Assembly: GCF_900564155.1 (NCBI RefSeq)
Contig: NZ_LS999839.1
Coordinates: forward strand, 1,857,097-1,921,096
DNA: 64,000 nt
Direction: 5' to 3'
From: Pedobacter schmidteae
GTDB lineage: Bacteria > Bacteroidota > Bacteroidia > Sphingobacteriales > Sphingobacteriaceae
The translations under genes were made by a program, and so were the position numbers. Below are positions 1-64,000 of this stretch, piece after piece; positions within the stretch are counted from its first letter, which is position 1, and each line of letters starts with the position of its first letter. The notes under the pieces were generated by a model. It saw nothing but the letters and a program-made list of their open reading frames with translations. It was not told the origin of the DNA and ran no database searches.

Positions 1-139
1 GCTGATCAATAATTTCAAAAACGGAACCTATATCGGTATGCCTTTTTTGGAATGGACAGGAATCGCACTTGGTAAAGATAGGGCACAAAAGGAGGGGCAG
101 CCCGAATTCCCGACCGTATTAAAATGGTTGCGGGATTAA
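1..139 (+). CDS. 3' end of an unidentified gene (partial)
   Basis: The last 45 or so codons of a gene that begins upstream of the window; the reading frame starts at base 2 and ends in TAA at 137-139. The visible peptide ends PTVLKWLRD and carries no motif I can place. It lies 14 bp before the carbamoyltransferase gene on the same strand, so it is probably co-transcribed and may belong to the same pathway. The function is not determined; only the reading frame and the stop are visible. Confidence 0.55.
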   Translation, partial: LINNFKNGTYIGMPFLEWTGIALGKDRAQKEGQPEFPTVLKWLRD

Positions 140-153
140 TTCAAGGTCAGTAG

Positions 154-2577
154 ATGGCAACACCTATATACGTTCTTGGAACCGGCCTTTCACACGATGG
201 ATCGGCAGTTTTATTAAAAGATGGTGAAGTATGGGTCGCGATTGAAAAAGAGCGAATTACCAGGCGAAAGCATGATGGTGGAAATGATACCTTAGCGATA
301 CAATATTGTCTCGATGCCGCAGGAATTACACTCAATGATGTAGCTGTTATCGTGCAATGTGCAAATTTTGAAATTCCGCGGGCAGACCGTCATCAGGGGA
401 AACGATTGTTTTTTCAGCATGACGAAAGGCTTTTCAACATTTCGCACCACCTGGCGCATGCTTATAGTGCTGCGGGGACTTGCCCGTTTGATGACTGCGT
501 AATTATGGTTATTGACGGAGCCGGCAGCCCTTATCAACAATGTATCGATCTTAATTATGGGGAGATTGTTCCGACCGATCTGCCAAACTTAAGTAAAGAA
601 ACATTTTGGTGTGAAAAGGATAGTTTTTACTTTTTTGATGGCAAGGAGGTAAAATCAATTTTCAAAGATTTTAGTGAATTTGACACCCCTCGGAACAATT
701 TCTTTTATCACCAGTCCACTAAACACTCTATAGGCGGATTCTATTCCAGCATCAGTCGCTATGTGTTTAGAGATATGGATGACGTAGGGAAATTGATGGG
801 GCTTGCTCCTTATGGAAGATCCGGGCAATGGTCTGCAGATGCTTTCATATTTAAGGAAGGATGTGTATTTGTAGACTGCAAGTGGCAAGAACTGTTTAAC
901 CGCCCTTGTAAGGATCATTCAGATTTCAAAACCAATTTTCAATACTATGCCGATGTAGCCCGTTGGGCCCAGGAGCAGGTAGAGAAAGCTGTATCTTTTT
1001 GTTTCGAGGAGCGTTTATCAAAATTGCCGCATGACAACGTCTGCTTTTCAGGGGGAGTAGCCTTAAATGCAGTTGCAAATGCAGTACTGTTAAATACAAA
1101 AAAAGTAAAGAATCTTTATCTTGAACCCGCTGCCGGAGACAATGGCCTTGCCTTGGGTTGTGCCTATTATGGCTGGATGCAGGTGCTCAATAAAGCAAAA
1201 GTAACCCATAACGGAAATACTTGTTTTGGGAAACCCTATACTTCAGCCGAAATCCAGAGAGCTGTGGAAGATAGTAGCTGGCCATTTACGGCTTACACAA
1301 AGGAAAATGAATTAATCCGGGAGGCGGCAAATCTGCTTGCCAAGGGTAAAACAATTGCCTGGTTTCAGGAAGGAGCAGAATTTGGGCCAAGAGCGCTTGG
1401 GCATCGAAGTATTCTGGCTCATCCCGGTATCCCAGGATTGAAGGACCATATTAATCAGCATATCAAATTCAGGGAAGACTTTAGGCCATTTGCGCCTTCC
1501 ATTTTACCGGAGTACGCTGATGTATATTTCGAGAGTGGGCGTAGTAGTCCATATATGATTCTGGTTGACAAAACTAAAGAACAATATCTCGATCAACTGG
1601 TTAATGTAACTCATGTAGATGGAACAGCCAGAGTTCAAACAGTAAACGCTTTGTGGAATAAACGCTTTGCCTCACTTTTAGAGGGATTTCGCTTATTGAC
1701 AGGATTGCCCGTACTGCTGAATACGAGTTTCAATAAAAAGGGAATGCCAATGGTGGAAACACCAGGTGAAGCCATCGCGCTTTTTACTGAAACGGCACTA
1801 GATGTACTCGTATTGGAGAACGTAATGCTGAAAAAAGACAAATCTTTACAGTCATTTAAAAAAAAGAACACAGATATGAATACCGCAACAATAAAACACC
1901 TGAAGTTACCTTTTGAATTTGACAGGTCCTTATTGCTGACAGAACTCCGGTGTATTGAGGATAGAAGTTGGATTGCCCATTACAATCAAGCGGATTATAG
2001 CGGGTCATGGACAACCCTGGCCTTGTATTCAAAAGATGGGTCATCATCTTCTATATATGCTTCTATGGACGCTGCTAGTTTAAAACCGACCGAAATCATG
2101 AACTTCTGCCCATATATCCGCGAGGTTCTGGATACTTTTCAGTTTGAAAAACTTGCCGTTAGGTTGATGCGGCTAAATGTTGGAGCAGTCATCAAACCGC
2201 ATCGGGATAATGCGCTAGGTTATGAAGACGGGGACTTCAGATTGCATATTCCAATAGTCACCAATCCCGATGTGAATTTTATATTGGGTGGTGAGCGTAT
2301 TGTGATGGACGAAGGTACCTGCTGGTACATCAACGCCAACGAAGAACATTCGGTAACAAATGAAGGGACCACAGATAGAATTCACCTGGTGATTGACGGA
2401 AAAAGAAATGAATGGACAGATCAAATATTTTACAGATTGGCACCCGAAGCTTCATTCATACGTGAAGAGAAAAAGATGCCTTTAAACGAACAACTTCTGA
2501 TGATGGAAGAATTGAAAAGAATGAATACCCCGGCAGCATTGTCGATACTGGAGGGAATGAGAAAAAATACAATCTGA
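154..2577 (+). CDS. Carbamoyltransferase (NodU/CmcH family) fused to an Asp/Asn beta-hydroxylase-type 2-oxoglutarate oxygenase
   Basis: An 807-residue two-domain enzyme. Residues about 1-570 form a NodU/CmcH O-carbamoyltransferase, with FSGGVALN near residue 298 and GPRALGHRS near 411, motifs of the ATP- and carbamoyl-phosphate-using fold. Residues about 575-760 resemble aspartyl/asparaginyl beta-hydroxylase (PF05118 type): H683-R-D685, R696-x-H698, H732 and R742 fit the Fe(II) and 2-oxoglutarate ligands. Family carbamoyltransferases normally end near residue 550-620, so the C-terminal part is an added enzyme. The junction is coded by an A8 run (1858-1865) followed by an in-frame ATG at 1876, which may be the old start of a separate hydroxylase gene. 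The formyltransferase gene follows after 1 bp. I infer carbamoylation and hydroxylation of a shared amino-acid or peptide-derived product; the substrate is unknown. Confidence 0.85.
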   Translation: MATPIYVLGTGLSHDGSAVLLKDGEVWVAIEKERITRRKHDGGNDTLAIQYCLDAAGITLNDVAVIVQCANFEIPRADRHQGKRLFFQHDERLFNISHHLAHAYSAAGTCPFDDCVIMVIDGAGSPYQQCIDLNYGEIVPTDLPNLSKETFWCEKDSFYFFDGKEVKSIFKDFSEFDTPRNNFFYHQSTKHSIGGFYSSISRYVFRDMDDVGKLMGLAPYGRSGQWSADAFIFKEGCVFVDCKWQELFNRPCKDHSDFKTNFQYYADVARWAQEQVEKAVSFCFEERLSKLPHDNVCFSGGVALNAVANAVLLNTKKVKNLYLEPAAGDNGLALGCAYYGWMQVLNKAKVTHNGNTCFGKPYTSAEIQRAVEDSSWPFTAYTKENELIREAANLLAKGKTIAWFQEGAEFGPRALGHRSILAHPGIPGLKDHINQHIKFREDFRPFAPSILPEYADVYFESGRSSPYMILVDKTKEQYLDQLVNVTHVDGTARVQTVNALWNKRFASLLEGFRLLTGLPVLLNTSFNKKGMPMVETPGEAIALFTETALDVLVLENVMLKKDKSLQSFKKKNTDMNTATIKHLKLPFEFDRSLLLTELRCIEDRSWIAHYNQADYSGSWTTLALYSKDGSSSSIYASMDAASLKPTEIMNFCPYIREVLDTFQFEKLAVRLMRLNVGAVIKPHRDNALGYEDGDFRLHIPIVTNPDVNFILGGERIVMDEGTCWYINANEEHSVTNEGTTDRIHLVIDGKRNEWTDQIFYRLAPEASFIREEKKMPLNEQLLMMEELKRMNTPAALSILEGMRKNTI

Positions 2578-2578
2578 T

Positions 2579-3532
2579 ATGAGCAAACTAAACATCGCGT
2601 TATTCGCAACCCATACATTTGCCATGCCGGCTTTAAAGCAACTGATAGACTCGGGACATAGGCTAACCGTAATTTCTACGGATGTATTTTCTTACGAAAA
2701 TATACAGATGGAAGAGATGGCTAAAGTGAACAATGTTAATTTTCTGAGATTTTCAAAAACTGGAATAAAGGGTAAGCTGGTTGACTATCTTAAAAATCTC
2801 AATCCCGATATTGCTATTGTTTTTACGTTCAGTTATAAAATTCATAAGGAACTACTGCAAATACCAAAATTCGGTTTCTATAATGTTCATTTCAGCTTAT
2901 TGCCCCAATATAGGGGAGCGATGCCGGTATTCTGGCAGCTGAAAAATGGCCAGCAAAATGGCGGATGGAGCATCGTTGAGCTGGACGAAAATATGGATAC
3001 CGGGCCACTGGTATTTCAGGGAAATCTTGATTTAATACCCGGGGAAATTTTTGGTAGTTATGCTGCACGGTTGAGTTATGCGGTTTTGCCATCTCTGGCT
3101 AAGCTGGTAGAAGTATGCTCCAATGGAGATAAACCGGAAACTGCCCCGCAAACAACGCCATATAGTTATTACCCCAAACCGGAATTGAATGATTTTAAAA
3201 TCAATTGGGATAAGGATACAGCCACCGCTATTTTCCTTTTGGTGAATGCCTGTAATCCGGATTGCATAGGTGCCATAACTACATTAAACGGGCGCGAAGT
3301 GCGTTTAACCGAAGTTTCTATTGTCGACTTTCAGCTAAATGAACCAGCAACGCCTGGACAGATTATTTATGCGGATCCTTCCTATGGTACATTTGTTTAT
3401 TGTTCAGGCCATTCTTTCCTGAGATTGAATATCCTGAAAATAGCGGAAGGCTATGTTTCAGGATTTAAACTTCTTGAGCTGGGTGTAAAACCGGGAATGC
3501 GTTTTGAAAATTCGGACAGAGGGACTGATTAA
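2579..3532 (+). CDS. Formyltransferase (methionyl-tRNA formyltransferase-like, tailoring type)
   Basis: A 317-residue protein of the formyl_transf_N family, which moves a formyl group from 10-formyltetrahydrofolate to an amine. The catalytic triad of the family is present: N102 and H104 in NVHFSLLPQYRG and D140 in MDTGPL. A C-terminal region (about 205-305) has the OB-like layout seen in Fmt, including HSFLRLNILK. It is probably not the housekeeping Fmt, because it is tied to the carbamoyltransferase-hydroxylase gene with 1 bp between stop and ATG; sugar-amine or peptide-amine formylation is more likely. The stop overlaps the end of the convergent metallophosphoesterase gene by 4 bp. Confidence 0.82.
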   Translation: MSKLNIALFATHTFAMPALKQLIDSGHRLTVISTDVFSYENIQMEEMAKVNNVNFLRFSKTGIKGKLVDYLKNLNPDIAIVFTFSYKIHKELLQIPKFGFYNVHFSLLPQYRGAMPVFWQLKNGQQNGGWSIVELDENMDTGPLVFQGNLDLIPGEIFGSYAARLSYAVLPSLAKLVEVCSNGDKPETAPQTTPYSYYPKPELNDFKINWDKDTATAIFLLVNACNPDCIGAITTLNGREVRLTEVSIVDFQLNEPATPGQIIYADPSYGTFVYCSGHSFLRLNILKIAEGYVSGFKLLELGVKPGMRFENSDRGTD

Positions 3533-4473
3533 GCCAGTTTACTCTGTACAACTTCCTGATAAGCGTCTATAAAACGGGTATCCCTTTTTTGTCCGGGAAT
3601 CATTTGCATGGTATCGAAGCGGTTTTTGTTCTTTTCTGCATCAAAGTAAAACTCTGTCTTACCTACAAGTAGACCATTCTGGACAGACTGACTTAGTATG
3701 ACATCTTCAAATGACTTATTTTTTAGAATGCGTTGCTCTGCCGATGCTTTTACAAGATCCGAACTAATGATCAGGTCAATGTGTTTGGAGGTTTCGGCCA
3801 GTTCTTTGTTGTCAGGAGTTTTGGTTTTCTGGTTAAATCCAAGTTGCGACAGGCAAATTACCAGGTCACACTTTTCGTTTAATTTTAGATAGGAAGCCAT
3901 CCGGTTTGCTGCAACAAAGGGGTCACTGCAGTTGATACCTTTTACCGGTTTCCCAACTCCGGTAATTCCTATCTTAAATTTCCCTGAGTGGATGATGGTG
4001 AAAGGCTTAACCCTTTGTTTGAGGTAAGCATTTTGAAAGTTGTAATTACAATTGACCAGGTCAAATTCCATATAGGAAGCCAGTTGTGCCAGTTCTTCTT
4101 CCCCCGATATCATTTCATTGACTCCGGGTGTAACAGCATGATAACCAGTTTTATTCATTGATGAAATCATATTTAACCTGCTAGAAAATGTGCTGTTCTT
4201 TGAAAGAAAGTTTCCGGCATCAAGTAGTAAGCCTGAATTTTCCTGCTCATTTAACTTGTGGGCAACATTTTTAAGTCCTCCGAACGATTTGAAGCTGGCC
4301 TCAATTTCCCCATGAAGGTTGTTGGTGTGAAAAATACTGACTTTTAAATTACCGCTTTCGAAAGTATTAATCTTTCTGTTAATGCCAGCGATAGACTCCA
4401 ATGGGTTATTTAGAACGGCTGTTCCGGCCAGTAGTGATGATATTTTTAAAAATGATCTGCGCTTAGCATTCAT
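3529..4473 (-). CDS. Degenerate metallophosphoesterase / 5'-nucleotidase-like exported protein (probable pseudoenzyme)
   Basis: A 314-residue protein with a twin-arginine-like N-terminus (KRRSFLK, residues 4-10, then a hydrophobic stretch), so it is probably exported folded. The body follows the UshA/5'-nucleotidase calcineurin-like N-domain block by block, but the metal-binding positions are changed: HTND-LHG reads HTNNLHG (N52), LLDAGD reads LLDAGN (N88), GNHE reads GVNE (118-119), LSHLG reads LSQLG (Q210), and the GHSH block reads SSDL (237-240). Only H54 of the ligand set remains. I infer a non-catalytic binding or scaffold role. The UshA C-terminal substrate domain is absent. It is divergent from the tail-collar gene and convergent with the formyltransferase gene. 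Confidence 0.75.
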   Translation of the reverse strand: MNAKRRSFLKISSLLAGTAVLNNPLESIAGINRKINTFESGNLKVSIFHTNNLHGEIEASFKSFGGLKNVAHKLNEQENSGLLLDAGNFLSKNSTFSSRLNMISSMNKTGYHAVTPGVNEMISGEEELAQLASYMEFDLVNCNYNFQNAYLKQRVKPFTIIHSGKFKIGITGVGKPVKGINCSDPFVAANRMASYLKLNEKCDLVICLSQLGFNQKTKTPDNKELAETSKHIDLIISSDLVKASAEQRILKNKSFEDVILSQSVQNGLLVGKTEFYFDAEKNKNRFDTMQMIPGQKRDTRFIDAYQEVVQSKLA

Positions 4474-4612
4474 AAAGCTCCTGTTGTAATTAAATAAACT
4501 AAAGTAAAGGTAAAAATGTTTTCAAAAAGTAAAAATAAAATCAAACATTTTTTTGTTGGTTAATAAAAATTATCCGTTCTTCGTAGAGAATTTAAATTAA
4601 AACTCAATTTTT

Positions 4613-5188
4613 ATGGAGCAAATTATCGGGCAGGTACAAATTTTTGCGTTTGGTTTCGCCCCTGCACAATGGGCTTTTTGTGACGGCCAAATCATGTCAA
4701 TCGCTCAAAACACAGCCTTGTTTTCTTTATTAGGGACAACTTATGGTGGTAATGGCCAGGTAACTTTTGCGTTGCCCGATTTAAGGGGGCGTTCAGCGGT
4801 GCATCCGGGAACCGGGCCTGGCTTAACTAATATTCAGTGGGGGCAAGTTGGTGGAACCGAGACAGTAAGCTTAATAACCTCAAATTTACCCGCCCTACCT
4901 CCACATACACATAATTTTAATGTTAAGGTTAGCGACGCGGTAGGTGACACCAATGTTGCTGCCGGAGCTTATCTTTCAAAAGGTATCAGCTCAGGCTCCG
5001 GGCCTAATAAAACGATCTTAAAATCATTTACCAACACTGCAACACCGCTGTCAAGTCTGGCAACGCAGGCTACAGAGGCCAATACCCCGGCGGGTGGAGG
5101 AAGTAGTATACCTTTTGCAATCAGATCACCATATCTGGGCATTTATCATTCGATAGCCTTGTATGGAATATTCCCTTCAAGAAACTAA
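4613..5188 (+). CDS. Phage tail collar domain protein (microcystin-dependent protein MdpB-like)
   Basis: A 191-residue protein with a phage tail-collar domain: residues about 5-60 carry IGQVQIFAFGFAPAQWAFCDG followed by LFSLLGTTYGGNG and FALPDLRGR, and PPHTH occurs further on. COG4675 proteins of this kind are common as stand-alone genes in Bacteroidota and do not by themselves mark a prophage; no other phage gene is nearby. There is no signal peptide. The binding-protein gene follows within 10 bp, so the two are probably co-transcribed with the large adhesin. The biochemical role of these proteins is not established. Confidence 0.8.
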   Translation: MEQIIGQVQIFAFGFAPAQWAFCDGQIMSIAQNTALFSLLGTTYGGNGQVTFALPDLRGRSAVHPGTGPGLTNIQWGQVGGTETVSLITSNLPALPPHTHNFNVKVSDAVGDTNVAAGAYLSKGISSGSGPNKTILKSFTNTATPLSSLATQATEANTPAGGGSSIPFAIRSPYLGIYHSIALYGIFPSRN

Positions 5189-5197
5189 CCGACGTTG

Positions 5198-6358
5198 ATG
5201 GTAAAAACCTTAAAGGTTGGCTTTCTTTGTCCTTATTCGGGCATTTATCCCAATTATGCACAGCATATAATGGGTGGCATGCTTTTGGGAATGGGGCTCG
5301 ACCCTTCGGCACAACAACAGGTACTGTTTATTCCTGCCTATACCAATATGGGCGATATAAACAGCACTATGGAAGCCGCAAAAAAACTGATTTTTTTTGA
5401 ACGGGTAGACATCATCAGTGGATTGATCAGTTTTCATGCCTTACCGGAGCTAAAAGTTTTACTCGAAGGTAAGCCTGTCCTCTCCTTTTTTTTCAATCTT
5501 GGAGAGAACCTTCATTATCCGGAAGTTTCGAGCAAAGAGATTTTTATCAATTCGCAAATGATCTGGCAAAGTGAGTTTGCTTTAGGCAAATGGGCCCAAA
5601 AGGAATTTGGAGGAACCGGAGTGTGTATCACCCATTTTTATGAATCCGGATACCATTTGTTTGCCTCTTTTAAAAAAGGTATTGAGGCTGCAGGGGGAAA
5701 GGAAATCGGATTGTCGGTTATTCCGAGGCATCCGGACAATATTGCTTATATGGATTTTAGTGCTGTTTTTGAAGCGATCCGGACGGAACAACCTTCATTT
5801 GTACATGCTATTTTCTGTGGAAAAGCGGCTAATGATTTTCTGAAAGCCTGGTTTGAACAGGACTTTAGTCGGCATATTCCATTAACCGGGATAGAAAACA
5901 TGGCTTATGAAGATGTGCTGGAGGATGTGAGTGCTTTAAACTGCAGGTTTTATGCGGCCAACTCCTGGAGCAGCGATGCTGAACTTCCGGAAAATGTGGC
6001 GTTTGTGAAATTATTTGAACGTCAGATGGGGCAAAAGGCAAATATATTTGCCATGATGGGCTATGAAACCGGTATGGCGATTCAGCAAATCAAACCTTAT
6101 CTCGACAAAGGAGATCTCGCATCTGCCCGAAATTTTCTGGATAACAGTAAGATCTACGGACCAAGAGCTGAGCGCGGGTTTAACCCCTCGCATCATCAGC
6201 GCTCCACAATTGACATACGCGTTGTCCAAATTGCCGAAAATCATATTCACCAGACCATTGTAGCTCAGGAAACGAGTGCAGACCAAAATTCTTCTCATTT
6301 CCACGACATAACTAACGACATCCTGACCGGATGGCAAAACCCTTACATGTGCATCTAA
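5198..6358 (+). CDS. Periplasmic-binding-protein type 1 fold protein without signal peptide
   Basis: A 386-residue protein with the two-lobed fold of branched-chain amino-acid ABC transporter binding proteins (Peripla_BP_6 type): VGFLCPYSG at the N-terminus, SGLISFHALPELK in lobe I, and FVKLFERQMGQKANIFAMMGYETG in the C-terminal part. I take the ATG at 5198 over the TTG at 5195. The protein starts directly with the first beta strand and has no leader, so it should stay in the cytoplasm unless secreted in another way. No permease or ATPase genes lie nearby. It sits 9 bp after the tail-collar gene and 10 bp before the giant adhesin, so it is probably a ligand-sensing or assembly partner rather than a transporter subunit. 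Confidence 0.75.
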   Translation: MVKTLKVGFLCPYSGIYPNYAQHIMGGMLLGMGLDPSAQQQVLFIPAYTNMGDINSTMEAAKKLIFFERVDIISGLISFHALPELKVLLEGKPVLSFFFNLGENLHYPEVSSKEIFINSQMIWQSEFALGKWAQKEFGGTGVCITHFYESGYHLFASFKKGIEAAGGKEIGLSVIPRHPDNIAYMDFSAVFEAIRTEQPSFVHAIFCGKAANDFLKAWFEQDFSRHIPLTGIENMAYEDVLEDVSALNCRFYAANSWSSDAELPENVAFVKLFERQMGQKANIFAMMGYETGMAIQQIKPYLDKGDLASARNFLDNSKIYGPRAERGFNPSHHQRSTIDIRVVQIAENHIHQTIVAQETSADQNSSHFHDITNDILTGWQNPYMCI

Positions 6359-6368
6359 TTAAAAATTT

Positions 6369-9300
6369 ATGAATAAATTTTTTACAAAAAATATTAAGGT
6401 TCTGGGGCTTTTTATTTTGTTCTCCTGCATCAGTTTGGTTGCAGCTGCCCAATACACAGCTACCACAATAACCTCGGAAGGATTGTATACCGCCCTCGCA
6501 AAAGATGGGAGCAACAATTTTATTTATTTTTCCCGGGCAAAAACCGGATCATCGGGGCTCCTTTATGAAATTGTAAGACGTCACCTGACCACAAATGCCG
6601 AACTGGTGTTGATTACAGATTTAACACATACCGTTACCGAATATCCATTTGGTATAGCGGTAGCTTCCAATGGAACTGTATTCATTTCTACAGATTTTGC
6701 CGCTCCGGCCGAGGGAAAGATCATTAAATTGACCCCAAATGCCGGCGCAACAATTTATACACCAAGTGATTTTCAGACCGGAAGGTATTTTACGGCTCTG
6801 GCCATAGATACACAGGATAAGCTTTATGCAACGGAATACAATGGGACGGGGTACAGTGTTGTCAAATACAACGATATCAATACAGCAAATTCCACGGGAG
6901 TTTCTCTTTACTCCACGCTAAAGTCTGCTCCCGGTTACAGTTATCCTACCGGACTGGCTGTGGGCATTAATGGCGATGTGTTTGTTGCCGATGCCTTTAG
7001 TAATGATGGAATAGGTACGGATGGGGGCAAGGTAATCAAACTGACCGCCAGTACAGCTTATACCCCAAGTGACGTGTCGACAGGTAAATATGCTACTTCA
7101 ATTGCACTGGATAACTTTGGGAACCTTTACTCTAACGAAAACTCAGGGTCATCGGTACTGGATTATAAACTGGTTAAATATACAGGTGCTACGGGTACCC
7201 CTTCGGTAATTTATGGAAGCTTAAATACCGATGGTATATATTACCCATGGGGAGTGGTTTTTATAGGAAATGAGATATATGGTGTAAATGGCAATAATGC
7301 TACTACCGCAACCGGAGGGGAAATTATCAAACATACTCAGCTTGATGTGACGGCGCCTGCCGTTCCTACCAACCTTACGGCAATCCCGGGAAACAAATCA
7401 AATGTATTAAACTGGACCGGAGTGGGCGATGCCGATTTGCTGGGTTATAACATATACGGAGGTACCAGCCAAAATCCAACTACACTGATTGGTGGAGTTC
7501 CGGCGGGCACTACGACTTTTATTCATACAGGACTTGCCTCCGGTACATTGTATTACTATAAAGTAGCCTCATCGGATGATAAATTTAATGTTAGCGGCAA
7601 ATCTGTAGAAGCTTCTTCCACACCTTTCCTGCTGGCCGGTGGACCAGGTACGTTACCGGCTGCTACTTTTAACGAAGCCTATTCACAAACTTTAACCGCT
7701 ACAGGAGGTACCGGGCCATACACTTTTAGTGTAATCGGAACTTTACCTGGTGGCCTAAGTTTAAATAGTGGCATAATATCAGGCACGCCTACTGCTGCAG
7801 GTACCTATAATTTTAGCATACGCACTACCGAGTCATCTCCGGCTCCCGGACCTTATTTCGAAGATATTGCCTATACTTTAGTTGTAAACCTGGCTCCGCC
7901 AGTATTTACTTTTGCCGCCACCGATACCAAAACTTATGGAGCTGCAGATTATACTTTAACTGCAACAAGTACCAATACCACTACGCCAATTACCTATGCG
8001 CTAACTGGTACTGGAGCTACAGTAAGCCCAACGGGAACGGTACACATTACAGGCGCGGGAACCGTTACCATCACCGCCAGTCAGGTGGGTAATGCAAGTT
8101 ACGGACCAGGATCGGCAACGCAAACTTTAACCATAGGTAAAAAGGCGCTTACCATTGCGGCAAACCATAAGACCAAAACCTACGGACAGGCATTGACCAA
8201 TAATGCTGCTTCTACTGATTTTGTGGCGACAGGCCTGGTAGTTCCTGAAACTATAGGTACGGTAAACGTTGTTTACGGAACGGGTACCTTGGCTACCGAA
8301 GCTGTTGCAACCTACACCGGAACTGTGACTGCGACAGCTGCAGCAGGTGGTACTTTTAATGCAAATAATTACGACATTACTTATACTCCGGGCAACATCA
8401 TTGTAAACCAGGCGCCATTAACCGTTACTGCAAGTAATGTCAATAAGGCATATGGGCAGGTGTTGACGGATGGAGCCGGAGCTACTGCCTTTACTTCTTC
8501 CGGACTACAGAACGGAGAGACTATTGGCAGTATAAGTGTAGCTTATGCCGGCGGAGCATTAGCCAATGATCCCATAAACACATACCTTGCTGCTATTACC
8601 GCCAGCAACGCAACAGCGGGTACATTTACCCCGGCCAACTATGCAATCACGTATGTAAAGGGTAATGTTATTGTTGATAAAGCTGCGCTGACCATTACCG
8701 CTAATAACCGCAACAAAACTTACGGAACACTGGCTACTTTTGTTGGAACGGAATTTACTACCTCAGGTTTGGTTAATGGAAATACCGTAACAGGAGTAAC
8801 TTTAACCAGTACAGGGGCTGCAGCAACATCTACAGTTGCGGGTGGTCCATATCTGATTGTACCTGCCTTAGCCACAGGAACAGGATTGAACAACTATACC
8901 ATTACCTATACAAACGGTAGCTTAACCGTAGATAAACAGGATCTGGTAGTGGTAAATACCGACCGCGCTAAAACTTATGGTGATGTATTGACCAATGCCA
9001 GCTTTACAGGTAGCCTTACCGGTGTGGTCAATGGCGATAACATTACGTTGACCAGGAACAGTACAGGAGCAGTAGCTACGGCTGTAACAGGTACCACCTA
9101 TCCAATTGTGGCTACCCTGTCCGATCCGGGCAGTAAGCTGGCCAACTATAACCTGACCAATACCAACGGTACTTTAACCGTTGATAAAAAAGCGCTGACC
9201 GTTACGGCCAGTAACCGTACCAAAACTTATGGCGATGCGGTAACTTTTACAGGAACAGAGTTTAGTCAGGCAGGTCTGATCAATGGTAATACCCTAACGG

Positions 9301-12300
9301 GTGTAACCTTAAACAGTACCGGTGCGGCAGCTACGGCTGTGGCCTCAGTAACCCCATATCCAATTATACCAACAGTTGCAGTAGGAGCTGGGTTGGATAA
9401 CTATGCCATTACTTATGTAAACGGAGGATTGAGCGTAGACCAAAAAGCGCTTACCGTGGTAAACGATAACCGTTCAAAAGCGTATGGTGATGTGCTGACC
9501 AATGCTGATTTTACAGGTAGCCTTACCGGTATTGTCAATGGTGACAACATTACCTTAACCAGGAGCAGTACAGGTGAAGTAGCTACCGCAGTAACAGGTA
9601 CCACTTATCCAATTGTGGCTACCCTGGCCGATCCGGACAGTAAACTGAGCAATTATACCTTAAACAATCCTGACGGTACTTTAACGGTAGGAAAGAAAGC
9701 CTTAACCATTACGGCCGATAACCGCAATAAAACTTACGGAACGCTGGCTACTTTTGCCGGCACAGAGTTTACGACCTTAGGTCTGATCAATGGCAATACC
9801 GTAACAGGAGTTACCTTAACCAGTACAGGTGCCGCGGCAGCATCAACAGTTGCGGGTGGCCCATATCCTATTGTACCTACAGTAGCTACCGGAACAGGCC
9901 TAAACAACTATACCATTACTTATGTAAATGGTAGCTTAGCCATAGATAAACAGAATCTGGTGGTGGTCAATACCGATCGCACTAAAACTTATGGTGATGT
10001 ATTGACCAATGCCAGCTTTACAGGAAGTATTACAGGCGTGGTCAATGGTGATAACATTACGTTGACCAGGAACAGTACCGGTGCTATAGCTACAGCTGTA
10101 ACTACTAGTACCTACCCAATTATAGCTACTTTGGCCGATCCGGGGAATAAGCTGGACAATTATAATGTAACCAATACCAACGGTACTTTAACCGTTGATA
10201 AAAAAGCGCTGACCATTACGGCCAGTAACCGTACCAAAACTTATGGTGATGCGGTAACTTTTACAGGAACAGAGTTTAGTCAGACAGGTTTGATCAATGG
10301 TAATACCGTAACGGGTGTAACCTTAAACAGTACCGGTGCGGCAGCTACGGCTGTGGCTTCATTAACCCCGTATCCAATTGTACCAACAGTTGCAGTAGGA
10401 GCTGGGTTGGATAACTATGCCATTACTTATGTAAACGGGGGATTGAGCGTAGACCAAAAAGCGCTTACCGTGGTAAACGATAATCGTTCAAAAGCGTATG
10501 GTGATGTGCTGACCAATGCTGATTTTACAGGTAGCCTTACCGGTATTGTCAATGGTGACAACATTACCTTAACCAGGAGCAGTACAGGTGAAGTAGCTAC
10601 CGCAGTAACAGGTACCACTTATCCAATTGTGGCTGCCCTGGCCGATCCGGACAGCAAACTGAGCAATTATACCTTAAACAATCCTGCCGGTACTTTAACG
10701 GTAGGAAAGAAAGCCTTAACCATTACGGCCGATAACCGCAATAAAACTTACGGAACGCTGGCTACTTTTGCCGGCACGGAGTTTACTCCGGTAGGTCTGA
10801 TCAATGGCAATACTGTAACAGGAGTAACTTTAACCAGTACAGGTGCCTCGGCAGCAGCAACAGTTGCAGGTGGCCCATATCCTATTGTACCTACAATAGC
10901 CACCGGAACAGGCCTAAACAACTATACCATTACTTATGTAAATGGTAGCTTAGCCATAGATAAACAGAATCTGGTGGTGGTCAATACCGACCGCGCTAAA
11001 ACTTATGGTGATGTGTTGACCAATACCGATTTTACAGGTAGCCTTACCGGTGTGGTCAATGGCGATAACATTACGTTGACCAGGAACAGTACCGGTGCTA
11101 TAGCTACGGCTGTAACTGGTACGACTTATCCTATTGTGGCTACCCTGTCCGATCCGGGCAGTAAGCTGGCCAACTATAACCTGACCAATACCAACGGTAC
11201 TTTAACCGTTGATAAAAAAGCGCTGACCATTACGGCCAGTAACCGTACCAAAACTTATGGTGATGCGGTAACTTTTGCAGGAACAGAGTTTAGTCAGGCA
11301 GGTCTGATCAATGGTAATACCGTAACGGGTGTAACCTTAAACAGTACCGGTGCGGCAGCTACGGCTGTGGCCTCAGTAACCCCATATCCAATTGTACCAA
11401 CAGTTGCAGTAGGAACAGGACTGGACAATTATACCATTACTTATCTAAATGGTGGACTAACCGTTGATAGAAAAGCGTTGACCATTACGGCCAGTAACCG
11501 CATTAAAACTTATGGCGATGCGGTAACTTTTGCCGGTACAGAGTTTACTCAGGTAGGACTCATCAATGGCAATACGATAACCGGCGTAACTTTAACTAGT
11601 CCCGGAGCTGTTGCCACGGCAACCATAGCAGGTTCAACTTACCCGATTGTACCATCAGCGGCCATAGGAACCGGCTTGGATAGTTATGCTATAACTTATG
11701 CCAATGGTACCTTAACTGTAAACAAGAAAGCGTTGACCATTACTGCCGACAACAAAGAGAAGTTTGCAGGAACTGCCAACCCGACATTAACGGCTAGCTA
11801 CAATGGCTTTGCCAATGGCGAAACCAATACAGTGCTGACCACCCAACCTGCATTAAGTACTACGGCGGTTACAACAAGTCCGATTGGCGATTACCCGATT
11901 ACTGTGGGGGGGGCTGCTGCAGCTAACTACAACATTAGCTATGTGGCCGGTAACCTCAAAATTAAACCGGGTGCACCAACCAGCATTACGCTTGCCGGTG
12001 TTACTTTGTATGAAAACAGTGCTTCTGGCACCAACGCCGGTACACTAAGCAGTACTTCTGATGATCCATCCGCAACTTTTACCTATACCCTTGTTGCAGG
12101 AACCGGTGATACTGATAATGCATTGTTTGCCATCAGTGGTAATAAAATCAATACCGCTGCAGTGCTCGACTTCGAAAACAAAGCGACTTATAAAGTGAGG
12201 GTTCGTTCGACAACACAATACAACCTTTGGCTGGAGAAAGAATTGACTATCAATTTAACTGATGTCAACGAAATCCCAACCCTTGCTGCAATTGGTAACC

Positions 12301-13103
12301 AAACCATATGTTTTACTACCACAGCACAAACTGTAGCCTTAACAGGTATCAGTGCTGGCCCTGAAACTGCCCAAACCACGGTTTTAAGTGTAAGCAGCAA
12401 CAATGCCGGCTTATTTGAAAACCTGACCGTAACAGGCAGCGGAGCAACAGGAACCCTAAACTACCGTATAAAAGCAGGTGCAATTGCCGGAACGGCAACC
12501 GTTACCGTAACGGTAAAAGACAATGGCGGTACCGCCAATGGTGGGGTAGATACTTACAGCAGAACTTTTGTGATTACCGTAAATGCTTTACCTGTAGTTT
12601 CTATTAACAGCGATAAGGGGCTGCAGATCAGTAAAGGTGAAACGGTACTGTTGACCGCAACCGGTGGCACCAGCTATAGCTGGGCGACAACCAACAGCAG
12701 TGCAGGTCCGTTTAATGTGCCAGCGCTTAAAGTAAGGCCAAGTCAAACCACTACTTATACCGTTACGGCTACCAATGCCAGTGGATGTCAGGATGTACAA
12801 ACCATTACCATAACTGTAGTGGAGGATTATGCGAAAATCAAAGCAACCAATATCCTTTCACCAAATGGAGACGGATACAACGACAAATGGGTGATCGATA
12901 ACATTGATTTTTATCCAAACAACGAGGTAAAGATTTTTGATAAAGCCGGACGTTTGATGTATAGTAAAAAAGGATATGATAACAGTTGGGACGGAATGCT
13001 AAATGGTTTACCTTTAGCTGAAGGGACATATTATTATGTGATTGACTTTGGAACCAGCAGACCAAGATTTAAAGGTTTCATTACCGTTGTAAGACAAGAT
13101 TAA
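6369..13103 (+). CDS. Giant T9SS type-B surface adhesin with MBG-type repeats and gliding-motility C-terminal domain
   Basis: A 2244-residue exported protein. Order of parts: Sec signal peptide (1-27, ending VAAAQ); NHL/beta-propeller-like region (about 30-320); fibronectin type III domain (about 326-417); He_PIG-type Ig domain (about 423-504); 15 or 16 MBG-type modules of about 84 residues, each opening with a KTYGD-like motif (about 507-1863); cadherin-like domain (about 1867-1967); Ig/PKD-like region; and a CHU_C/gliding-motility C-terminal domain (about 2157-2244, [12 protein letters not shown]), which is the type-B sorting signal of the T9SS. The SprF gene follows after 62 bp, as for SprB/SprF in Flavobacterium. 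Central repeats are nearly identical at DNA level and a G8 tract lies at 11906-11913. It probably mediates adhesion or gliding. Confidence 0.88.
8677..11468 (+). repeat. 1014-bp super-repeat of four MBG modules, about 2.75 copies
   Basis: Within the adhesin gene a block of four distinct modules (338 codons) recurs at a spacing of exactly 1014 bp. The same junction, TTGATAAAAAAGCGCTGACC or a one-base variant, occurs at 9181, 10195 and 11209. Copies run about 8677-9690, 9691-10704 and 10705-11468; the last lacks the fourth module. Comparing the stretches from about 9421 and 10435, only about three of some 210 bases differ, which points to recent duplication or gene conversion. Confidence 0.9.
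11906..11913 (+). repeat. G8 homopolymer inside the adhesin coding sequence
   Basis: Eight consecutive G residues inside the coding frame, coding for part of TVGGAAAA after the last KTYGD-type modules. A one-base slip here would remove the cadherin, Ig and T9SS-sorting domains. The surrounding gene is moderate in GC, so the run stands out. Confidence 0.85.
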
Positions 13104-13113
13104 AAATAATAAA

Positions 13114-13141
13114 CCTGTATCAGTAGCTTTGCTGATACAGG
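13114..13141 (+). terminator. Stem-loop between adhesin and sprF genes
   Basis: Perfect 10-bp stem (CCTGTATCAG with CTGATACAGG) and an 8-nt loop, 11 bp after the adhesin stop codon. No U-run follows, so it is more likely an mRNA-processing or partial-attenuation element that lets some transcription pass into sprF. Confidence 0.6.
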
Positions 13142-13165
13142 CTTCTACACCATTAAAAGAAAAAG

Positions 13166-14053
13166 ATGAAAATTGCATATCGTACGTTGTTGCTCCTGGT
13201 GTTGACAGGAGCGGGTAATGTAGTAAAGGCCCAGCTAAATCCCTTGTCTGCCCAGTACTATACCAATCAATACCTGATCAATCCTGCACTGGCAGGAGCA
13301 GATGAAGGACTGAAATTAAATGGAGCTTATCGCAAGTTGTGGAGCAATGTACCCGGTTCGCCCTTAACCCAAAACCTGACAGCCGATTATGGTTTTAAAA
13401 AGGTAGGTATCGGTTTAACGGTGAATAATGAAAGCGCAGGCTTGCAAAGGCAAACCCGAGTAGTAGGTAGCTATGCTTATCACCTGCCTTTAAGCGAAAA
13501 CGGGCACCAATTGCATTTTGGGGTTTCATTAGGTTTCATGAGCCAGCGACTGGAAAATGCCGACATCTATGGCAACCCCAACGATCCAATGGTGGGGCAA
13601 TACAACGATCGCAAAACTTACCTGGATGGTGATTTTGGGATCGCCTATACTTCGGGAAAATTCAACCTGCAGGCCTCAATACCCAATCTCAAAAGTGTCT
13701 TAAAAAAGGATGTGATCAAACTGGCCGATGTGGCAACGTTTTATACCGCCGCCAGTTATAAGATTGGTATTAGCGAAGGAATAGAAGGGATGGATATTGA
13801 ACCTAAAGTAGCTTATCGCGGGGTAAAAGGGTTTGATAACATCTGGGATGCAGGTGCGCAAATGAGCATTGCCAATAAGCAGGTGTTCTTGCTGGCTATG
13901 TACCACAGTACGGAAAATGCTACTTTTGGTTTAGGTATGGACTACAAGAAGAAATACTTGATCAGTGGCACCTATACTACACAAACTTCGGCTTTGAGCG
14001 CCTATACCAATGGTAGTTTTGAGCTAAATCTGAGGTGGAACCTGAGTAAATAA
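13166..14053 (+). CDS. Type IX secretion membrane protein, PorP/SprF family
   Basis: A 295-residue outer-membrane barrel-type protein with a signal peptide (about 1-22, ending VVKAQ) and the family opening QYYTNQYLINPALAGADEG, followed by YRKLWSNVPGSP. PorP/SprF proteins work with T9SS type-B cargo such as SprB and are needed for its delivery or anchoring. The gene directly follows the large CHU_C-bearing adhesin, so it is very probably the dedicated partner. A strong terminator closes the unit. Confidence 0.88.
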   Translation: MKIAYRTLLLLVLTGAGNVVKAQLNPLSAQYYTNQYLINPALAGADEGLKLNGAYRKLWSNVPGSPLTQNLTADYGFKKVGIGLTVNNESAGLQRQTRVVGSYAYHLPLSENGHQLHFGVSLGFMSQRLENADIYGNPNDPMVGQYNDRKTYLDGDFGIAYTSGKFNLQASIPNLKSVLKKDVIKLADVATFYTAASYKIGISEGIEGMDIEPKVAYRGVKGFDNIWDAGAQMSIANKQVFLLAMYHSTENATFGLGMDYKKKYLISGTYTTQTSALSAYTNGSFELNLRWNLSK

Positions 14054-14068
14054 TATTTATCACTTTAC

Positions 14069-14102
14069 AAAAAAGGGCTTGGAAGTTTTCAAGCCCTTTT
14101 TT
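14069..14102 (+). terminator. Rho-independent terminator after sprF
   Basis: Stem GGGCTTG/CAAGCCC with an 8-nt loop, flanked by six A before and six T after, 16 bp past the sprF stop codon. Confidence 0.85.
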
Positions 14103-14200
14103 GTTTTAAATGTTGGCGATTGACCGCTATTTTGTAGCTTGCTGCAAATTAGCAAGAATGCATATAATTGTATTCTTGGCCATCTTATCAATAAAAAACA

Positions 14201-14788
14201 ATGAGCACAGAGCCAGAGTCGGTATTGCACCAGGACAAGACATTTTCTAATGTAAACTATTCGGAAAAAAGATTAGACAATAGAGAGTTTGTAAACTGTG
14301 AGTTTGTGAGCTGCGATTTTAGTAAAAGCGACTTGAGAAATAATGATTTTGTGGATTGTCGTTTCAGGGATTGTAATTTCTCAATGACGGTATTGGATGG
14401 GGCAGGACTTAAGGATGTCGTTTTTACAGGGTGTAAGCTGTTGGGGATCGATTTTACCAGATGTAACAAGTTTATGCTGTCGTTTGAATTCAATAATTGT
14501 TACCTGGATTACAGCACCTTTTTCGGAACGAAAATCAAGAAAACGCGGTTTTCGGGAGGTTCACTTAAGGAAGTCGATTTCTCAGAAGCTGACTTGTCCA
14601 TGGCTGTGTTTGAAAATTGCGACCTATTGGCAGCCAGGTTTTCCAATACCATTCTGGAAAAGGCCGATTTTCGAACTGCGTTTAACTTTAGTATAGATCC
14701 CGAAGGGAATAAACTCAAAAAAGCAAAGTTTTCGGTAAACAACCTTAGCGGGCTTTTGGATAAATATAATCTGGATATTAACGATTGA
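14201..14788 (+). CDS. Pentapeptide-repeat protein (Qnr/McbG-like)
   Basis: A 195-residue protein made almost entirely of A(D/N)LxX-type pentapeptides, for example CDFSKSDLRNNDFVDCRFRD and EVDFSEADLSMAVF, which fold as a right-handed quadrilateral beta helix. The C-terminal part (IDPEGNKLKKAKFS) resembles the tail of Qnr/MfpA-type DNA-mimic proteins that protect gyrase. It has no signal peptide, so it is cytoplasmic. It stands alone between two terminated units. Gyrase protection is a family-based possibility, not shown by the sequence. Confidence 0.8.
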   Translation: MSTEPESVLHQDKTFSNVNYSEKRLDNREFVNCEFVSCDFSKSDLRNNDFVDCRFRDCNFSMTVLDGAGLKDVVFTGCKLLGIDFTRCNKFMLSFEFNNCYLDYSTFFGTKIKKTRFSGGSLKEVDFSEADLSMAVFENCDLLAARFSNTILEKADFRTAFNFSIDPEGNKLKKAKFSVNNLSGLLDKYNLDIND

Positions 14789-14911
14789 TCAACTGCAAGG
14801 ACATCCGTAAAAATTGATTATTTTTAGTTAAGTTTGGGAAGCAAGGGTTGTACAAAGGCATTTGCAGGAGTACAATCATTTAACCAAATCTTTAATTAAG
14901 CTGATCATAAT

Positions 14912-16684
14912 ATGGCTGCAACGATAACAAGAGTATTCGATTTACTGCAATACAACCTCGAGAAGTTTCCAAAAGAAGAATTTATCAGTGGTAAAGTAAA
15001 GGGCAATTGGGTAAAATACAGTACCCAAAAGTTTTGCGATACGGTTGATCTGTTGAGTAAAGGTTTAATCAGTACCGGCATTGGCAAGGCTTCCCGTGTC
15101 GCGGTCATGTCGCACAACCGCCCCGAGTGGAACATCAGCGATTTCGCCATCATGCAAATTGGTGCTTACCAGATTCCACTATACCCAACCCTGGCCGAAC
15201 ATGACATTAAATTTATCCTCGAAAATGCCGAGGTAACCATCGTTTTTGCAGCCGATGAAACTATATATAAAAAATTGGATGCAGTTAATCAGCAGCTAAA
15301 ATCACCCGTTAAAATTTATACTTTTGATGAAGTGCCGGGGGCCGAAAACTGGAATGTCCTGCTGAAGGCAGGCGAAAGCCAGGAACAAGTAAATCTGCAG
15401 GATTACAGAAACGGTGTAACAGCCGAAGATATTTTAACGCTGATTTATACTTCGGGTACTACAGGTACGCCCAAAGGAGTAATGCTAACCCACAATAATC
15501 TGGTCAAAAATTTCGAGAATTCGGCCGTACTACTACCCGAAGGCATTGGAAAAGGACTGAGCTTTTTGCCCCTGTCGCATATTTTTGAGCGCATGGTGGT
15601 ATACCTTTATATGTATACCGGCGTGGGGGTATACTATGCCGAAAGTATGGACACCATTGTTGCCGATATTCAGTTTGTAAAACCGAATGTGTTCTCAACC
15701 GTTCCGCGCTTGCTGGAAAAAGTGTATGAGAAAATTATGGAAAAAGGTAAAGCCCTTGCCGGTATTAAACGGGGCATCTTTTTCTGGTCGGTAGCCCTGG
15801 CCGAAAAATATGAGATGAAAACCAACTGGTTTTACAATTTTAAGCTGAACATAGCCCGTAAGCTGGTCTTCAAAAAATGGCAGGAAGCCCTGGGCGGAAA
15901 CATCATCGTCATCATATCGGGTGGCGCAGCTTTGAATCCCCGCCTTGCCCGCATTTTCTGGGCAGCAGGTATGCCTGTATTTGAAGGCTACGGCCTGACA
16001 GAAACCTCGCCGGTAATTACCGTAAATCATTTTGAGAATGCCATGTTCGGAACCGTAGGTCCGGCCATTGCAGGTATGGAAATAAAAATTGCCGAAGATG
16101 GCGAAGTGCTGGCCCGTGGTCATGCCATTATGAAAGGCTATTACATGCGCGATGACCAAACCGCCGAAACTATTGATGCCGATGGCTGGTTTCATACCGG
16201 CGATATCGGGGAAATAGTTGGTGGTAAATACCTTAAAATTACCGACCGCAAGAAAGAGATATTTAAAACCGCCGGTGGTAAATATGTGGCCCCGCAAACC
16301 ATCGAAAATAAGTTTAAAGAAACCCCATTGGTAGAGCAGGTAATGGTGCTGGGGGAAAACCGCAAGTTTCCAGCAGCATTGATTGTCCCCAATTTTGTGG
16401 CCCTTAAAGCATGGGCAACCAAAAAGGGCATCAATTATACCAGCGATGAGGAAATGGCAAAAAATGAACAGGTGATTACGAAATTTAATCAGATTGTTGA
16501 ACTAACCGGTAAAGACTTTGGCAAGTGGGAACAGGTAAAACGTTTTGCCTTGCTCCCTAAAGCATGGAGCATTGATGGTGGTGAACTGACGCCGAAACTA
16601 AGCTTAAAACGGAAAATTATCCTCGAAAAAAATGCAGCTATTATTGATAAAATCTATGCCGATGCAGAAGGCTATAAGGGTTAA
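14912..16684 (+). CDS. fadD: Long-chain fatty acid--CoA ligase (AMP-forming)
   Basis: A 590-residue acyl-activating enzyme of the ANL superfamily. The ATP-binding P-loop YTSGTTGTPKG is at about 179-189, the EGYGLTETSPV motif follows, and the C-terminal DRKKEIFKTAGGKYV hinge is near 445. It makes acyl-CoA from free fatty acid, ATP and CoA, and would feed the beta-oxidation operon at 20-26 kb. Length and motifs match bacterial FACL/FAA1-type enzymes. A TAAGTTTG box at 14829-14836 could be its -7 element. Its end overlaps the next gene's start. Confidence 0.9.
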   Translation: MAATITRVFDLLQYNLEKFPKEEFISGKVKGNWVKYSTQKFCDTVDLLSKGLISTGIGKASRVAVMSHNRPEWNISDFAIMQIGAYQIPLYPTLAEHDIKFILENAEVTIVFAADETIYKKLDAVNQQLKSPVKIYTFDEVPGAENWNVLLKAGESQEQVNLQDYRNGVTAEDILTLIYTSGTTGTPKGVMLTHNNLVKNFENSAVLLPEGIGKGLSFLPLSHIFERMVVYLYMYTGVGVYYAESMDTIVADIQFVKPNVFSTVPRLLEKVYEKIMEKGKALAGIKRGIFFWSVALAEKYEMKTNWFYNFKLNIARKLVFKKWQEALGGNIIVIISGGAALNPRLARIFWAAGMPVFEGYGLTETSPVITVNHFENAMFGTVGPAIAGMEIKIAEDGEVLARGHAIMKGYYMRDDQTAETIDADGWFHTGDIGEIVGGKYLKITDRKKEIFKTAGGKYVAPQTIENKFKETPLVEQVMVLGENRKFPAALIVPNFVALKAWATKKGINYTSDEEMAKNEQVITKFNQIVELTGKDFGKWEQVKRFALLPKAWSIDGGELTPKLSLKRKIILEKNAAIIDKIYADAEGYKG

Positions 16685-18377
16685 ACCTTTGGCTGGCTGG
16701 GCCACTGTATGCCTGGTTGCTATAAGTTTGATAGGTTGTGTTGGTGGACAGCTGGGGCAAAACAACAGCGGACAGTACCGCAATGGTATGGTGGTGGCGG
16801 CCAATGAAAATGCTTCTCAGGTAGGTCTCAATATTTTAAAGAAAAATGGTAATGCCGTTGATGCTGCCGTAGCAGTACAGTTTGCTTTGGCCGTGGTTTA
16901 TCCGGGGGCAGGTAATATCGGTGGAGGTGGCTTTATGGTTTATCGCTCTGCTGCGGGTGAAACCAATACGCTCGACTTTCGCGAAAAAGGTCCTTTCAGG
17001 TCTTCAAGAGATATGTACCTTGACCAGGCCGGTAATCCTATTGTAGAAAAGAGTCTGGATGGTCATTTGGCTGCGGGCGTACCGGGTTCGGTAGCCGGTA
17101 TGGTTGCTGCACACCAAAAATACGGGCACTTGAAATGGGCCGACCTCATTGAACCTGCCATTGCCCTGGCCCGTGATGGATTTAAAATTACCGCACAGGA
17201 GGCCGCTGGACTAAACGGGCAGAAGGAAAGGTTTTTAAAATACAATCCGGCAGGGACCGCCTTGCTAAAAGAAGACGAATGGAAAGAAGGAGATGTGTTG
17301 GTCCAGCCCGAACTGGCTGCAACTTTGGAGCAGATCCGCGACAAAGGAAGGGCCGGTTTTTATGAAGGGCCAGTGGCCGACAGCCTGCTAGCCGAAATGA
17401 AAAGGGGCGGTGGCCTGATCAATGCCGAAGATTTGAAAAGTTATAAGGCCATATGGCGCAAGCCGGTAACAGCCGATTATAAGGGCTATAAAATTATCAC
17501 TATGCCACCGCCATCAAGTGGCGGCATTGCTTTGGTACAGCTGCTAAAATTAGTAGCGCCCTTTCCTTTAAAACGCTGGGGCTGGAATGCTGACTCTACC
17601 GTGCAGGTGATGGTTGAAGCCGAAAGAAGGGTGTATGCCGACAGGGCAACTTATTTGGGCGATCCGGACTTTTTTGATGTGCCGCAGGCGCAGCTTTTAG
17701 GCGAGGCTTACCTGAAAAACCGCATGAGTAACCTGAATTGGGCAAAGGCTACCCCCAGTACCGAAATAAAAGCCGGAGTTTTGAACAGCCCGGAGCATGA
17801 AGAAACGACTCATTTTTCTATCGTAGACAGAGAAGGGAATGCGGTTTCGATAACCACTACTTTAAATGGCTCCTACGGCTCGGCAGTGGTGGTAAAGGGA
17901 GCAGGCTTTTTGCTGAACAATGAAATGGATGACTTTTCGGTAAAGCCCGGAGCCCCAAATATGTATGGTTTAGTAGGCGGCGAAGCTAATGCCATAGCCC
18001 CTGCCAAACGGATGCTTAGCTCGATGACGCCCACCATTATTGAAAAAGAAGGAAAGCTGTTCATGATTGTAGGCACGCCTGGTGGCTCTACCATCATTAC
18101 CTCGGTTTTTCAAACCATCCTCAATGTGATAGAATTTGACAAGTCCATGCAGGCTGCTGTGGATGCAAAGAAATTTCATCACCAATGGCTGCCCGACACC
18201 GTTTTTGTAGAAAAAGAAGCGTTGGATAGTGTAACCAGTCTAAAACTCACCAACAAAGGATATAAGCTGCTGCAGCGTGGGGGGATAGGTAGGGTTGATG
18301 CCATTTTGCGAACAAAATGGGGATATTATCAGGGCGGAGCCGATTCGCGCGGTGATGACAAAGCATTGGGCTGGTAA
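16662..18377 (+). CDS. ggt: Gamma-glutamyltransferase, lipoprotein
   Basis: A 571-residue gamma-glutamyltranspeptidase that hydrolyses or transfers the gamma-glutamyl group of glutathione. The autoprocessing nucleophile is T383 in ETTHFSIVD; GGGGFMVYR near the N-terminus and PPPSSGG and GSTIITSVFQ are family blocks. I chose the ATG at 16662 because it gives a clean lipoprotein leader (MQKAIRVK, hydrophobic core, LIGC with C26); upstream ATGs at 16632 and 16656 are in frame. The start overlaps the acyl-CoA ligase gene by 23 bp, suggesting translational coupling although the enzymes are metabolically unrelated. Probably anchored in an envelope membrane and facing the periplasm. Confidence 0.9.
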   Translation: MQKAIRVKPLAGWATVCLVAISLIGCVGGQLGQNNSGQYRNGMVVAANENASQVGLNILKKNGNAVDAAVAVQFALAVVYPGAGNIGGGGFMVYRSAAGETNTLDFREKGPFRSSRDMYLDQAGNPIVEKSLDGHLAAGVPGSVAGMVAAHQKYGHLKWADLIEPAIALARDGFKITAQEAAGLNGQKERFLKYNPAGTALLKEDEWKEGDVLVQPELAATLEQIRDKGRAGFYEGPVADSLLAEMKRGGGLINAEDLKSYKAIWRKPVTADYKGYKIITMPPPSSGGIALVQLLKLVAPFPLKRWGWNADSTVQVMVEAERRVYADRATYLGDPDFFDVPQAQLLGEAYLKNRMSNLNWAKATPSTEIKAGVLNSPEHEETTHFSIVDREGNAVSITTTLNGSYGSAVVVKGAGFLLNNEMDDFSVKPGAPNMYGLVGGEANAIAPAKRMLSSMTPTIIEKEGKLFMIVGTPGGSTIITSVFQTILNVIEFDKSMQAAVDAKKFHHQWLPDTVFVEKEALDSVTSLKLTNKGYKLLQRGGIGRVDAILRTKWGYYQGGADSRGDDKALGW

Positions 18378-18503
18378 CCTGTATAGAATTATGCACAGCG
18401 GAGGATGGTATTTGTAGCTAAAAGCACGTTTTTATATTTTGGCCTGACAATTGAATTGTTGTTGAGGAATTAATAATTCTACTAATTATTTAACCCTCAT
18501 ACT

Positions 18504-19829
18504 ATGAAACAAAATTTTTTTAAATGTTTGCCTTGGGCTTTTTCGGCCTTATTAATTGGTGGTGCAGCCCAGGCACAGGAAAAACCTGCCGAAGCAGGTC
18601 AGCTTTCTACCTGGTCAATTGGTGTAAATGCAGGTGCGCTTTCTCCTATTTCCCCATTTGGAGGTAAAAATGATTTCTCCAACTGGAAATCAAGTTTGGG
18701 CTATGGCTTATACATTAAAAAACAAATCACCCCTTATTTCTCGTTGCGTTTGGATGGTGTTAGAGGTAAATTAAAAGGAGACAATTCTGAACCATGGGAT
18801 GGTGGTGGTACCAACGCCAGTCCGGTTAGTGCTTTCGAAACTGATCTTTCCTATTCGGGAAGTTTGAATGCTGTAGTAAACCTGTTTAACATCAGTATGT
18901 TTAATAAAAACAGCGCGGTACAATTGTATGCTTCTGGTGGTGCCGGTTTAGCAGGATATAAAGTGAAAACAGCTATGGGGAGTGCAGGCTTAGCAGACTA
19001 TGCCGGCGGCAAAACCATTAGTGAGCTCATTATTCCGGTTGGAGTAGGTGCCAAGTTTAAACTGGCCGACAGAGTAAACCTGGATCTGGGATGGACAGTG
19101 AACTTTGTGGATGGCGATAACCTGGATGGCTATTACCGAGGCACTAATGATAAATACAATTACGCTTACGGAGGTTTGGAGTTTGCCCTGGGTAGCGGAA
19201 AACAACTGGCATGGCACAATCCTGTAGCTTTAACTTATGATGAAGCGTTACAGGCAAAACAAACTGCCAACGCTTTGAAAGGCGATCTGGAAGCTCAAAA
19301 AGCGGAGAACGCCAGGTTAAGATCTGAAATGAACGATCTGTTGAAAGACAGCGATGGCGACGGGGTTGCCGATAAACTGGACAAATGTCCGGGTACTCCT
19401 GCAGGTGTGGTGGTTGATGGTTCCGGTTGCCCGCTAAAAGTACCTGCTCCGGTTGTTCAGGAGAAAGTAATCATCACCGAAGCTGACCGTAGGGTTGTAG
19501 CTGATGCTATTAAAAACCTGGAATTTGATTTGGGTAAAGCCACTATTCGCTCAAAATCGTACACTACACTGAACCGGGTAGCTGCGCTGCTAATCGAGAA
19601 AAACTTTAGCCTGAAATTGGCCGGCCACACCGACAATACCGGTTCTGCAGCTCTAAACATGAGGTTGTCTAAAGACCGCGCCGAATCTGTAAAAGCTTAT
19701 TTGGTATCACAAGGCGCCAATGCTTCCAGAATTGAAGCAACAGGCTATGGTATGAACCAACCTATAGCCAGTAATAAAACTGCTGCAGGTCGTCAGCAAA
19801 ACAGAAGGGTAGAGTTTACTTTGTTCTAG
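18504..19829 (+). CDS. OmpA-family outer-membrane protein with thrombospondin type-3 calcium motif
   Basis: A 441-residue protein: signal peptide (1-24, ending AQAQ), an eight-stranded barrel-like domain (about 30-240), a short heptad-rich segment (about 245-281), a TSP3 motif with DSDGDGVADKLDKCP (about 282-312), and an OmpA peptidoglycan-binding domain (about 325-441, with NMRLSKDRAESVKAYL). It ties the outer membrane to the cell wall. Monocistronic, with a strong terminator 20 bp after the stop. Confidence 0.9.
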   Translation: MKQNFFKCLPWAFSALLIGGAAQAQEKPAEAGQLSTWSIGVNAGALSPISPFGGKNDFSNWKSSLGYGLYIKKQITPYFSLRLDGVRGKLKGDNSEPWDGGGTNASPVSAFETDLSYSGSLNAVVNLFNISMFNKNSAVQLYASGGAGLAGYKVKTAMGSAGLADYAGGKTISELIIPVGVGAKFKLADRVNLDLGWTVNFVDGDNLDGYYRGTNDKYNYAYGGLEFALGSGKQLAWHNPVALTYDEALQAKQTANALKGDLEAQKAENARLRSEMNDLLKDSDGDGVADKLDKCPGTPAGVVVDGSGCPLKVPAPVVQEKVIITEADRRVVADAIKNLEFDLGKATIRSKSYTTLNRVAALLIEKNFSLKLAGHTDNTGSAALNMRLSKDRAESVKAYLVSQGANASRIEATGYGMNQPIASNKTAAGRQQNRRVEFTLF

Positions 19830-19849
19830 CCTGAAATAGTATTTAGTTT

Positions 19850-19885
19850 AAAAAAGCCCTTCTATTAATTTGGAAGGGCTTTTTT
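19850..19885 (+). terminator. Rho-independent terminator after the ompA-like gene
   Basis: Stem AAAAAAGCCCTTC/GAAGGGCTTTTTT with a 10-nt loop and trailing U-run. Confidence 0.87.
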
Positions 19886-19911
19886 ATGTTGAATTATTTT
19901 GACAAAATGTA

Positions 19912-19943
19912 TTTGCATTATCGTTTTTAATTCGATAGCTTTG
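19912..19943 (+). promoter_or_regulatory. Bacteroidota-type promoter of the marR-beta-oxidation operon
   Basis: TTTG at 19912-19915, a spacer of exactly 20 bp, and TAGCTTTG at 19936-19943, matching the Bacteroidota -33/-7 consensus TTTG-N20ish-TAnnTTTG. The start ATG of the regulator is 20 bp further on. Confidence 0.7.
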
Positions 19944-19963
19944 TTATGCAAGCATAGTATTTG

Positions 19964-20422
19964 ATGAAACAGCAGGAAACAATTGATTATTTTTTAAAGG
20001 TAGTTTGGCAGAATGTGTCAAATGCTTACAACCAGATCGCGTCGGGTTTTGGAATTACACAGGCCATAGGTTATGTACTGATCAATATTGATAAGGAAGG
20101 GACCGCTGTTTCGCAGCTGGCTGGCCTGCTGGGGGTCAAGGCCACCAGTTTGTCAAGGATGCTAAACAATATGGAAGACCTGGGGTTAATATATAGGGAA
20201 ACTGCCGAGGGTGATAAACGCTCGGTGAAAGTTTACCTGACCGATCTGGGTTATGAAAAAAGACATATGGCCAAAGGCGTAGTAATTGCTTTTAACGAAT
20301 ACCTGGGCAAAAACCTGACTGCAACAGAAAAAAATAACCTGCTGGTTACCCTGCAAAAATTGAACAAACTTACATTGGCATATAAAATTCCAGTTGAACA
20401 TGATGAACAAAAAGATAAATAA
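19964..20422 (+). CDS. MarR-family transcriptional regulator
   Basis: A 152-residue winged-helix regulator: the DNA-binding part includes AVSQLAGLLGVKATSLSRML and the wing LIYRETAEGDKRSVKVYLTDLG. I use the ATG at 19964 rather than the TTG three bases before. It heads the fatty-acid degradation operon and overlaps the next gene by 23 bp, so it is very probably the local regulator, sensing fatty acids or acyl-CoA (the FadR role taken here by a MarR protein). That ligand is inferred from context only. Confidence 0.85.
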   Translation: MKQQETIDYFLKVVWQNVSNAYNQIASGFGITQAIGYVLINIDKEGTAVSQLAGLLGVKATSLSRMLNNMEDLGLIYRETAEGDKRSVKVYLTDLGYEKRHMAKGVVIAFNEYLGKNLTATEKNNLLVTLQKLNKLTLAYKIPVEHDEQKDK

Positions 20423-22775
20423 AGTAGTGGTGCTGGGCTCAGGTATTATGGGCTCGCGTATTGCCTGTCACTTTGCGAACATAGGAGTAGAAGTGCTTTT
20501 GCTGGATATCCCGGCCAAAGAAAGCAATGAGCGCGTTGATAAAAACACCATTGTAAATACAGCCTTGCAAAATGCGGTGAAGACCAATCCTTCTCCCGTG
20601 TATTCAAAAAAGGTGCTGAACAAAATTACTACCGGGAACTTTGAAGATGATATGCCAAAAATTGCCGGCTATGATTGGATTATTGAGGTGGTGGTAGAAA
20701 ATCTGGACATCAAGAAAAAAGTTTTTGAACAGGTAGAACAATTCCGCAAACCGGGTACCCTGGTTACTTCCAATACTTCAGGCATTCCTATCCATCTGAT
20801 GGCCGAAGGCCGTTCTGATGATTTTAAAGTAAATTTTTGCGGTACACACTTCTTCAATCCTCCACGTTATTTACGCCTGCTGGAAATTATTCCAACACCC
20901 TATACCAACCCACAGCTGGTTGACTTTTTGATGCATTATGGCGATAAGTTTTTGGGTAAAACAACTGTTTTATGTAAAGACACACCCGCATTTATTGCCA
21001 ATAGGGTAGGTGTATACTCCATTATGGCCCTATTGCACCTGGTGGAGAAAATGGACCTGACGGTTGAAGAGGTAGATAAATTTACCGGACCGGCTTTAGG
21101 TCGCCCTAAATCGGCTACCTTCCGTACTACCGATGTAGTGGGATTGGACACCATGATCAAGGTATCCAAAGGCTTGTACGACAATTGTCCGGATGATAAG
21201 GCACATGACCTGTTTAAGCTGCCTGCCTACGTCGAAAAAATGGAAGCTAATAAATGGCTGGGCGACAAGACTGGACAGGGTTTTTATAAAAAAACAAAAT
21301 CAGCCGATGGGAAAACTGAAATACTGGCACTAGACCTTAAAACATTGGAGTACCGGCAACAGGTAAAGGTGAAGTCGGCCACACTGGACCTTGCCAAACC
21401 TATCGAAAATGTAAAAGACCGGATGAAGGTATTTGCTGCCGGCAAGGATAAGGCTGGCGAACTGTTCAGGGCATCCTTTTTTGGCTTGTTTGAATATGTA
21501 TCAGACAGAATTCCCGAGATTTCTGACGAACTATATAGAATTGATGACGCTATGCGTGCTGGCTTTGGCTGGGATTTGGGACCATTTGAAGTCTGGGATG
21601 CTGTAGGTGTGGCCGATGCCATTGAGGGTATGAAAAAATACGGGCATGAAGCTGCAGCCTGGGTTCATGAAATGCTTGCCGCCGGCAATACTTCCTTTTA
21701 TAAAGTAGAAAACGGGGTTAAGCAGTATTATGATATTCCTTCCAAAACCTATAAGGCAGTCCCTGGTACCGAAGAATTTATTATCCTGGATAACCTGAGG
21801 GGCAATAAAGTAATCTGGAAAAACTCCGGCGCTTCGATCATCGATCTGGGAGATGGTATCCTAAATGTGGAGTTCCACTCTAAAATGAATACTATTGGTG
21901 GCGATACCCTGCAAGCTATTAACAAAGCCATTGACATGGCCGAAAAAGATTACAGAGGGGTAGTAATTGGTAATGACGGGGCCAACTTCTCGGCGGGGGC
22001 TAATGTAGGGATGATCTTTATGATGGCGGTTGAGCAGGAGTGGGAAGAATTGAACCTGGCCATCAGAATGTTCCAGAATACTTCCATGCGCATCCGATAT
22101 TCGTCTATCCCGGTAGTGGTGGCACCACATAATTTAACACTGGGTGGTGGCTGCGAGTTTAGCTTACACGCCGATCACGTGCAGCTCAATGCCGAAACTT
22201 ATATGGGACTGGTTGAATTTGGCGTAGGGGTAATTCCTGGTGGAGGTGGCACAAAGGAATTCGCCTTGCGGGCCTCCGACGAATACAAAGAAGACCAGAT
22301 TGTACAAAATGCATTAAAAGATAGGTTCCTGACCATCGGCATGGCAAAAGTGTCTACTTCAGCCGTTGAGGCCTTTGAACTGGGCTATTTGCAAAAAGAT
22401 AAATACTCCATTTCGATGAACCGGAGCAGGTTGATTGCCGATGCAAAGGCCAAAGCTATTGAACTGGCCGATGCCGGATACACCCAACCGGTAAGGCGTA
22501 AAGACATCAGGGTTTTAGGTAAACAGGGATTGGGCATTGTTTATGCTGGTGCCAACACCATGTATTCGGGTCACTATATTTCCGAACATGATAAAAAGAT
22601 TTCCGAAAAACTGGGTTGGGTAATGTGTGGTGGTGATCTTTCTTCTCCAACGGAAGTTACAGAGCAATATCTGCTGGATCTGGAACGCGAAGTGTTTTTA
22701 TCGCTTTGTGGTGAACGCAAAACTTTAGAGCGGATACAGAGCATTGTAACTAAGGGAAAACCGCTGAGGAATTAG
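20400..22775 (+). CDS. fadN: 3-hydroxyacyl-CoA dehydrogenase / enoyl-CoA hydratase (FadN type)
   Basis: A 791-residue bifunctional beta-oxidation enzyme. The N-terminal half is the NAD-binding 3-hydroxyacyl-CoA dehydrogenase (VVVLGSGIMGSRIACHFA, residues about 10-25; THFFNPPRYLRLLEIIP), the C-terminal half a crotonase fold (FSAGANVGMIF and TLGGGCEFSLHAD; GVIPGGGGTKEF). This order is that of FadN, the reverse of E. coli FadB. ATG at 20400 or 20403; the upstream TTG is less likely. It overlaps marR and forms one operon with thiolase and acyl-CoA dehydrogenase. Confidence 0.9.
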   Translation: MMNKKINKVVVLGSGIMGSRIACHFANIGVEVLLLDIPAKESNERVDKNTIVNTALQNAVKTNPSPVYSKKVLNKITTGNFEDDMPKIAGYDWIIEVVVENLDIKKKVFEQVEQFRKPGTLVTSNTSGIPIHLMAEGRSDDFKVNFCGTHFFNPPRYLRLLEIIPTPYTNPQLVDFLMHYGDKFLGKTTVLCKDTPAFIANRVGVYSIMALLHLVEKMDLTVEEVDKFTGPALGRPKSATFRTTDVVGLDTMIKVSKGLYDNCPDDKAHDLFKLPAYVEKMEANKWLGDKTGQGFYKKTKSADGKTEILALDLKTLEYRQQVKVKSATLDLAKPIENVKDRMKVFAAGKDKAGELFRASFFGLFEYVSDRIPEISDELYRIDDAMRAGFGWDLGPFEVWDAVGVADAIEGMKKYGHEAAAWVHEMLAAGNTSFYKVENGVKQYYDIPSKTYKAVPGTEEFIILDNLRGNKVIWKNSGASIIDLGDGILNVEFHSKMNTIGGDTLQAINKAIDMAEKDYRGVVIGNDGANFSAGANVGMIFMMAVEQEWEELNLAIRMFQNTSMRIRYSSIPVVVAPHNLTLGGGCEFSLHADHVQLNAETYMGLVEFGVGVIPGGGGTKEFALRASDEYKEDQIVQNALKDRFLTIGMAKVSTSAVEAFELGYLQKDKYSISMNRSRLIADAKAKAIELADAGYTQPVRRKDIRVLGKQGLGIVYAGANTMYSGHYISEHDKKISEKLGWVMCGGDLSSPTEVTEQYLLDLEREVFLSLCGERKTLERIQSIVTKGKPLRN

Positions 22776-22780
22776 AAGTA

Positions 22781-22806
22781 GTTAGTATTTAGAAGTTAGT
22801 ATTTAG
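22781..22806 (+). repeat. Left inverted-repeat arm of the four-helix-bundle cassette
   Basis: Two copies of GTTAGTATTTAG (22781-22792 and 22795-22806) begin 5 bp after the fadN stop codon. The same unit is present in reverse orientation at 23177-23209, so the two arms can pair across the small gene. Confidence 0.85.
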
Positions 22807-22808
22807 AA

Positions 22809-23180
22809 ATGCATAAATATAAAGAATTGAAAGTTTGGCAGAAATCGATAGAACTGGTTACGGACGTTTATTGCGCTAAGGCTAAATTTCCTGATAAGGA
22901 AAGGTTTGGATTGATTAGTCAAATCAACAGAGCTTCTGTTTCCATCCCATCTAACATTGCAAAGGGGGCAGGACGAAATTCAGCTAAAGAATTCTTGCAT
23001 TTTTTATCAATAGCACATGCTTCTTCATACGAGACCGAAACACAATTAATTATCTCTAGGAATTTAAATTATTTATCAATAAACGAGTTAGATGTGTTAA
23101 CAGAAAAAATTAATGAATGGCAAAAGATGAGTTATGCTTTTCAGTCAAAACTGAAATCCTCCTTCACTGGTAATGTCTAA
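22809..23180 (+). CDS. Four-helix-bundle protein, 23S rRNA intervening-sequence family
   Basis: A 123-residue helical protein of the TIGR02436/S23 type: YKELKVWQKSIELVTDVY at the N-terminus, FGLISQINRASVSIPSNIAKG in the middle, LNYLSINELDVLTEKINEW near the end. Members were first found inside 23S rRNA intervening sequences, but many are scattered in genomes; the molecular role is unsettled. The gene interrupts the spacing between fadN and the thiolase gene and is bounded by inverted repeats, which suggests a mobile or formerly mobile cassette. Its AT-rich codon use differs from its neighbours. Confidence 0.87.
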   Translation: MHKYKELKVWQKSIELVTDVYCAKAKFPDKERFGLISQINRASVSIPSNIAKGAGRNSAKEFLHFLSIAHASSYETETQLIISRNLNYLSINELDVLTEKINEWQKMSYAFQSKLKSSFTGNV

Positions 23181-23209
23181 ATACTAATATCTAACTACTA
23201 AATACTAAC
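23177..23209 (-). repeat. Right inverted-repeat arm of the four-helix-bundle cassette
   Basis: CTAAATACTAAT at 23177-23188 and CTAAATACTAAC at 23198-23209 are the reverse complement (first copy with one mismatch) of the left-arm unit. The arm ends 1 bp before the thiolase ATG, so it also replaces the thiolase leader. Confidence 0.85.
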
Positions 23210-23210
23210 A

Positions 23211-24386
23211 ATGGAAGCATATATTATAGCAGGATATCGTACCGCAGTGGGCAAGGCCCCTCGTGGTGTATTTCGTTTTACAAGGGCTGATGATTTGGCT
23301 GCAGATGTGATCCGCGCACTGGTGGCTTCGGTACCCAACCTGGACAAAGAACAAATTGATGATGTCATAGTTGGAAATGCAACGCCTGAGGCGGAGCAGG
23401 GGCTCAACATTGGCAGGATGATTTCTTTAATGGGACTGGATACCGACAAAGTACCCGGTGTTACAGTCAACCGTTACTGTGCCTCGGGCCTGGAAACGAT
23501 TGCCACTGCTGTGGCTAAAATAAAAAGTGGTATGGCCGATTGTATTATTGCCGGTGGAGTGGAAGTGATGTCGGGAATGCCTTTTGGCGGATGGAAGATT
23601 GTCCCCAATGCTGATGTAGCCAGGAAAAATCCGGATTGGTACTGGGGTATGGGACTAACCGCTGAAGCCGTTGCCAAAGAATACAATGTAAGCCGCGAAG
23701 ATCAGGATATATTTGCTTATCAATCGCACCAGAAAGCTGTTGAGGCGATAAAAAATGGTCATTTAAAAGATGGAATATTGCCCATCACGGTAAATGAAAA
23801 TTACCTGGATGCGGATATGAAAAAGAAAACCCGCAGTTATGTGGTGGATACAGATGAAGGGCCACGTGCCGATACTTCGGTAGAAAAACTGGCCAAACTA
23901 AAACCTGTATTTGCTGCTGATGGTTGCGTTACTGCAGGTAACTCTTCTCAAACTTCAGACGGTGCCGCCTTTGTATTGGTGGTGTCGGAAAAGAAAATGA
24001 AGGAGCTGGGAGTTGAGCCTATTGCCCGATTGGTAAGCTACGGAATTGCTGGCGTGCCACCCCGCATCATGGGTATTGGTCCTATTTACGCCATTCCTAA
24101 AGCTTTAAAACAAGCGGGGATGACATTGGACCAGCTTAATCTGATTGAACTGAATGAGGCCTTTGCCTCTCAGTCGCTGGCCATTGTAAGGGAGCTGCAC
24201 CTCAATACAGATATTTTAAATGTAAATGGCGGAGCAATTGCTCTGGGGCATCCTTTGGGATGTACAGGTGCTAAATTGTCCGTTCAATTGTTTAGTGAAT
24301 TAAAAAGAAGAAATCAGAAATACGGAATGGTAACCATGTGCGTAGGTACAGGTCAAGGTGCTGCCGGAATTTTTGAAATGCTTTAA
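23211..24386 (+). CDS. fadA: Acetyl-CoA C-acyltransferase (3-ketoacyl-CoA thiolase)
   Basis: A 391-residue thiolase. The nucleophilic cysteine is in [13 protein letters not shown] (about residue 90), [13 protein letters not shown] follows, and the C-terminal [11 protein letters not shown] and [10 protein letters not shown] blocks carry the acid/base residues. It cleaves 3-ketoacyl-CoA to acetyl-CoA and a shortened acyl-CoA, the last step of the cycle. The ATG directly follows the inverted-repeat arm; 15 bp separate it from the acyl-CoA dehydrogenase gene. Confidence 0.92.
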
Positions 24387-24401
24387 TCTTATATAGAAAA
24401 C

Positions 24402-26192
24402 ATGGAAGCTACAGACAAAAAAACAATTAAAGGTGGCGAGTTTTTGATAACAGAAACCACTTACCAGGATGTATTCATTCCTGAAGAATTTGATGAAGAG
24501 CAAAAGATGATTGCACAAACCTGCCGGGATTTTCTGGCAGCAGAGGTATATCCTAACCTTGATCGTATTGATACACAGGAAGAGGGACTGATGCCTTCGC
24601 TAATGGACAAAGCCGGTGAACTGGGTATTCTGGGGGTTTCTATTCCTGAAGCCTATGGCGGATTTGGAAAAAATTTCAATACCTCGATGTTGGTGGCCGA
24701 TGTGATCGGTGCAGGGCACTCTTTTGCCGTGGCCTTATCGGCCCATACCGGAATTGGTACTTTGCCTATTCTGTACTATGGAACAGAAGCGCAAAAAAAT
24801 AAATACATTCCTAAGCTGGGAACCGGCGAGTGGAAAGCAGCCTATTGCCTAACAGAGCCCAATTCGGGCTCGGATGCCAACTCCGGAAAAACAAAAGCGA
24901 AACTATCGGACGATGGCAAGCATTACATCATCAACGGCCAGAAAATGTGGATCACCAATGGTGGCTTTGCCGATATCTTCATTGTGTTTGCAAAAATTGA
25001 TGATGATGCCAACTTAACGGCCTTTATTGTCGAACGCGCCTTTGGTGGAATTACCATGAATCCTGAAGAGCATAAAATGGGGATCAAAGGATCGTCAACC
25101 CGTCAGGTGTTCTTTAACGATTGCCCGGTGCCGGTCGAGAATATGCTCTCTGATCGTCAGAATGGGTTTAAAATTGCGGTTAACATTTTAAATATAGGGC
25201 GTATTAAATTGGCCGCGGCTGCCATTGGCGCTTCCAAAGCGGTAATTGATACGGCTGTAAATTATTCGAATGAAAGGATCCAGTTCGATCGCCAGATCTC
25301 CAAATACGGAGCCATTCGCTATAAACTGGCCGAAATGGCGACTAAAGTTTATGCGGTAGAATCGGCCAATTACAGGGCAGGTCAGAATATTGACGATGCC
25401 TTTGATGCCCTGGTTGCTGCTGGCATGGATGAAGGAAAGGCCAAGCTGAAATCAACAGAACAGTTTGCTGTTGAATGCGCCATCCTGAAGGTATGGGGCT
25501 CGGAAGCTTTGGATTATGTGGTGGATGAAGGTGTGCAGATATACGGAGGTATGGGTTTTTCGGCAGATGCGCCGATGGATAGAGCGTACCGTGATGCCCG
25601 GATCAACCGGATTTTTGAAGGTACCAATGAGATCAATCGATTGTTGACGGTGGATATGATGCTGAAAAGGGCCATGAAGGGAGAACTGGACCTGATGACC
25701 CCGGCTACTGCTGTGGCTGCCGAACTGATGTCGATCCCGGATTTCGGGGAAGAAGACGATACCCTGTTTGCTGCCGAGAAAAAGATTATTCAGAACCTGA
25801 AAAAAGCAACATTGATGGTTGCCGGTGCTGCGGTACAAAAACTGATGATGAGCCTGTCTAAAGAACAGGAAATACTGATGAACATTGCCGATATGGCCAG
25901 TTATGTGTATATCGCCGAATCGGCCATGTTGAGGACCGAAAAACTGGTGAGTATGCGTGGAGCTGAGGCTTGCGAAGGACAGCTGAACATGATGCGTATT
26001 TATTTTGTGGAAGCCGTAGATGCGGTTAACAAAGCAGGTAAAGAAGCTTTGTGGGCATTTGCCGAAGGCGATGAGCAGCGCATGATGATGGTGGGATTGA
26101 AAAGGTTTACCAAAATGGAGGCTTTTAATGTAAAAGAAGCGAGGCAAAAGGTGGCACAACAATTGATTGCTGCTAATAAATATTGTTATTAA
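24402..26192 (+). CDS. Acyl-CoA dehydrogenase
   Basis: A 596-residue flavoprotein, first step of beta-oxidation. The family signatures AYCLTEPNSGSDANS and QIYGGMGFSADAP are present, and the likely catalytic glutamate is in RIFEGTNEINR. About 180 extra C-terminal residues follow the standard domain, as in the long FadE of Bacillus and other Bacteroidota members. Last gene of the marR-fadN-fadA operon; a terminator follows 76 bp downstream. Confidence 0.9.
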   Translation: MEATDKKTIKGGEFLITETTYQDVFIPEEFDEEQKMIAQTCRDFLAAEVYPNLDRIDTQEEGLMPSLMDKAGELGILGVSIPEAYGGFGKNFNTSMLVADVIGAGHSFAVALSAHTGIGTLPILYYGTEAQKNKYIPKLGTGEWKAAYCLTEPNSGSDANSGKTKAKLSDDGKHYIINGQKMWITNGGFADIFIVFAKIDDDANLTAFIVERAFGGITMNPEEHKMGIKGSSTRQVFFNDCPVPVENMLSDRQNGFKIAVNILNIGRIKLAAAAIGASKAVIDTAVNYSNERIQFDRQISKYGAIRYKLAEMATKVYAVESANYRAGQNIDDAFDALVAAGMDEGKAKLKSTEQFAVECAILKVWGSEALDYVVDEGVQIYGGMGFSADAPMDRAYRDARINRIFEGTNEINRLLTVDMMLKRAMKGELDLMTPATAVAAELMSIPDFGEEDDTLFAAEKKIIQNLKKATLMVAGAAVQKLMMSLSKEQEILMNIADMASYVYIAESAMLRTEKLVSMRGAEACEGQLNMMRIYFVEAVDAVNKAGKEALWAFAEGDEQRMMMVGLKRFTKMEAFNVKEARQKVAQQLIAANKYCY

Positions 26193-26267
26193 TTATATCA
26201 ACGAGATCATTTAAGGTTACAAGTGATTTTTAGTATAAAAGAAACGATTCATAATTAAAACTGGAAG

Positions 26268-26294
26268 GCCCGTGATTTTATTGCGGGCTTTTTT
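26268..26294 (+). terminator. Rho-independent terminator of the beta-oxidation operon
   Basis: Stem GCCCG/CGGGC with an 11-nt loop and six T directly after. Confidence 0.8.
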
Positions 26295-26384
26295 GTGTGA
26301 TGATATCGGCCGTCATCTCGCTTTCTTCAGAGAATGATCTAACTTCTTTTGCTTCGCCTAAGATTTGTTAAAAATGGTTAAAAA

Positions 26385-26415
26385 TTGTGCTATCAGCAAT
26401 AAAAGACTATTTTTG
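26385..26415 (+). promoter_or_regulatory. Promoter of the FKBP lipoprotein pair
   Basis: TTG at 26385-26387, a 20-bp spacer, and TATTTTTG at 26408-26415, a full Bacteroidota -7 match. The ATG lies only 6 bp after the -7 box, so the mRNA should be leaderless or nearly so. Confidence 0.65.
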
Positions 26416-26421
26416 TGAATT

Positions 26422-26919
26422 ATGTTAAAAACCAGTGCTTTGTTGGGCTTTGTTTTGATGGCAGCAGCCTTTGCTGCGTGCAAGAAAGATGCGCCTTACA
26501 ATGAAGCTGCACAGATGGATATTGATGATGCCATTATTGTAAAATACATGGCAGATAGCAATGTTAAAGCCACAAAGGATGCCTCTGGTTTGTATTATAA
26601 CATTATAAGGGCTGGTCGTGAGGATGTTCAATACATGGATACCACAAAAATATACGCCAATTACAGAGCGAAAATTTTGAAAGATACCGTGTATTTTAGC
26701 CGAAGTGTAGACAGTACTTTTTTCTTTAACATGCCAGGCAATATAGCCGGATGGAAAAGAGGCGTAGAGCTGGCAAAATTAGGTGGGTTGGTTAGGTTGC
26801 TGATCCCTTCGCCGCTGGCTTATCAGCAGCGTACATTCACCGCCGGAAAGAAAATTCCACCAAATTCAATATTAGATATTACCTTAGAAATAGTTTCTGT
26901 AAATAAAAAACCCAAATGA
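26422..26919 (+). CDS. FKBP-type peptidyl-prolyl isomerase-like lipoprotein (degenerate)
   Basis: A 165-residue lipoprotein (lipobox AAAFAAC, Cys about 19) with an FKBP-like fold: ASGLYYNIIRAG, YANYRAKIL, FFFNMPGNIAGWKRGVELAK and a final LDITLEIVSV. Several active-site positions of FKBP (for example the FDSS and GYG blocks) are missing, so isomerase activity is doubtful. Its stop overlaps the next start as ATGA (26916-26919), so the two are translationally coupled. Confidence 0.8.
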   Translation: MLKTSALLGFVLMAAAFAACKKDAPYNEAAQMDIDDAIIVKYMADSNVKATKDASGLYYNIIRAGREDVQYMDTTKIYANYRAKILKDTVYFSRSVDSTFFFNMPGNIAGWKRGVELAKLGGLVRLLIPSPLAYQQRTFTAGKKIPPNSILDITLEIVSVNKKPK

Positions 26920-27815
26920 TTAAAAAGTTATCATTATATACCATTGCCTTGTTAGGCTGTTTAGTGCTGTTCAATTCCTGTAAAAAAGAATATGAATCTA
27001 TTGGAACCTTAGATGAACGTGCAATTGCGGACTATCTTAAACAAAATAACATTACTGCCACAAAAGATGAATCGGGTTTTTATTATCAGATCATTACTCC
27101 GGGTACAGGAGCTGCGGTAGCCAACAGTGACTCTATATTTTATAGTTACGATTTTAAACATACCAACGGCACTTCATTTTTAAAGAGCCCCGACTATCAG
27201 GTTCCTGCTACTTTTTTAGGCTATACCGATAGATTTAGCTTCAGGACCTTACCTGCACTAAGACTTACTTTGTCGAAATTGAAAAAAGGTGGAACGGCCA
27301 GAATTATCCTGCCCTCAAGCATGGCCTTTGGAAAAAATGGTCAGACTGCCCTGGGTGTAGAGCCAAATGAGATTGTGATCATCGAAGTAGGTTTGTTGCC
27401 TTATTTGAACAAGGTGGAGCTGGACAATGCTTTGCTCAATAAATTTATAGCAGCCAATAACCTGCAACCGGTGTTAGACCCTACCCGGGTGAGGTATATC
27501 ATTACCGCCGAAGGAACAGGAAAGCAGGATGTAAAGGAGACCTCAAAAATCAAAGCAAAATATACCGGCAGATTATTGAATGGGACCGTATTTGATTCCA
27601 GTGCTGATGGCATTGACTTTAAGTTGAACGAAGTAATTGCGGGCTGGACAAAAATTATTCCCGGAAAAATTGGTGTAGGGGGAAAAATCAGGTTATTGAT
27701 CCCGTCTGATTGGGGCTACGGACAGTTTAACCAAACGGATGGAAATGGATCAGTAACGATTCCTGCAAACTCATGCCTGGATTTCGATATCGAGATTCTG
27801 AGCGTAACGAATTAA
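26916..27815 (+). CDS. Two-domain FKBP-type peptidyl-prolyl isomerase lipoprotein
   Basis: A 299-residue lipoprotein (LFNSC lipobox, Cys about 22) with two FKBP domains. The first (about 45-165) is divergent; the second (about 190-299) is canonical, with YTGRLLNGTVFDSS, VIAGWTKIIP, IRLLIPSDWGYG and IPANSCLDFDIE. It probably assists folding of exported proteins. Coupled to the upstream FKBP-like gene by a 4-bp overlap; both look like duplications of one ancestor. Its end faces the minus-strand photolyase gene with 11 bp between. Confidence 0.87.
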   Translation: MIKKLSLYTIALLGCLVLFNSCKKEYESIGTLDERAIADYLKQNNITATKDESGFYYQIITPGTGAAVANSDSIFYSYDFKHTNGTSFLKSPDYQVPATFLGYTDRFSFRTLPALRLTLSKLKKGGTARIILPSSMAFGKNGQTALGVEPNEIVIIEVGLLPYLNKVELDNALLNKFIAANNLQPVLDPTRVRYIITAEGTGKQDVKETSKIKAKYTGRLLNGTVFDSSADGIDFKLNEVIAGWTKIIPGKIGVGGKIRLLIPSDWGYGQFNQTDGNGSVTIPANSCLDFDIEILSVTN

Positions 27816-27826
27816 TCCGTATGGCA

Positions 27827-29131
27827 CTATTGATTTAGTGCCGCTTTAAATACTTTTAAGACCCTTTCTCTTGCAAAAGCATGTTCAACCATAGGTTCAG
27901 CATGCTTTTGCTGTTTTAGCTCCGGTACCCAATAATGGATGTACGCATGGTCGGGGTCAAACTTTTTGGCCTGTAACTCGGGATTAAATACCCTGAAATA
28001 GGGCGCAGCATCGTTGCCACATCCACAGGCCCATTGCCAGCCACCAACATTGCTGGCTTGCTCGTAATCGAGTAATTTCTCGGCGAAATAGGCCTCGCCC
28101 CAACGCCAGTCTATCAACAAATGTTTGGTCAAAAAGCTGGCTACTACCATCCGTACCCGGTTGTGCATATATCCGGTTGCATTCAGTTGCCGCATGCCGG
28201 CATCAACCAGTGGATAGCCAGTGTTGCCTTGGCACCATTTTTCAAAATCAGCTTCATCGTTGCGCCAGCGGATATTGTCGTATGCAGGCTTAAAAGATTG
28301 ATGTACGGTATGCGGAAAATGCCATAAAATCATCATGTAAAAGTCCCGCCAGGCTAGTTCCGAAAGCCATTTGCTGGCTTTTTGGGTCAGGGCCTGTCGT
28401 GCTGCCTCACGTATACTGATGGTTCCGAAACGAAGGTGCAGACCAATGTGAGAGGTCGCATCAGCAGCCGGAAAATCTCTTTTTTCTTCATAGGCCTGCA
28501 GCGTAGCCGCAAAATCTTTAGTGGGAAATGGGAGTATTGAGCGCTCGAAACCCATTTCAGCAAGGCTTGGGCCGGGACCAATTTGGATGGGCAGCAGGTT
28601 GTGTAGGTAAGCATTTACCGGATAGGCTTTGACGTAAAACGCACGGAGCTTTTGCTCCCATTGCCGGAAATAAGGCGTGAATACGGTATAAGGCGTTTTG
28701 TCGGCCTTGATGATTTCGTTCTTTTCAAAAAGAACCTGATCCTTAAACGTGTGGAAAGGGATGCCTTCCGAGCGGAGATGTTCGGCCAGGGCATCGTCTC
28801 TTTCACGCGCCGAGGGCTCATAGTCGTGGTTGGTATACACTTCCTTAACGCGGTATTTGGCCAGTGCCTCTGCCCATACTTGCTCGGTATGGCCATGCTT
28901 GATCAGTATAGACGAGCCAAGCTGGCCAATTTCCCTATTCAGTTGTTGCAGTGTATCAAAAATAAAGGTCACACGTGCATCTTGCGGGCTGGGCAATCTG
29001 GACAGGATCTTTTCATCGAAGATGAACATGAGCAAAACGGGATATTTTCCTTTTAAGGCATGGTACAATGCGGCATGGTCATCTATCCTTAAATCTCTGC
29101 GCAGCCAGCAAATACTTATTTCTTGTTTCAT
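27827..29131 (-). CDS. phrB: Deoxyribodipyrimidine photolyase (class I CPD photolyase)
   Basis: A 434-residue flavoprotein that repairs cyclobutane pyrimidine dimers with blue light. N-terminal antenna domain opens with ICWLRRDLRIDDHAAL; the FAD domain has WLSELAWRDFYMMI, GYPLVDAGMRQLNATGYMHN and NVGGWQWACGCGNDAAPYFR followed by FNP, with the tryptophans of the electron-transfer chain in place. First gene after the epimerase gene on the same strand, 9 bp apart. Confidence 0.92.
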   Translation of the reverse strand: MKQEISICWLRRDLRIDDHAALYHALKGKYPVLLMFIFDEKILSRLPSPQDARVTFIFDTLQQLNREIGQLGSSILIKHGHTEQVWAEALAKYRVKEVYTNHDYEPSARERDDALAEHLRSEGIPFHTFKDQVLFEKNEIIKADKTPYTVFTPYFRQWEQKLRAFYVKAYPVNAYLHNLLPIQIGPGPSLAEMGFERSILPFPTKDFAATLQAYEEKRDFPAADATSHIGLHLRFGTISIREAARQALTQKASKWLSELAWRDFYMMILWHFPHTVHQSFKPAYDNIRWRNDEADFEKWCQGNTGYPLVDAGMRQLNATGYMHNRVRMVVASFLTKHLLIDWRWGEAYFAEKLLDYEQASNVGGWQWACGCGNDAAPYFRVFNPELQAKKFDPDHAYIHYWVPELKQQKHAEPMVEHAFARERVLKVFKAALNQ

Positions 29132-29140
29132 TTAACAGGG

Positions 29141-30049
29141 TTATCGGCCGTAAATATCGGATAATGCAGCTTCAAGCTGAGTATATTTAAATCTAAAATC
29201 TGCCGATAACAGTTTTTGGGCAGAGGTATTGGTGCTGTTGAAAACCACCTCGCTCATTTCGCCGAGTAGCAGCCTAAGCAGGGCGGCAGGTACATGAATA
29301 GGCCATACCGGGCGATGGAGCTGACGGGCTATGGCTTTGGTAAGGGTGGCATTGGTAACCGGAAAAGGCGCACAGGCATTGTAAGGCCCAGACAGCAGTG
29401 GGTTGTCGACCGCATATAGATATATGGCCACCATATCGTCTACATGCATCCATGGAATCCATTGTTTTCCTGAGCCCAGCGCCGCACCTGCAAAAAAGCG
29501 GATGGGCTTTTCAAAAGCAGCCAGGGCACCCTCATTTTTAGCCAGGATAACCCCGGTACGTAATTTCACAATCCGCATACCCAATGATTTGCCCTGGTCA
29601 ACCGCAGCCTCCCATTGCTTGCAGCAATCGGCCATAAATCCGTAGCCTGGAGCGCTTTCTTCCGTTAGGATTTCGTCGCCACAGTCGCCATAGTAACCCA
29701 CCGCCGACGATGAAATGAACGAACTGACATTGGCCCCGCTGGTTTTAATGGCCTGATGCAGCAAATGGGTAGACAATACCCTGCTGTCGATAATTTGCTG
29801 CTTACGTTTGGCTGTCCACTTTTTTTCTGCGATGTTCTCTCCGGCCAGGTGAATAACCGTATCCACTCCCTTCATACATTCGGGGTCTATCTGGCTATGA
29901 TACACATCCCATAAATACACCTTTACATCGGGCAGCTGGGTTGCTTTCCGGGAAAGTACAGCTACCGTATGGCCAGATTGTTGCAAAGCATGGATTAATT
30001 TCCTACCAATCATGCCTGTCGCTCCAGTTATTAAAACTTGCTTTTTCAT
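29141..30049 (-). CDS. TIGR01777-family epimerase (YfcH/SulA-type extended SDR)
   Basis: A 302-residue NAD(P)-binding protein: GATGMIGRKL at the N-terminus, HLAGENIAEKKWTAKRK, SSSAVGYYGD and a C-terminal DUF1731-like part (LRLLLGEMSEVV). Plant and bacterial relatives are annotated as cell-division inhibitor SulA-like or as epimerases, without a firm substrate. It is operonic with photolyase and divergent from cryptochrome DASH, so a stress or light-linked role is plausible. Confidence 0.85.
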   Translation of the reverse strand: MKKQVLITGATGMIGRKLIHALQQSGHTVAVLSRKATQLPDVKVYLWDVYHSQIDPECMKGVDTVIHLAGENIAEKKWTAKRKQQIIDSRVLSTHLLHQAIKTSGANVSSFISSSAVGYYGDCGDEILTEESAPGYGFMADCCKQWEAAVDQGKSLGMRIVKLRTGVILAKNEGALAAFEKPIRFFAGAALGSGKQWIPWMHVDDMVAIYLYAVDNPLLSGPYNACAPFPVTNATLTKAIARQLHRPVWPIHVPAALLRLLLGEMSEVVFNSTNTSAQKLLSADFRFKYTQLEAALSDIYGR

Positions 30050-30117
30050 GTGCAGATGCTTTTAGCTTTGTCTAAATTATCTTTTTATGGTAAATATTTT
30101 GTTCTGCTTATGTAAAG

Positions 30118-30161
30118 ATTAGGCTAATATTAGTATTAAGATAAAAAATGGCATATTTTTG
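30118..30161 (+). promoter_or_regulatory. Candidate promoter and operator of the cryptochrome DASH gene
   Basis: TATTTTTG at 30154-30161 matches the -7 consensus. Two overlapping palindromes, ATTAG-G-CTAAT (30118-30128) and CTAATATTAG (30124-30133), sit where the -33 element should be, a place suited to a repressor. Confidence 0.4.
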
Positions 30162-30193
30162 AAGTTTATCTTAAATTATTAGTTCAGCAATTA

Positions 30194-31489
30194 ATGAAGC
30201 ATAAAAAAATATTGGTTTGGTTTAGAAATGATCTTCGCTTACATGACAATGAAATGTTGGTTGAAGCCATCGCTAAGTCAGACAGTATTTTACCCGTTTA
30301 TTTTTTCGATCCACGTTATTTTGAACAAACCAGGTTCCATACCGCTAAGACAGGAGCTTTCAGGACCCGTTTCTTATTGCAAAGTGTCGCAGCTTTACGA
30401 TTGGCATTCCAAAAAATGGGGGGTAATATTTTGCTGGTGCTGGGCAAACCCGAAGATCATATCAAGGATTTAGTGGAAAGGTATGATATTTCCGAGGTGT
30501 ATCATCACCGTGAGGTTGGTCCGGAGGAAACACGCATATCAGGTCATGTTGAAGATCTGTTGTGGACGCTAAAAATTAACCTGAAGCATTTTATTGGACA
30601 TACACTTTACAATAAAGAAGATCTTCCATTTCCCATCAAGGATATTCCTGATGTTTTTGCGCAGTTTAAAAAGAAAACGGAAAGGGATGCTATTGTAAAA
30701 TCCTGCTTTGAAACGCCTCAAAGTATGAGCTTTGTGGAAAATGACGAATGGGGTGTGGTGCCGGCAATGGAAGAACTGGGGTTTGAGCCCGGTAGCTACG
30801 ACATTCATACCGCGGATGAGGCCCATGGAGGCGAGGCCGAGGGGCTGAAGCATTTGAGAACATTGTTGGCCAGAGATTCGGATATTTATTTAAAAACAAG
30901 TGGCAAATCGAATATAGATAAACCGGGCTTTTCGTCCCACTTGTCGGCCTGGCTGGCATTGGGGTGCCTGTCGCCCCGCAAAGTATACTGGGAGGTAAAA
31001 GAGGCCGAAAGTCAGTTTGGAGGCAACGGTAATTTTAATCAGATGTTACTGGGACTTTTGTGGCGCGATTATTTTCGCTTCATGTTTAAAAAACATGGCA
31101 TTGCCTTTTTTCAGGAAGAAGACCTGGAGCAGGACATGCTGAATGCTATAGAGGTAAACGATCCGGCACTGGAAAACTGGAAGTCGGGTAAAACCGGCAA
31201 TCAAGTGGTGGATAGGTTAATGGCTGACTTAAACCGTACAGGTTTTATTTCACACGCAGGCCGCTTGCTGGTGGCAACATTTCTGATTCATGTATTGAAG
31301 GTGCACTGGACTTGTGGGGCAGCTTATTTTGAAGAAAAACTGATTGACTATGCACCGGCCAGTAACTGGGGCAACTGGGCAAGTGTAGCCGGAGTGAGTA
31401 AAGATGCCAAATCGAAAAATGGGTTCGACCTGAATAAACAAATCAAGATGCTGGAAGTCGTTATCCCCGACAGTACTTCCGTTGCCTGA
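30194..31489 (+). CDS. Cryptochrome DASH
   Basis: A 431-residue member of the photolyase/cryptochrome family. N-terminus VWFRNDLRLHDNEML; FAD domain with MLLGLLWRDYFRFMFKKHG, GKTGNQVVDRLMADL and SHAGRLLVATFL; the DASH-specific block ASNWGNWASVAGVSKDAK near the end, followed by FDLNKQIKML. DASH proteins repair dimers in single-stranded DNA or act as light sensors. It is divergent from the epimerase-photolyase pair and 131 bp before the B12-type regulator gene on the same strand. Confidence 0.9.
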   Translation: MKHKKILVWFRNDLRLHDNEMLVEAIAKSDSILPVYFFDPRYFEQTRFHTAKTGAFRTRFLLQSVAALRLAFQKMGGNILLVLGKPEDHIKDLVERYDISEVYHHREVGPEETRISGHVEDLLWTLKINLKHFIGHTLYNKEDLPFPIKDIPDVFAQFKKKTERDAIVKSCFETPQSMSFVENDEWGVVPAMEELGFEPGSYDIHTADEAHGGEAEGLKHLRTLLARDSDIYLKTSGKSNIDKPGFSSHLSAWLALGCLSPRKVYWEVKEAESQFGGNGNFNQMLLGLLWRDYFRFMFKKHGIAFFQEEDLEQDMLNAIEVNDPALENWKSGKTGNQVVDRLMADLNRTGFISHAGRLLVATFLIHVLKVHWTCGAAYFEEKLIDYAPASNWGNWASVAGVSKDAKSKNGFDLNKQIKMLEVVIPDSTSVA

Positions 31490-31582
31490 AAATATTGATT
31501 TTCTTTCCTTTAATTGCGGGCTCGTGTTAAACTGGCCTTGAATAGGGTTTTTACATGGATAATGGTTAAACAGAATTGTATT

Positions 31583-31600
31583 TTAAACAAAGTTGTTTAA
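31583..31600 (+). promoter_or_regulatory. Palindromic candidate operator upstream of the CarH-like gene
   Basis: Perfect inverted repeat TTAAACAA-AG-TTGTTTAA, 20 bp before the GTG start. It is a likely self-binding site for the MerR-type regulator. An imperfect half-site, TTGTCTAA, occurs at 30068-30075 before the epimerase gene. Confidence 0.55.
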
Positions 31601-31620
31601 CATTTGTTGTAACCATCAAG

Positions 31621-32499
31621 GTGAAAAAGTATTCCATTAGCGATATAGAAAGTCTTACAGGCATAAAAGCGCATACCATACGGGCTTGGGAATCGAGGTA
31701 TAAGCTGGTGCCGCCAAAACGCACATCTACCAATATCAGGTACTATGATGAGGCCGACCTGAAAGCACTGCTTAATATTGTTGCACTGAATGAAAACGGC
31801 TATAAAATCAGCCGGATAGCGGCCATGAGCCGGCAACAAATGCTGGACCTGGTTACCCAGCTCAAATCCAATTGGGGCAATGAAACCGTGCAATTGCTGA
31901 GTCTTTCCAACGCCACATTACGGTATGATGAAAAGGAGTTTTCAAAAGTACTGGCCGGCTGCATCAAAGAAATGGGATTGATTAAGGTGATGGATATGGT
32001 GCTTTTTCCTTTTATGAAAAGGATTGGCATGCTATGGCAAACCGGGACCATTGATCCTGCTCAGGAACATTTTGCCGCCAACCTGATCCGCGACCGCATC
32101 ATTGTGGAGATTGATAAACTCAAAAAAACAGAAAAAGAAAACCCTTTGCGTTTTGTGCTTTTTTTGCCGGAAGGCGAAATGCATGAAACCGGTTTGCTGT
32201 TTACGCGTTACCTGTTAAAAAAATGCGGGCACGAGACCCTTTATCTCGGGAGCGAAATTCCTTATGCCGATCTTAAAAAGGTTATTCTGGCCTATCAGCC
32301 CGATTATGCATTTATTGTATTGACCTCCCTGAACCTGGGAAAGGACATCAATAAAATCATTGCAAAAGTGATGGACCATGTAGCTGTCCCGCTACTGGTT
32401 GCCGGCAGTCTGATCTCGGAATTTGATGTTCTGGTAAACGATCGGCTTACCCCTTTAAAGAATGTTTGTGATATGGTAGATTTTCTTGAAGAATTATAA
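31621..32499 (+). CDS. CarH/LitR-type MerR regulator with adenosylcobalamin photosensor domain
   Basis: A 292-residue protein, taking the GTG at 31621 so that the MerR helix-turn-helix (KKYSISDIESLTGIKAHTIR) is at the N-terminus; an in-frame TTG at 31576 is less likely. The middle domain has W139 and, nine residues on, E149-H150, the W-x9-EH motif that packs on the cobalamin face in CarH. The Rossmann domain has E186-M-H188 (E-x-H, lower axial ligand), YLGSEIPYADL and LVAGSLIS. In CarH, light breaks the Co-C bond, the tetramer falls apart and target genes are derepressed. Next to cryptochrome and photolyase genes this points to light control of DNA repair. Confidence 0.85.
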   Translation: MKKYSISDIESLTGIKAHTIRAWESRYKLVPPKRTSTNIRYYDEADLKALLNIVALNENGYKISRIAAMSRQQMLDLVTQLKSNWGNETVQLLSLSNATLRYDEKEFSKVLAGCIKEMGLIKVMDMVLFPFMKRIGMLWQTGTIDPAQEHFAANLIRDRIIVEIDKLKKTEKENPLRFVLFLPEGEMHETGLLFTRYLLKKCGHETLYLGSEIPYADLKKVILAYQPDYAFIVLTSLNLGKDINKIIAKVMDHVAVPLLVAGSLISEFDVLVNDRLTPLKNVCDMVDFLEEL

Positions 32500-32505
32500 A
32501 GAAAA

Positions 32506-32538
32506 TTGCCTCTTTTATAAGGTAAAATCCTAATTTTG
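32506..32538 (+). promoter_or_regulatory. Promoter of the 2-oxoglutarate dehydrogenase operon
   Basis: TTG at 32506-32508, 22-bp spacer, TAATTTTG at 32531-32538 (full TAnnTTTG match), 26 bp before the ATG. Confidence 0.5.
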
Positions 32539-32564
32539 CAACACTTATAGCATACTTAAACATA

Positions 32565-35360
32565 ATGGATAATTTATCTTATCTCAGCGGCGAAAACGCC
32601 GAATACGTAGAGTCCTTATACCAATCTTACAGACAAGATGCAAATTCAGTTGAATTTGGATGGCAGAAATTTTTTGAAGGCTTTGATTTTGGAAGAGATG
32701 CTTCCGGTACTTCCGTTAGCGCTGAAGCCCCTGAACACTTTTTAAAGGAAATAAATGTGTTGAACATGATCAATGGTTATCGCCAGCGTGGTCATTTGTT
32801 TACCCACACCAACCCGGTAAGAGAAAGACGTCAGCACCTGCCAACATTGGACCTGGAAAACTTTGGTCTTTCGCAAGCCGATCTGGATACTGTTTTTAAT
32901 GCCAGTGTTGAACTGGGTATCGGCGCAGCAAAGCTGAGCGATATTGTAGCCTTCCTGAAACAAACTTATTGCCGGTCTATAGGTGCCGAGTATAAATATG
33001 TACGTACACCTGAGATACTTTCCTGGATTGAACATAAAATGGAAAGTGTGCGCAATACCCCTAATTTCTCTATTGAGGAAAAGAAAAGGATATTGAAAAA
33101 ACTAAACGAGGCCGTTAGCTTCGAAAATTTCCTGGGTACTAAATTCCTGGGACAAAAAAGATTCTCACTGGAAGGTGCCGAGGCATTGATCCCTGCTCTT
33201 GACTCTGTTATTGAAAAAGGTGCAGACCTGGGAATTGAAGAGTTTGTAATTGGCATGGCCCACCGCGGACGCTTAAACGTGCTGGCCAACATTATGCAAA
33301 AGGCCTATAAAGATATTTTTGCTGAATTTGAAGGCAAAGGCTATAGTGCAGATTCGCCGTTTGGCGGGGATGTGAAATATCACCTGGGTTATTCTACCGA
33401 TGTAACCACAAATGCAGGCAAAAATGTACACCTGAGTCTTTGCCCTAACCCTTCGCACCTGGAAACTGTAAATGGTGTGGTAGAAGGAATGAGCAGATCT
33501 AAAATTGATTTCAAATACGGTGGCGATAATGCCCGTCTTGCACCAATTTTGATTCACGGTGATGCATCTGTAGCCGGACAAGGTATTGTTTATGAGGTGA
33601 TTCAGATGGCTGGTCTGGATGGTTATAAAACAGGTGGTACCATTCACCTGATCATCAATAACCAGATCGGTTTTACCACCAACTTTAAAGATGCACGGAC
33701 CAGTACTTATTGTACTGATATTGCCAAAGTAACCCTTTCGCCGGTGTTTCATGTAAACGGTGATGATGTGGAAGCTTTGGTATATGCGATTAACCTGGCC
33801 ATGGAATATCGCCAGAAATATAGAAACGATGTGTTTATCGATATTCTGTGTTACCGCAGATTTGGACACAACGAATCGGACGAACCTAAATTTACACAAC
33901 CCCTGCTGTATAAAGCGATAGAAAAACATGCCAATACCAGGGACATTTATATAGATCAGCTGGTAAAAGAAGGTACGCTGGAAGCCAGTTCGGCAAAAGA
34001 AATGGAAAAAGAATTCCGTGGTCTTTTGCAGGAGCGCTTAAATGAAGCTAAAGCAATTACTTCAACTTATCAGGATGTGAAATTTGGTGGTGCCTGGTCC
34101 GACATGCGTATTGCTACACCGAAGGACTTTGAAAGCTCGCCGGTTACAGCTGTTAAAAAAACAACATTACTGGAAATTGCCAAAAGAATAAGTACACTGC
34201 CTGCCAACAAAAAGTTCTTCAAAAAAATTGAGAAACTTTTTGAAGAGCGTAGTAAAATGGCCAATACTACCCACATATTTGACTGGGCGATGGGCGAGCA
34301 GCTGGCTTATGGTACCTTACTTGCCGAAGGTAAAAGGGTACGTTTAAGCGGTCAGGATGTGGAACGTGGTACTTTCTCACACCGTCATGCTGTGCTTACA
34401 CTGGAAGATTCGGAAGAAGAGTACATCCCATTGGCAAATATCTCCGATCAGCAAGCGCCATTTGATATTTACAATTCACACTTGTCTGAATATGGCGTTT
34501 TAGGTTTTGAATATGGTTATGCCATGGCCAACCCTAATGCTTTAACTATCTGGGAAGCGCAATTCGGAGATTTCTTTAACGGGGCTCAGATTGTGGTAGA
34601 TCAATATGTGGCCAGTGCCGAAACAAAATGGCAACGTGAAAATGGATTAGTGATGTTGTTGCCACATGGTTATGAGGGACAAGGGCCGGAGCATTCATCT
34701 GCAAGGATTGAGCGTTTTATGGAGCTTTGTGCAGATTATAACATGCAGGTAACCAATTGTACCACTCCAGCAAACTTCTTCCACGCTTTGCGCAGACAGT
34801 TTAAACGCGATTTTAGAAAGCCATTGGTGGTATTTACACCGAAGAGCTTGTTGCGTCATCCGCAATGTGTGTCGCCTTTGGCCGACTTTACCGAAGGTAA
34901 ATTCCAGGAGGTAATTGCCGATCCGAATGTAAAAGCTACAGACGTGAAAAGGGTGTTGTTCTGCAGTGGTAAAATTTACTATGAGCTGTTAGAAAAACAA
35001 CAGAAAGATAAAACCAAAGATGTAGCTATTGTTCGTGTTGAACAGCTTTATCCAACACCGTTAGAGCAAATGGAAGCTGTTTACAAAAAATATAAAAATG
35101 CCAAAGAAGCCGTATGGGTTCAGGAAGAGCCTGAAAACATGGGAGCATGGCCATACTTATTGCGCCGGTTAAGAAAAACCATGTTTGGCGATATTGAGGT
35201 GATCTCGAGAAAAGAAAGCAGCAGTACCGCTACCGGATTTGCCAAACAACATGCCGATCAGCAGGCTTATATTTTAGCAAAAGCTTTTGAAATGCCTGTT
35301 ACGGAACAAGAAAAGCAGATTGCCAAAAAGTCTGTAAGTAAAGTATTTAATGTAGATTAG
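32565..35360 (+). CDS. sucA: 2-oxoglutarate dehydrogenase E1 component
   Basis: A 931-residue thiamine-diphosphate enzyme of the citric acid cycle. It starts with the E1o-specific [18 protein letters not shown] segment; the ThDP part includes [27 protein letters not shown] and [11 protein letters not shown]; the C-terminal transketolase-like part has [20 protein letters not shown]. It decarboxylates 2-oxoglutarate and passes the succinyl group to the lipoyl domain of E2, whose gene lies 19 bp downstream. Confidence 0.96.
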
Positions 35361-35379
35361 AAAAAATAATACACCTGTT

Positions 35380-36615
35380 ATGAGTATAGAAATAAAAGTT
35401 CCGCCAGTAGGCGAGTCAATAACCGAAGTTGTTTTATCCCGCTGGGTGAAAAATGATGGTGATGTAGTAGAAATGGATGAGGTGATTGCTGAATTGGAGT
35501 CTGATAAAGCAACCTTTGAATTAACTGCAGAACAAGCCGGAACTTTAAAAACAGTAGCTGCCGAAGGTGATACTTTGGCCATAGGTGCTGTAGTTTGTAA
35601 AATTGAGGATGGTGGTGCAGCAGCGCCTAAAGCCAAGGAAGAAGCTGCCCCGGTAGCCGAAAAACCAGCAGCATCTGCCGATAAAGCTGCAGCTCCGGTT
35701 GCTGAAAAATCAGGCGAGAGCTATGCAACAGGTACCCCTTCACCGTCGGCAGGTAAAATTCTGGCCGAAAAAGGTGTGGACCCTGCTTCGGTAAAAGGAA
35801 CCGGCGTTGACGGAAGAATTACCAAAGAAGATGCCCTGAATGCGCAAAAAACTGCTCAGCCTGCGGCTAAAGCAGAAGCACCTAAAGCGGCGGTAGCAGC
35901 TCCGGTAGCAGGATCAAGAAACGAACGCGTAGAAAAAATGTCGCCTTTGCGCAAAACCGTAGCGAAACGTCTGGTAGCTGTTAAAAATGAGACAGCCATG
36001 CTGACCACCTTTAACGAGGTAAACATGAAGCCAATTATGGACCTGCGCGGAAAATATAAAGATCAGTTTAAAGAAAAATATGGTGTAGGTTTGGGTTTCA
36101 TGAGTTTCTTTACCAAAGCGGTATGTGAAGCATTGAAAGATTTTCCGGCTGTAAATGCACGTATTGATGGCGAATCGATAGTTTTCAACGATTTTGCTGA
36201 CATCTCTATTGCAGTTTCGGCTCCTAAAGGCCTGGTGGTTCCAATCATCAGAAATGCAGAAAGCATGAGCCTTGCCCAGATTGAAAAAACGGTTATCGAA
36301 CTGGCGACTAAAGCCCGCGACAGCAAATTGACTATTGAGGAAATGACTGGTGGTACTTTTACCATTACCAATGGTGGTGTGTTTGGGTCAATGATGTCAA
36401 CCCCAATTATCAATGCCCCACAATCGGCAATTTTAGGTATGCACAACATTATTGAGCGTCCTGTTGCCGAAAAAGGTGAAGTGGTAATCCGCCCGATGAT
36501 GTATGTGGCTTTATCGTACGACCACAGAATCATTGACGGTCGTGAATCGGTTGGCTTCCTGGTAAGGGTTAAACAATTACTGGAAGATCCGGCAAGATTG
36601 CTTTTAGGCGTATAA
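35380..36615 (+). CDS. sucB: 2-oxoglutarate dehydrogenase E2 component (dihydrolipoyl succinyltransferase)
   Basis: A 411-residue protein: lipoyl domain (about 1-75) with the lipoylated K43 in ESDKATFEL, an Ala/Pro/Lys-rich linker (about 80-115), peripheral subunit-binding domain (about 120-160), second linker, and the catalytic domain (about 180-411) with [16 protein letters not shown] carrying the active-site His and Asp. One lipoyl domain, as usual for E2o. Operon with sucA; terminator directly follows. Confidence 0.95.
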
Positions 36616-36635
36616 TATTGTAAAATATTGAATAG

Positions 36636-36667
36636 AAAAGGCTCCAGAGATCTCCGGAGCCTTTTTT
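36636..36667 (+). terminator. Rho-independent terminator after sucB
   Basis: Stem GGCTCC/GGAGCC with inner GAGA/TCTC pairing, six T after the stem. Confidence 0.85.
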
Positions 36668-36713
36668 GTGGCATTTGTTTTCTATTTTAGCGCTTTTACC
36701 CGATCCTTGATAT

Positions 36714-37418
36714 ATGAAACGTTTAATTTGTACCGCTCCGTTATTTTTTCTTTTTATGCTGAATGGTTTTGCACAAACTCAAAACCAAAATTCAGGCTGG
36801 CTCTTTTTGTTGAACAGTACCCGTATTAACGATAAATGGGGTGTACACCTGGACGTACAGTTGCGAACAGCAGACAATTGGGATGGCGTAAGAAATTTTC
36901 TGTTCCGGCCAGGCGCTACCTATTACATCAATAAAAATAGTAATGCAACCCTGGGATACCTGCTGGCCAATACCTATTCCAAACAAAATGGCGTTGCAGG
37001 CAGTACCCTTACCGAACACCGCATCTGGGAACAATATATTCTGACGCATAAAATAAAGCCTGTTTTTATGCAGCACCGTTTCAGGCTGGAACAACGCTTT
37101 ATAGAAACGGCTGGCGATGATATTTTTGCTCAGCGCTTCAGGTACTTTTTCAGGGCTATACTTCCTTTAACACCTGCTGAAGTTAGTTTTGTGAAAGGGC
37201 CATTTGTAGCCTTGCAAAATGAATTGTTCTTCAACATTCAGAACAAAAATAAACTGAATGGTGAGCTGTTTGATCAAAACAGGGCTTATGGTGCTGTAGG
37301 ATATCGCTTTAGCAAACAATTTGACATAGAGGCGGGCTACCTGAACCAGTTTGTAAACGGAGCTGCCGGCAATACCATGAACAATGTGGTACAGCTGGCC
37401 GTATACACCCGGTTTTAG
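36714..37418 (+). CDS. DUF2490 family outer-membrane barrel protein
   Basis: A 234-residue protein with a signal peptide (1-20, ending NGFAQ) and alternating beta-strand pattern ending in aromatic F (VQLAVYTRF), as in outer-membrane barrels. Blocks WGVHLDVQLRTADNW, FLFRPGATYYIN and EHRIWEQYIL fit DUF2490. The function is unknown. Its end overlaps the convergent M1 peptidase gene by 4 bp. Confidence 0.82.
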   Translation: MKRLICTAPLFFLFMLNGFAQTQNQNSGWLFLLNSTRINDKWGVHLDVQLRTADNWDGVRNFLFRPGATYYINKNSNATLGYLLANTYSKQNGVAGSTLTEHRIWEQYILTHKIKPVFMQHRFRLEQRFIETAGDDIFAQRFRYFFRAILPLTPAEVSFVKGPFVALQNELFFNIQNKNKLNGELFDQNRAYGAVGYRFSKQFDIEAGYLNQFVNGAAGNTMNNVVQLAVYTRF

Positions 37419-39073
37419 TTAGCCAACCTGCTTCCGACGTAAAAATCAGATGCTATTTTAAAAGACTTGTTGTTGATGGAGGAATCGATGCTACCTTGCT
37501 TCCATTGTGCAGAAGGATAGATCAAGCTGAAACTGCCCGGTTTGAGGCTTACTTTTACAGGCATGTCAAAGTCTTTTACATCGGCAACCCATCTGTATTT
37601 TAGTTGGCCTTTACTGATCTGGTATTCAAGTACCGGAATACGGGTATGGCGAAGATACTGATCAAAAACCTTGTCCAGTTTCAATCCACTTTGGCTGATG
37701 ATGTAGTCTTCCACTTGCCGGGTGGTTACGGTTTTGTGGTAAAAAGTTTTGTTTAATCCCCGCAATATGCCCCTGAATTTTTCGTCATCGCCTATCAATT
37801 GCCGGATGGTATGGACCATATTGGCACCTTTGTAATACATATCGCCCGACCCTTCCTGGTTTACATCATAGCTACCGATAATAGGGATGTCGTTTTTAAT
37901 GTTGGCCCTTATGCCCACTACATAGGCCGTTGAAGCGGCCTTGCCATATTTGCTTTCGGTAAACAGGGCCTCCGAATAATTGGTGAAACTTTCGTGTACC
38001 CACATATCGGCTATGTCTTTGGTGGTAATGTTGTTGCCAAACCACTCGTGTCCGCTTTCGTGTATGGTAATGAAATCAAATTTCAGGCCCCAGCCCGAAC
38101 CGGATAAGTCGTTACCACGATAGCCCATTTTAAAATCATTGCCATAGGCTACGGCGCTTTGATGCTCCATGCCCAGGTGTGGTGCCTGCACCAGTTTATA
38201 GCCGTCTTCATAAAAAGGGTAGGGGCCAAACCAGTGTTCAAAAGATTTGAGCATGGGTTTTACATCCGCATCCCAGTGTGGGCGGGCAAGGGTACTGTCG
38301 GTCTTCAAAGCCCAATAATCCAAAGTCAGGTTGCCTTTTTCACCCGCATAAACATCTGTCCAGTGTGCATATTTGCCAATGTATAAGGTCACATTATAAT
38401 TGTTGATCGGATTGTCCACAAACCAGTTGTATTGCCTGTAGCCCTCAGGTTGCTCTACTATACTTCTGAGCCGGCCATTGGAAACATCCTGCAGGTCTTT
38501 TGGTACGGTAATGCTGATCATCATACTGTCCACTTCATCGCTTTGGTGGTCTTTATTGGGCCACCAGCTGCTGGCGCCAAAGCCCTGGCAGGCTACCGAC
38601 ACCCATGGGTTGCCGGCTTTGTCCTTTGTGAAAATAAATCCCCCGTCCCAGGGCGGGTTTCGGGCAATAACGGGATTGCCCGCATAAAACACTGTAAAAC
38701 TTTCTTTGGCGCCTTTTTTTATTTCCTGTGGAAAGCTGACAAATACGGCATTAAACTCACGTGTGAATGGAAGTTCGGCCCCTTTGTACATCACTTTCTC
38801 TACTTTAAGATTGCTAAACAGGTCGAACTGCAGCTTGCTGAAGTTTTGGGTAGCGGTAAACTTAAAGGAATTGCTTCCGCTGATGAATTTATTTTGAACA
38901 TCAACTTTCACGTCCAGGTGGTAATAATTGATGTCGTAGCAGCTGCGGAGCGGTGTTAATGCACCACGCAGACTATCGGCCCGCGAAAACCTCTTTTTCC
39001 CTTGCAAAAGCTGGGCTTTTACGCTAGCCGTAGCCGTCAGCAAAATCAGCAAACTATACAGAAAAGTTCTCAT
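37415..39073 (-). CDS. M1-family zinc metallopeptidase, exported
   Basis: A 552-residue aminopeptidase-like gluzincin with a signal peptide (1-20, ending SVKAQ). The zinc site H338-E-x-x-H342 with E361 after 18 residues is complete, and GMEHQSAVAYGN supplies the GxMEN-like block in altered form. The usual C-terminal ERAP1-like domain of long M1 enzymes is missing, as in other short Bacteroidota members. Its ATG overlaps the upstream hydrolase stop as TAATG, so the two are translationally coupled and probably work together on peptides in the periplasm. Confidence 0.88.
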   Translation of the reverse strand: MRTFLYSLLILLTATASVKAQLLQGKKRFSRADSLRGALTPLRSCYDINYYHLDVKVDVQNKFISGSNSFKFTATQNFSKLQFDLFSNLKVEKVMYKGAELPFTREFNAVFVSFPQEIKKGAKESFTVFYAGNPVIARNPPWDGGFIFTKDKAGNPWVSVACQGFGASSWWPNKDHQSDEVDSMMISITVPKDLQDVSNGRLRSIVEQPEGYRQYNWFVDNPINNYNVTLYIGKYAHWTDVYAGEKGNLTLDYWALKTDSTLARPHWDADVKPMLKSFEHWFGPYPFYEDGYKLVQAPHLGMEHQSAVAYGNDFKMGYRGNDLSGSGWGLKFDFITIHESGHEWFGNNITTKDIADMWVHESFTNYSEALFTESKYGKAASTAYVVGIRANIKNDIPIIGSYDVNQEGSGDMYYKGANMVHTIRQLIGDDEKFRGILRGLNKTFYHKTVTTRQVEDYIISQSGLKLDKVFDQYLRHTRIPVLEYQISKGQLKYRWVADVKDFDMPVKVSLKPGSFSLIYPSAQWKQGSIDSSINNKSFKIASDFYVGSRLAN

Positions 39074-40950
39074 TATGGTTTTAATACAGTTAAGGTAAGT
39101 GCCGAGGCATTGTTTACATCATGGAATATGCGATGTGTAGCTTTTTGAAAATCGGAAGGGTCAGCCTGGTAGATGTCCATAAATTTCTGCGGATTCCTGT
39201 CGGCCAGCGGAAACCAGGAGTTTTGCACCTGCACCATAATGCGGTGCCCCTTTTTAAAGGTATGCGCTACATCGGGCAGGGCGTAATTCACTTTTGTAAC
39301 CATCCCAGGTACAAAGGGTTCAGGTTTTTCAAAGCTGTTGCGGTATTTGCCCCGCATGATTTCGCCACGTACCAGCATCTGGTAACCACCCATAATGATA
39401 TTGCCCGGGTTAGAATTGGGTGCAGGGCTATCTTCGGGATAAACGTCTATCAGTTTCACCACATAATCGGCATCGGTGCCGGTAGTAGAAACCGCCAGGT
39501 TGGCCAGTACGGGGCCGGCCAGGGTAAGGTCTTCTGTCAAAATATCGGTCTGGTATACTTTCACATCAGGCCTGCGGGCGGCAAAACGCTGATCGTCGAT
39601 CATGTATTCGCGGGTTCTTCTGGCTTGTACGCCGGCCTGATAAGGAACCGGACTGTTGGGGTCGCTCACGTACTCATCCCAGCTATCGGTACGGCCAACT
39701 TTATCAAAGCCCAGCTTGCCATTTGGCTGCAGGTATAAAGTTCTGCTTTCCGTTTCCTGCGGAGGCCATGCGCTAAATTTTTTCCATTCATTGCTGCCCG
39801 TTACAAAAATGTTGGCTTCAGCAGGGTTAAAAGTTCCTTCGTCCTTTAGGTGATATTTGAAAAAAGGAAGCTCAAAATTCTCCTGGTAGTAGGTGCTGGT
39901 AGGCTGCCCAAACTGGATGTCACCAAAGCTGCTACCGTCGCCACGTACCCAGCCGCCATGGTACCATGGACCGGCCACAAGGATATTGCTGGCACCCGGG
40001 TTTTGCTTTTCAATGGATTTGTACGTGGCAAAAGTACCGTAAGCATCTTCGGCATCGAAGAAACCACCAACTACCATTACAGCCGGTTTGATTTGTTTAA
40101 AATGTTGTTGTATACTTCTGGCGCGCCAAAATGTATCCAGATTGGGATGGGCGAAAAGATCGTTCCAGAATTTATTGTTGTTGCCCACATACTTTTCCTT
40201 CAAATTTTTAACAGAGCCGGCCTCCAGGTAAAAGCGGTAGTTATCGGCAATAGGAAACTTAAACCCTTTAGGGCCTTTATCAGGCGTTATTGGCTTTGGC
40301 CGTGGTACGCCAAAAGTGCTCATAAAACTGAATACATCGCCCAAAAATAGCGCTCCGTTATGGTGAAAGTCGTCGCCTATAAACCAATCGGTAACCGGCG
40401 CCTGGGGCGAAACGGCTTTTAGTGCTGGGTGTGCACCAGGCAACGCCGTGCTTGCATAAAAACCCGGGTAGGAAATACCATACATCCCTACTTTTCCATT
40501 GTTGGGCTTAATGTTTTTAATCAGCCAGTCGATGGTATCATAAGTATCCGAGCTTTCGTCAATATCTTTTTTGCTCTTTTTATGTGCTACATGTGGCCGG
40601 ATGTCCTCAAAATCGCCTTCACTCATCCACTTGCCCCTTACATCCTGGTATACAAAAATAAAACCTTCACGCATCTCTGCAGGAAAGTTGCCCAGGCTGG
40701 TTTTGTAGTTCCCTTCGCCATATGGCGAAACGGTATAAGGCGTGCGATTGAGCAGGAAAGGGTACTTTTTATCTTTATCCTTAGGGATGTAAATGGCTGT
40801 AAAAAGTTTGATACCATCCCGCATCGGGATTTGCCTTTCTATTTTGGTATAATTTTGCCTTACATAAGCCGAGTCGGTTTGTTGTGCAAATAGATTGGAA
40901 GTGCCGCAAAGCAGCAACAGGGCAAACCACAAAGATTTAAAAGGGTGCAT
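39073..40950 (-). CDS. CocE/NonD-family hydrolase (X-Pro dipeptidyl-peptidase S15 type), exported
   Basis: A 625-residue alpha/beta hydrolase with a signal peptide (1-22, ending NLFAQ). The nucleophile elbow is GMYGISYPGFYAS; RTPYTVSPYGEG and QDVRGKWMSEG lie N-terminal, and the C-terminal part is the XPD-type beta-sandwich (LPDVAHTFKKGHRIMVQV). Family members cleave X-Pro dipeptides, acyl esters or beta-lactam side chains, so the substrate cannot be fixed from sequence. Coupled to the M1 peptidase gene by a TAATG overlap, which favours a peptidase role. Confidence 0.87.
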   Translation of the reverse strand: MHPFKSLWFALLLLCGTSNLFAQQTDSAYVRQNYTKIERQIPMRDGIKLFTAIYIPKDKDKKYPFLLNRTPYTVSPYGEGNYKTSLGNFPAEMREGFIFVYQDVRGKWMSEGDFEDIRPHVAHKKSKKDIDESSDTYDTIDWLIKNIKPNNGKVGMYGISYPGFYASTALPGAHPALKAVSPQAPVTDWFIGDDFHHNGALFLGDVFSFMSTFGVPRPKPITPDKGPKGFKFPIADNYRFYLEAGSVKNLKEKYVGNNNKFWNDLFAHPNLDTFWRARSIQQHFKQIKPAVMVVGGFFDAEDAYGTFATYKSIEKQNPGASNILVAGPWYHGGWVRGDGSSFGDIQFGQPTSTYYQENFELPFFKYHLKDEGTFNPAEANIFVTGSNEWKKFSAWPPQETESRTLYLQPNGKLGFDKVGRTDSWDEYVSDPNSPVPYQAGVQARRTREYMIDDQRFAARRPDVKVYQTDILTEDLTLAGPVLANLAVSTTGTDADYVVKLIDVYPEDSPAPNSNPGNIIMGGYQMLVRGEIMRGKYRNSFEKPEPFVPGMVTKVNYALPDVAHTFKKGHRIMVQVQNSWFPLADRNPQKFMDIYQADPSDFQKATHRIFHDVNNASALTLTVLKP

Positions 40951-41093
40951 AGAAAAATGTTTTTTTGTGGTTTAAATATATGGAATTGCTTATTGAATAA
41001 GGATTTGATGGGCTAAAAAATGACTAAAGAAATAGGAGTTAAGACTAATATTCGCTTTAGGTTTATTAACTTTACGCAAAAAAAATCCTTAAT

Positions 41094-42497
41094 ATGCAAT
41101 ACGATGTAGTTGTAATTGGCTCGGGCCCGGGCGGTTATGTTGGAGCAATCAGATGCGCCCAATTAGGCTTAAAAACGGCAGTTATAGAAAAATATAAAAC
41201 TTTTGGCGGTACCTGTTTAAATGTAGGTTGCATCCCTTCAAAAGCCTTGTTAGACTCTTCAGAACACTTTCATAATGCCGCGCATACTTTTCAAACGCAT
41301 GGCATCAACTTAAAAGATTTAAAAGTTGACATGGCGCAAATGATTGCGCGTAAAAATGATGTAGTAGCTCAAAATACAGCAGGCATACAATACCTGTTTA
41401 AAAAGAACAAAATCGATTCATTTGAGGGTGTGGGTTCTTTTGTAGATAAAAACACCATTAAAATTACTAAGGACGGCAAGTCGGAAACGATTACTGCCAA
41501 AAATGTAATCATTGCTTCGGGATCGAAACCGACTGCATTGCCTTTTTTACCAATTGATAAAAAACGCATCATCACCTCTACCGAAGCCTTGAACATTACC
41601 GAAGTGCCAAAACAAATGATTGTAATTGGCGGTGGGGTAATTGGTTTGGAGCTGGGATCGGTATATGCCCGTTTGGGTACCAAAGTGTCGGTAATTGAAT
41701 TTATGCCTTCTATTATCGGTACCATGGATGCAGGCCTGGGTAAAGAACTGCAACGTGTATTGAAAAAATCGTTGGGTATGGAGTTCTTTATGGGACATAA
41801 AGTTACCGGAGCAACAACCAAAGGTAAAAAAGTAACGGTTACAGCTACCAACGCCAAAGGTGAAGCGGTAAGCTTTGAAGCGGACTACTGCATTGTAGCC
41901 GTTGGACGTACCGCTTATACAGAAGGATTGGGCCTGGAAAACATTGGCATCAAAACTGAAGAAAGAGGAAATAAAATTCCTGTAAATGATCATCTGGAGA
42001 CTACCGTTCCGGGTGTATACGCCATTGGTGATGTAATTAAGGGCGCAATGCTTGCCCATAAAGCAGAAGATGAAGGCGTGTATGTAGCCGAAAGAATTGC
42101 CGGACAAAAACCGCATATCAATTATAACCTGATTCCGGGTGTAGTGTATACCTGGCCTGAGGTGGCTTCGGTAGGCTATACCGAAGAGCAGCTGAAGGAA
42201 AAAGGATTGGCCTATAAAGCCGGTTCGTTCCCGTTTAAAGCAAGCGGACGGGCCAAAGCAAGCATGGATACCGATGGTTTTGTAAAAGTATTGGCCGATG
42301 CCAGTACTGATGAAATTTTAGGTGTACACATGATTGGCCCACGTGCTGCCGATATGATTGCTGAAGCCGTGGTAGCTATGGAGTTCCGTGCATCAGCAGA
42401 GGATATTGCCAGAATTTGCCATGCGCATCCAACTTATACAGAAGCCATGAAAGAGGCAGCTATGGCGGCTACCGAAAACAGGGCAATTCATATTTAA
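41094..42497 (+). CDS. lpdA: Dihydrolipoyl dehydrogenase (E3)
   Basis: A 467-residue FAD disulfide oxidoreductase: FAD site VIGSGPGGYVGA, redox pair C41/C46 in GGTCLNVGCIPSKAL, NAD site VIGGGVIGLELGS, second FAD block GVYAIGDV, and the C-terminal HAHPTYTEAMKEA with the catalytic His. It reoxidises the lipoyl groups of 2-oxoglutarate and other dehydrogenase complexes. It lies 4.5 kb from sucAB rather than in that operon. Confidence 0.95.
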   Translation: MQYDVVVIGSGPGGYVGAIRCAQLGLKTAVIEKYKTFGGTCLNVGCIPSKALLDSSEHFHNAAHTFQTHGINLKDLKVDMAQMIARKNDVVAQNTAGIQYLFKKNKIDSFEGVGSFVDKNTIKITKDGKSETITAKNVIIASGSKPTALPFLPIDKKRIITSTEALNITEVPKQMIVIGGGVIGLELGSVYARLGTKVSVIEFMPSIIGTMDAGLGKELQRVLKKSLGMEFFMGHKVTGATTKGKKVTVTATNAKGEAVSFEADYCIVAVGRTAYTEGLGLENIGIKTEERGNKIPVNDHLETTVPGVYAIGDVIKGAMLAHKAEDEGVYVAERIAGQKPHINYNLIPGVVYTWPEVASVGYTEEQLKEKGLAYKAGSFPFKASGRAKASMDTDGFVKVLADASTDEILGVHMIGPRAADMIAEAVVAMEFRASAEDIARICHAHPTYTEAMKEAAMAATENRAIHI

Positions 42498-42690
42498 TCA
42501 GAATTTTTTGAGGCTGGCTGCGTGTTGTACTGCATACGCGCAGCCGGTTCGTCTCTGGCTCGGCTTTGGTTCGTCTCGGCTTCGGGAAAATCCAATTGCA
42601 AGATGTAGAAAAGCAAAGCTGTAGAGATATCATTTTTAACAGCACAAACCACTGCGAAAACGACCTCAAAATACCTGAAATTAAAGCATA
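42498..42690. other. Intergenic stretch with repeat-like GC-rich structure
   Basis: Between lpdA and the shared terminator. It holds an inverted repeat GGCTGCG...CGCAGCC (42516-42545, 16-nt loop) followed by a 10-bp direct repeat GGTTCGTCTC at 42546-42555 and 42568-42577. It is more GC-rich than its surroundings. No convincing gene. Confidence 0.5.
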
Positions 42691-42726
42691 AAAAAGGGTT
42701 GTATCAAATGATACAACCCTTTTTTT
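42691..42726. terminator. Bidirectional terminator between lpdA and the efflux operon
   Basis: 12-bp perfect stem (AGGGTTGTATCA with TGATACAACCCT), with an A-run on one side and a T-run on the other, serving both convergent units. Confidence 0.87.
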
Positions 42727-42729
42727 ACC

Positions 42730-42755
42730 AGGTTTTCAACCTTGGTTGAAAACCT
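42730..42755. other. Second stem-loop at the 3' end of the efflux operon
   Basis: AGGTTTTCAAC-CTTG-GTTGAAAACCT, 11-bp perfect stem and 4-nt loop, 12 bp past the end of the RND gene. Probably protects the 3' end or assists termination. Confidence 0.6.
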
Positions 42756-42767
42756 CAGTTTTAAAAC

Positions 42768-45700
42768 TTAGTGACCATGATCAAGGTCATATTCTAAAAC
42801 GTCTTTATGATCGTATGGTTCTTCCAGCAATTCATCAATTGTTTTACCTTTTTTGTTGAAGCCTAGTTTTTCCAATATGATATCGAAAATCAGGTAAACC
42901 ACCGGTACAACAATCAGGGTTAAGAATAGCGAACTGGTTAATCCGCCCACAATAACCCATGCCAAACCATTTTTCCACTCGGCACCTGCTCCACTTGCCA
43001 GGGCAATAGGAAGCATACCAAAAATCATGGCGATGGTGGTCATCAGGATCGGACGCAAACGCGCGTGGTTGGCCAAAATTAATGCTTCTCTGGTCGAGCG
43101 GCCTTCTGCTTTCATGTGGTTGGTAAAATCGACCAGAATAATCGCATTCTTAGCTACCAGACCCATCAACATGATGAAACCTAAAATGGTAAAGATACCG
43201 ATAGAGTTGTTGGTTAATGCCAGTGCCAGGAAAGCCCCGATTAAGGCCAGTGGCAGCGAGAACATCACCACAAAAGGATACACAAAACTATCATACAAGG
43301 CCACCATAATCAGATAAACCAGGATAATAGAAGCCATCAGGGCGATACCTAAAGTACCAAAACCTTCGGCCTGGTTTTCCTGATCGCCACCCCAGGTATA
43401 ACTCACCCCTATAGGTGCTTTCAGCTCACCGGTTTCTTGCATTTTTTCCAATCTCTTTTGAAAATCGGCAACTACTGTACCTGTTGGCCTACCAATAGAT
43501 TGTGCTTTAACAGATACTGAAGTTGATTTATTTAAACGCTCCAGCTGACTTGGTCCTGAACCTTCGGTAATAGTGGCAAACTGCGACAGCTTAATCTGTG
43601 CGCCCTTATCATTTACAAAAATCAGGTTACGTACATCATCCACATTTTTTCTGTTGAAATTCTGGTACTGGATATTGATGTCGTACTCGTACTCACCTTT
43701 TCTGTATTTACCATCGGTGTTACCGGCAAAAGCGGTTTGCATGGTGGCACCCACAGTTTGCAGGGTTAAACCAACAGCCGACATTTTATCACGGTCAACC
43801 TGAACATTGATCTCTGGTGTTCCTTTTTCTACAGACAATTTGATCTCGGTAGCACCCGGAACTTTTGCCAGTACTTTTTGTGCACCTTCGGCATATTTTA
43901 AAGCGCTATCCAGGTCGGAACCCATAACAATTAACTGTATAGGCGCATTTTCGGCAATACCCAAAATACTGATCGGTACGGTCTTCACTTTTGCTCCTAC
44001 CAGCTCTTTGGAAAGGGCACGGCTCATTTTGGTAGCAAAAATATCCGACGATACACCTTCACGTTCTTTGCGGTCCACCAGTTTTACGTTGATTTCCGAT
44101 TTGTATGCAGTAGCCTGAGTTCCTCCGAAATCGCCACTGGCCTGACCCACTGTGGTAATCAATTGGGTAATTTCGGGTTGCTTATTTAGAAATGCTTCCG
44201 CACGTTGTGTGTAAAAGTTGGTCTGCTCTAAAGGCGCATCTTTCGGTAACTCAATCTGAATTAAGAACTCTCCTTTGTCAGATTTAGGGAAAAACTCCGA
44301 TCCGATAAAACCGGCAACAGCCAGCCATACAGAGGCAATAAACAATATCACTACTGCAAGAACGGTACGTCTTTTATGGCTCAAACACCAGTTCAGGATA
44401 TCGGTTACCCATAAAGTAAACCTTCTCAATTGTTTTTCGAACCAAAGGATAAAGCGGCCAAACATGTTTTTGCCTTCAATACGCTCTAGCTTACCGTATC
44501 TGGAGAACAATAAAGGTACAATGGTAAACGAGGCCAGCAAGGATAGCATGGTTGCAATAATTACCACCACACAGAACTGGCGAAGGATATTGGATACCAA
44601 ACCGGTACTTACCGCAATAGGGAAGAACACCACCACAATTACGAGGGTAATAGATACAACGGTAAAACCAATTTCCCTTGTCGCATCAGAAGCTGCCCTT
44701 ACTTTGTTTTTACCCATCTCCATGTGGCGCTGGATATTTTCCAATACCACAATCGCATCATCCACCAGGATACCTACCACAAGCGATAGCCCCAGTAAAG
44801 ACATCAGGTTTAACGTAAAGCCGAATAAACTGATACCAATAAAGGTTGCAATTAATGAGGCCGGGATGGATACCATTACAATTAATGCGTTTCTTAAGCT
44901 GTGCAGGAAGAAAAGCATCACAAAGGCCACCAATACAACGGCAAGCATTAAATCGTGGATAACGGCATCTGCTGATTCTAAAGTAAAGATAGAGCTGTCG
45001 TTAACGATTTTAATATCCAGGTTATTGGCAGCATATTCTGTTTTAAGTTTTTCGATGATTTTATGTACACCTTTACTTACTTCTACTGCGTTGGCATCAC
45101 TTTGTTTGATGATTTGGATGGCAATTGCACCTTTTCTGTCGATACGGGCAATTTTTTCCGTTTCTTTCTGAGAATCCTGTACATCGGCAACATCACGTAA
45201 ACGGATTTGAGCGCCTGTTTTGGAAGTTGTTAAAACCAGGTTTCTCAATTCATCCAGGTTTCTGTATTTACCGGATAAACGAATTAAAACGTCCTGATTT
45301 TCTGTTTTAACACTTCCGGTAGGGAAGTCTAAGTTAGACGTTAAGATCATTTGTTGTACCTGAGGTACCGCAAGCCCATATCCCTGTAATTTGTCGGCAT
45401 CCAGAGAAACCTGAATTTCCCTTTCAGAACCACCAATAAGGTTGACCTGGGCAATACCATTAACCCTGGAAATTACCGGGGCAATACGCTGATCGATGAG
45501 ATCGTAAAAGCTCACATCGTCCATTTTTGCCGAAGCAGACATGGTAATTACCGGTAAATCATCCAATGAGAACTTACTTAATGAAGGTGTTTTCACATCT
45601 TCGGGCAGGTCGGAAAGGATGGCATTTACCTTACGCTGCGCATCATTTAACGAAATGTCGATATTGGCCGCATCGGTTAGGGTAATGGTTACAGTGGATA

Positions 45701-45962
45701 AACTCTCAAATGAAACTGCGTTTATTTTTTTGATGTTTTCCATGGAGGATACCGCATCCTCAATTTTCTTGGTTACGGTATTTTCTACCTCGGCAGGTGA
45801 AGCGCCGGGATAGATGGTTGAAATAGATACTACGTTGTTGGAGAATTTTGGTAATAACTCATAGCCCAACGAAAAGTAACTCAATAGCCCTAGTAAGGTA
45901 AGTGCAGTAAAGACTACAATTACCAGGGAGGGCCGTTTTATAGAAATATCAGTTATCTTCAT
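42768..45962 (-). CDS. RND multidrug efflux transporter, inner-membrane pump (HAE1 type)
   Basis: A 1064-residue AcrB/MexB-like pump: N-terminal TM1 (MKITDISIKRPSLVIVVFTAL), two large periplasmic loops, and the proton-relay pair DD in LVVGILVDDAIVVLENI. The order of twelve hydrophobic segments is as expected. The C-terminus is rich in acidic residues and ends DLDHGH. Third enzyme of the tetR-tolC-mfp-rnd unit. The sequence resembles Bacteroidota drug pumps; actual substrates are unknown. Confidence 0.92.
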   Translation of the reverse strand: MKITDISIKRPSLVIVVFTALTLLGLLSYFSLGYELLPKFSNNVVSISTIYPGASPAEVENTVTKKIEDAVSSMENIKKINAVSFESLSTVTITLTDAANIDISLNDAQRKVNAILSDLPEDVKTPSLSKFSLDDLPVITMSASAKMDDVSFYDLIDQRIAPVISRVNGIAQVNLIGGSEREIQVSLDADKLQGYGLAVPQVQQMILTSNLDFPTGSVKTENQDVLIRLSGKYRNLDELRNLVLTTSKTGAQIRLRDVADVQDSQKETEKIARIDRKGAIAIQIIKQSDANAVEVSKGVHKIIEKLKTEYAANNLDIKIVNDSSIFTLESADAVIHDLMLAVVLVAFVMLFFLHSLRNALIVMVSIPASLIATFIGISLFGFTLNLMSLLGLSLVVGILVDDAIVVLENIQRHMEMGKNKVRAASDATREIGFTVVSITLVIVVVFFPIAVSTGLVSNILRQFCVVVIIATMLSLLASFTIVPLLFSRYGKLERIEGKNMFGRFILWFEKQLRRFTLWVTDILNWCLSHKRRTVLAVVILFIASVWLAVAGFIGSEFFPKSDKGEFLIQIELPKDAPLEQTNFYTQRAEAFLNKQPEITQLITTVGQASGDFGGTQATAYKSEINVKLVDRKEREGVSSDIFATKMSRALSKELVGAKVKTVPISILGIAENAPIQLIVMGSDLDSALKYAEGAQKVLAKVPGATEIKLSVEKGTPEINVQVDRDKMSAVGLTLQTVGATMQTAFAGNTDGKYRKGEYEYDINIQYQNFNRKNVDDVRNLIFVNDKGAQIKLSQFATITEGSGPSQLERLNKSTSVSVKAQSIGRPTGTVVADFQKRLEKMQETGELKAPIGVSYTWGGDQENQAEGFGTLGIALMASIILVYLIMVALYDSFVYPFVVMFSLPLALIGAFLALALTNNSIGIFTILGFIMLMGLVAKNAIILVDFTNHMKAEGRSTREALILANHARLRPILMTTIAMIFGMLPIALASGAGAEWKNGLAWVIVGGLTSSLFLTLIVVPVVYLIFDIILEKLGFNKKGKTIDELLEEPYDHKDVLEYDLDHGH

Positions 45963-46022
45963 TTTCTTTGTTTTTGCGTGTTGCGATCGTTGTCCCGCAA
46001 CTTATTTACTGCCTGCAATGTT

Positions 46023-47090
46023 TTATTTTACGATACTAACCTCAGTACCATCAGCCAGGTTGATCTGTCCGCTTGTAATTACAGTTTCTCCTTCTTTTAA
46101 TCCTTCCAGAATCTCAACTGCATCACCCAAAATACGGCCCGAAATTACCTTGCGTACTTTAGAAGTGTTGCTGGCCTGGTCTAAAACAAATACCTGGTTG
46201 CTGCTTACACTACCCACAAAAGAGGTACGTGGAACCAAAATTCCAGGTGCTTGTTTAGGGAAGTTGAACACTGCTGTACCATACATGCCGGCTCTAAGTT
46301 CGTTTTTAACATTGTTGTCTACTTCAATCTCAATAGGGAAGTTTAAGCTGGCATCTGCTTTAGGTGCAATAAATGTTACCCGTCCGCTAAATGTTTCTGT
46401 TGGGAAAACAGAAGATCTAATCGTTAGCTTGTCGCCCAGTTTAAGGTTAGCTACCTGCGATTCGTTCACATTTACTTTTAACTTCAATTTAGAAACATCA
46501 ACAATTTCAAATAGTTTAGTTCCCTGAGTGTTTAAAAATGCACCAACTTCAATGTATCTTTTGTTGATGATACCGCTAATCGGTGATTTGATATTGGCAT
46601 CATTTGATTTTCTTTGTGAAGCCTGCAGGCGTAATTTTGCATTTTGAGTGGCCAGTTTGGCTTGATCCAGTTGTTGCTGGGTTACGCCACCGGTTTTAAA
46701 TGAGCTGGCATATCTGGCTTCATCTTTCAAAGCATTTTGATAGGTCGCTGCTGCAGTTTCTGTATCTGTATTGATGATTTCGGCATCAATACGTGCTAAA
46801 ACCTGTCCTTTAGATACGCGATCGCCTTCATCAACCAGGATTTTGCTTACCCTACCTGCATATTCAGATAAAAATTCTAATTCCTGTTTAGGGGCAAAGG
46901 TACCATTGGCACTGAAATCAAGATCTACTACTTTTTTCTCTACTGTGGCCACCCGAACAGCTACAGCACCCCCGCCTTTTGCAATAAAGGCAGTTTTGGC
47001 CTCGTTCTTCTTTTTGTTATTGCTCAGTACCAGGGCTATTCCTCCCAGGGCAAGTATGATTACCAAGACTGTAATTATTCCTCTTTTCAT
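46023..47090 (-). CDS. RND efflux periplasmic adaptor (membrane fusion protein)
   Basis: A 355-residue HlyD-type adaptor with an N-terminal membrane anchor (ITVLVIILALGGIALVL), a lipoyl-like domain (EYAGRVSKILVDEGDRVSKG), a coiled-coil hairpin (about 110-160, KDEARYASSF and QQQLDQAKLATQNAK), and beta-barrel and membrane-proximal domains. It joins the pump to the outer-membrane channel. Its start overlaps the TolC gene stop as TAATG. The gap to the RND gene is 60 bp. Confidence 0.9.
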   Translation of the reverse strand: MKRGIITVLVIILALGGIALVLSNNKKKNEAKTAFIAKGGGAVAVRVATVEKKVVDLDFSANGTFAPKQELEFLSEYAGRVSKILVDEGDRVSKGQVLARIDAEIINTDTETAAATYQNALKDEARYASSFKTGGVTQQQLDQAKLATQNAKLRLQASQRKSNDANIKSPISGIINKRYIEVGAFLNTQGTKLFEIVDVSKLKLKVNVNESQVANLKLGDKLTIRSSVFPTETFSGRVTFIAPKADASLNFPIEIEVDNNVKNELRAGMYGTAVFNFPKQAPGILVPRTSFVGSVSSNQVFVLDQASNTSKVRKVISGRILGDAVEILEGLKEGETVITSGQINLADGTEVSIVK

Positions 47091-48430
47091 TATAATAGCG
47101 ATTTTATATTTCCGTTTGATTTGATTAATTGTATTTCGGCGATTTTATAGTTTAATAGCGCCTGGTTGTAGCTGTTTTGTGCTTCGGTTAAAGAAGTTTC
47201 GGTGTCCAGCAGGTCTGTTAAATTGGCCAGACCATTGTTGTAGTTGTTTTGGGTACTTTTATAGATCTCCTCGGCCAGTCCTACATTTTGTTTTTGTGCT
47301 GTAATGGTGTTTAGACTGTTGCGCAATTGAATTTTAGCATTTTCGTAAGCCATATTCAAAGAGTTTGTAAGTTCACGTCTGTCTTCCTTAGACTTTCTGA
47401 TGTCTACATCGGCCTGACGGATTTTTGAACGGGTCTGGAAACCATTAAAGATAGGCACTCTTAAAGTAAGACCCACCGCTGATGAGCCAAAGCCAATAGC
47501 GGTACGGTTAGAACTCAGGAAGTCAAACCCGCCACTTTGGCTTGAATAAGTGTAGTTTCCTGTTAAAGCCAGGCTAGGGTAGTACTCCGATACATAAGCT
47601 TTGCGCTGCAAGGACAATAATTTGTCCTGGATATCTACAATCTTGATTTCTGTTCGGTTACTTAATGCAACTGAATCAGTAAACTGGGGTAAGCGGGTTA
47701 CTTCTGTAAGCTCCGTTTTAGGTAAGGTAATTTCCGTACTTACCGGCATGCCCATGGCAAATTTTAACTGATTTTCTAATTGGGTAATGAAGTTTAATGT
47801 CTGCTCACGTTGTGTTTGCAGGTTGGTAAGTTTGACCCTGATCCGGTCTACATCAATTTTTTTTGCCAGTCCATTTTCATATTGATTAGCAATGATTTTT
47901 TCTGTGGCTTTTACATTTTTAATGTTGTTGTCTACCACATTTAATTGTTGTCTGTTTACCAATACCTGATAATAATTGTTGGCAACCAGTTCAATGATTT
48001 GTTCTTCGCTATATTGGGCGGTCAGGTTGTAATATTCCTCGCTTGATCTTGCAGCCTGCAGACCTGTAAAAACCGTTTGGTTAAACAATTGCTGAGAAAG
48101 CTGGATCCCGGCAGATGAGTTCCAGGTTTGTCCTAATTTTATAGATTGAGGCTTGTCGCCAAAATTTGCGACCAACTGACCAATAATCGGGTTGTAAGTC
48201 AAGCCAGCATTACCTGTAATTTGTGGCAAAGCCAGGGCCCTTATTTCTTCCGTTTTGTACTTTCCACCATCGATGTCGAGTTTTGCCTTACGCACTTTTG
48301 TGCTATTTTGTAAAGCATAGTTCAACGTCTCTTTCAACGTCAGCACTTGCTGGGCATTTACTGTATTTGATAACAACAATCCCAGTAATAATACCGGAAC
48401 TACTTTTATCTGTTTAATTATTGTGTTCAT
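47090..48430 (-). CDS. TolC-family outer-membrane efflux channel
   Basis: A 446-residue outer-membrane efflux protein with a signal peptide (about 1-26, ending NTVNAQ) and two repeats of the OEP domain rich in long helices: TLKETLNYALQNSTKVRKAK, AYENAKIQLRNSLNTITAQK, and YNNGLANLTDLLDTETSLTE. Part of the tetR-tolC-mfp-rnd operon; 7 bp separate it from the regulator gene. Confidence 0.9.
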   Translation of the reverse strand: MNTIIKQIKVVPVLLLGLLLSNTVNAQQVLTLKETLNYALQNSTKVRKAKLDIDGGKYKTEEIRALALPQITGNAGLTYNPIIGQLVANFGDKPQSIKLGQTWNSSAGIQLSQQLFNQTVFTGLQAARSSEEYYNLTAQYSEEQIIELVANNYYQVLVNRQQLNVVDNNIKNVKATEKIIANQYENGLAKKIDVDRIRVKLTNLQTQREQTLNFITQLENQLKFAMGMPVSTEITLPKTELTEVTRLPQFTDSVALSNRTEIKIVDIQDKLLSLQRKAYVSEYYPSLALTGNYTYSSQSGGFDFLSSNRTAIGFGSSAVGLTLRVPIFNGFQTRSKIRQADVDIRKSKEDRRELTNSLNMAYENAKIQLRNSLNTITAQKQNVGLAEEIYKSTQNNYNNGLANLTDLLDTETSLTEAQNSYNQALLNYKIAEIQLIKSNGNIKSLL

Positions 48431-48437
48431 ATATAGT

Positions 48438-49049
48438 CTATTGTTGTTTTAATCCTTTAATGAATATACTTGAAAGGCTCAGCTGTCTTTCCAGGATATT
48501 TTTCATTTCTTTTTTACTTGGAAACAATTCTTTGTTGCCATGCATGATACATAGCGAGGTGATTCCGGCAAGGCTGTCTAAATACAGCTCAGCAGTTTTG
48601 TAGGCTTCGGCAGGGGCAAGCTCCCCTTTGTCCATCGCAGCTTGAAATATGTCGGCATGAAACTGTATGTTTTTTTCGTGCATTTTCATAAAGTGCCCTT
48701 TCAGCTCATCTGAGTTCAGCGACGAGTCGGGACTGCCGCCCGACAGGTGCAACATATAATACTTTTGAAAAAAACGATGTCTGATCTCCACAAAACCAGC
48801 CATGCAGTCTTCCAGTGACGTTTTTGCCTCCAGATCTTTTTCTACAAGTTCAAAATAATCGTTGAATATTTTTTCAATCACACCCAGCACGAGGCTGTTT
48901 TTATCAGGGAAATAATAATACAGGGAGGGCTTGGATACCGAAAGATCTTCAGCAATTTCATTCATCGTGGTTTTGTTAATCCCATAATGAATGAAACGTT
49001 TTATCGCCCCTTCAATAATTACATCTCTTTTTTTATCTGTCTCTACCAT
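48438..49049 (-). CDS. TetR-family regulator of the efflux operon
   Basis: A 203-residue regulator with the TetR helix-turn-helix at residues about 10-55 (TTMNEIAEDLSVSKPSLYYY) and a helical ligand domain ending FPSKKEMKNILERQL. It is the first gene of the unit that continues with tolC after 7 bp, so it probably represses its own operon and responds to drugs or bile-like compounds. The inverted repeat at 49111-49131 is a candidate binding site. Confidence 0.88.
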   Translation of the reverse strand: MVETDKKRDVIIEGAIKRFIHYGINKTTMNEIAEDLSVSKPSLYYYFPDKNSLVLGVIEKIFNDYFELVEKDLEAKTSLEDCMAGFVEIRHRFFQKYYMLHLSGGSPDSSLNSDELKGHFMKMHEKNIQFHADIFQAAMDKGELAPAEAYKTAELYLDSLAGITSLCIMHGNKELFPSKKEMKNILERQLSLSSIFIKGLKQQ

Positions 49050-49087
49050 TCTACTTTTTTACTTTCTGACTTTTTTATTTCGAGGGT

Positions 49088-49131
49088 CAAAAATACTGCC
49101 ATAATTTTACTTATGGAATTTTAGTCCATAA
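49088..49131 (-). promoter_or_regulatory. Promoter and candidate operator of the efflux operon
   Basis: On the minus strand the -7 box TATTTTTG lies at 49095-49088. Where the -33 element should be there is an inverted repeat TTATGGA-N7-TCCATAA (49111-49131), so a bound repressor would block polymerase. Confidence 0.55.
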
Positions 49132-49163
49132 ATGACCGGAAACTTACAATTGTATGACTGAAT

Positions 49164-49775
49164 TTATACTGTTTTTGGTTTTAAACCTTGCAGGAAGATC
49201 TCTGCAAAAACTTTTTCCTTTAAAAAGATCTTTTTAAACTGCTCTTTTTCAGGGAAAATGTTTTTGTCTTTGGACATGATATTGAAGTGTATACCCGACA
49301 GGGCGTCGAGGAAAATTTCTGTAGTCAGTTTAGGATCTTCTATCTCCAGTTCGCCGCTGGCCACACCACGGGTAAACAAAGATCCGATGATGATGGTTTC
49401 AAATGCCCGGGCTTTGCTGAACTTTTCGTGGAGGTCGTCGGGCAGTTCATTTGCAATAACCTGTGTGGATTCCATCAAGGTATAATATTTCTGAATGAAG
49501 AATTGTCTTTTTTGAAGTAACTTATAGATGCCTTCGGTAGAGGTACTGGTTTTGTCGATAGATTTGACCAGGTCGCGGCTAATAATCTGCATCAGATGTT
49601 CTATGGTGCTGACATAAAGGCTCAGTTTATCAGGAAAATAATAATAAAGTAATGCTTTAGAGAAGGATACATCCTTTGCTATTTCGGTCATAGTGGTTTT
49701 GGATAAACCATAATGAGCAAATCGCTTCAGTGCAGCTTCAATAATGATCCCTTTCTTTTTATCCTGATTTTCCAT
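49164..49775 (-). CDS. Second TetR-family regulator, paralogue of the efflux regulator
   Basis: A 203-residue TetR protein of the same length and layout as its neighbour: KKKGIIIEAALKRFAHYGLS against KKRDVIIEGAIKRFIHYGIN, and TTMTEIAKDVSFSKALLYYY in the helix-turn-helix. I take the start at 49775; an in-frame ATG at 49898 would add 41 residues overlapping the murB promoter region. It is upstream of and on the same strand as the first tetR, 114 bp away, so the two are tandem paralogues that may read different signals for one pump. Confidence 0.85.
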   Translation of the reverse strand: MENQDKKKGIIIEAALKRFAHYGLSKTTMTEIAKDVSFSKALLYYYFPDKLSLYVSTIEHLMQIISRDLVKSIDKTSTSTEGIYKLLQKRQFFIQKYYTLMESTQVIANELPDDLHEKFSKARAFETIIIGSLFTRGVASGELEIEDPKLTTEIFLDALSGIHFNIMSKDKNIFPEKEQFKKIFLKEKVFAEIFLQGLKPKTV

Positions 49776-49870
49776 ATAATAATTACAATTCTTTTTTGAT
49801 ATAGGTTTTAACAAATGTGGTTTGACAATCAATCCAGCCGAAAAATAGGCAAAATTTTTAAATATTGCTT

Positions 49871-49907
49871 TTAACATGTTTATTACAAGTGTTAACAATT
49901 ACATTTG
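49871..49907 (+). promoter_or_regulatory. Candidate murB promoter with inverted repeat
   Basis: TACATTTG at 49900-49907 matches TAnnTTTG, 22 bp before the murB start. An inverted repeat TTAACA-N13-TGTTAA (49871-49895) precedes it; no clear -33 TTTG is seen. Confidence 0.35.
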
Positions 49908-49929
49908 TGCTGTATATCTAATTTTACTT

Positions 49930-50946
49930 ATGTCAATTTTACAGGAAAACGTATCCCTTAAACCATACAATACATTTGGCGTTGCCGTTCGCGCTGCTTT
50001 TTTTGCCGAGGTGTTTGCTGCGGCCGATTTAAAAGTGCTTTTTGACATGTCTGTGGTGCAGCTGCAACCTTTATTGGTGTTGGGTGGGGGAAGCAACCTG
50101 TTGTTTACCAAAGATTTTGATGGTTTGGTTGTGAAGCTGAGTATTCCCGGTATTTCTGCCCGGGTCGAGGGTGATGAGGTATTTGTGACAGCGGGGGCCG
50201 GGGTAGTATGGAATGATTTTGTGAATTATTGCGTTGAACATGGTTTTGCCGGGGTCGAGAATTTAACTCTTATTCCCGGAACGGTTGGTGCTGCGCCTAT
50301 TCAAAATATAGGCGCTTATGGCGTAGAGCTGAAAGATGTTTTTTATTCCTGTACAGCGTATGAAATTGCTACGGGACAGGAACGGATGTTTGATTTTGAC
50401 GATTGCAAATTTGGTTATCGCGACAGTGTTTTTAAAAATGAACTGAAGGGGAAGTACATCATTACTTCGGTGTGTTTTAAGTTGAGCAAAACAGCAAAAA
50501 TAAATACTCAATATGGCGCCATACAGGCTGAGCTGGCACATAGAAAAATTGATACACCAGGCATCGCCGATATCTCGCGCGTGGTAGCCGATATCAGGGT
50601 AAGCAAGCTGCCCGATCCGTCTACGATAGGCAATGCCGGAAGCTTTTTTAAGAACCCGGTTGTAGTAAGTTCCCTGGCAGATGAAGTGATTTTGAAGTTC
50701 CCGGATGCCGTATGGTATCCTGCCCCAAATGATAAAATTAAATTTGCAGCAGGCTGGCTTATAGAGCAATGTGGTTTTAAAGGGAAGGTGGTAGGGCAGA
50801 CCGGTACCTGGAAAAATCAGGCCTTGGTGTTGGTCAACCATGGTGCCGCAACAGGACAGGAAGTGTATAGTTTTTCAGAAGAAATTATCAATACGGTATA
50901 TGCAAAATTTGGTGTGCTTCTGGAAAGAGAAGTAAATGTTCTTTAA
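49930..50946 (+). CDS. murB: UDP-N-acetylenolpyruvoylglucosamine reductase
   Basis: A 338-residue FAD enzyme that makes UDP-N-acetylmuramate. Blocks: LKPYNTFGV, LGGGSNLLF, PGTVGAAPIQNIGAYGVEL, FGYRDSVFK (substrate Arg), NAGSFFKNP (catalytic Ser), and a final EREV with the catalytic Glu. Length and the extra loop fit type I MurB (E. coli-like). The start at 49930 puts MSILQENVSLKPYNTFG at the N-terminus; a longer frame opens at 49876 but adds an unlikely leader. Confidence 0.94.
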   Translation: MSILQENVSLKPYNTFGVAVRAAFFAEVFAAADLKVLFDMSVVQLQPLLVLGGGSNLLFTKDFDGLVVKLSIPGISARVEGDEVFVTAGAGVVWNDFVNYCVEHGFAGVENLTLIPGTVGAAPIQNIGAYGVELKDVFYSCTAYEIATGQERMFDFDDCKFGYRDSVFKNELKGKYIITSVCFKLSKTAKINTQYGAIQAELAHRKIDTPGIADISRVVADIRVSKLPDPSTIGNAGSFFKNPVVVSSLADEVILKFPDAVWYPAPNDKIKFAAGWLIEQCGFKGKVVGQTGTWKNQALVLVNHGAATGQEVYSFSEEIINTVYAKFGVLLEREVNVL

Positions 50947-50947
50947 G

Positions 50948-50977
50948 ATAGGGCTGTTTGGTATTGCCAGCCCCTAT
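50948..50977 (+). other. Stem-loop after murB
   Basis: ATAGGGCTG pairs with CAGCCCCTAT with one bulged C. No U-run follows, so it is a weak terminator at most. Confidence 0.35.
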
Positions 50978-51114
50978 TATCAATTTCTTAACATAAAAAC
51001 GGTTTTTTTGGTACATATCTTGTATAGGATTTGTTATGTATTATTAAACAAATTTTGAGCGCCACTCACTCAATACATGTTTGTTTGTTTTTTTAACCCC
51101 TAAATTAAAAGACT

Positions 51115-51645
51115 ATGACAAAAAATGAGTTCAACTTACAATTACACGACCATTCAGGATCTTTACAGTCGTTTGCCTTAAACTTCACGAAAGACATTGA
51201 AGATGCGAATGATTTGGTGCAGGACACCATGTTGAAGGCGGTTACCTATTACGGTAAATTTAAAGAAGGAACCAATTTGAAGGGATGGTTGTTTACAATT
51301 ATGAAGAACACCTTCATTAATAATTACAGGCGTTTGGTAAAAACAAATGCGTTGATTACAAAGTCGGATGATATTTCGTCTGCAAACCTGCATTATAGTG
51401 CCACAAAAAATACCAGTGAAAGTAAATTTGTAATTGGTGATATCCATAAAGCATTGTCAATGTTGCAACCTGAATACTATGTTCCTTTTGTGAAATATTT
51501 TGAGGGATATAAATATCATGAGATTGCCGAAATGCTGGAGATTCCAATAGGAACAGTGAAAACAAGGATCCATGTCGCTCGTCAAATCCTTAAAAAATAC
51601 CTGAAAACCTATTCAAAAGATATTCTTGGAGCAGAAATGGTGTAA
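51115..51645 (+). CDS. ECF-type sigma-70 family RNA polymerase sigma factor
   Basis: A 176-residue sigma factor: region 2 covers FTKDIEDANDLVQDTMLKAV and NLKGWLFTIMKNTFINNYRR; region 4 is SMLQPEYYVPFVKYFEGYKY and AEMLEIPIGTVKTRIHVARQ. No anti-sigma factor is next to it, as for many stand-alone Bacteroidota ECF genes, so its control must be elsewhere. It is monocistronic with a terminator directly after. Confidence 0.9.
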   Translation: MTKNEFNLQLHDHSGSLQSFALNFTKDIEDANDLVQDTMLKAVTYYGKFKEGTNLKGWLFTIMKNTFINNYRRLVKTNALITKSDDISSANLHYSATKNTSESKFVIGDIHKALSMLQPEYYVPFVKYFEGYKYHEIAEMLEIPIGTVKTRIHVARQILKKYLKTYSKDILGAEMV

Positions 51646-51666
51646 AATCAATTTTGTTCCAATCGC

Positions 51667-51704
51667 AAAAAAAAGGTACGTTCTGAGGAAGGTGCCTTTT
51701 TTTG
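51667..51704. terminator. Bidirectional terminator between sigma factor and SMP-30 genes
   Basis: A-run plus GGTAC / GGTGCC plus T-run, an imperfect stem with U-run on each strand, between convergent genes. Confidence 0.7.
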
Positions 51705-51718
51705 TTTAATCTGCTGCT

Positions 51719-52621
51719 TTATTGTTGTTCAAAGAAATTTGCTTTGACACCTTTTACCCCAGGCTTTAATGCAAAAAGCCCGCCGCTGTGCGGATATTTT
51801 TTTAAATCTTCTTCGTTTTGTTGTGTGCGTGCGGTGGTGATGTAAAGGGTGTCTAACGCTTCGCTCCCAAATGCACAGGAGGTCACATTTTTTGCGTCAA
51901 CCGCTACTTTGCTGAGCAGCTCGCCGGTTTCAGGATTCCATCTGCCTACGCAGTAGCCTCCCCATATGGCAATCCATAACATTCCTTCGGCATCAATGGT
52001 AGCGCCATCCGGATAACCTATTTCTTTTGGAACATTGATCACCACGCGGGGGTTGGATATTTGTCCTGTTTTATTGTTGTATGTGTAGGCTGTAACTTTA
52101 TAGGTGGGGGTATCTATATAATACATTGTTTTTTTGTCGGCCGACCATACAATCCCGTTGGAATTGGTGATTCCTTTTTGCATGGTATATATAGCGTAGT
52201 CGCGGTCTACCCGATATAAAGCTGCCGATTGTTCATCTCCCATGGTGCCAACCCAAAAGCGTCCCGAAGGGTCGCATTTACCATCGTTAAAGCGGTTGCC
52301 GGTCAAATGGTTTTCCGGATTGGCCTGAATAAGCGTCAGTTGATGGTTAGATAGCTGGTAATCGTAAATTCCATCTTTTAAGGCTACTAAAAGTGCTCCT
52401 TTGCTTGTCGGGACAACAGTGCTGATATTTTTTCCTGGAAACGAATATTCGCTGATGCCTGATGAAGGACTGAGCCAATGCAACTGGCCCAGTTCAATGT
52501 CTACCCAGTATAGTCGCTGTGCCTGGTAATCCCATATGGCTCCTTCCCCCAGCATGCAACGGGAATCGAGTAATAGATTGGCCTTTGATGATGTTTCGGA
52601 AGGGGTGGCTGAACTGGGCAT
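51719..52621 (-). CDS. SMP-30/gluconolactonase-family protein
   Basis: A 300-residue six-bladed propeller lactonase. Metal-site residues of the family are in LGEGAIWD (Glu), ITNSNGIVW (Asn) and GYPDGATID (Asp); GNRFNDGKCDPSGRFWVGTM is the typical substrate-loop block. It opens the lactone rings of sugar acids, which would fit catabolism of oxidised or uronic sugars. It has no signal peptide, so it is cytoplasmic. It is divergent from the susC gene and has a GTATAC half-site upstream, suggesting shared regulation. Confidence 0.88.
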   Translation of the reverse strand: MPSSATPSETSSKANLLLDSRCMLGEGAIWDYQAQRLYWVDIELGQLHWLSPSSGISEYSFPGKNISTVVPTSKGALLVALKDGIYDYQLSNHQLTLIQANPENHLTGNRFNDGKCDPSGRFWVGTMGDEQSAALYRVDRDYAIYTMQKGITNSNGIVWSADKKTMYYIDTPTYKVTAYTYNNKTGQISNPRVVINVPKEIGYPDGATIDAEGMLWIAIWGGYCVGRWNPETGELLSKVAVDAKNVTSCAFGSEALDTLYITTARTQQNEEDLKKYPHSGGLFALKPGVKGVKANFFEQQ

Positions 52622-52868
52622 TAGGCTGAGTTTTTTATTTACTGATTTTGTATTGGACTAATGTATACTTTTTTGTTGTTATTTGGTTTACATAGTTTTG
52701 CTGTGTGAAGGGTGTAGGTCGAGCTAAGTTGATCCTTTTGCTGCGTTGTTTTATGTTTTTTGGAATTTTATTTTTGCTTAGGCTTTGATTTTTAAATGAT
52801 TAATAGGTTGATGTGTCTTGTGCTGCACTGGTTTTATTAGAGAATAAAAAAATCAATAAAATTATTTT

Positions 52869-52897
52869 GTTTACAAAAAAAGTATATATTTGTATAC
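52869..52897 (+). promoter_or_regulatory. Promoter/operator of the first susC gene
   Basis: Inverted repeat GTTTACAAA-N11-TTTGTATAC. The -7 box TATATTTG (52885-52892) overlaps the right arm and a TTG at 52867-52869 lies 15 bp before it. The same arrangement recurs at 62106-62134. Confidence 0.65.
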
Positions 52898-53084
52898 ATA
52901 TATACTTAACCAAATATTTTTTAGCAGCTGTTCGGCTGTCAGTTGATACAGACTAACACAATACACACAATAAATGTTTTCCGTAATTGAATACTCCGGT
53001 AATCCGGAATTGAATGTGAGGGGGTAAATTAGTTTAACCAAAAAAGGGAGGGATATGATTAACAATTAGACCAAATATTATAGG

Positions 53085-53146
53085 ACTCATCTGGTGGTCG
53101 CTCAAATGTACATTTTTATATTTGAGCTGGTGCCGGACGGATGAGT
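53085..53146 (+). promoter_or_regulatory. Nested hairpin in the susC leader
   Basis: Outer arms ACTCATC (53085-53091) and GATGAGT (53140-53146) enclose an inner stem CTCAAAT/ATTTGAG (53101-53107 and 53120-53126). It ends 48 bp before the ATG and could control translation or mRNA stability. Confidence 0.5.
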
Positions 53147-53194
53147 TGAACCACCGATTTAATCATTTAGTTTTAATCATTTAAATAAAAATAT

Positions 53195-56100
53195 ATGGGT
53201 TTTAAAATTCATATTGGAAATGGGGCTGGTGTCCTGTTCCGCGCAGTCACTTTCAGGGCGGGGGCTCGTGGTGCCTTTGTGCTCCCCTTGTCTTGTTTAA
53301 TTGTGATCAATTTGTTTAACGCTCAGGCTTCGGCCGCAGGCTACTCTCGTGCCGCTGTTTCCAATATGTCTCATGCCCATGTTGTAGGTAATGCTGTTTT
53401 TAATGCCGAAAATATTGCGTTGCAGGCGATCAGTGTAAGTGGTACGGTGACAGATGATAATGGTGTTCCTTTGCCTGGTGTGGCGGTTAGGGTGTTGGGG
53501 ACTTCCCTTGCCACGGCCACTGATGGAAATGGCCGTTACCAGTTTAAAGACCTTGCGGAGGGGGCTGTACTTAGCTTTAAAATGATCGGCTACATTGCAC
53601 AGGAAGTAAAAGTAACCAGGGCCCAGATTAATGTGAGTTTACAAACAGATATCAAGACATTGAACGAGGTGGTCATTACCGACGGTTACCGGGTTACCAC
53701 GCTTGCGGCCAACACCAGTGCCATTAGCTCCATTAAGGGGAATGTGACCGAAAATAAACCGTATTCTACGTTCGGGCAGGTGTTGCAGGGGCAAATAGCA
53801 GGTTTAGTGGCACCAAGCACCAGCGGACAACCGGGGGCTAATGTGGATATCCGGATCAGGGGGCTGGGCTCGCTGTCGCTAAACTCTAATCCACTGATTG
53901 TAATTGACGGAATGATTGTAAACTCGGGGAAACTGGGTTACAACTCTACCACGGCCAATGCATTGGCTGGGTTAAACCAAAATGATATTGATAGCTATGA
54001 TGTGCTTAAAGATGCTGCAGCGACAGCTTTGTATGGTTCCAGGGGCGCTAATGGGGTAATCCTGATTACCACTAAAAGAGGAAAAAGTGGCAAAACACAG
54101 ATCCGGGTAGATGCAGAGTATGGCTCTTCGAAAGCAATGGATAATCCGGATGCCGGTAAGGCGCTAAATGCGGATGACTATGCGGTGCTGTTCAGGGAAG
54201 CCCTGACCAACGCTGGTAATACGCCTGCCCAGGTAGACGCCGCTGCATTAAGCTATGGATTAAATAGTGGGAAAAGTAACAATTGGTATGATCTGGTCAC
54301 CAGAACGGGCAGGCAGCAACAATACAATGTGAGTATGAACGGAGGAACGGAAAAGACAAAACTCTTTGCTTCTGCCGGCTATTTTCAACAAGAGGCAACT
54401 ACCATTGCTTCTGATTTAAAAAGAATATCAGGCTTGTTTAATTTCGACCACGAGATTAGTAAAAGATTTCAATTTACCGGAGGGATTAATTTCTCAAATG
54501 TAGGGCAGAATACGCCCTACGGGACTCAGTTTTCGGGTAGCCCAACCTGGGCGTCGCGTGTTTTAAGGCCTTTTCAACTGGCTTATAACGACGATGGTTC
54601 GATTAATACTGCTACATCGGGAAATACTAATTTTCCGGGCGTTTATAATCCTTTGTGGATTGCAGCTCACGACAATAAATATTTGTCCCAAACTCGTGTA
54701 TTGGGCAACACCAAACTCAAATGGAACATATGGGATAAATTAAATTATACCAGTTATCTCAGTATCGACTACAATACGCTGGAAGAAACCTTGTTTCTGA
54801 ATCCGGTGATGGGTGATGGGGCAGGACTTAAAGGACGTAGTAAAAATTATTATACCCGTTACTTTAACTGGTTGGCACGTAACCAGGTAGATTATCGCTA
54901 TGACATCAATGGTCAGCAGGATTTTTATGTAACCGCTGCTTTAGGATATGAGGCCCAGCGCTCTAAGGAGTATTTGCTGGCTGCCGATGGTTATGGTTTT
55001 CCTTCTGCGCAATCTGAATTGACGGCGCTCACTAATGCGGCCACGCCGAATGGAACTTTTGGCCAGTACAGCAATTATACTTTTAATTCGGTGTATGCGC
55101 TTGCTGATGTGAATTTTAAAAATAAATATGCTTTAAGTGCTTCTGTAAGAAGAGACGGCTCGTCCAGGTTTCCGACCAAAAATCAGGATGCCTATTTTTA
55201 TTCTGTAGGCGGTACCTGGAATGTGCATCAGGAAGACTTCTTTAAAAAGCAGCATATCATGTCTTCTTTAAAACTAAGATCGTCTTACGGTACTACAGGT
55301 AATGCCAATATGACCAATTATTCGTGGGTGCCGCAGGCAAGCTATAGTAGTGCTTATAGTTATGCTGGTTATACCGGTCAGCAATACACTACCAGTGGTA
55401 ATATCGATTTACGCTGGGAAACCTCCAAAAAATTTGATGCCGGTATAGATATGGGATTTGCGGATGACAGGTTTATGCTTACCGTTGACTACTATTATAA
55501 CAACATTTATGGACTGATCCGCAATGTTCCTACTTCGCTGACTACAGGCTTTTCTTCGGTAGGTAAAAATATTGGTGCCATGGCCAATAAGGGCTGGGAG
55601 TTTACCCTGAAGGGCGACTTGTTGAGGCTGAACGACTTTAAATGGTATACCAACCTTAACGCAGCTTTCAATAAAAATGAAATTACCCGCTTGCCTGCCA
55701 ATACACCTTTGCAAAATGGCTCATTCTATTTGAAAGAGGGTTATGGCTTTAATGTCTACTATATGAAAGAATTTGCCGGGGTAGATCCTCAGAATGGCGA
55801 TGCTTTATTTTATGTAGATGAAAGCCGTGCTGCAACAACCAATAGAATTGCCGATGCAAAATTGATTTTACAGGATAAACAGGCGATCCCTAAGGTGACA
55901 GGTGGTTTCAATAATACTTTTTCTTATAAAGGGGTGAGTTTAAGTGTGGATGTGAACTATAACCTGGGGTATTGGGTAACCAGTGCTGCCGATATTTATT
56001 TTACCAATGCCTCTCAGTACCTGTTTAATAAGTATCAGTATATTTTTGATCACAGGTGGACAACAGTTGGCCAGGTGACGGATGTTCCTAAGTATGCAAC

Positions 56101-56380
56101 AAATGCCAACAATGATCCTTCTACAAGTACTTATCGTTTATACCGTGGTGATCATATTCGTTTGAGGAACATTAGCCTGGGTTATGATTTTAAGAACATT
56201 GCCTTGTTTAAGCAATTGGGGCTGAGCAAAGTTTTTGTTTACGGAAGGGCAACCAATTTGGGGACCATAACTTTTGACAAGCGATTGCCAATTGACCCTG
56301 AAGTAGGTTATTCTGGTTTTGACGATCAGGATATGCTGCAATACAAAACATTCACTTTTGGTATTAATGTCGGACTTTAA
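53195..56380 (+). CDS. SusC/RagA-family TonB-dependent outer-membrane transporter
   Basis: A 1061-residue SusC protein. After an export leader with an unusually long, basic n-region (hydrophobic core about 28-48, ending ASAAG) come a CarboxypepD_reg-like domain (ISVSGTVTDDNGVPLPGVAV, about 80-160), a plug with DVLKDAAATALYGSRGANG, and a 22-strand barrel ending KTFTFGINVGL. It imports oligosaccharides with its SusD lid, whose gene starts 10 bp downstream. No separate signal-transducing N-terminal (STN) domain is seen, so control is not through a linked anti-sigma factor. Confidence 0.92.
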   Translation: MGFKIHIGNGAGVLFRAVTFRAGARGAFVLPLSCLIVINLFNAQASAAGYSRAAVSNMSHAHVVGNAVFNAENIALQAISVSGTVTDDNGVPLPGVAVRVLGTSLATATDGNGRYQFKDLAEGAVLSFKMIGYIAQEVKVTRAQINVSLQTDIKTLNEVVITDGYRVTTLAANTSAISSIKGNVTENKPYSTFGQVLQGQIAGLVAPSTSGQPGANVDIRIRGLGSLSLNSNPLIVIDGMIVNSGKLGYNSTTANALAGLNQNDIDSYDVLKDAAATALYGSRGANGVILITTKRGKSGKTQIRVDAEYGSSKAMDNPDAGKALNADDYAVLFREALTNAGNTPAQVDAAALSYGLNSGKSNNWYDLVTRTGRQQQYNVSMNGGTEKTKLFASAGYFQQEATTIASDLKRISGLFNFDHEISKRFQFTGGINFSNVGQNTPYGTQFSGSPTWASRVLRPFQLAYNDDGSINTATSGNTNFPGVYNPLWIAAHDNKYLSQTRVLGNTKLKWNIWDKLNYTSYLSIDYNTLEETLFLNPVMGDGAGLKGRSKNYYTRYFNWLARNQVDYRYDINGQQDFYVTAALGYEAQRSKEYLLAADGYGFPSAQSELTALTNAATPNGTFGQYSNYTFNSVYALADVNFKNKYALSASVRRDGSSRFPTKNQDAYFYSVGGTWNVHQEDFFKKQHIMSSLKLRSSYGTTGNANMTNYSWVPQASYSSAYSYAGYTGQQYTTSGNIDLRWETSKKFDAGIDMGFADDRFMLTVDYYYNNIYGLIRNVPTSLTTGFSSVGKNIGAMANKGWEFTLKGDLLRLNDFKWYTNLNAAFNKNEITRLPANTPLQNGSFYLKEGYGFNVYYMKEFAGVDPQNGDALFYVDESRAATTNRIADAKLILQDKQAIPKVTGGFNNTFSYKGVSLSVDVNYNLGYWVTSAADIYFTNASQYLFNKYQYIFDHRWTTVGQVTDVPKYATNANNDPSTSTYRLYRGDHIRLRNISLGYDFKNIALFKQLGLSKVFVYGRATNLGTITFDKRLPIDPEVGYSGFDDQDMLQYKTFTFGINVGL

Positions 56381-56390
56381 TTACATCGAA

Positions 56391-57839
56391 ATGAAAACTA
56401 GACATACATATATAGCCATACTGCTGGTGTTGATTACATTGGGTTCTTCCTGCAGTAAAGACTTTTTAAAGGAGGATCCCACAACTGCAGTATCGGTAGA
56501 TAAAGCCATATTGACTGATGGCGACATGATGGAGGCTCTTGCGGGGACTTACAGGATTTTGCAAAGTTACTTTTTATTTGGACGCAATGCGGTAATGATG
56601 GGGGATATACTGGCAGATAATGTTTACCTGAGCCAACAAAATTCGGCCAGGTTACTGACCCTTAATAACTATTCTTTTGCTGAGGGGGCTACGGAGTCCC
56701 GGTTTATCTGGACGCAGAGTTATTTTGCGATATTGCAGGCCAACAGGATCATTGGTTCTGATTTAAAAGAAAGTGTAAATTCCAGTCAGTTGAGGGGGGA
56801 GGCTTATGCTTTAAGGGCTTTGCTTTATCTGAACCTGGTAAACTGGTACGGGAAATCTTATATGGTAAATCCTTCTGCTGATGGTGTGCCTTTGATTACG
56901 GTTTCTTCTGATAAAGCAGGAGTATTGATCCTGCCTGCCAGAAATACGGTGGCCGAGGTTTATGCACAGATCATCAGTGATCTGGATAAGGCTTATCAGA
57001 TGATGCCGGAAACGCCGCCAGCTATTCATGTGACCAATACCAATTTTATTTCTAAAGCTGCAGTGAAAGCTATTCAGGCAAGGGCATTTTTGTATAAGGG
57101 TGATTATGAAAAGGCTCGTGATGCAGCCTTAGCGGTAAAAAATGCAGGGTATACGTTGGCTAATGGGGCATCAGCTTTTACGGCTTATTGGGGCTCAACG
57201 GTGCCGCGGACAGACAAAGTTGAGACCATCTTTGAAATCAGCAATACCGCAACAGCCAATAATGGTGTAGAGGGGATGGACTGGTTGTATGCTAAGGGAG
57301 GCTTGGGCGATTACCTGGTGACAGATGATACTTATGCCATTTATAGCGCAACCGATAGGAGAAGAGATTTGATACTGAATAGTACGAGGGGAGTAGCCCC
57401 CAATATAGTCCAGGCTTATTATGTAAATAAGTATCAGAATGTAGGCGTGGCCGACCGGGATGAGGTGAAATTGTTTAGATATGCTGAGGTGTTATTGACA
57501 TTGGCCGAATCTTATTATTACCTGAAGGATGAACCAACTGCTTTACAGTACCTGAATATGGTAGCTCAAAATAGAGATCCTTTGCTGGTGGCATATACGT
57601 ATTCGGGCCAGGCGCTGATCAATGCGATTATATTGGAAAGACGTAAAGAACTGGCATTTGAAGGATTGAGGTTTTTTGATCTGACCCGTACGAATGTTGA
57701 TTTTACCCGTCAGAATATGGGATCTAAAGCTTATTCTTTTTATACTGACGTAAAAACTACAGATTTTAGAAGATTGCAGCCTATTCCTGAAGTGGAAAGA
57801 ATTGCTAATCCCGGAATTGCAAAAAATCCAGGTTATTAA
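56391..57839 (+). CDS. SusD/RagB-family nutrient-binding lipoprotein
   Basis: A 482-residue surface lipoprotein (lipobox LGSSC, Cys about 19) with TPR-like helices, the SusD_like N-part and the RagB/SusD C-part ending RRLQPIPEVERIANP and KNPGY. I take the ATG at 56391; an in-frame ATG at 56319 overlaps susC and gives no lipobox leader in the right place. It captures the glycan and delivers it to the SusC partner. Confidence 0.92.
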   Translation: MKTRHTYIAILLVLITLGSSCSKDFLKEDPTTAVSVDKAILTDGDMMEALAGTYRILQSYFLFGRNAVMMGDILADNVYLSQQNSARLLTLNNYSFAEGATESRFIWTQSYFAILQANRIIGSDLKESVNSSQLRGEAYALRALLYLNLVNWYGKSYMVNPSADGVPLITVSSDKAGVLILPARNTVAEVYAQIISDLDKAYQMMPETPPAIHVTNTNFISKAAVKAIQARAFLYKGDYEKARDAALAVKNAGYTLANGASAFTAYWGSTVPRTDKVETIFEISNTATANNGVEGMDWLYAKGGLGDYLVTDDTYAIYSATDRRRDLILNSTRGVAPNIVQAYYVNKYQNVGVADRDEVKLFRYAEVLLTLAESYYYLKDEPTALQYLNMVAQNRDPLLVAYTYSGQALINAIILERRKELAFEGLRFFDLTRTNVDFTRQNMGSKAYSFYTDVKTTDFRRLQPIPEVERIANPGIAKNPGY

Positions 57840-57886
57840 TTGTTAAAGAGACCTGTATATTATTTGTTCAGGTTAAATTGAATCCT

Positions 57887-57913
57887 AATTCCCCGATCTT
57901 ATTTCGGGGAATT
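57887..57913 (+). promoter_or_regulatory. Intercistronic hairpin after susD
   Basis: AATTCCCCGA-N7-TCGGGGAATT, a perfect 10-bp stem without a U-run. It may stabilise the susCD part of the message or reduce read-through into the downstream enzyme genes. Confidence 0.6.
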
Positions 57914-57972
57914 ATAGTTTAATCGCTTAGCCTTTATCCGACAATATCAATTGATTCCTTTAATGATAAAAA

Positions 57973-59100
57973 ATGAAAGAAAATAAAGTCCGGTTTACTG
58001 CATTGGACGTTTTTCGTGGAATGACTGTATGTTTTATGGTTATTGTGATCAGTCCGGGTTCTGGTGCTTTGCCTTACTGGCCACTGGACCATGCACCATG
58101 GCATGGATTTACACCTACCGATCTGGTTTTTCCATCCTTTCTGTTTGCTGTAGGTAATGCATTGAGTTTTTCGGAAAATAAATTTAACGGAGAGGCCGGA
58201 CGGGCGGCATTGTACCGCGTCTTTAAAAGGTTCTTTATGATTTTTTTATTAGGATACCTGATGTGCTGGTTCCCATTTTTTCGATTGAATGCCCAAAATG
58301 AGATCGTAGCTTTTCCAATATCCGAAACGCGCATTTTTGGTGTGCTGCAGCGCATTGCCATTTGTTATCTGCTAACTGCACTTGCGGTGCGCTATATTCA
58401 GCGTAAATATTTGATTTACATTGGCGCCGGAATATTGCTTTTGTATTGGGGTGTTTTGCTGCTATTTGGCTCAGGTGATCCTTTTTCGCAGGAGGGCAAT
58501 GCCATTACAAAGCTGGACATATGGCTTTTTGGAGCCAAACATCTTTATTTTGATCATGGTGTTTTTGATCCTGAGGGCTTGCTTAGTACTTTGCCCGCGG
58601 TAGTGAATACGCTTGCAGGCTATCTGGCCGGAAAATATCTTCAGGAAAAAGGAAGCTCCCGGCTTGCATTGCGCCCTTTATTGATTGCTGGGTTTTTGAG
58701 TGTTGTAATTGCGCTTTGCTGGAATGTGGTGTTCCCGATTAACAAAAAAATATGGTCCGGTTCGTTCTCTCTATTAACCATTGGCATTGATTTGATTTGG
58801 CTTTCTTTGCTGGTGTGGCTTACCGCTGGCAGGGGAACTGAAAACAGGTCCTGGGTCAGTTTTTTTACCATTTTTGGTAAAAATCCGCTGTTTATCTATG
58901 TGCTGGCAGAATTGCTGTTGGTGGTGTTGCGTAAAATACCGGTTGGTGCTGTTAATTTGTATGAGCAGATTAATAATGTTGTTTTTCAGGCTATTTTACC
59001 TGGGCCGGTCGGCTCATTGCTCTTTGCGCTTACAAATATGTTATTTTGCTGGAGTGTGGGCTGGATTTTAAACAAGAATAAGATTTACATTAAAGTTTAA
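57973..59100 (+). CDS. HGSNAT/NagX-like membrane acyltransferase (DUF5009/DUF1624)
   Basis: A 375-residue polytopic membrane protein with about ten hydrophobic segments. The signature ALDVFRGMTVCFMVIV opens it and the conserved loop HAPWHGFTPTDLVFPSFLF carries the His that in human HGSNAT takes the acetyl group from acetyl-CoA. HGSNAT acetylates the terminal glucosamine of heparan sulfate across a membrane; bacterial NagX is a relative. Next to a heparinase II homologue this suggests acetylation of unsubstituted glucosamine of imported heparan fragments. Confidence 0.85.
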   Translation: MKENKVRFTALDVFRGMTVCFMVIVISPGSGALPYWPLDHAPWHGFTPTDLVFPSFLFAVGNALSFSENKFNGEAGRAALYRVFKRFFMIFLLGYLMCWFPFFRLNAQNEIVAFPISETRIFGVLQRIAICYLLTALAVRYIQRKYLIYIGAGILLLYWGVLLLFGSGDPFSQEGNAITKLDIWLFGAKHLYFDHGVFDPEGLLSTLPAVVNTLAGYLAGKYLQEKGSSRLALRPLLIAGFLSVVIALCWNVVFPINKKIWSGSFSLLTIGIDLIWLSLLVWLTAGRGTENRSWVSFFTIFGKNPLFIYVLAELLLVVLRKIPVGAVNLYEQINNVVFQAILPGPVGSLLFALTNMLFCWSVGWILNKNKIYIKV

Positions 59101-59137
59101 TTATAAAGCAGGGTGGTTAGGTACCCTTGATTTAAAA

Positions 59138-61897
59138 ATGATGAGGAAAGAAAAAATAGGTTTTGTTTGTTTGTTGTTGCTCAGTAGCTGTTGGTTGACG
59201 GCATTTTCGCAGGTTCACCCCTATGTGGTGGGCGATAAATATGTGCAGCGGTTGACTGCAGCCCAGGCACAGGTGAATGCTAAGACAACGGAAAAAATTG
59301 CCACACAGGGAGGTGAAAAACGACTGGTGCTGAAAAAAGAGGCTCCTGCAATGGTGGATGCTGGTGTTTCGGCGCCGGATGCAGTATTTCACATTAAAGT
59401 TCCGCAGGCGGGAACTTATCAGTTAGCAACCTATGCTGTTCCTGCAGGAGATGGATCTGCTTTGCCGAGGGATGCCCAGGGTAACACCATTGCTGCTTAT
59501 GTAAAGCTGCAGATTGGTACGGAACGTCCAACCAAACGAATTTTGTATGATTTACATCAGGCTGCCAATCAGGTGTCGGGCAAATTTGAATTGACGGGTA
59601 AAGACCAGGAAATTAAAGTGTGGCTGCCAAAAGGCTTGGAGCTGGTATACCTGGAGTGGAAAAACTACAATGAGCCGGAAGTGCCTTTGGCAGCACGTAA
59701 TTATGTGCCTAAAATTGTCCCTCCGGCCGGTCACCCTCGTCTTTGGGCCACTTCGCAAACTTTGCCTATGTTGAAAGCCCGATTAACGGAAGGCGACAAT
59801 AAGCCTGTATGGGCCCAGGTAAGTGCTGCGGCAAAAGTGCCCTATTCCTTTGATTTTAATCCTCAAAAAGAAGTGTTTTACCAGGAGGAGCTGGAAAAGG
59901 CAGTCCAGATGAAAGCTTTTTATTACTTAATGACCGGAGACAAAAAGGTTGGGGCTGAGGCTACGCGCTTAATGGTGAACTATTTGTCAGTACTGGAATT
60001 TGGAAATGTAAAGTATGGCGACATTACCCGGGAAATTGGACGGGCCATTTATACTGCTTCGCTGGTATACGATTGGTGTTTTGATTTATTGAGTAAGGAT
60101 GATCAGCAATTGATGTATCATAAAATGATGGGGCTGGCCAGGGAAATGGAGATCGGCTGGCCACCGTTTATGGACAGCATTATTAATGGACATGGAAATG
60201 AGGCGCAGATTAGCCGCGATTTGTTGTCGATGAGCATTGCACTTTATGATGTAAATCCAGAGCTCTATAAATATACTTCGTATACGGTGTTGGAAAACCT
60301 GGTGCCTATGCGAAAGTTTGAATATGAGTCGCCCCGCCACAATCAAGGGGTAGACTACGGAGCTTATCGCTTTGGTTGGGAAATGCATGCTGCTTGGTTG
60401 TTTTACCGGATGAGCGGTACAACCGTTTTTGATGATAACCTAAAAAAACTACCACATTATTGGCTGTATATGCGCCTGCCTGATGGCTATATGCTGAGGG
60501 ATGGGGATATGTTTAGCGTTAAGTTTGGTGGCGAAAGACCACTTTACTGGAAACAGCCACAAACGATGTTGCTGAGTTATGCTTACGCCAACGATCCGCT
60601 GATAAAAGGCGAGTTTGAGCGTGAAGGGGGATTGCCTGATAATCCGGTGTTGTTTTTGCTGGTGAACGATCCAAAGCTGAAGGCTGAGCATAACCTGAAC
60701 GGTTTACCGCTGACTAAAGATTTTGGAACAGTATTGGGTGGAATGGTAGTCCGTACTGGTTGGGACAACAAGGAAAACAGTAAAGATGTGGTGGCTGAGA
60801 TAAAAGGCGGCGGCTACCATTTTGGTAACCACCAGCAGTCGGACGCCGGGGCACTTCAGATTTATTATCATGGCATACAGGTGGGCGACATAGGTTTGTA
60901 TTTGTCGTACGGATCGCCTTATGATTATAATTTCAACAAACGATCCATAGCGCACAGCATGATGCTGGCTCAGGATCCGACAGAACAATTGTTGTTCCGG
61001 TCAAAACTGCGTGATGGCGGAACCCGTTTTAACCAACGTTTCCCGCTAACGGCTGAAGAAACCATGTCCGATCCCTGGTTTGATAATGGCAAAGTGTTGT
61101 CTGCTGATTTTGGCCCTTCCAAACTAAAACCTTCATTTAGTTATTTTAAAGCCGATTTGACCGGAGCTTACACTTCAAAAATGAGTAGCTACAATAGGGG
61201 ATTTTGTTTCCTGAATATGGGTAGGGAGGATGTGCCCGCAGTAATTGTTTTGACTGATGATATGGTGACGGCAAAGCCCGAATTTCAAAAATATTGGCAG
61301 ATTAATACTTTAAATAAGCCGGTTGAAACAGATGGCGGTTTAATCCTGAGCAATACTTTTAAAGGGCTGACCGGAAAAACGCATGTGAACATGCTGCTGC
61401 CTGCTGTTGCTGACAGGAAGCTGGAGGTTCTGGGTGGAAAAGAAGCAAATAGCACTTTTGGTCAGCGGTTTGAAGTCAATTCGCCTAAGGCCGAAGTCAA
61501 TGCTTACCGCATTATGATTTCGCCTAAAAAGGTAGATCGGCAGGATAAGTTTCTTACTGTTTTTCAAATGACTGCCGCCGATGCAAAGCCTTTGCCTTTA
61601 GTGTTTAAGGAGACAGGGGGGCGTTATCAGCTGGTGATTGCCGATCGGGTGTTGAGTATGGCAGCGGGAGCTGATTTGTTGCAGTCGGCATTTGTAATGG
61701 ATGTACCTGCCGGCGAAAGTTATGAATTTGTTTTGATGGGAATGAAGCCTGGGTTTTGGAACGTCAGCAGTACGGATGGCAAATTGAGCTTTAACTGTGA
61801 TGTGATTCCTGGTAAAAATACCATTTACTTTAAATCTGCGGGAGGTAAATTTACGGTTAGCCCCGGTCGGGCTTACGGTGTGGCTGAATTGAAATGA
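59138..61897 (+). CDS. Heparinase II-like polysaccharide lyase (PL21-type)
   Basis: A 919-residue exported protein (signal peptide 1-24, ending TAFSQ). An N-terminal beta-rich region (about 25-190) precedes an alpha-toroid and C-terminal beta-sandwiches like those of P. heparinus heparinase II (772 aa). Catalytic residues are kept: H352 in NGHGNEA (H202), Y407 and R411 in VDYGAYRF (Y257, R261), H565 in GNHQQSDAG (H406). Of the structural zinc ligands, D584 and H606 are present but the first (H408) is Q567. The extra N-terminal region may bind carbohydrate. It is 37 bp after the acyltransferase gene. Probable substrates are heparin, heparan sulfate or another uronate polymer. Confidence 0.85.
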   Translation: MMRKEKIGFVCLLLLSSCWLTAFSQVHPYVVGDKYVQRLTAAQAQVNAKTTEKIATQGGEKRLVLKKEAPAMVDAGVSAPDAVFHIKVPQAGTYQLATYAVPAGDGSALPRDAQGNTIAAYVKLQIGTERPTKRILYDLHQAANQVSGKFELTGKDQEIKVWLPKGLELVYLEWKNYNEPEVPLAARNYVPKIVPPAGHPRLWATSQTLPMLKARLTEGDNKPVWAQVSAAAKVPYSFDFNPQKEVFYQEELEKAVQMKAFYYLMTGDKKVGAEATRLMVNYLSVLEFGNVKYGDITREIGRAIYTASLVYDWCFDLLSKDDQQLMYHKMMGLAREMEIGWPPFMDSIINGHGNEAQISRDLLSMSIALYDVNPELYKYTSYTVLENLVPMRKFEYESPRHNQGVDYGAYRFGWEMHAAWLFYRMSGTTVFDDNLKKLPHYWLYMRLPDGYMLRDGDMFSVKFGGERPLYWKQPQTMLLSYAYANDPLIKGEFEREGGLPDNPVLFLLVNDPKLKAEHNLNGLPLTKDFGTVLGGMVVRTGWDNKENSKDVVAEIKGGGYHFGNHQQSDAGALQIYYHGIQVGDIGLYLSYGSPYDYNFNKRSIAHSMMLAQDPTEQLLFRSKLRDGGTRFNQRFPLTAEETMSDPWFDNGKVLSADFGPSKLKPSFSYFKADLTGAYTSKMSSYNRGFCFLNMGREDVPAVIVLTDDMVTAKPEFQKYWQINTLNKPVETDGGLILSNTFKGLTGKTHVNMLLPAVADRKLEVLGGKEANSTFGQRFEVNSPKAEVNAYRIMISPKKVDRQDKFLTVFQMTAADAKPLPLVFKETGGRYQLVIADRVLSMAAGADLLQSAFVMDVPAGESYEFVLMGMKPGFWNVSSTDGKLSFNCDVIPGKNTIYFKSAGGKFTVSPGRAYGVAELK

Positions 61898-62420
61898 TTT
61901 TTTTGTTTACTTTTTGTGTATTAATTTGTTTACGTATTGCGCTGACTGAATTGTGTTTCGCTATAAAGTAACAGCCTTTTTATGGGTGTTTGGCTTTAAT
62001 TGAATTAATATGGTTAGTTTTTTGGATGCCGTTGTCGTGACTGACGCGGCATTTTTTATGTCTAATGATGAAATAAAATGATTTCCAGATCATTTAGGTT
62101 TTGTTGTATACAAAAAAATAATATATTTGTATACATAATGTGAAAAAAGAAACTGAACCGAACCAAAAAGAACTAACCAAACCAAACATTAGTACCACTT
62201 AAATTATCTAAACATATCGCGCTATAAAATGCTGATGCCGTTCTGTCGAATGTGCGTCCGGGCTATTGTTTTGTTCAAATTTATGTGCTGTTGATTGTTG
62301 GTGTGGCTTAAACTAAACATGAAAGGAGGCCCAGCATGAAAGTGAAATAGCTACTCGATCCAGATCTATCCTAGTAATTATAAATAATAGAGTGTTTACT
62401 ATGCAAATCTTACATAGGTA
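61898..62420. other. Long regulatory region before the second susC gene
   Basis: 523 bp without a gene of normal size. It contains the promoter/operator at 62106-62134 and a leader of about 285 nt. The leader has a strong AGGAGG (62324-62329) six bases before a four-codon ORF (62336-62350, MKVK). No terminator of usual form was found after the heparinase gene. Confidence 0.65.
62106..62134 (+). promoter_or_regulatory. Promoter/operator of the second susC gene
   Basis: Perfect inverted repeat GTATACAAA-N11-TTTGTATAC; the -7 box TATATTTG (62122-62129) overlaps the right arm. Same geometry as 52869-52897. Confidence 0.7.
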
Positions 62421-64000
62421 ATGAAAACTAATTTTTTTCGGCCGAAAGGCGTTATTAAATGTTGGAGAATAATGAGGTTGACTGCTATAGTTTCTGTAGC
62501 GGGTATATTGCAGGCTAAGGCCGAACCATTGCATAATCATTTGTTCATTCAGCAGGACCCTGTCTCTCAAGATGGCAAGGTGGTTGATTCGGAAGGTATA
62601 CCCTTGCCGGGGGTAGAAGTGAGGATTGTGGGGTCTAATGTGGTTACAGTAACCAATGGTAGTGGCCAGTATACTATAAAAGCAAAAAAAGGCGACCGGC
62701 TTAAATTTCATTTGCTGGGTTATGCAGATGTTGAAAAGATAGCAGATCTTAAATTTACGACCATAACATTGATTTCTTCTGCTCAAAATCTGAACGAATT
62801 GGTGGTGGTGGGTTATGGTACCCAAAAGAAAGTAAATTTACTTGGTGCTGTTGCGGCCATAAAAGTGGATGATCAGTTGACCAGCAGGTCCTTGCCAAAT
62901 GTTTCCTCTGCATTGCAGGGAATGTTGCCGGGGCTGGCAGTAAATCAGACTTCGGGTATGGCGGGCAACAATAGTGCTACGCTGTTGATCCGCGGTTTGG
63001 GTACTGTAAATGATGCCAATCCGCTGGTTGTGGTAGACGGGATGCCGGATGTCAATATCAACCGGATCAATATGAACGATGTGGAGAGTGTTTCGGTTTT
63101 AAAAGATGCAGCTTCTGCAGCTGTATATGGTTCACGTGGTGCAAATGGTGTAATTCTCATTACTACAAAATCAGGGAAAGGTGCCCAGGGAACAAAAATA
63201 AACGCTTCTATAAGTTCTACTATACAAAAAGCAACCAATGCTTTTGAGTTTATGCCAAATTATGCCAAAGCGCTAACAGTTACGCAGCGTGCGCAGGCGG
63301 TTAGCTTGGTGCCGGCCTCCATTACATTTAAAAATGGAACAATTGACGAATGGTTTGCGAAGAGTATGATTGATCCGCTTCGTTATCCAAATACAGATTG
63401 GTGGGATATTATCACCAGAAACGGACAATTGAACAACTATAATATTTCAGCTACGGGAGGAAACGAGAAGTCGAATTTTTATCTTTCTGTGGGGGCAATG
63501 GATGAAAAGGGAATTCAGATAGAGAATGATTTTAAGCGGTATAATGCACTTTTTAGCTATGATGCAAAAATTAAAAAGAGCATCAATTTAGGTGTTCGGT
63601 TTTCAGGTAATTGGTCAAACCTTAAGTTCAATTATGAAGAGGGCTTTACGGCTAATGGTACCAGTGGACTGGATATTTTTACCGCTCCTGCGGGGGTGAC
63701 ACCTTATGATCCGGTTACCGGGTATTATGGTGGTGCAATGGCTTATAACGAGAGCATTCTGGCCAGTAATCCTTATGTGGATTATATCAATAGGAATAAA
63801 AATAACCTGGAACGGCAGGAGGCGATGGGAAATGTTTACTTCGAGTACAATCCTATTCCGGGGCTAAAAGGACGTATTGACTATAATTTAAATTATGGGA
63901 GTCAGTTTACCTGGCGCGCAGATATTCCTTCCAGAGCCTATAATTTTCAGTTGGATGCTTTTAATAATCGTGCTTATGTTGGCGATAACGAAAGAATTTA
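62421..64000 (+). CDS. SusC/RagA-family TonB-dependent transporter (partial, runs off the window)
   Basis: The first 526 codons of a second SusC gene, open to the window edge. Leader with basic n-region and hydrophobic core (LTAIVSVAGILQAKA), CarboxypepD_reg-like domain (VVDSEGIPLPGVEVRI), then LNELVVVGYGTQKK, the plug with SVLKDAASAAVYGSRGANG and the first barrel strands. Its promoter copies that of the first susC, so it probably belongs to the same regulon and has a susD partner downstream. Confidence 0.92.
   Translation, partial: MKTNFFRPKGVIKCWRIMRLTAIVSVAGILQAKAEPLHNHLFIQQDPVSQDGKVVDSEGIPLPGVEVRIVGSNVVTVTNGSGQYTIKAKKGDRLKFHLLGYADVEKIADLKFTTITLISSAQNLNELVVVGYGTQKKVNLLGAVAAIKVDDQLTSRSLPNVSSALQGMLPGLAVNQTSGMAGNNSATLLIRGLGTVNDANPLVVVDGMPDVNINRINMNDVESVSVLKDAASAAVYGSRGANGVILITTKSGKGAQGTKINASISSTIQKATNAFEFMPNYAKALTVTQRAQAVSLVPASITFKNGTIDEWFAKSMIDPLRYPNTDWWDIITRNGQLNNYNISATGGNEKSNFYLSVGAMDEKGIQIENDFKRYNALFSYDAKIKKSINLGVRFSGNWSNLKFNYEEGFTANGTSGLDIFTAPAGVTPYDPVTGYYGGAMAYNESILASNPYVDYINRNKNNLERQEAMGNVYFEYNPIPGLKGRIDYNLNYGSQFTWRADIPSRAYNFQLDAFNNRAYVGDNERI

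Follow-up and report, generated by a model that had tools for sequence, protein, structure and literature searches.

A heptamer-armed IVP cassette between fadN and fadA of Pedobacter schmidteae: probably an IVS-type mobile element of mRNA with gene-less derivatives

A 435 nt cassette, in which the gene of a 23S rRNA-intervening sequence protein (IVP) is bounded by inverted arrays of a 7-nt repeat, lies between the β-oxidation genes fadN and fadA of Pedobacter schmidteae. It was found in a window of 64,000 nucleotides (contig NZ_LS999839.1, positions 1,857,097 to 1,921,096), the whole stretch of DNA that was analysed. The cassette is probably a mobile element of the rRNA intervening sequence (IVS) type that lives in mRNA and has given rise to derivatives without the gene. 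It is present here and missing from the nearest relatives, the repeat unit of its arms is locked to the IVP subfamily, arrays are nearly absent from genomes without an IVP, and gene-less copies occupy other intercistronic gaps of the same genome. In addition, there are relatives with copies in adjacent gaps of one operon and there is a counterpart of the same anatomy within a 23S rRNA gene.

The insert (22776-23210) contains one ORF and, as had been predicted, fits exactly between the fadN stop codon (TAG, 22773-22775) and the fadA start codon (Table 1). The right arm includes the IVP stop codon in its first unit and ends 1 nt 5′ of the fadA ATG. Two opposite copies of a 12-mer had been predicted for each arm; the left arm does have two exact copies of GTTAGTATTTAG, at 22781 and 22795, but in the right arm only one reverse copy is exact (23198-23209), the others having one mismatch (23177-23188) and two mismatches (23191-23202). 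The real unit of the repeat is a 7-nt tandem. Over 34 nt the arms are 85% complementary to each other, and they pair in both the MFE and the centroid RNA folds, forming a stem of about 27 bp with three interruptions that encloses the gene, which agrees with the proposal that the transcript could fold with the gene in the loop. The fold of the whole cassette is only modestly stable when compared with shuffled sequences (z -1.6).

Table 1. Features of the fadN-fadA junction and its surroundings (window coordinates)
Feature	Position	Strand	Remarks
fadN (3-hydroxyacyl-CoA dehydrogenase / enoyl-CoA hydratase)	20394..22775	+	Left neighbour; TAG adjoins the array
Left arm	22777..22808	+	Tandem 7-nt units AGTAGTT, AGTATTT, AGAAGTT, AGTATTT, up to the IVP start codon
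IVP gene (23S rRNA-intervening sequence protein, four-helix bundle)	22809..23180	+	123 aa; PF05635, TIGR02436
Right arm	23173..23209	+	Inverted 7-nt units TGTCTAA, ATACTAA, TATCTAA, CTACTAA, ATACTAAC
fadA (acetyl-CoA acyltransferase)	23211..24386	+	Right neighbour
acdA (presumably acyl-CoA dehydrogenase)	24402..26192	+	Gap before this gene (fadA-acdA) is the second place where IVPs recur in relatives

The predicted four-helix-bundle gene was confirmed by matches to PF05635 (3.7e-38, 130.4 bits; curated cut-off 33.8) and TIGR02436 (5.2e-34, 116.7 bits; curated cut-off 24), and by an AlphaFold2 model with four helices at pLDDT 93. In Foldseek comparisons the model is closest to the solved IVPs 2gsc (TM 0.89, the bundle fold of XCC0516) and 2rld (0.76), then to the diversity-generating retroelement (DGR) protein Avd (4dwl, 0.78; 8ub7, 0.74). 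Identities to relatives by codon position (about 85/94/58%) indicate that the gene is under purifying selection. Avd shares the fold and has weak sequence similarity, but the score against its model NF033474 (E 3e-4, 20.9 bits) is below the 80-bit cut-off, and there is no reverse transcriptase beside the window IVP gene, where the neighbours are fadN and fadA. By analogy with Avd, the IVP might have been the partner of a reverse transcriptase encoded elsewhere in the genome; this was rejected, the presence of such an enzyme being independent of the presence of an IVP (43 of 90 genomes with IVPs, 29 of 55 without). One relative (G011) has IVPs and arrays, although no reverse transcriptase was found in its genome. 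Likewise, a phage origin of the cassette was rejected, with zero matches among 50,697 phage records.

A profile search of the genome (6.2 Mb, one contig) found a single PF05635 gene. The proposed search for further copies of the repeat was productive: there are 17 exact occurrences of GTTAGTATTTAG, against 0 for a reversed-pattern control, and outside the cassette these mark about ten sites, most of which are inverted pairs whose loops are short and unrelated. Thus about ten gene-less elements carry the ends of one resident IVP-bearing copy, as is seen with MITE- and REP-like elements. From the protein sequences, we take the neighbours of these elements to be hemB, ilvN/H, atpC-atpD, ispD-queA, hydroxybutyryl-CoA dehydrogenase-ruvB, iscU-iscA, rpoB-rpoC and rplK-nusG. 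Three of the elements (E1, E2, E12) are in gaps between divergent genes. In the hydroxybutyryl-CoA dehydrogenase-ruvB gap (L039:961-1292) several arrays of the cassette unit are stacked, as if inserted into one another, and the 23S-5S rRNA spacers of this genome (L042:930-1087, L045) have an array of the unit TTAGTAT, as in the cassette.

IVP genes were found in 90 of 145 congeneric genomes, with up to 18 in each. Among 111 IVP loci, self-similarity was best at a lag of 7, 14 or 21 in 81 flanks on the upstream side and 73 on the downstream side. A self-similarity score of at least 8 at these lags was reached by 196 of 308 IVP flanks and by 3 of 73 control flanks (p 1e-22; the controls were flanks of other window genes, and neighbours within IVP loci are probably contaminated by other arrays). 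Chance repeats are ruled out by this periodicity control together with the genome counts and their reversed-pattern control. There are about eleven IVP subfamilies in the genus, each with a visibly different repeat unit; the unit is 8 nt long in some IVP families and 9 nt in one. Cassettes with 8-nt or 9-nt units are present at L176, L172, L150, L163 and L340. The arms have a common polarity, the G-rich strand pointing inward in 36 of the 41 IVP clusters that could be scored.

Arms were compared in a set of 155 IVP cassettes by pairing the 5′ arm of one cassette with the 3′ arm of another. The pairing score was 14.6 for a cassette's own partner and 14.4 for the same subfamily in another genome (n=512), against 7.9 for a different subfamily in the same genome (n=118) and 7.5 for shuffled arms (AUC 0.95). 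Arms of one subfamily therefore pair across genomes as well as own partners do, and the arm goes with the protein rather than with the genome. The alternative that arms are set by the host genome was rejected, since arms from one genome and different subfamilies pair at background only. Continued pairing across genomes would not be expected of short non-coding arms free of constraint. The arms adjoin the gene, however, so co-inheritance alone could yield part of this lock between arm and protein.

The number of arrays in a genome also follows the IVP. The 5 genomes that have this IVP subfamily contain a median of 12 copies of GTTAGTATTTAG, as against 1 in the 85 with other IVPs and 0 in the 55 that are IVP-free; for TGAGATDTGAGA the corresponding medians were 54.5, 20 and 1. 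Most of the 90 IVP-bearing genomes have many arrays, and only 1 of the 55 IVP-free genomes has more than five copies of TGAGATDTGAGA, arrays otherwise being at chance level there. Some genomes that lack the subfamily of the window IVP have many arrays of its unit (G050, 15; G027, 14; G065, 13), and these arrays are read as relics. A flavobacterial repeat unit replicates the association (p 0.0009), with the reversed control also high in two genomes. In a tree built from fadN of 48 genomes, the P. schmidteae clade comprises 25 IVP-free and 3 IVP-bearing genomes; as P. schmidteae stands amid IVP-free relatives, the simplest account is that its lineage acquired the IVP gene and the arrays at the same time. 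The tree shows only about 4 changes in IVP presence, so few independent events lie behind the association, and the 3 supported phylogenetically independent pairs are too few for significance. The trees are based on short proteins or on one gene.

The comparison with operons without the cassette, which had been suggested as a means of defining the insertion site, shows an empty site. In the relative G128, whose fadN has 84% DNA identity to that of P. schmidteae, the fadN-fadA gap consists of 23 nt only, and the site is likewise empty of the IVP in G038, G086 and G072. The flanks of the cassette are G128-like up to the junction, the first 60 nt of fadA being 100% identical. When nine gene-less elements were compared with G128, three (E3, E4, E10) were simply absent, whereas at several others G128 carries a different short hairpin; at these nine sites no constant target-site duplication was seen and no fixed boundary could be defined.

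Such replacement is pronounced in rpoB-rpoC and atpC-atpD, where species differ in the unit type of their arrays or have hairpins that are unrelated, the whole hairpin differing rather than there being a simple insertion. All seven rpoB-rpoC spacers that were folded, each from a different species, form a hairpin (z -3.1 to -7.8). Across this spacer (L041:1048-1154) and the orthologous gaps in 8 relatives the sequence is swapped wholesale, sometimes for arrays of different IVP types. In the rplK-nusG spacer (L050 and orthologues) a conserved hairpin, AGGACTGCAA...TTGCAGTCCT, is common to G007, G011 and G057; P. schmidteae has a heptamer array, and G128, G072 and G016 have almost nothing. Intercistronic hairpins are thus replaced between species at fixed places, so that there is sequence turnover at these positions and arrays are one kind of filler.

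The closest known system is the IVS of 23S rRNA, as in Coxiella burnetii (helix 45) and Leptospira, with which the cassette shares the protein family, a gene inside terminal inverted repeats that form a stem, and patchy presence. In Coxiella, tandem heptamers (GACAGAT) lie just 5′ of the ATG of S23p, and the IVS is cut out by RNase III (PMC4990558). The window cassette likewise has stem-closing terminal inverted repeats, heptamers before the start codon and a sporadic presence, but it lies between protein-coding genes and its arms occur genome-wide without the gene; because it is between fadN and fadA and not inside a 23S rRNA gene, it is called IVS-like here rather than a 23S IVS. An IVP inside a 23S rRNA gene was found on megaplasmid AZO_p2 of Azospirillum lipoferum 4B (L339:1100-1640; the cmscan match spans the insert), near helix 45 by sequence context. 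This insert has inverted heptamer arms like those of the window cassette and a very stable stem (z -10). The proposal of a mobile, IVS-like unit outside rRNA is therefore upheld by the shared protein family, the arm anatomy of 23S IVSs, empty sites, multiple copies per genome and gene-less arms. The fold and the biology of the Coxiella IVS make plausible the alternative offered with it, namely that RNA processing at the cassette splits fadN mRNA from fadA mRNA.

Other heptamer arrays are similar. Those of cyanobacteria (GGGGA(C/T)T/STRR) are 7-nt, G-rich intergenic tandems that share the anatomy of the window arms, although the units differ, and IVPs on cyanobacterial plasmids are flanked by arrays of GGGGAGT, GGGAACA, GGTGTAG and similar units. 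On three such plasmids (L329, L330, L337) tandem-repeat-armed IVPs are inside CRISPR-cas operons (cas6-IVP-cas4; cas10-IVP-cmr3); IVPs in cas operons may explain the 23S rRNA IVP domains reported near CRISPR loci. According to the accessible text of the respective papers, Xanthomonas has 70 convergent GGGAATC pairs, the G-rich unit being often in convergent inverted pairs (PMC4692102), TAACTGA arrays occur in Beggiatoaceae, cyanobacteria and Bacteroidetes with no transfer mechanism evident (PMC4679880), and GGGACCG forms 7-nt intergenic arrays in Geobacter (PMC2700814); that text makes no connection to an IVP gene in any of the three. The arrays of P. schmidteae also resemble REP/RAYT and MITE-type elements, being dispersed, gene-less inverted repeats that match the flanks of a rare resident gene, but the IVP is no transposase, the arms are tandem heptamers with unrelated loops, and no target-site duplication is defined.

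In the mobile-element reading, the inverted arrays would close into a long stem in the transcript, with the IVP gene in the loop. The IVP, a pentamer by family and related to Avd, may recognise its own repeats, in RNA or in DNA form, and promote their spread in trans, in which case the gene-less arrays would be non-autonomous derivatives. RNase III would cut the stem from the mRNA, so that the insert could be tolerated between cistrons, as IVSs are in rRNA. Nothing in the IVP fold points to a nuclease, and a genome-encoded reverse transcriptase would not be required for the strand chemistry.

The recurrence of the fad junction across families is not what would be expected of random transposition, and speaks against a mobile element. 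So do the whole-hairpin differences between species at rpoB-rpoC and atpC-atpD, and the failure to define a target-site duplication or a boundary. The orders fadN-IVP-fadA or fadA-IVP-acdA are found in Sphingobacteriaceae, Flavobacteriaceae, Cytophagales, Saprospiraceae and other groups of Bacteroidota with unrelated arms, which leaves room for an old operon-linked role. It had been reasoned that absence of the repeat elsewhere, with the same spacing in distant genera, would argue against the prediction; the repeat is abundant, and while the position recurs in distant families, the arms and the exact spacing do not. The IVP could instead be an old, mainly vertically inherited member of the fad operon (or of arg, metF and other operons) that binds its own stem and the other arrays as a regulon, setting mRNA segmentation and stability. 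Both neighbours are on the IVP strand in 68 of 74 named loci (the 80 named loci are the best matches to the window IVP, not a random sample), most gene-less elements are between co-directional housekeeping genes where related species have different hairpins, and the rpoB-rpoC spacer folds as a hairpin in all 7 species tested. Such a regulator is nevertheless unlikely, given that 55 of the 145 congeneric genomes lack an IVP and others have up to 18 copies, that three gene-less elements are between divergent genes, and that the occupied sites differ among close relatives. In addition, the IVP tree, which is weakly resolved, implies at least 28 changes of location. The fadN-fadA and fadA-acdA gaps interchange within well-supported IVP clades, and in two relatives the cassettes in the two gaps of a single fad operon are much alike (aligned DNA 87% identical in G019 and 78% in G060), which suggests local movement.

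Tandem repeats usually arise by slippage, and repeat numbers do vary here; in Coxiella the heptamer number varies by strain and S23p may not be made (PMC4990558). Replication slippage, together with template switching at hairpins, might accordingly create the arrays and drive their turnover, with the IVP gene hitch-hiking. This is quite improbable, as such passive repeats would not account for chance-level arrays in 54 of the 55 IVP-free genomes, for unit identity following the IVP subfamily even inside one genome, for purifying selection on the IVP, or for the common arm polarity. Less probable still is that the cassette is immobile and came with a fad operon acquired from another species by homologous recombination. 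G011, G144 and G057 have the same junction and the same arms, and fourfold-site identity is higher for the IVP (47-52%) than for fadN/fadA (29-39%), which, with small counts, hints that the cassettes share a more recent history. The flanks, however, are more similar to G128 right up to the junction, and the same event would be needed again at about ten other array sites; the flank and fourfold-site comparisons argue only weakly for a recent transfer of the cassette from these three genomes.

Extending the mobile-element reading beyond this genus, we tentatively suggest that bacterial heptamer arrays generally, including rRNA IVSs, the arrays of cyanobacteria and Xanthomonas, and the intercistronic hairpins of Bacteroidota, have IVP (S23p) proteins as their trans-acting factors, each protein recognising its own 7-nt unit and writing or moving inverted arrays into rRNA or mRNA hairpins. 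In an open-access literature search, no link between IVPs and heptamer arrays was found. IVPs are a widespread family with solved structures for which we know of no function, and the repeated reports of heptamer arrays (cyanobacteria, Xanthomonas, Beggiatoaceae, Geobacter) offer no mechanism for them. The subfamily lock, together with the scarcity of arrays where an IVP is missing, would provide a common, directly testable explanation for both of these orphans. If the general suggestion is true, there is a class of mobile element that has no transposase and does not depend on a reverse transcriptase. The rRNA intervening sequence would be extended to mRNA, with consequences for the cutting and tuning of bacterial operons, and for the hairpins in atp, rpoBC, rplK-nusG and CRISPR-cas operons.
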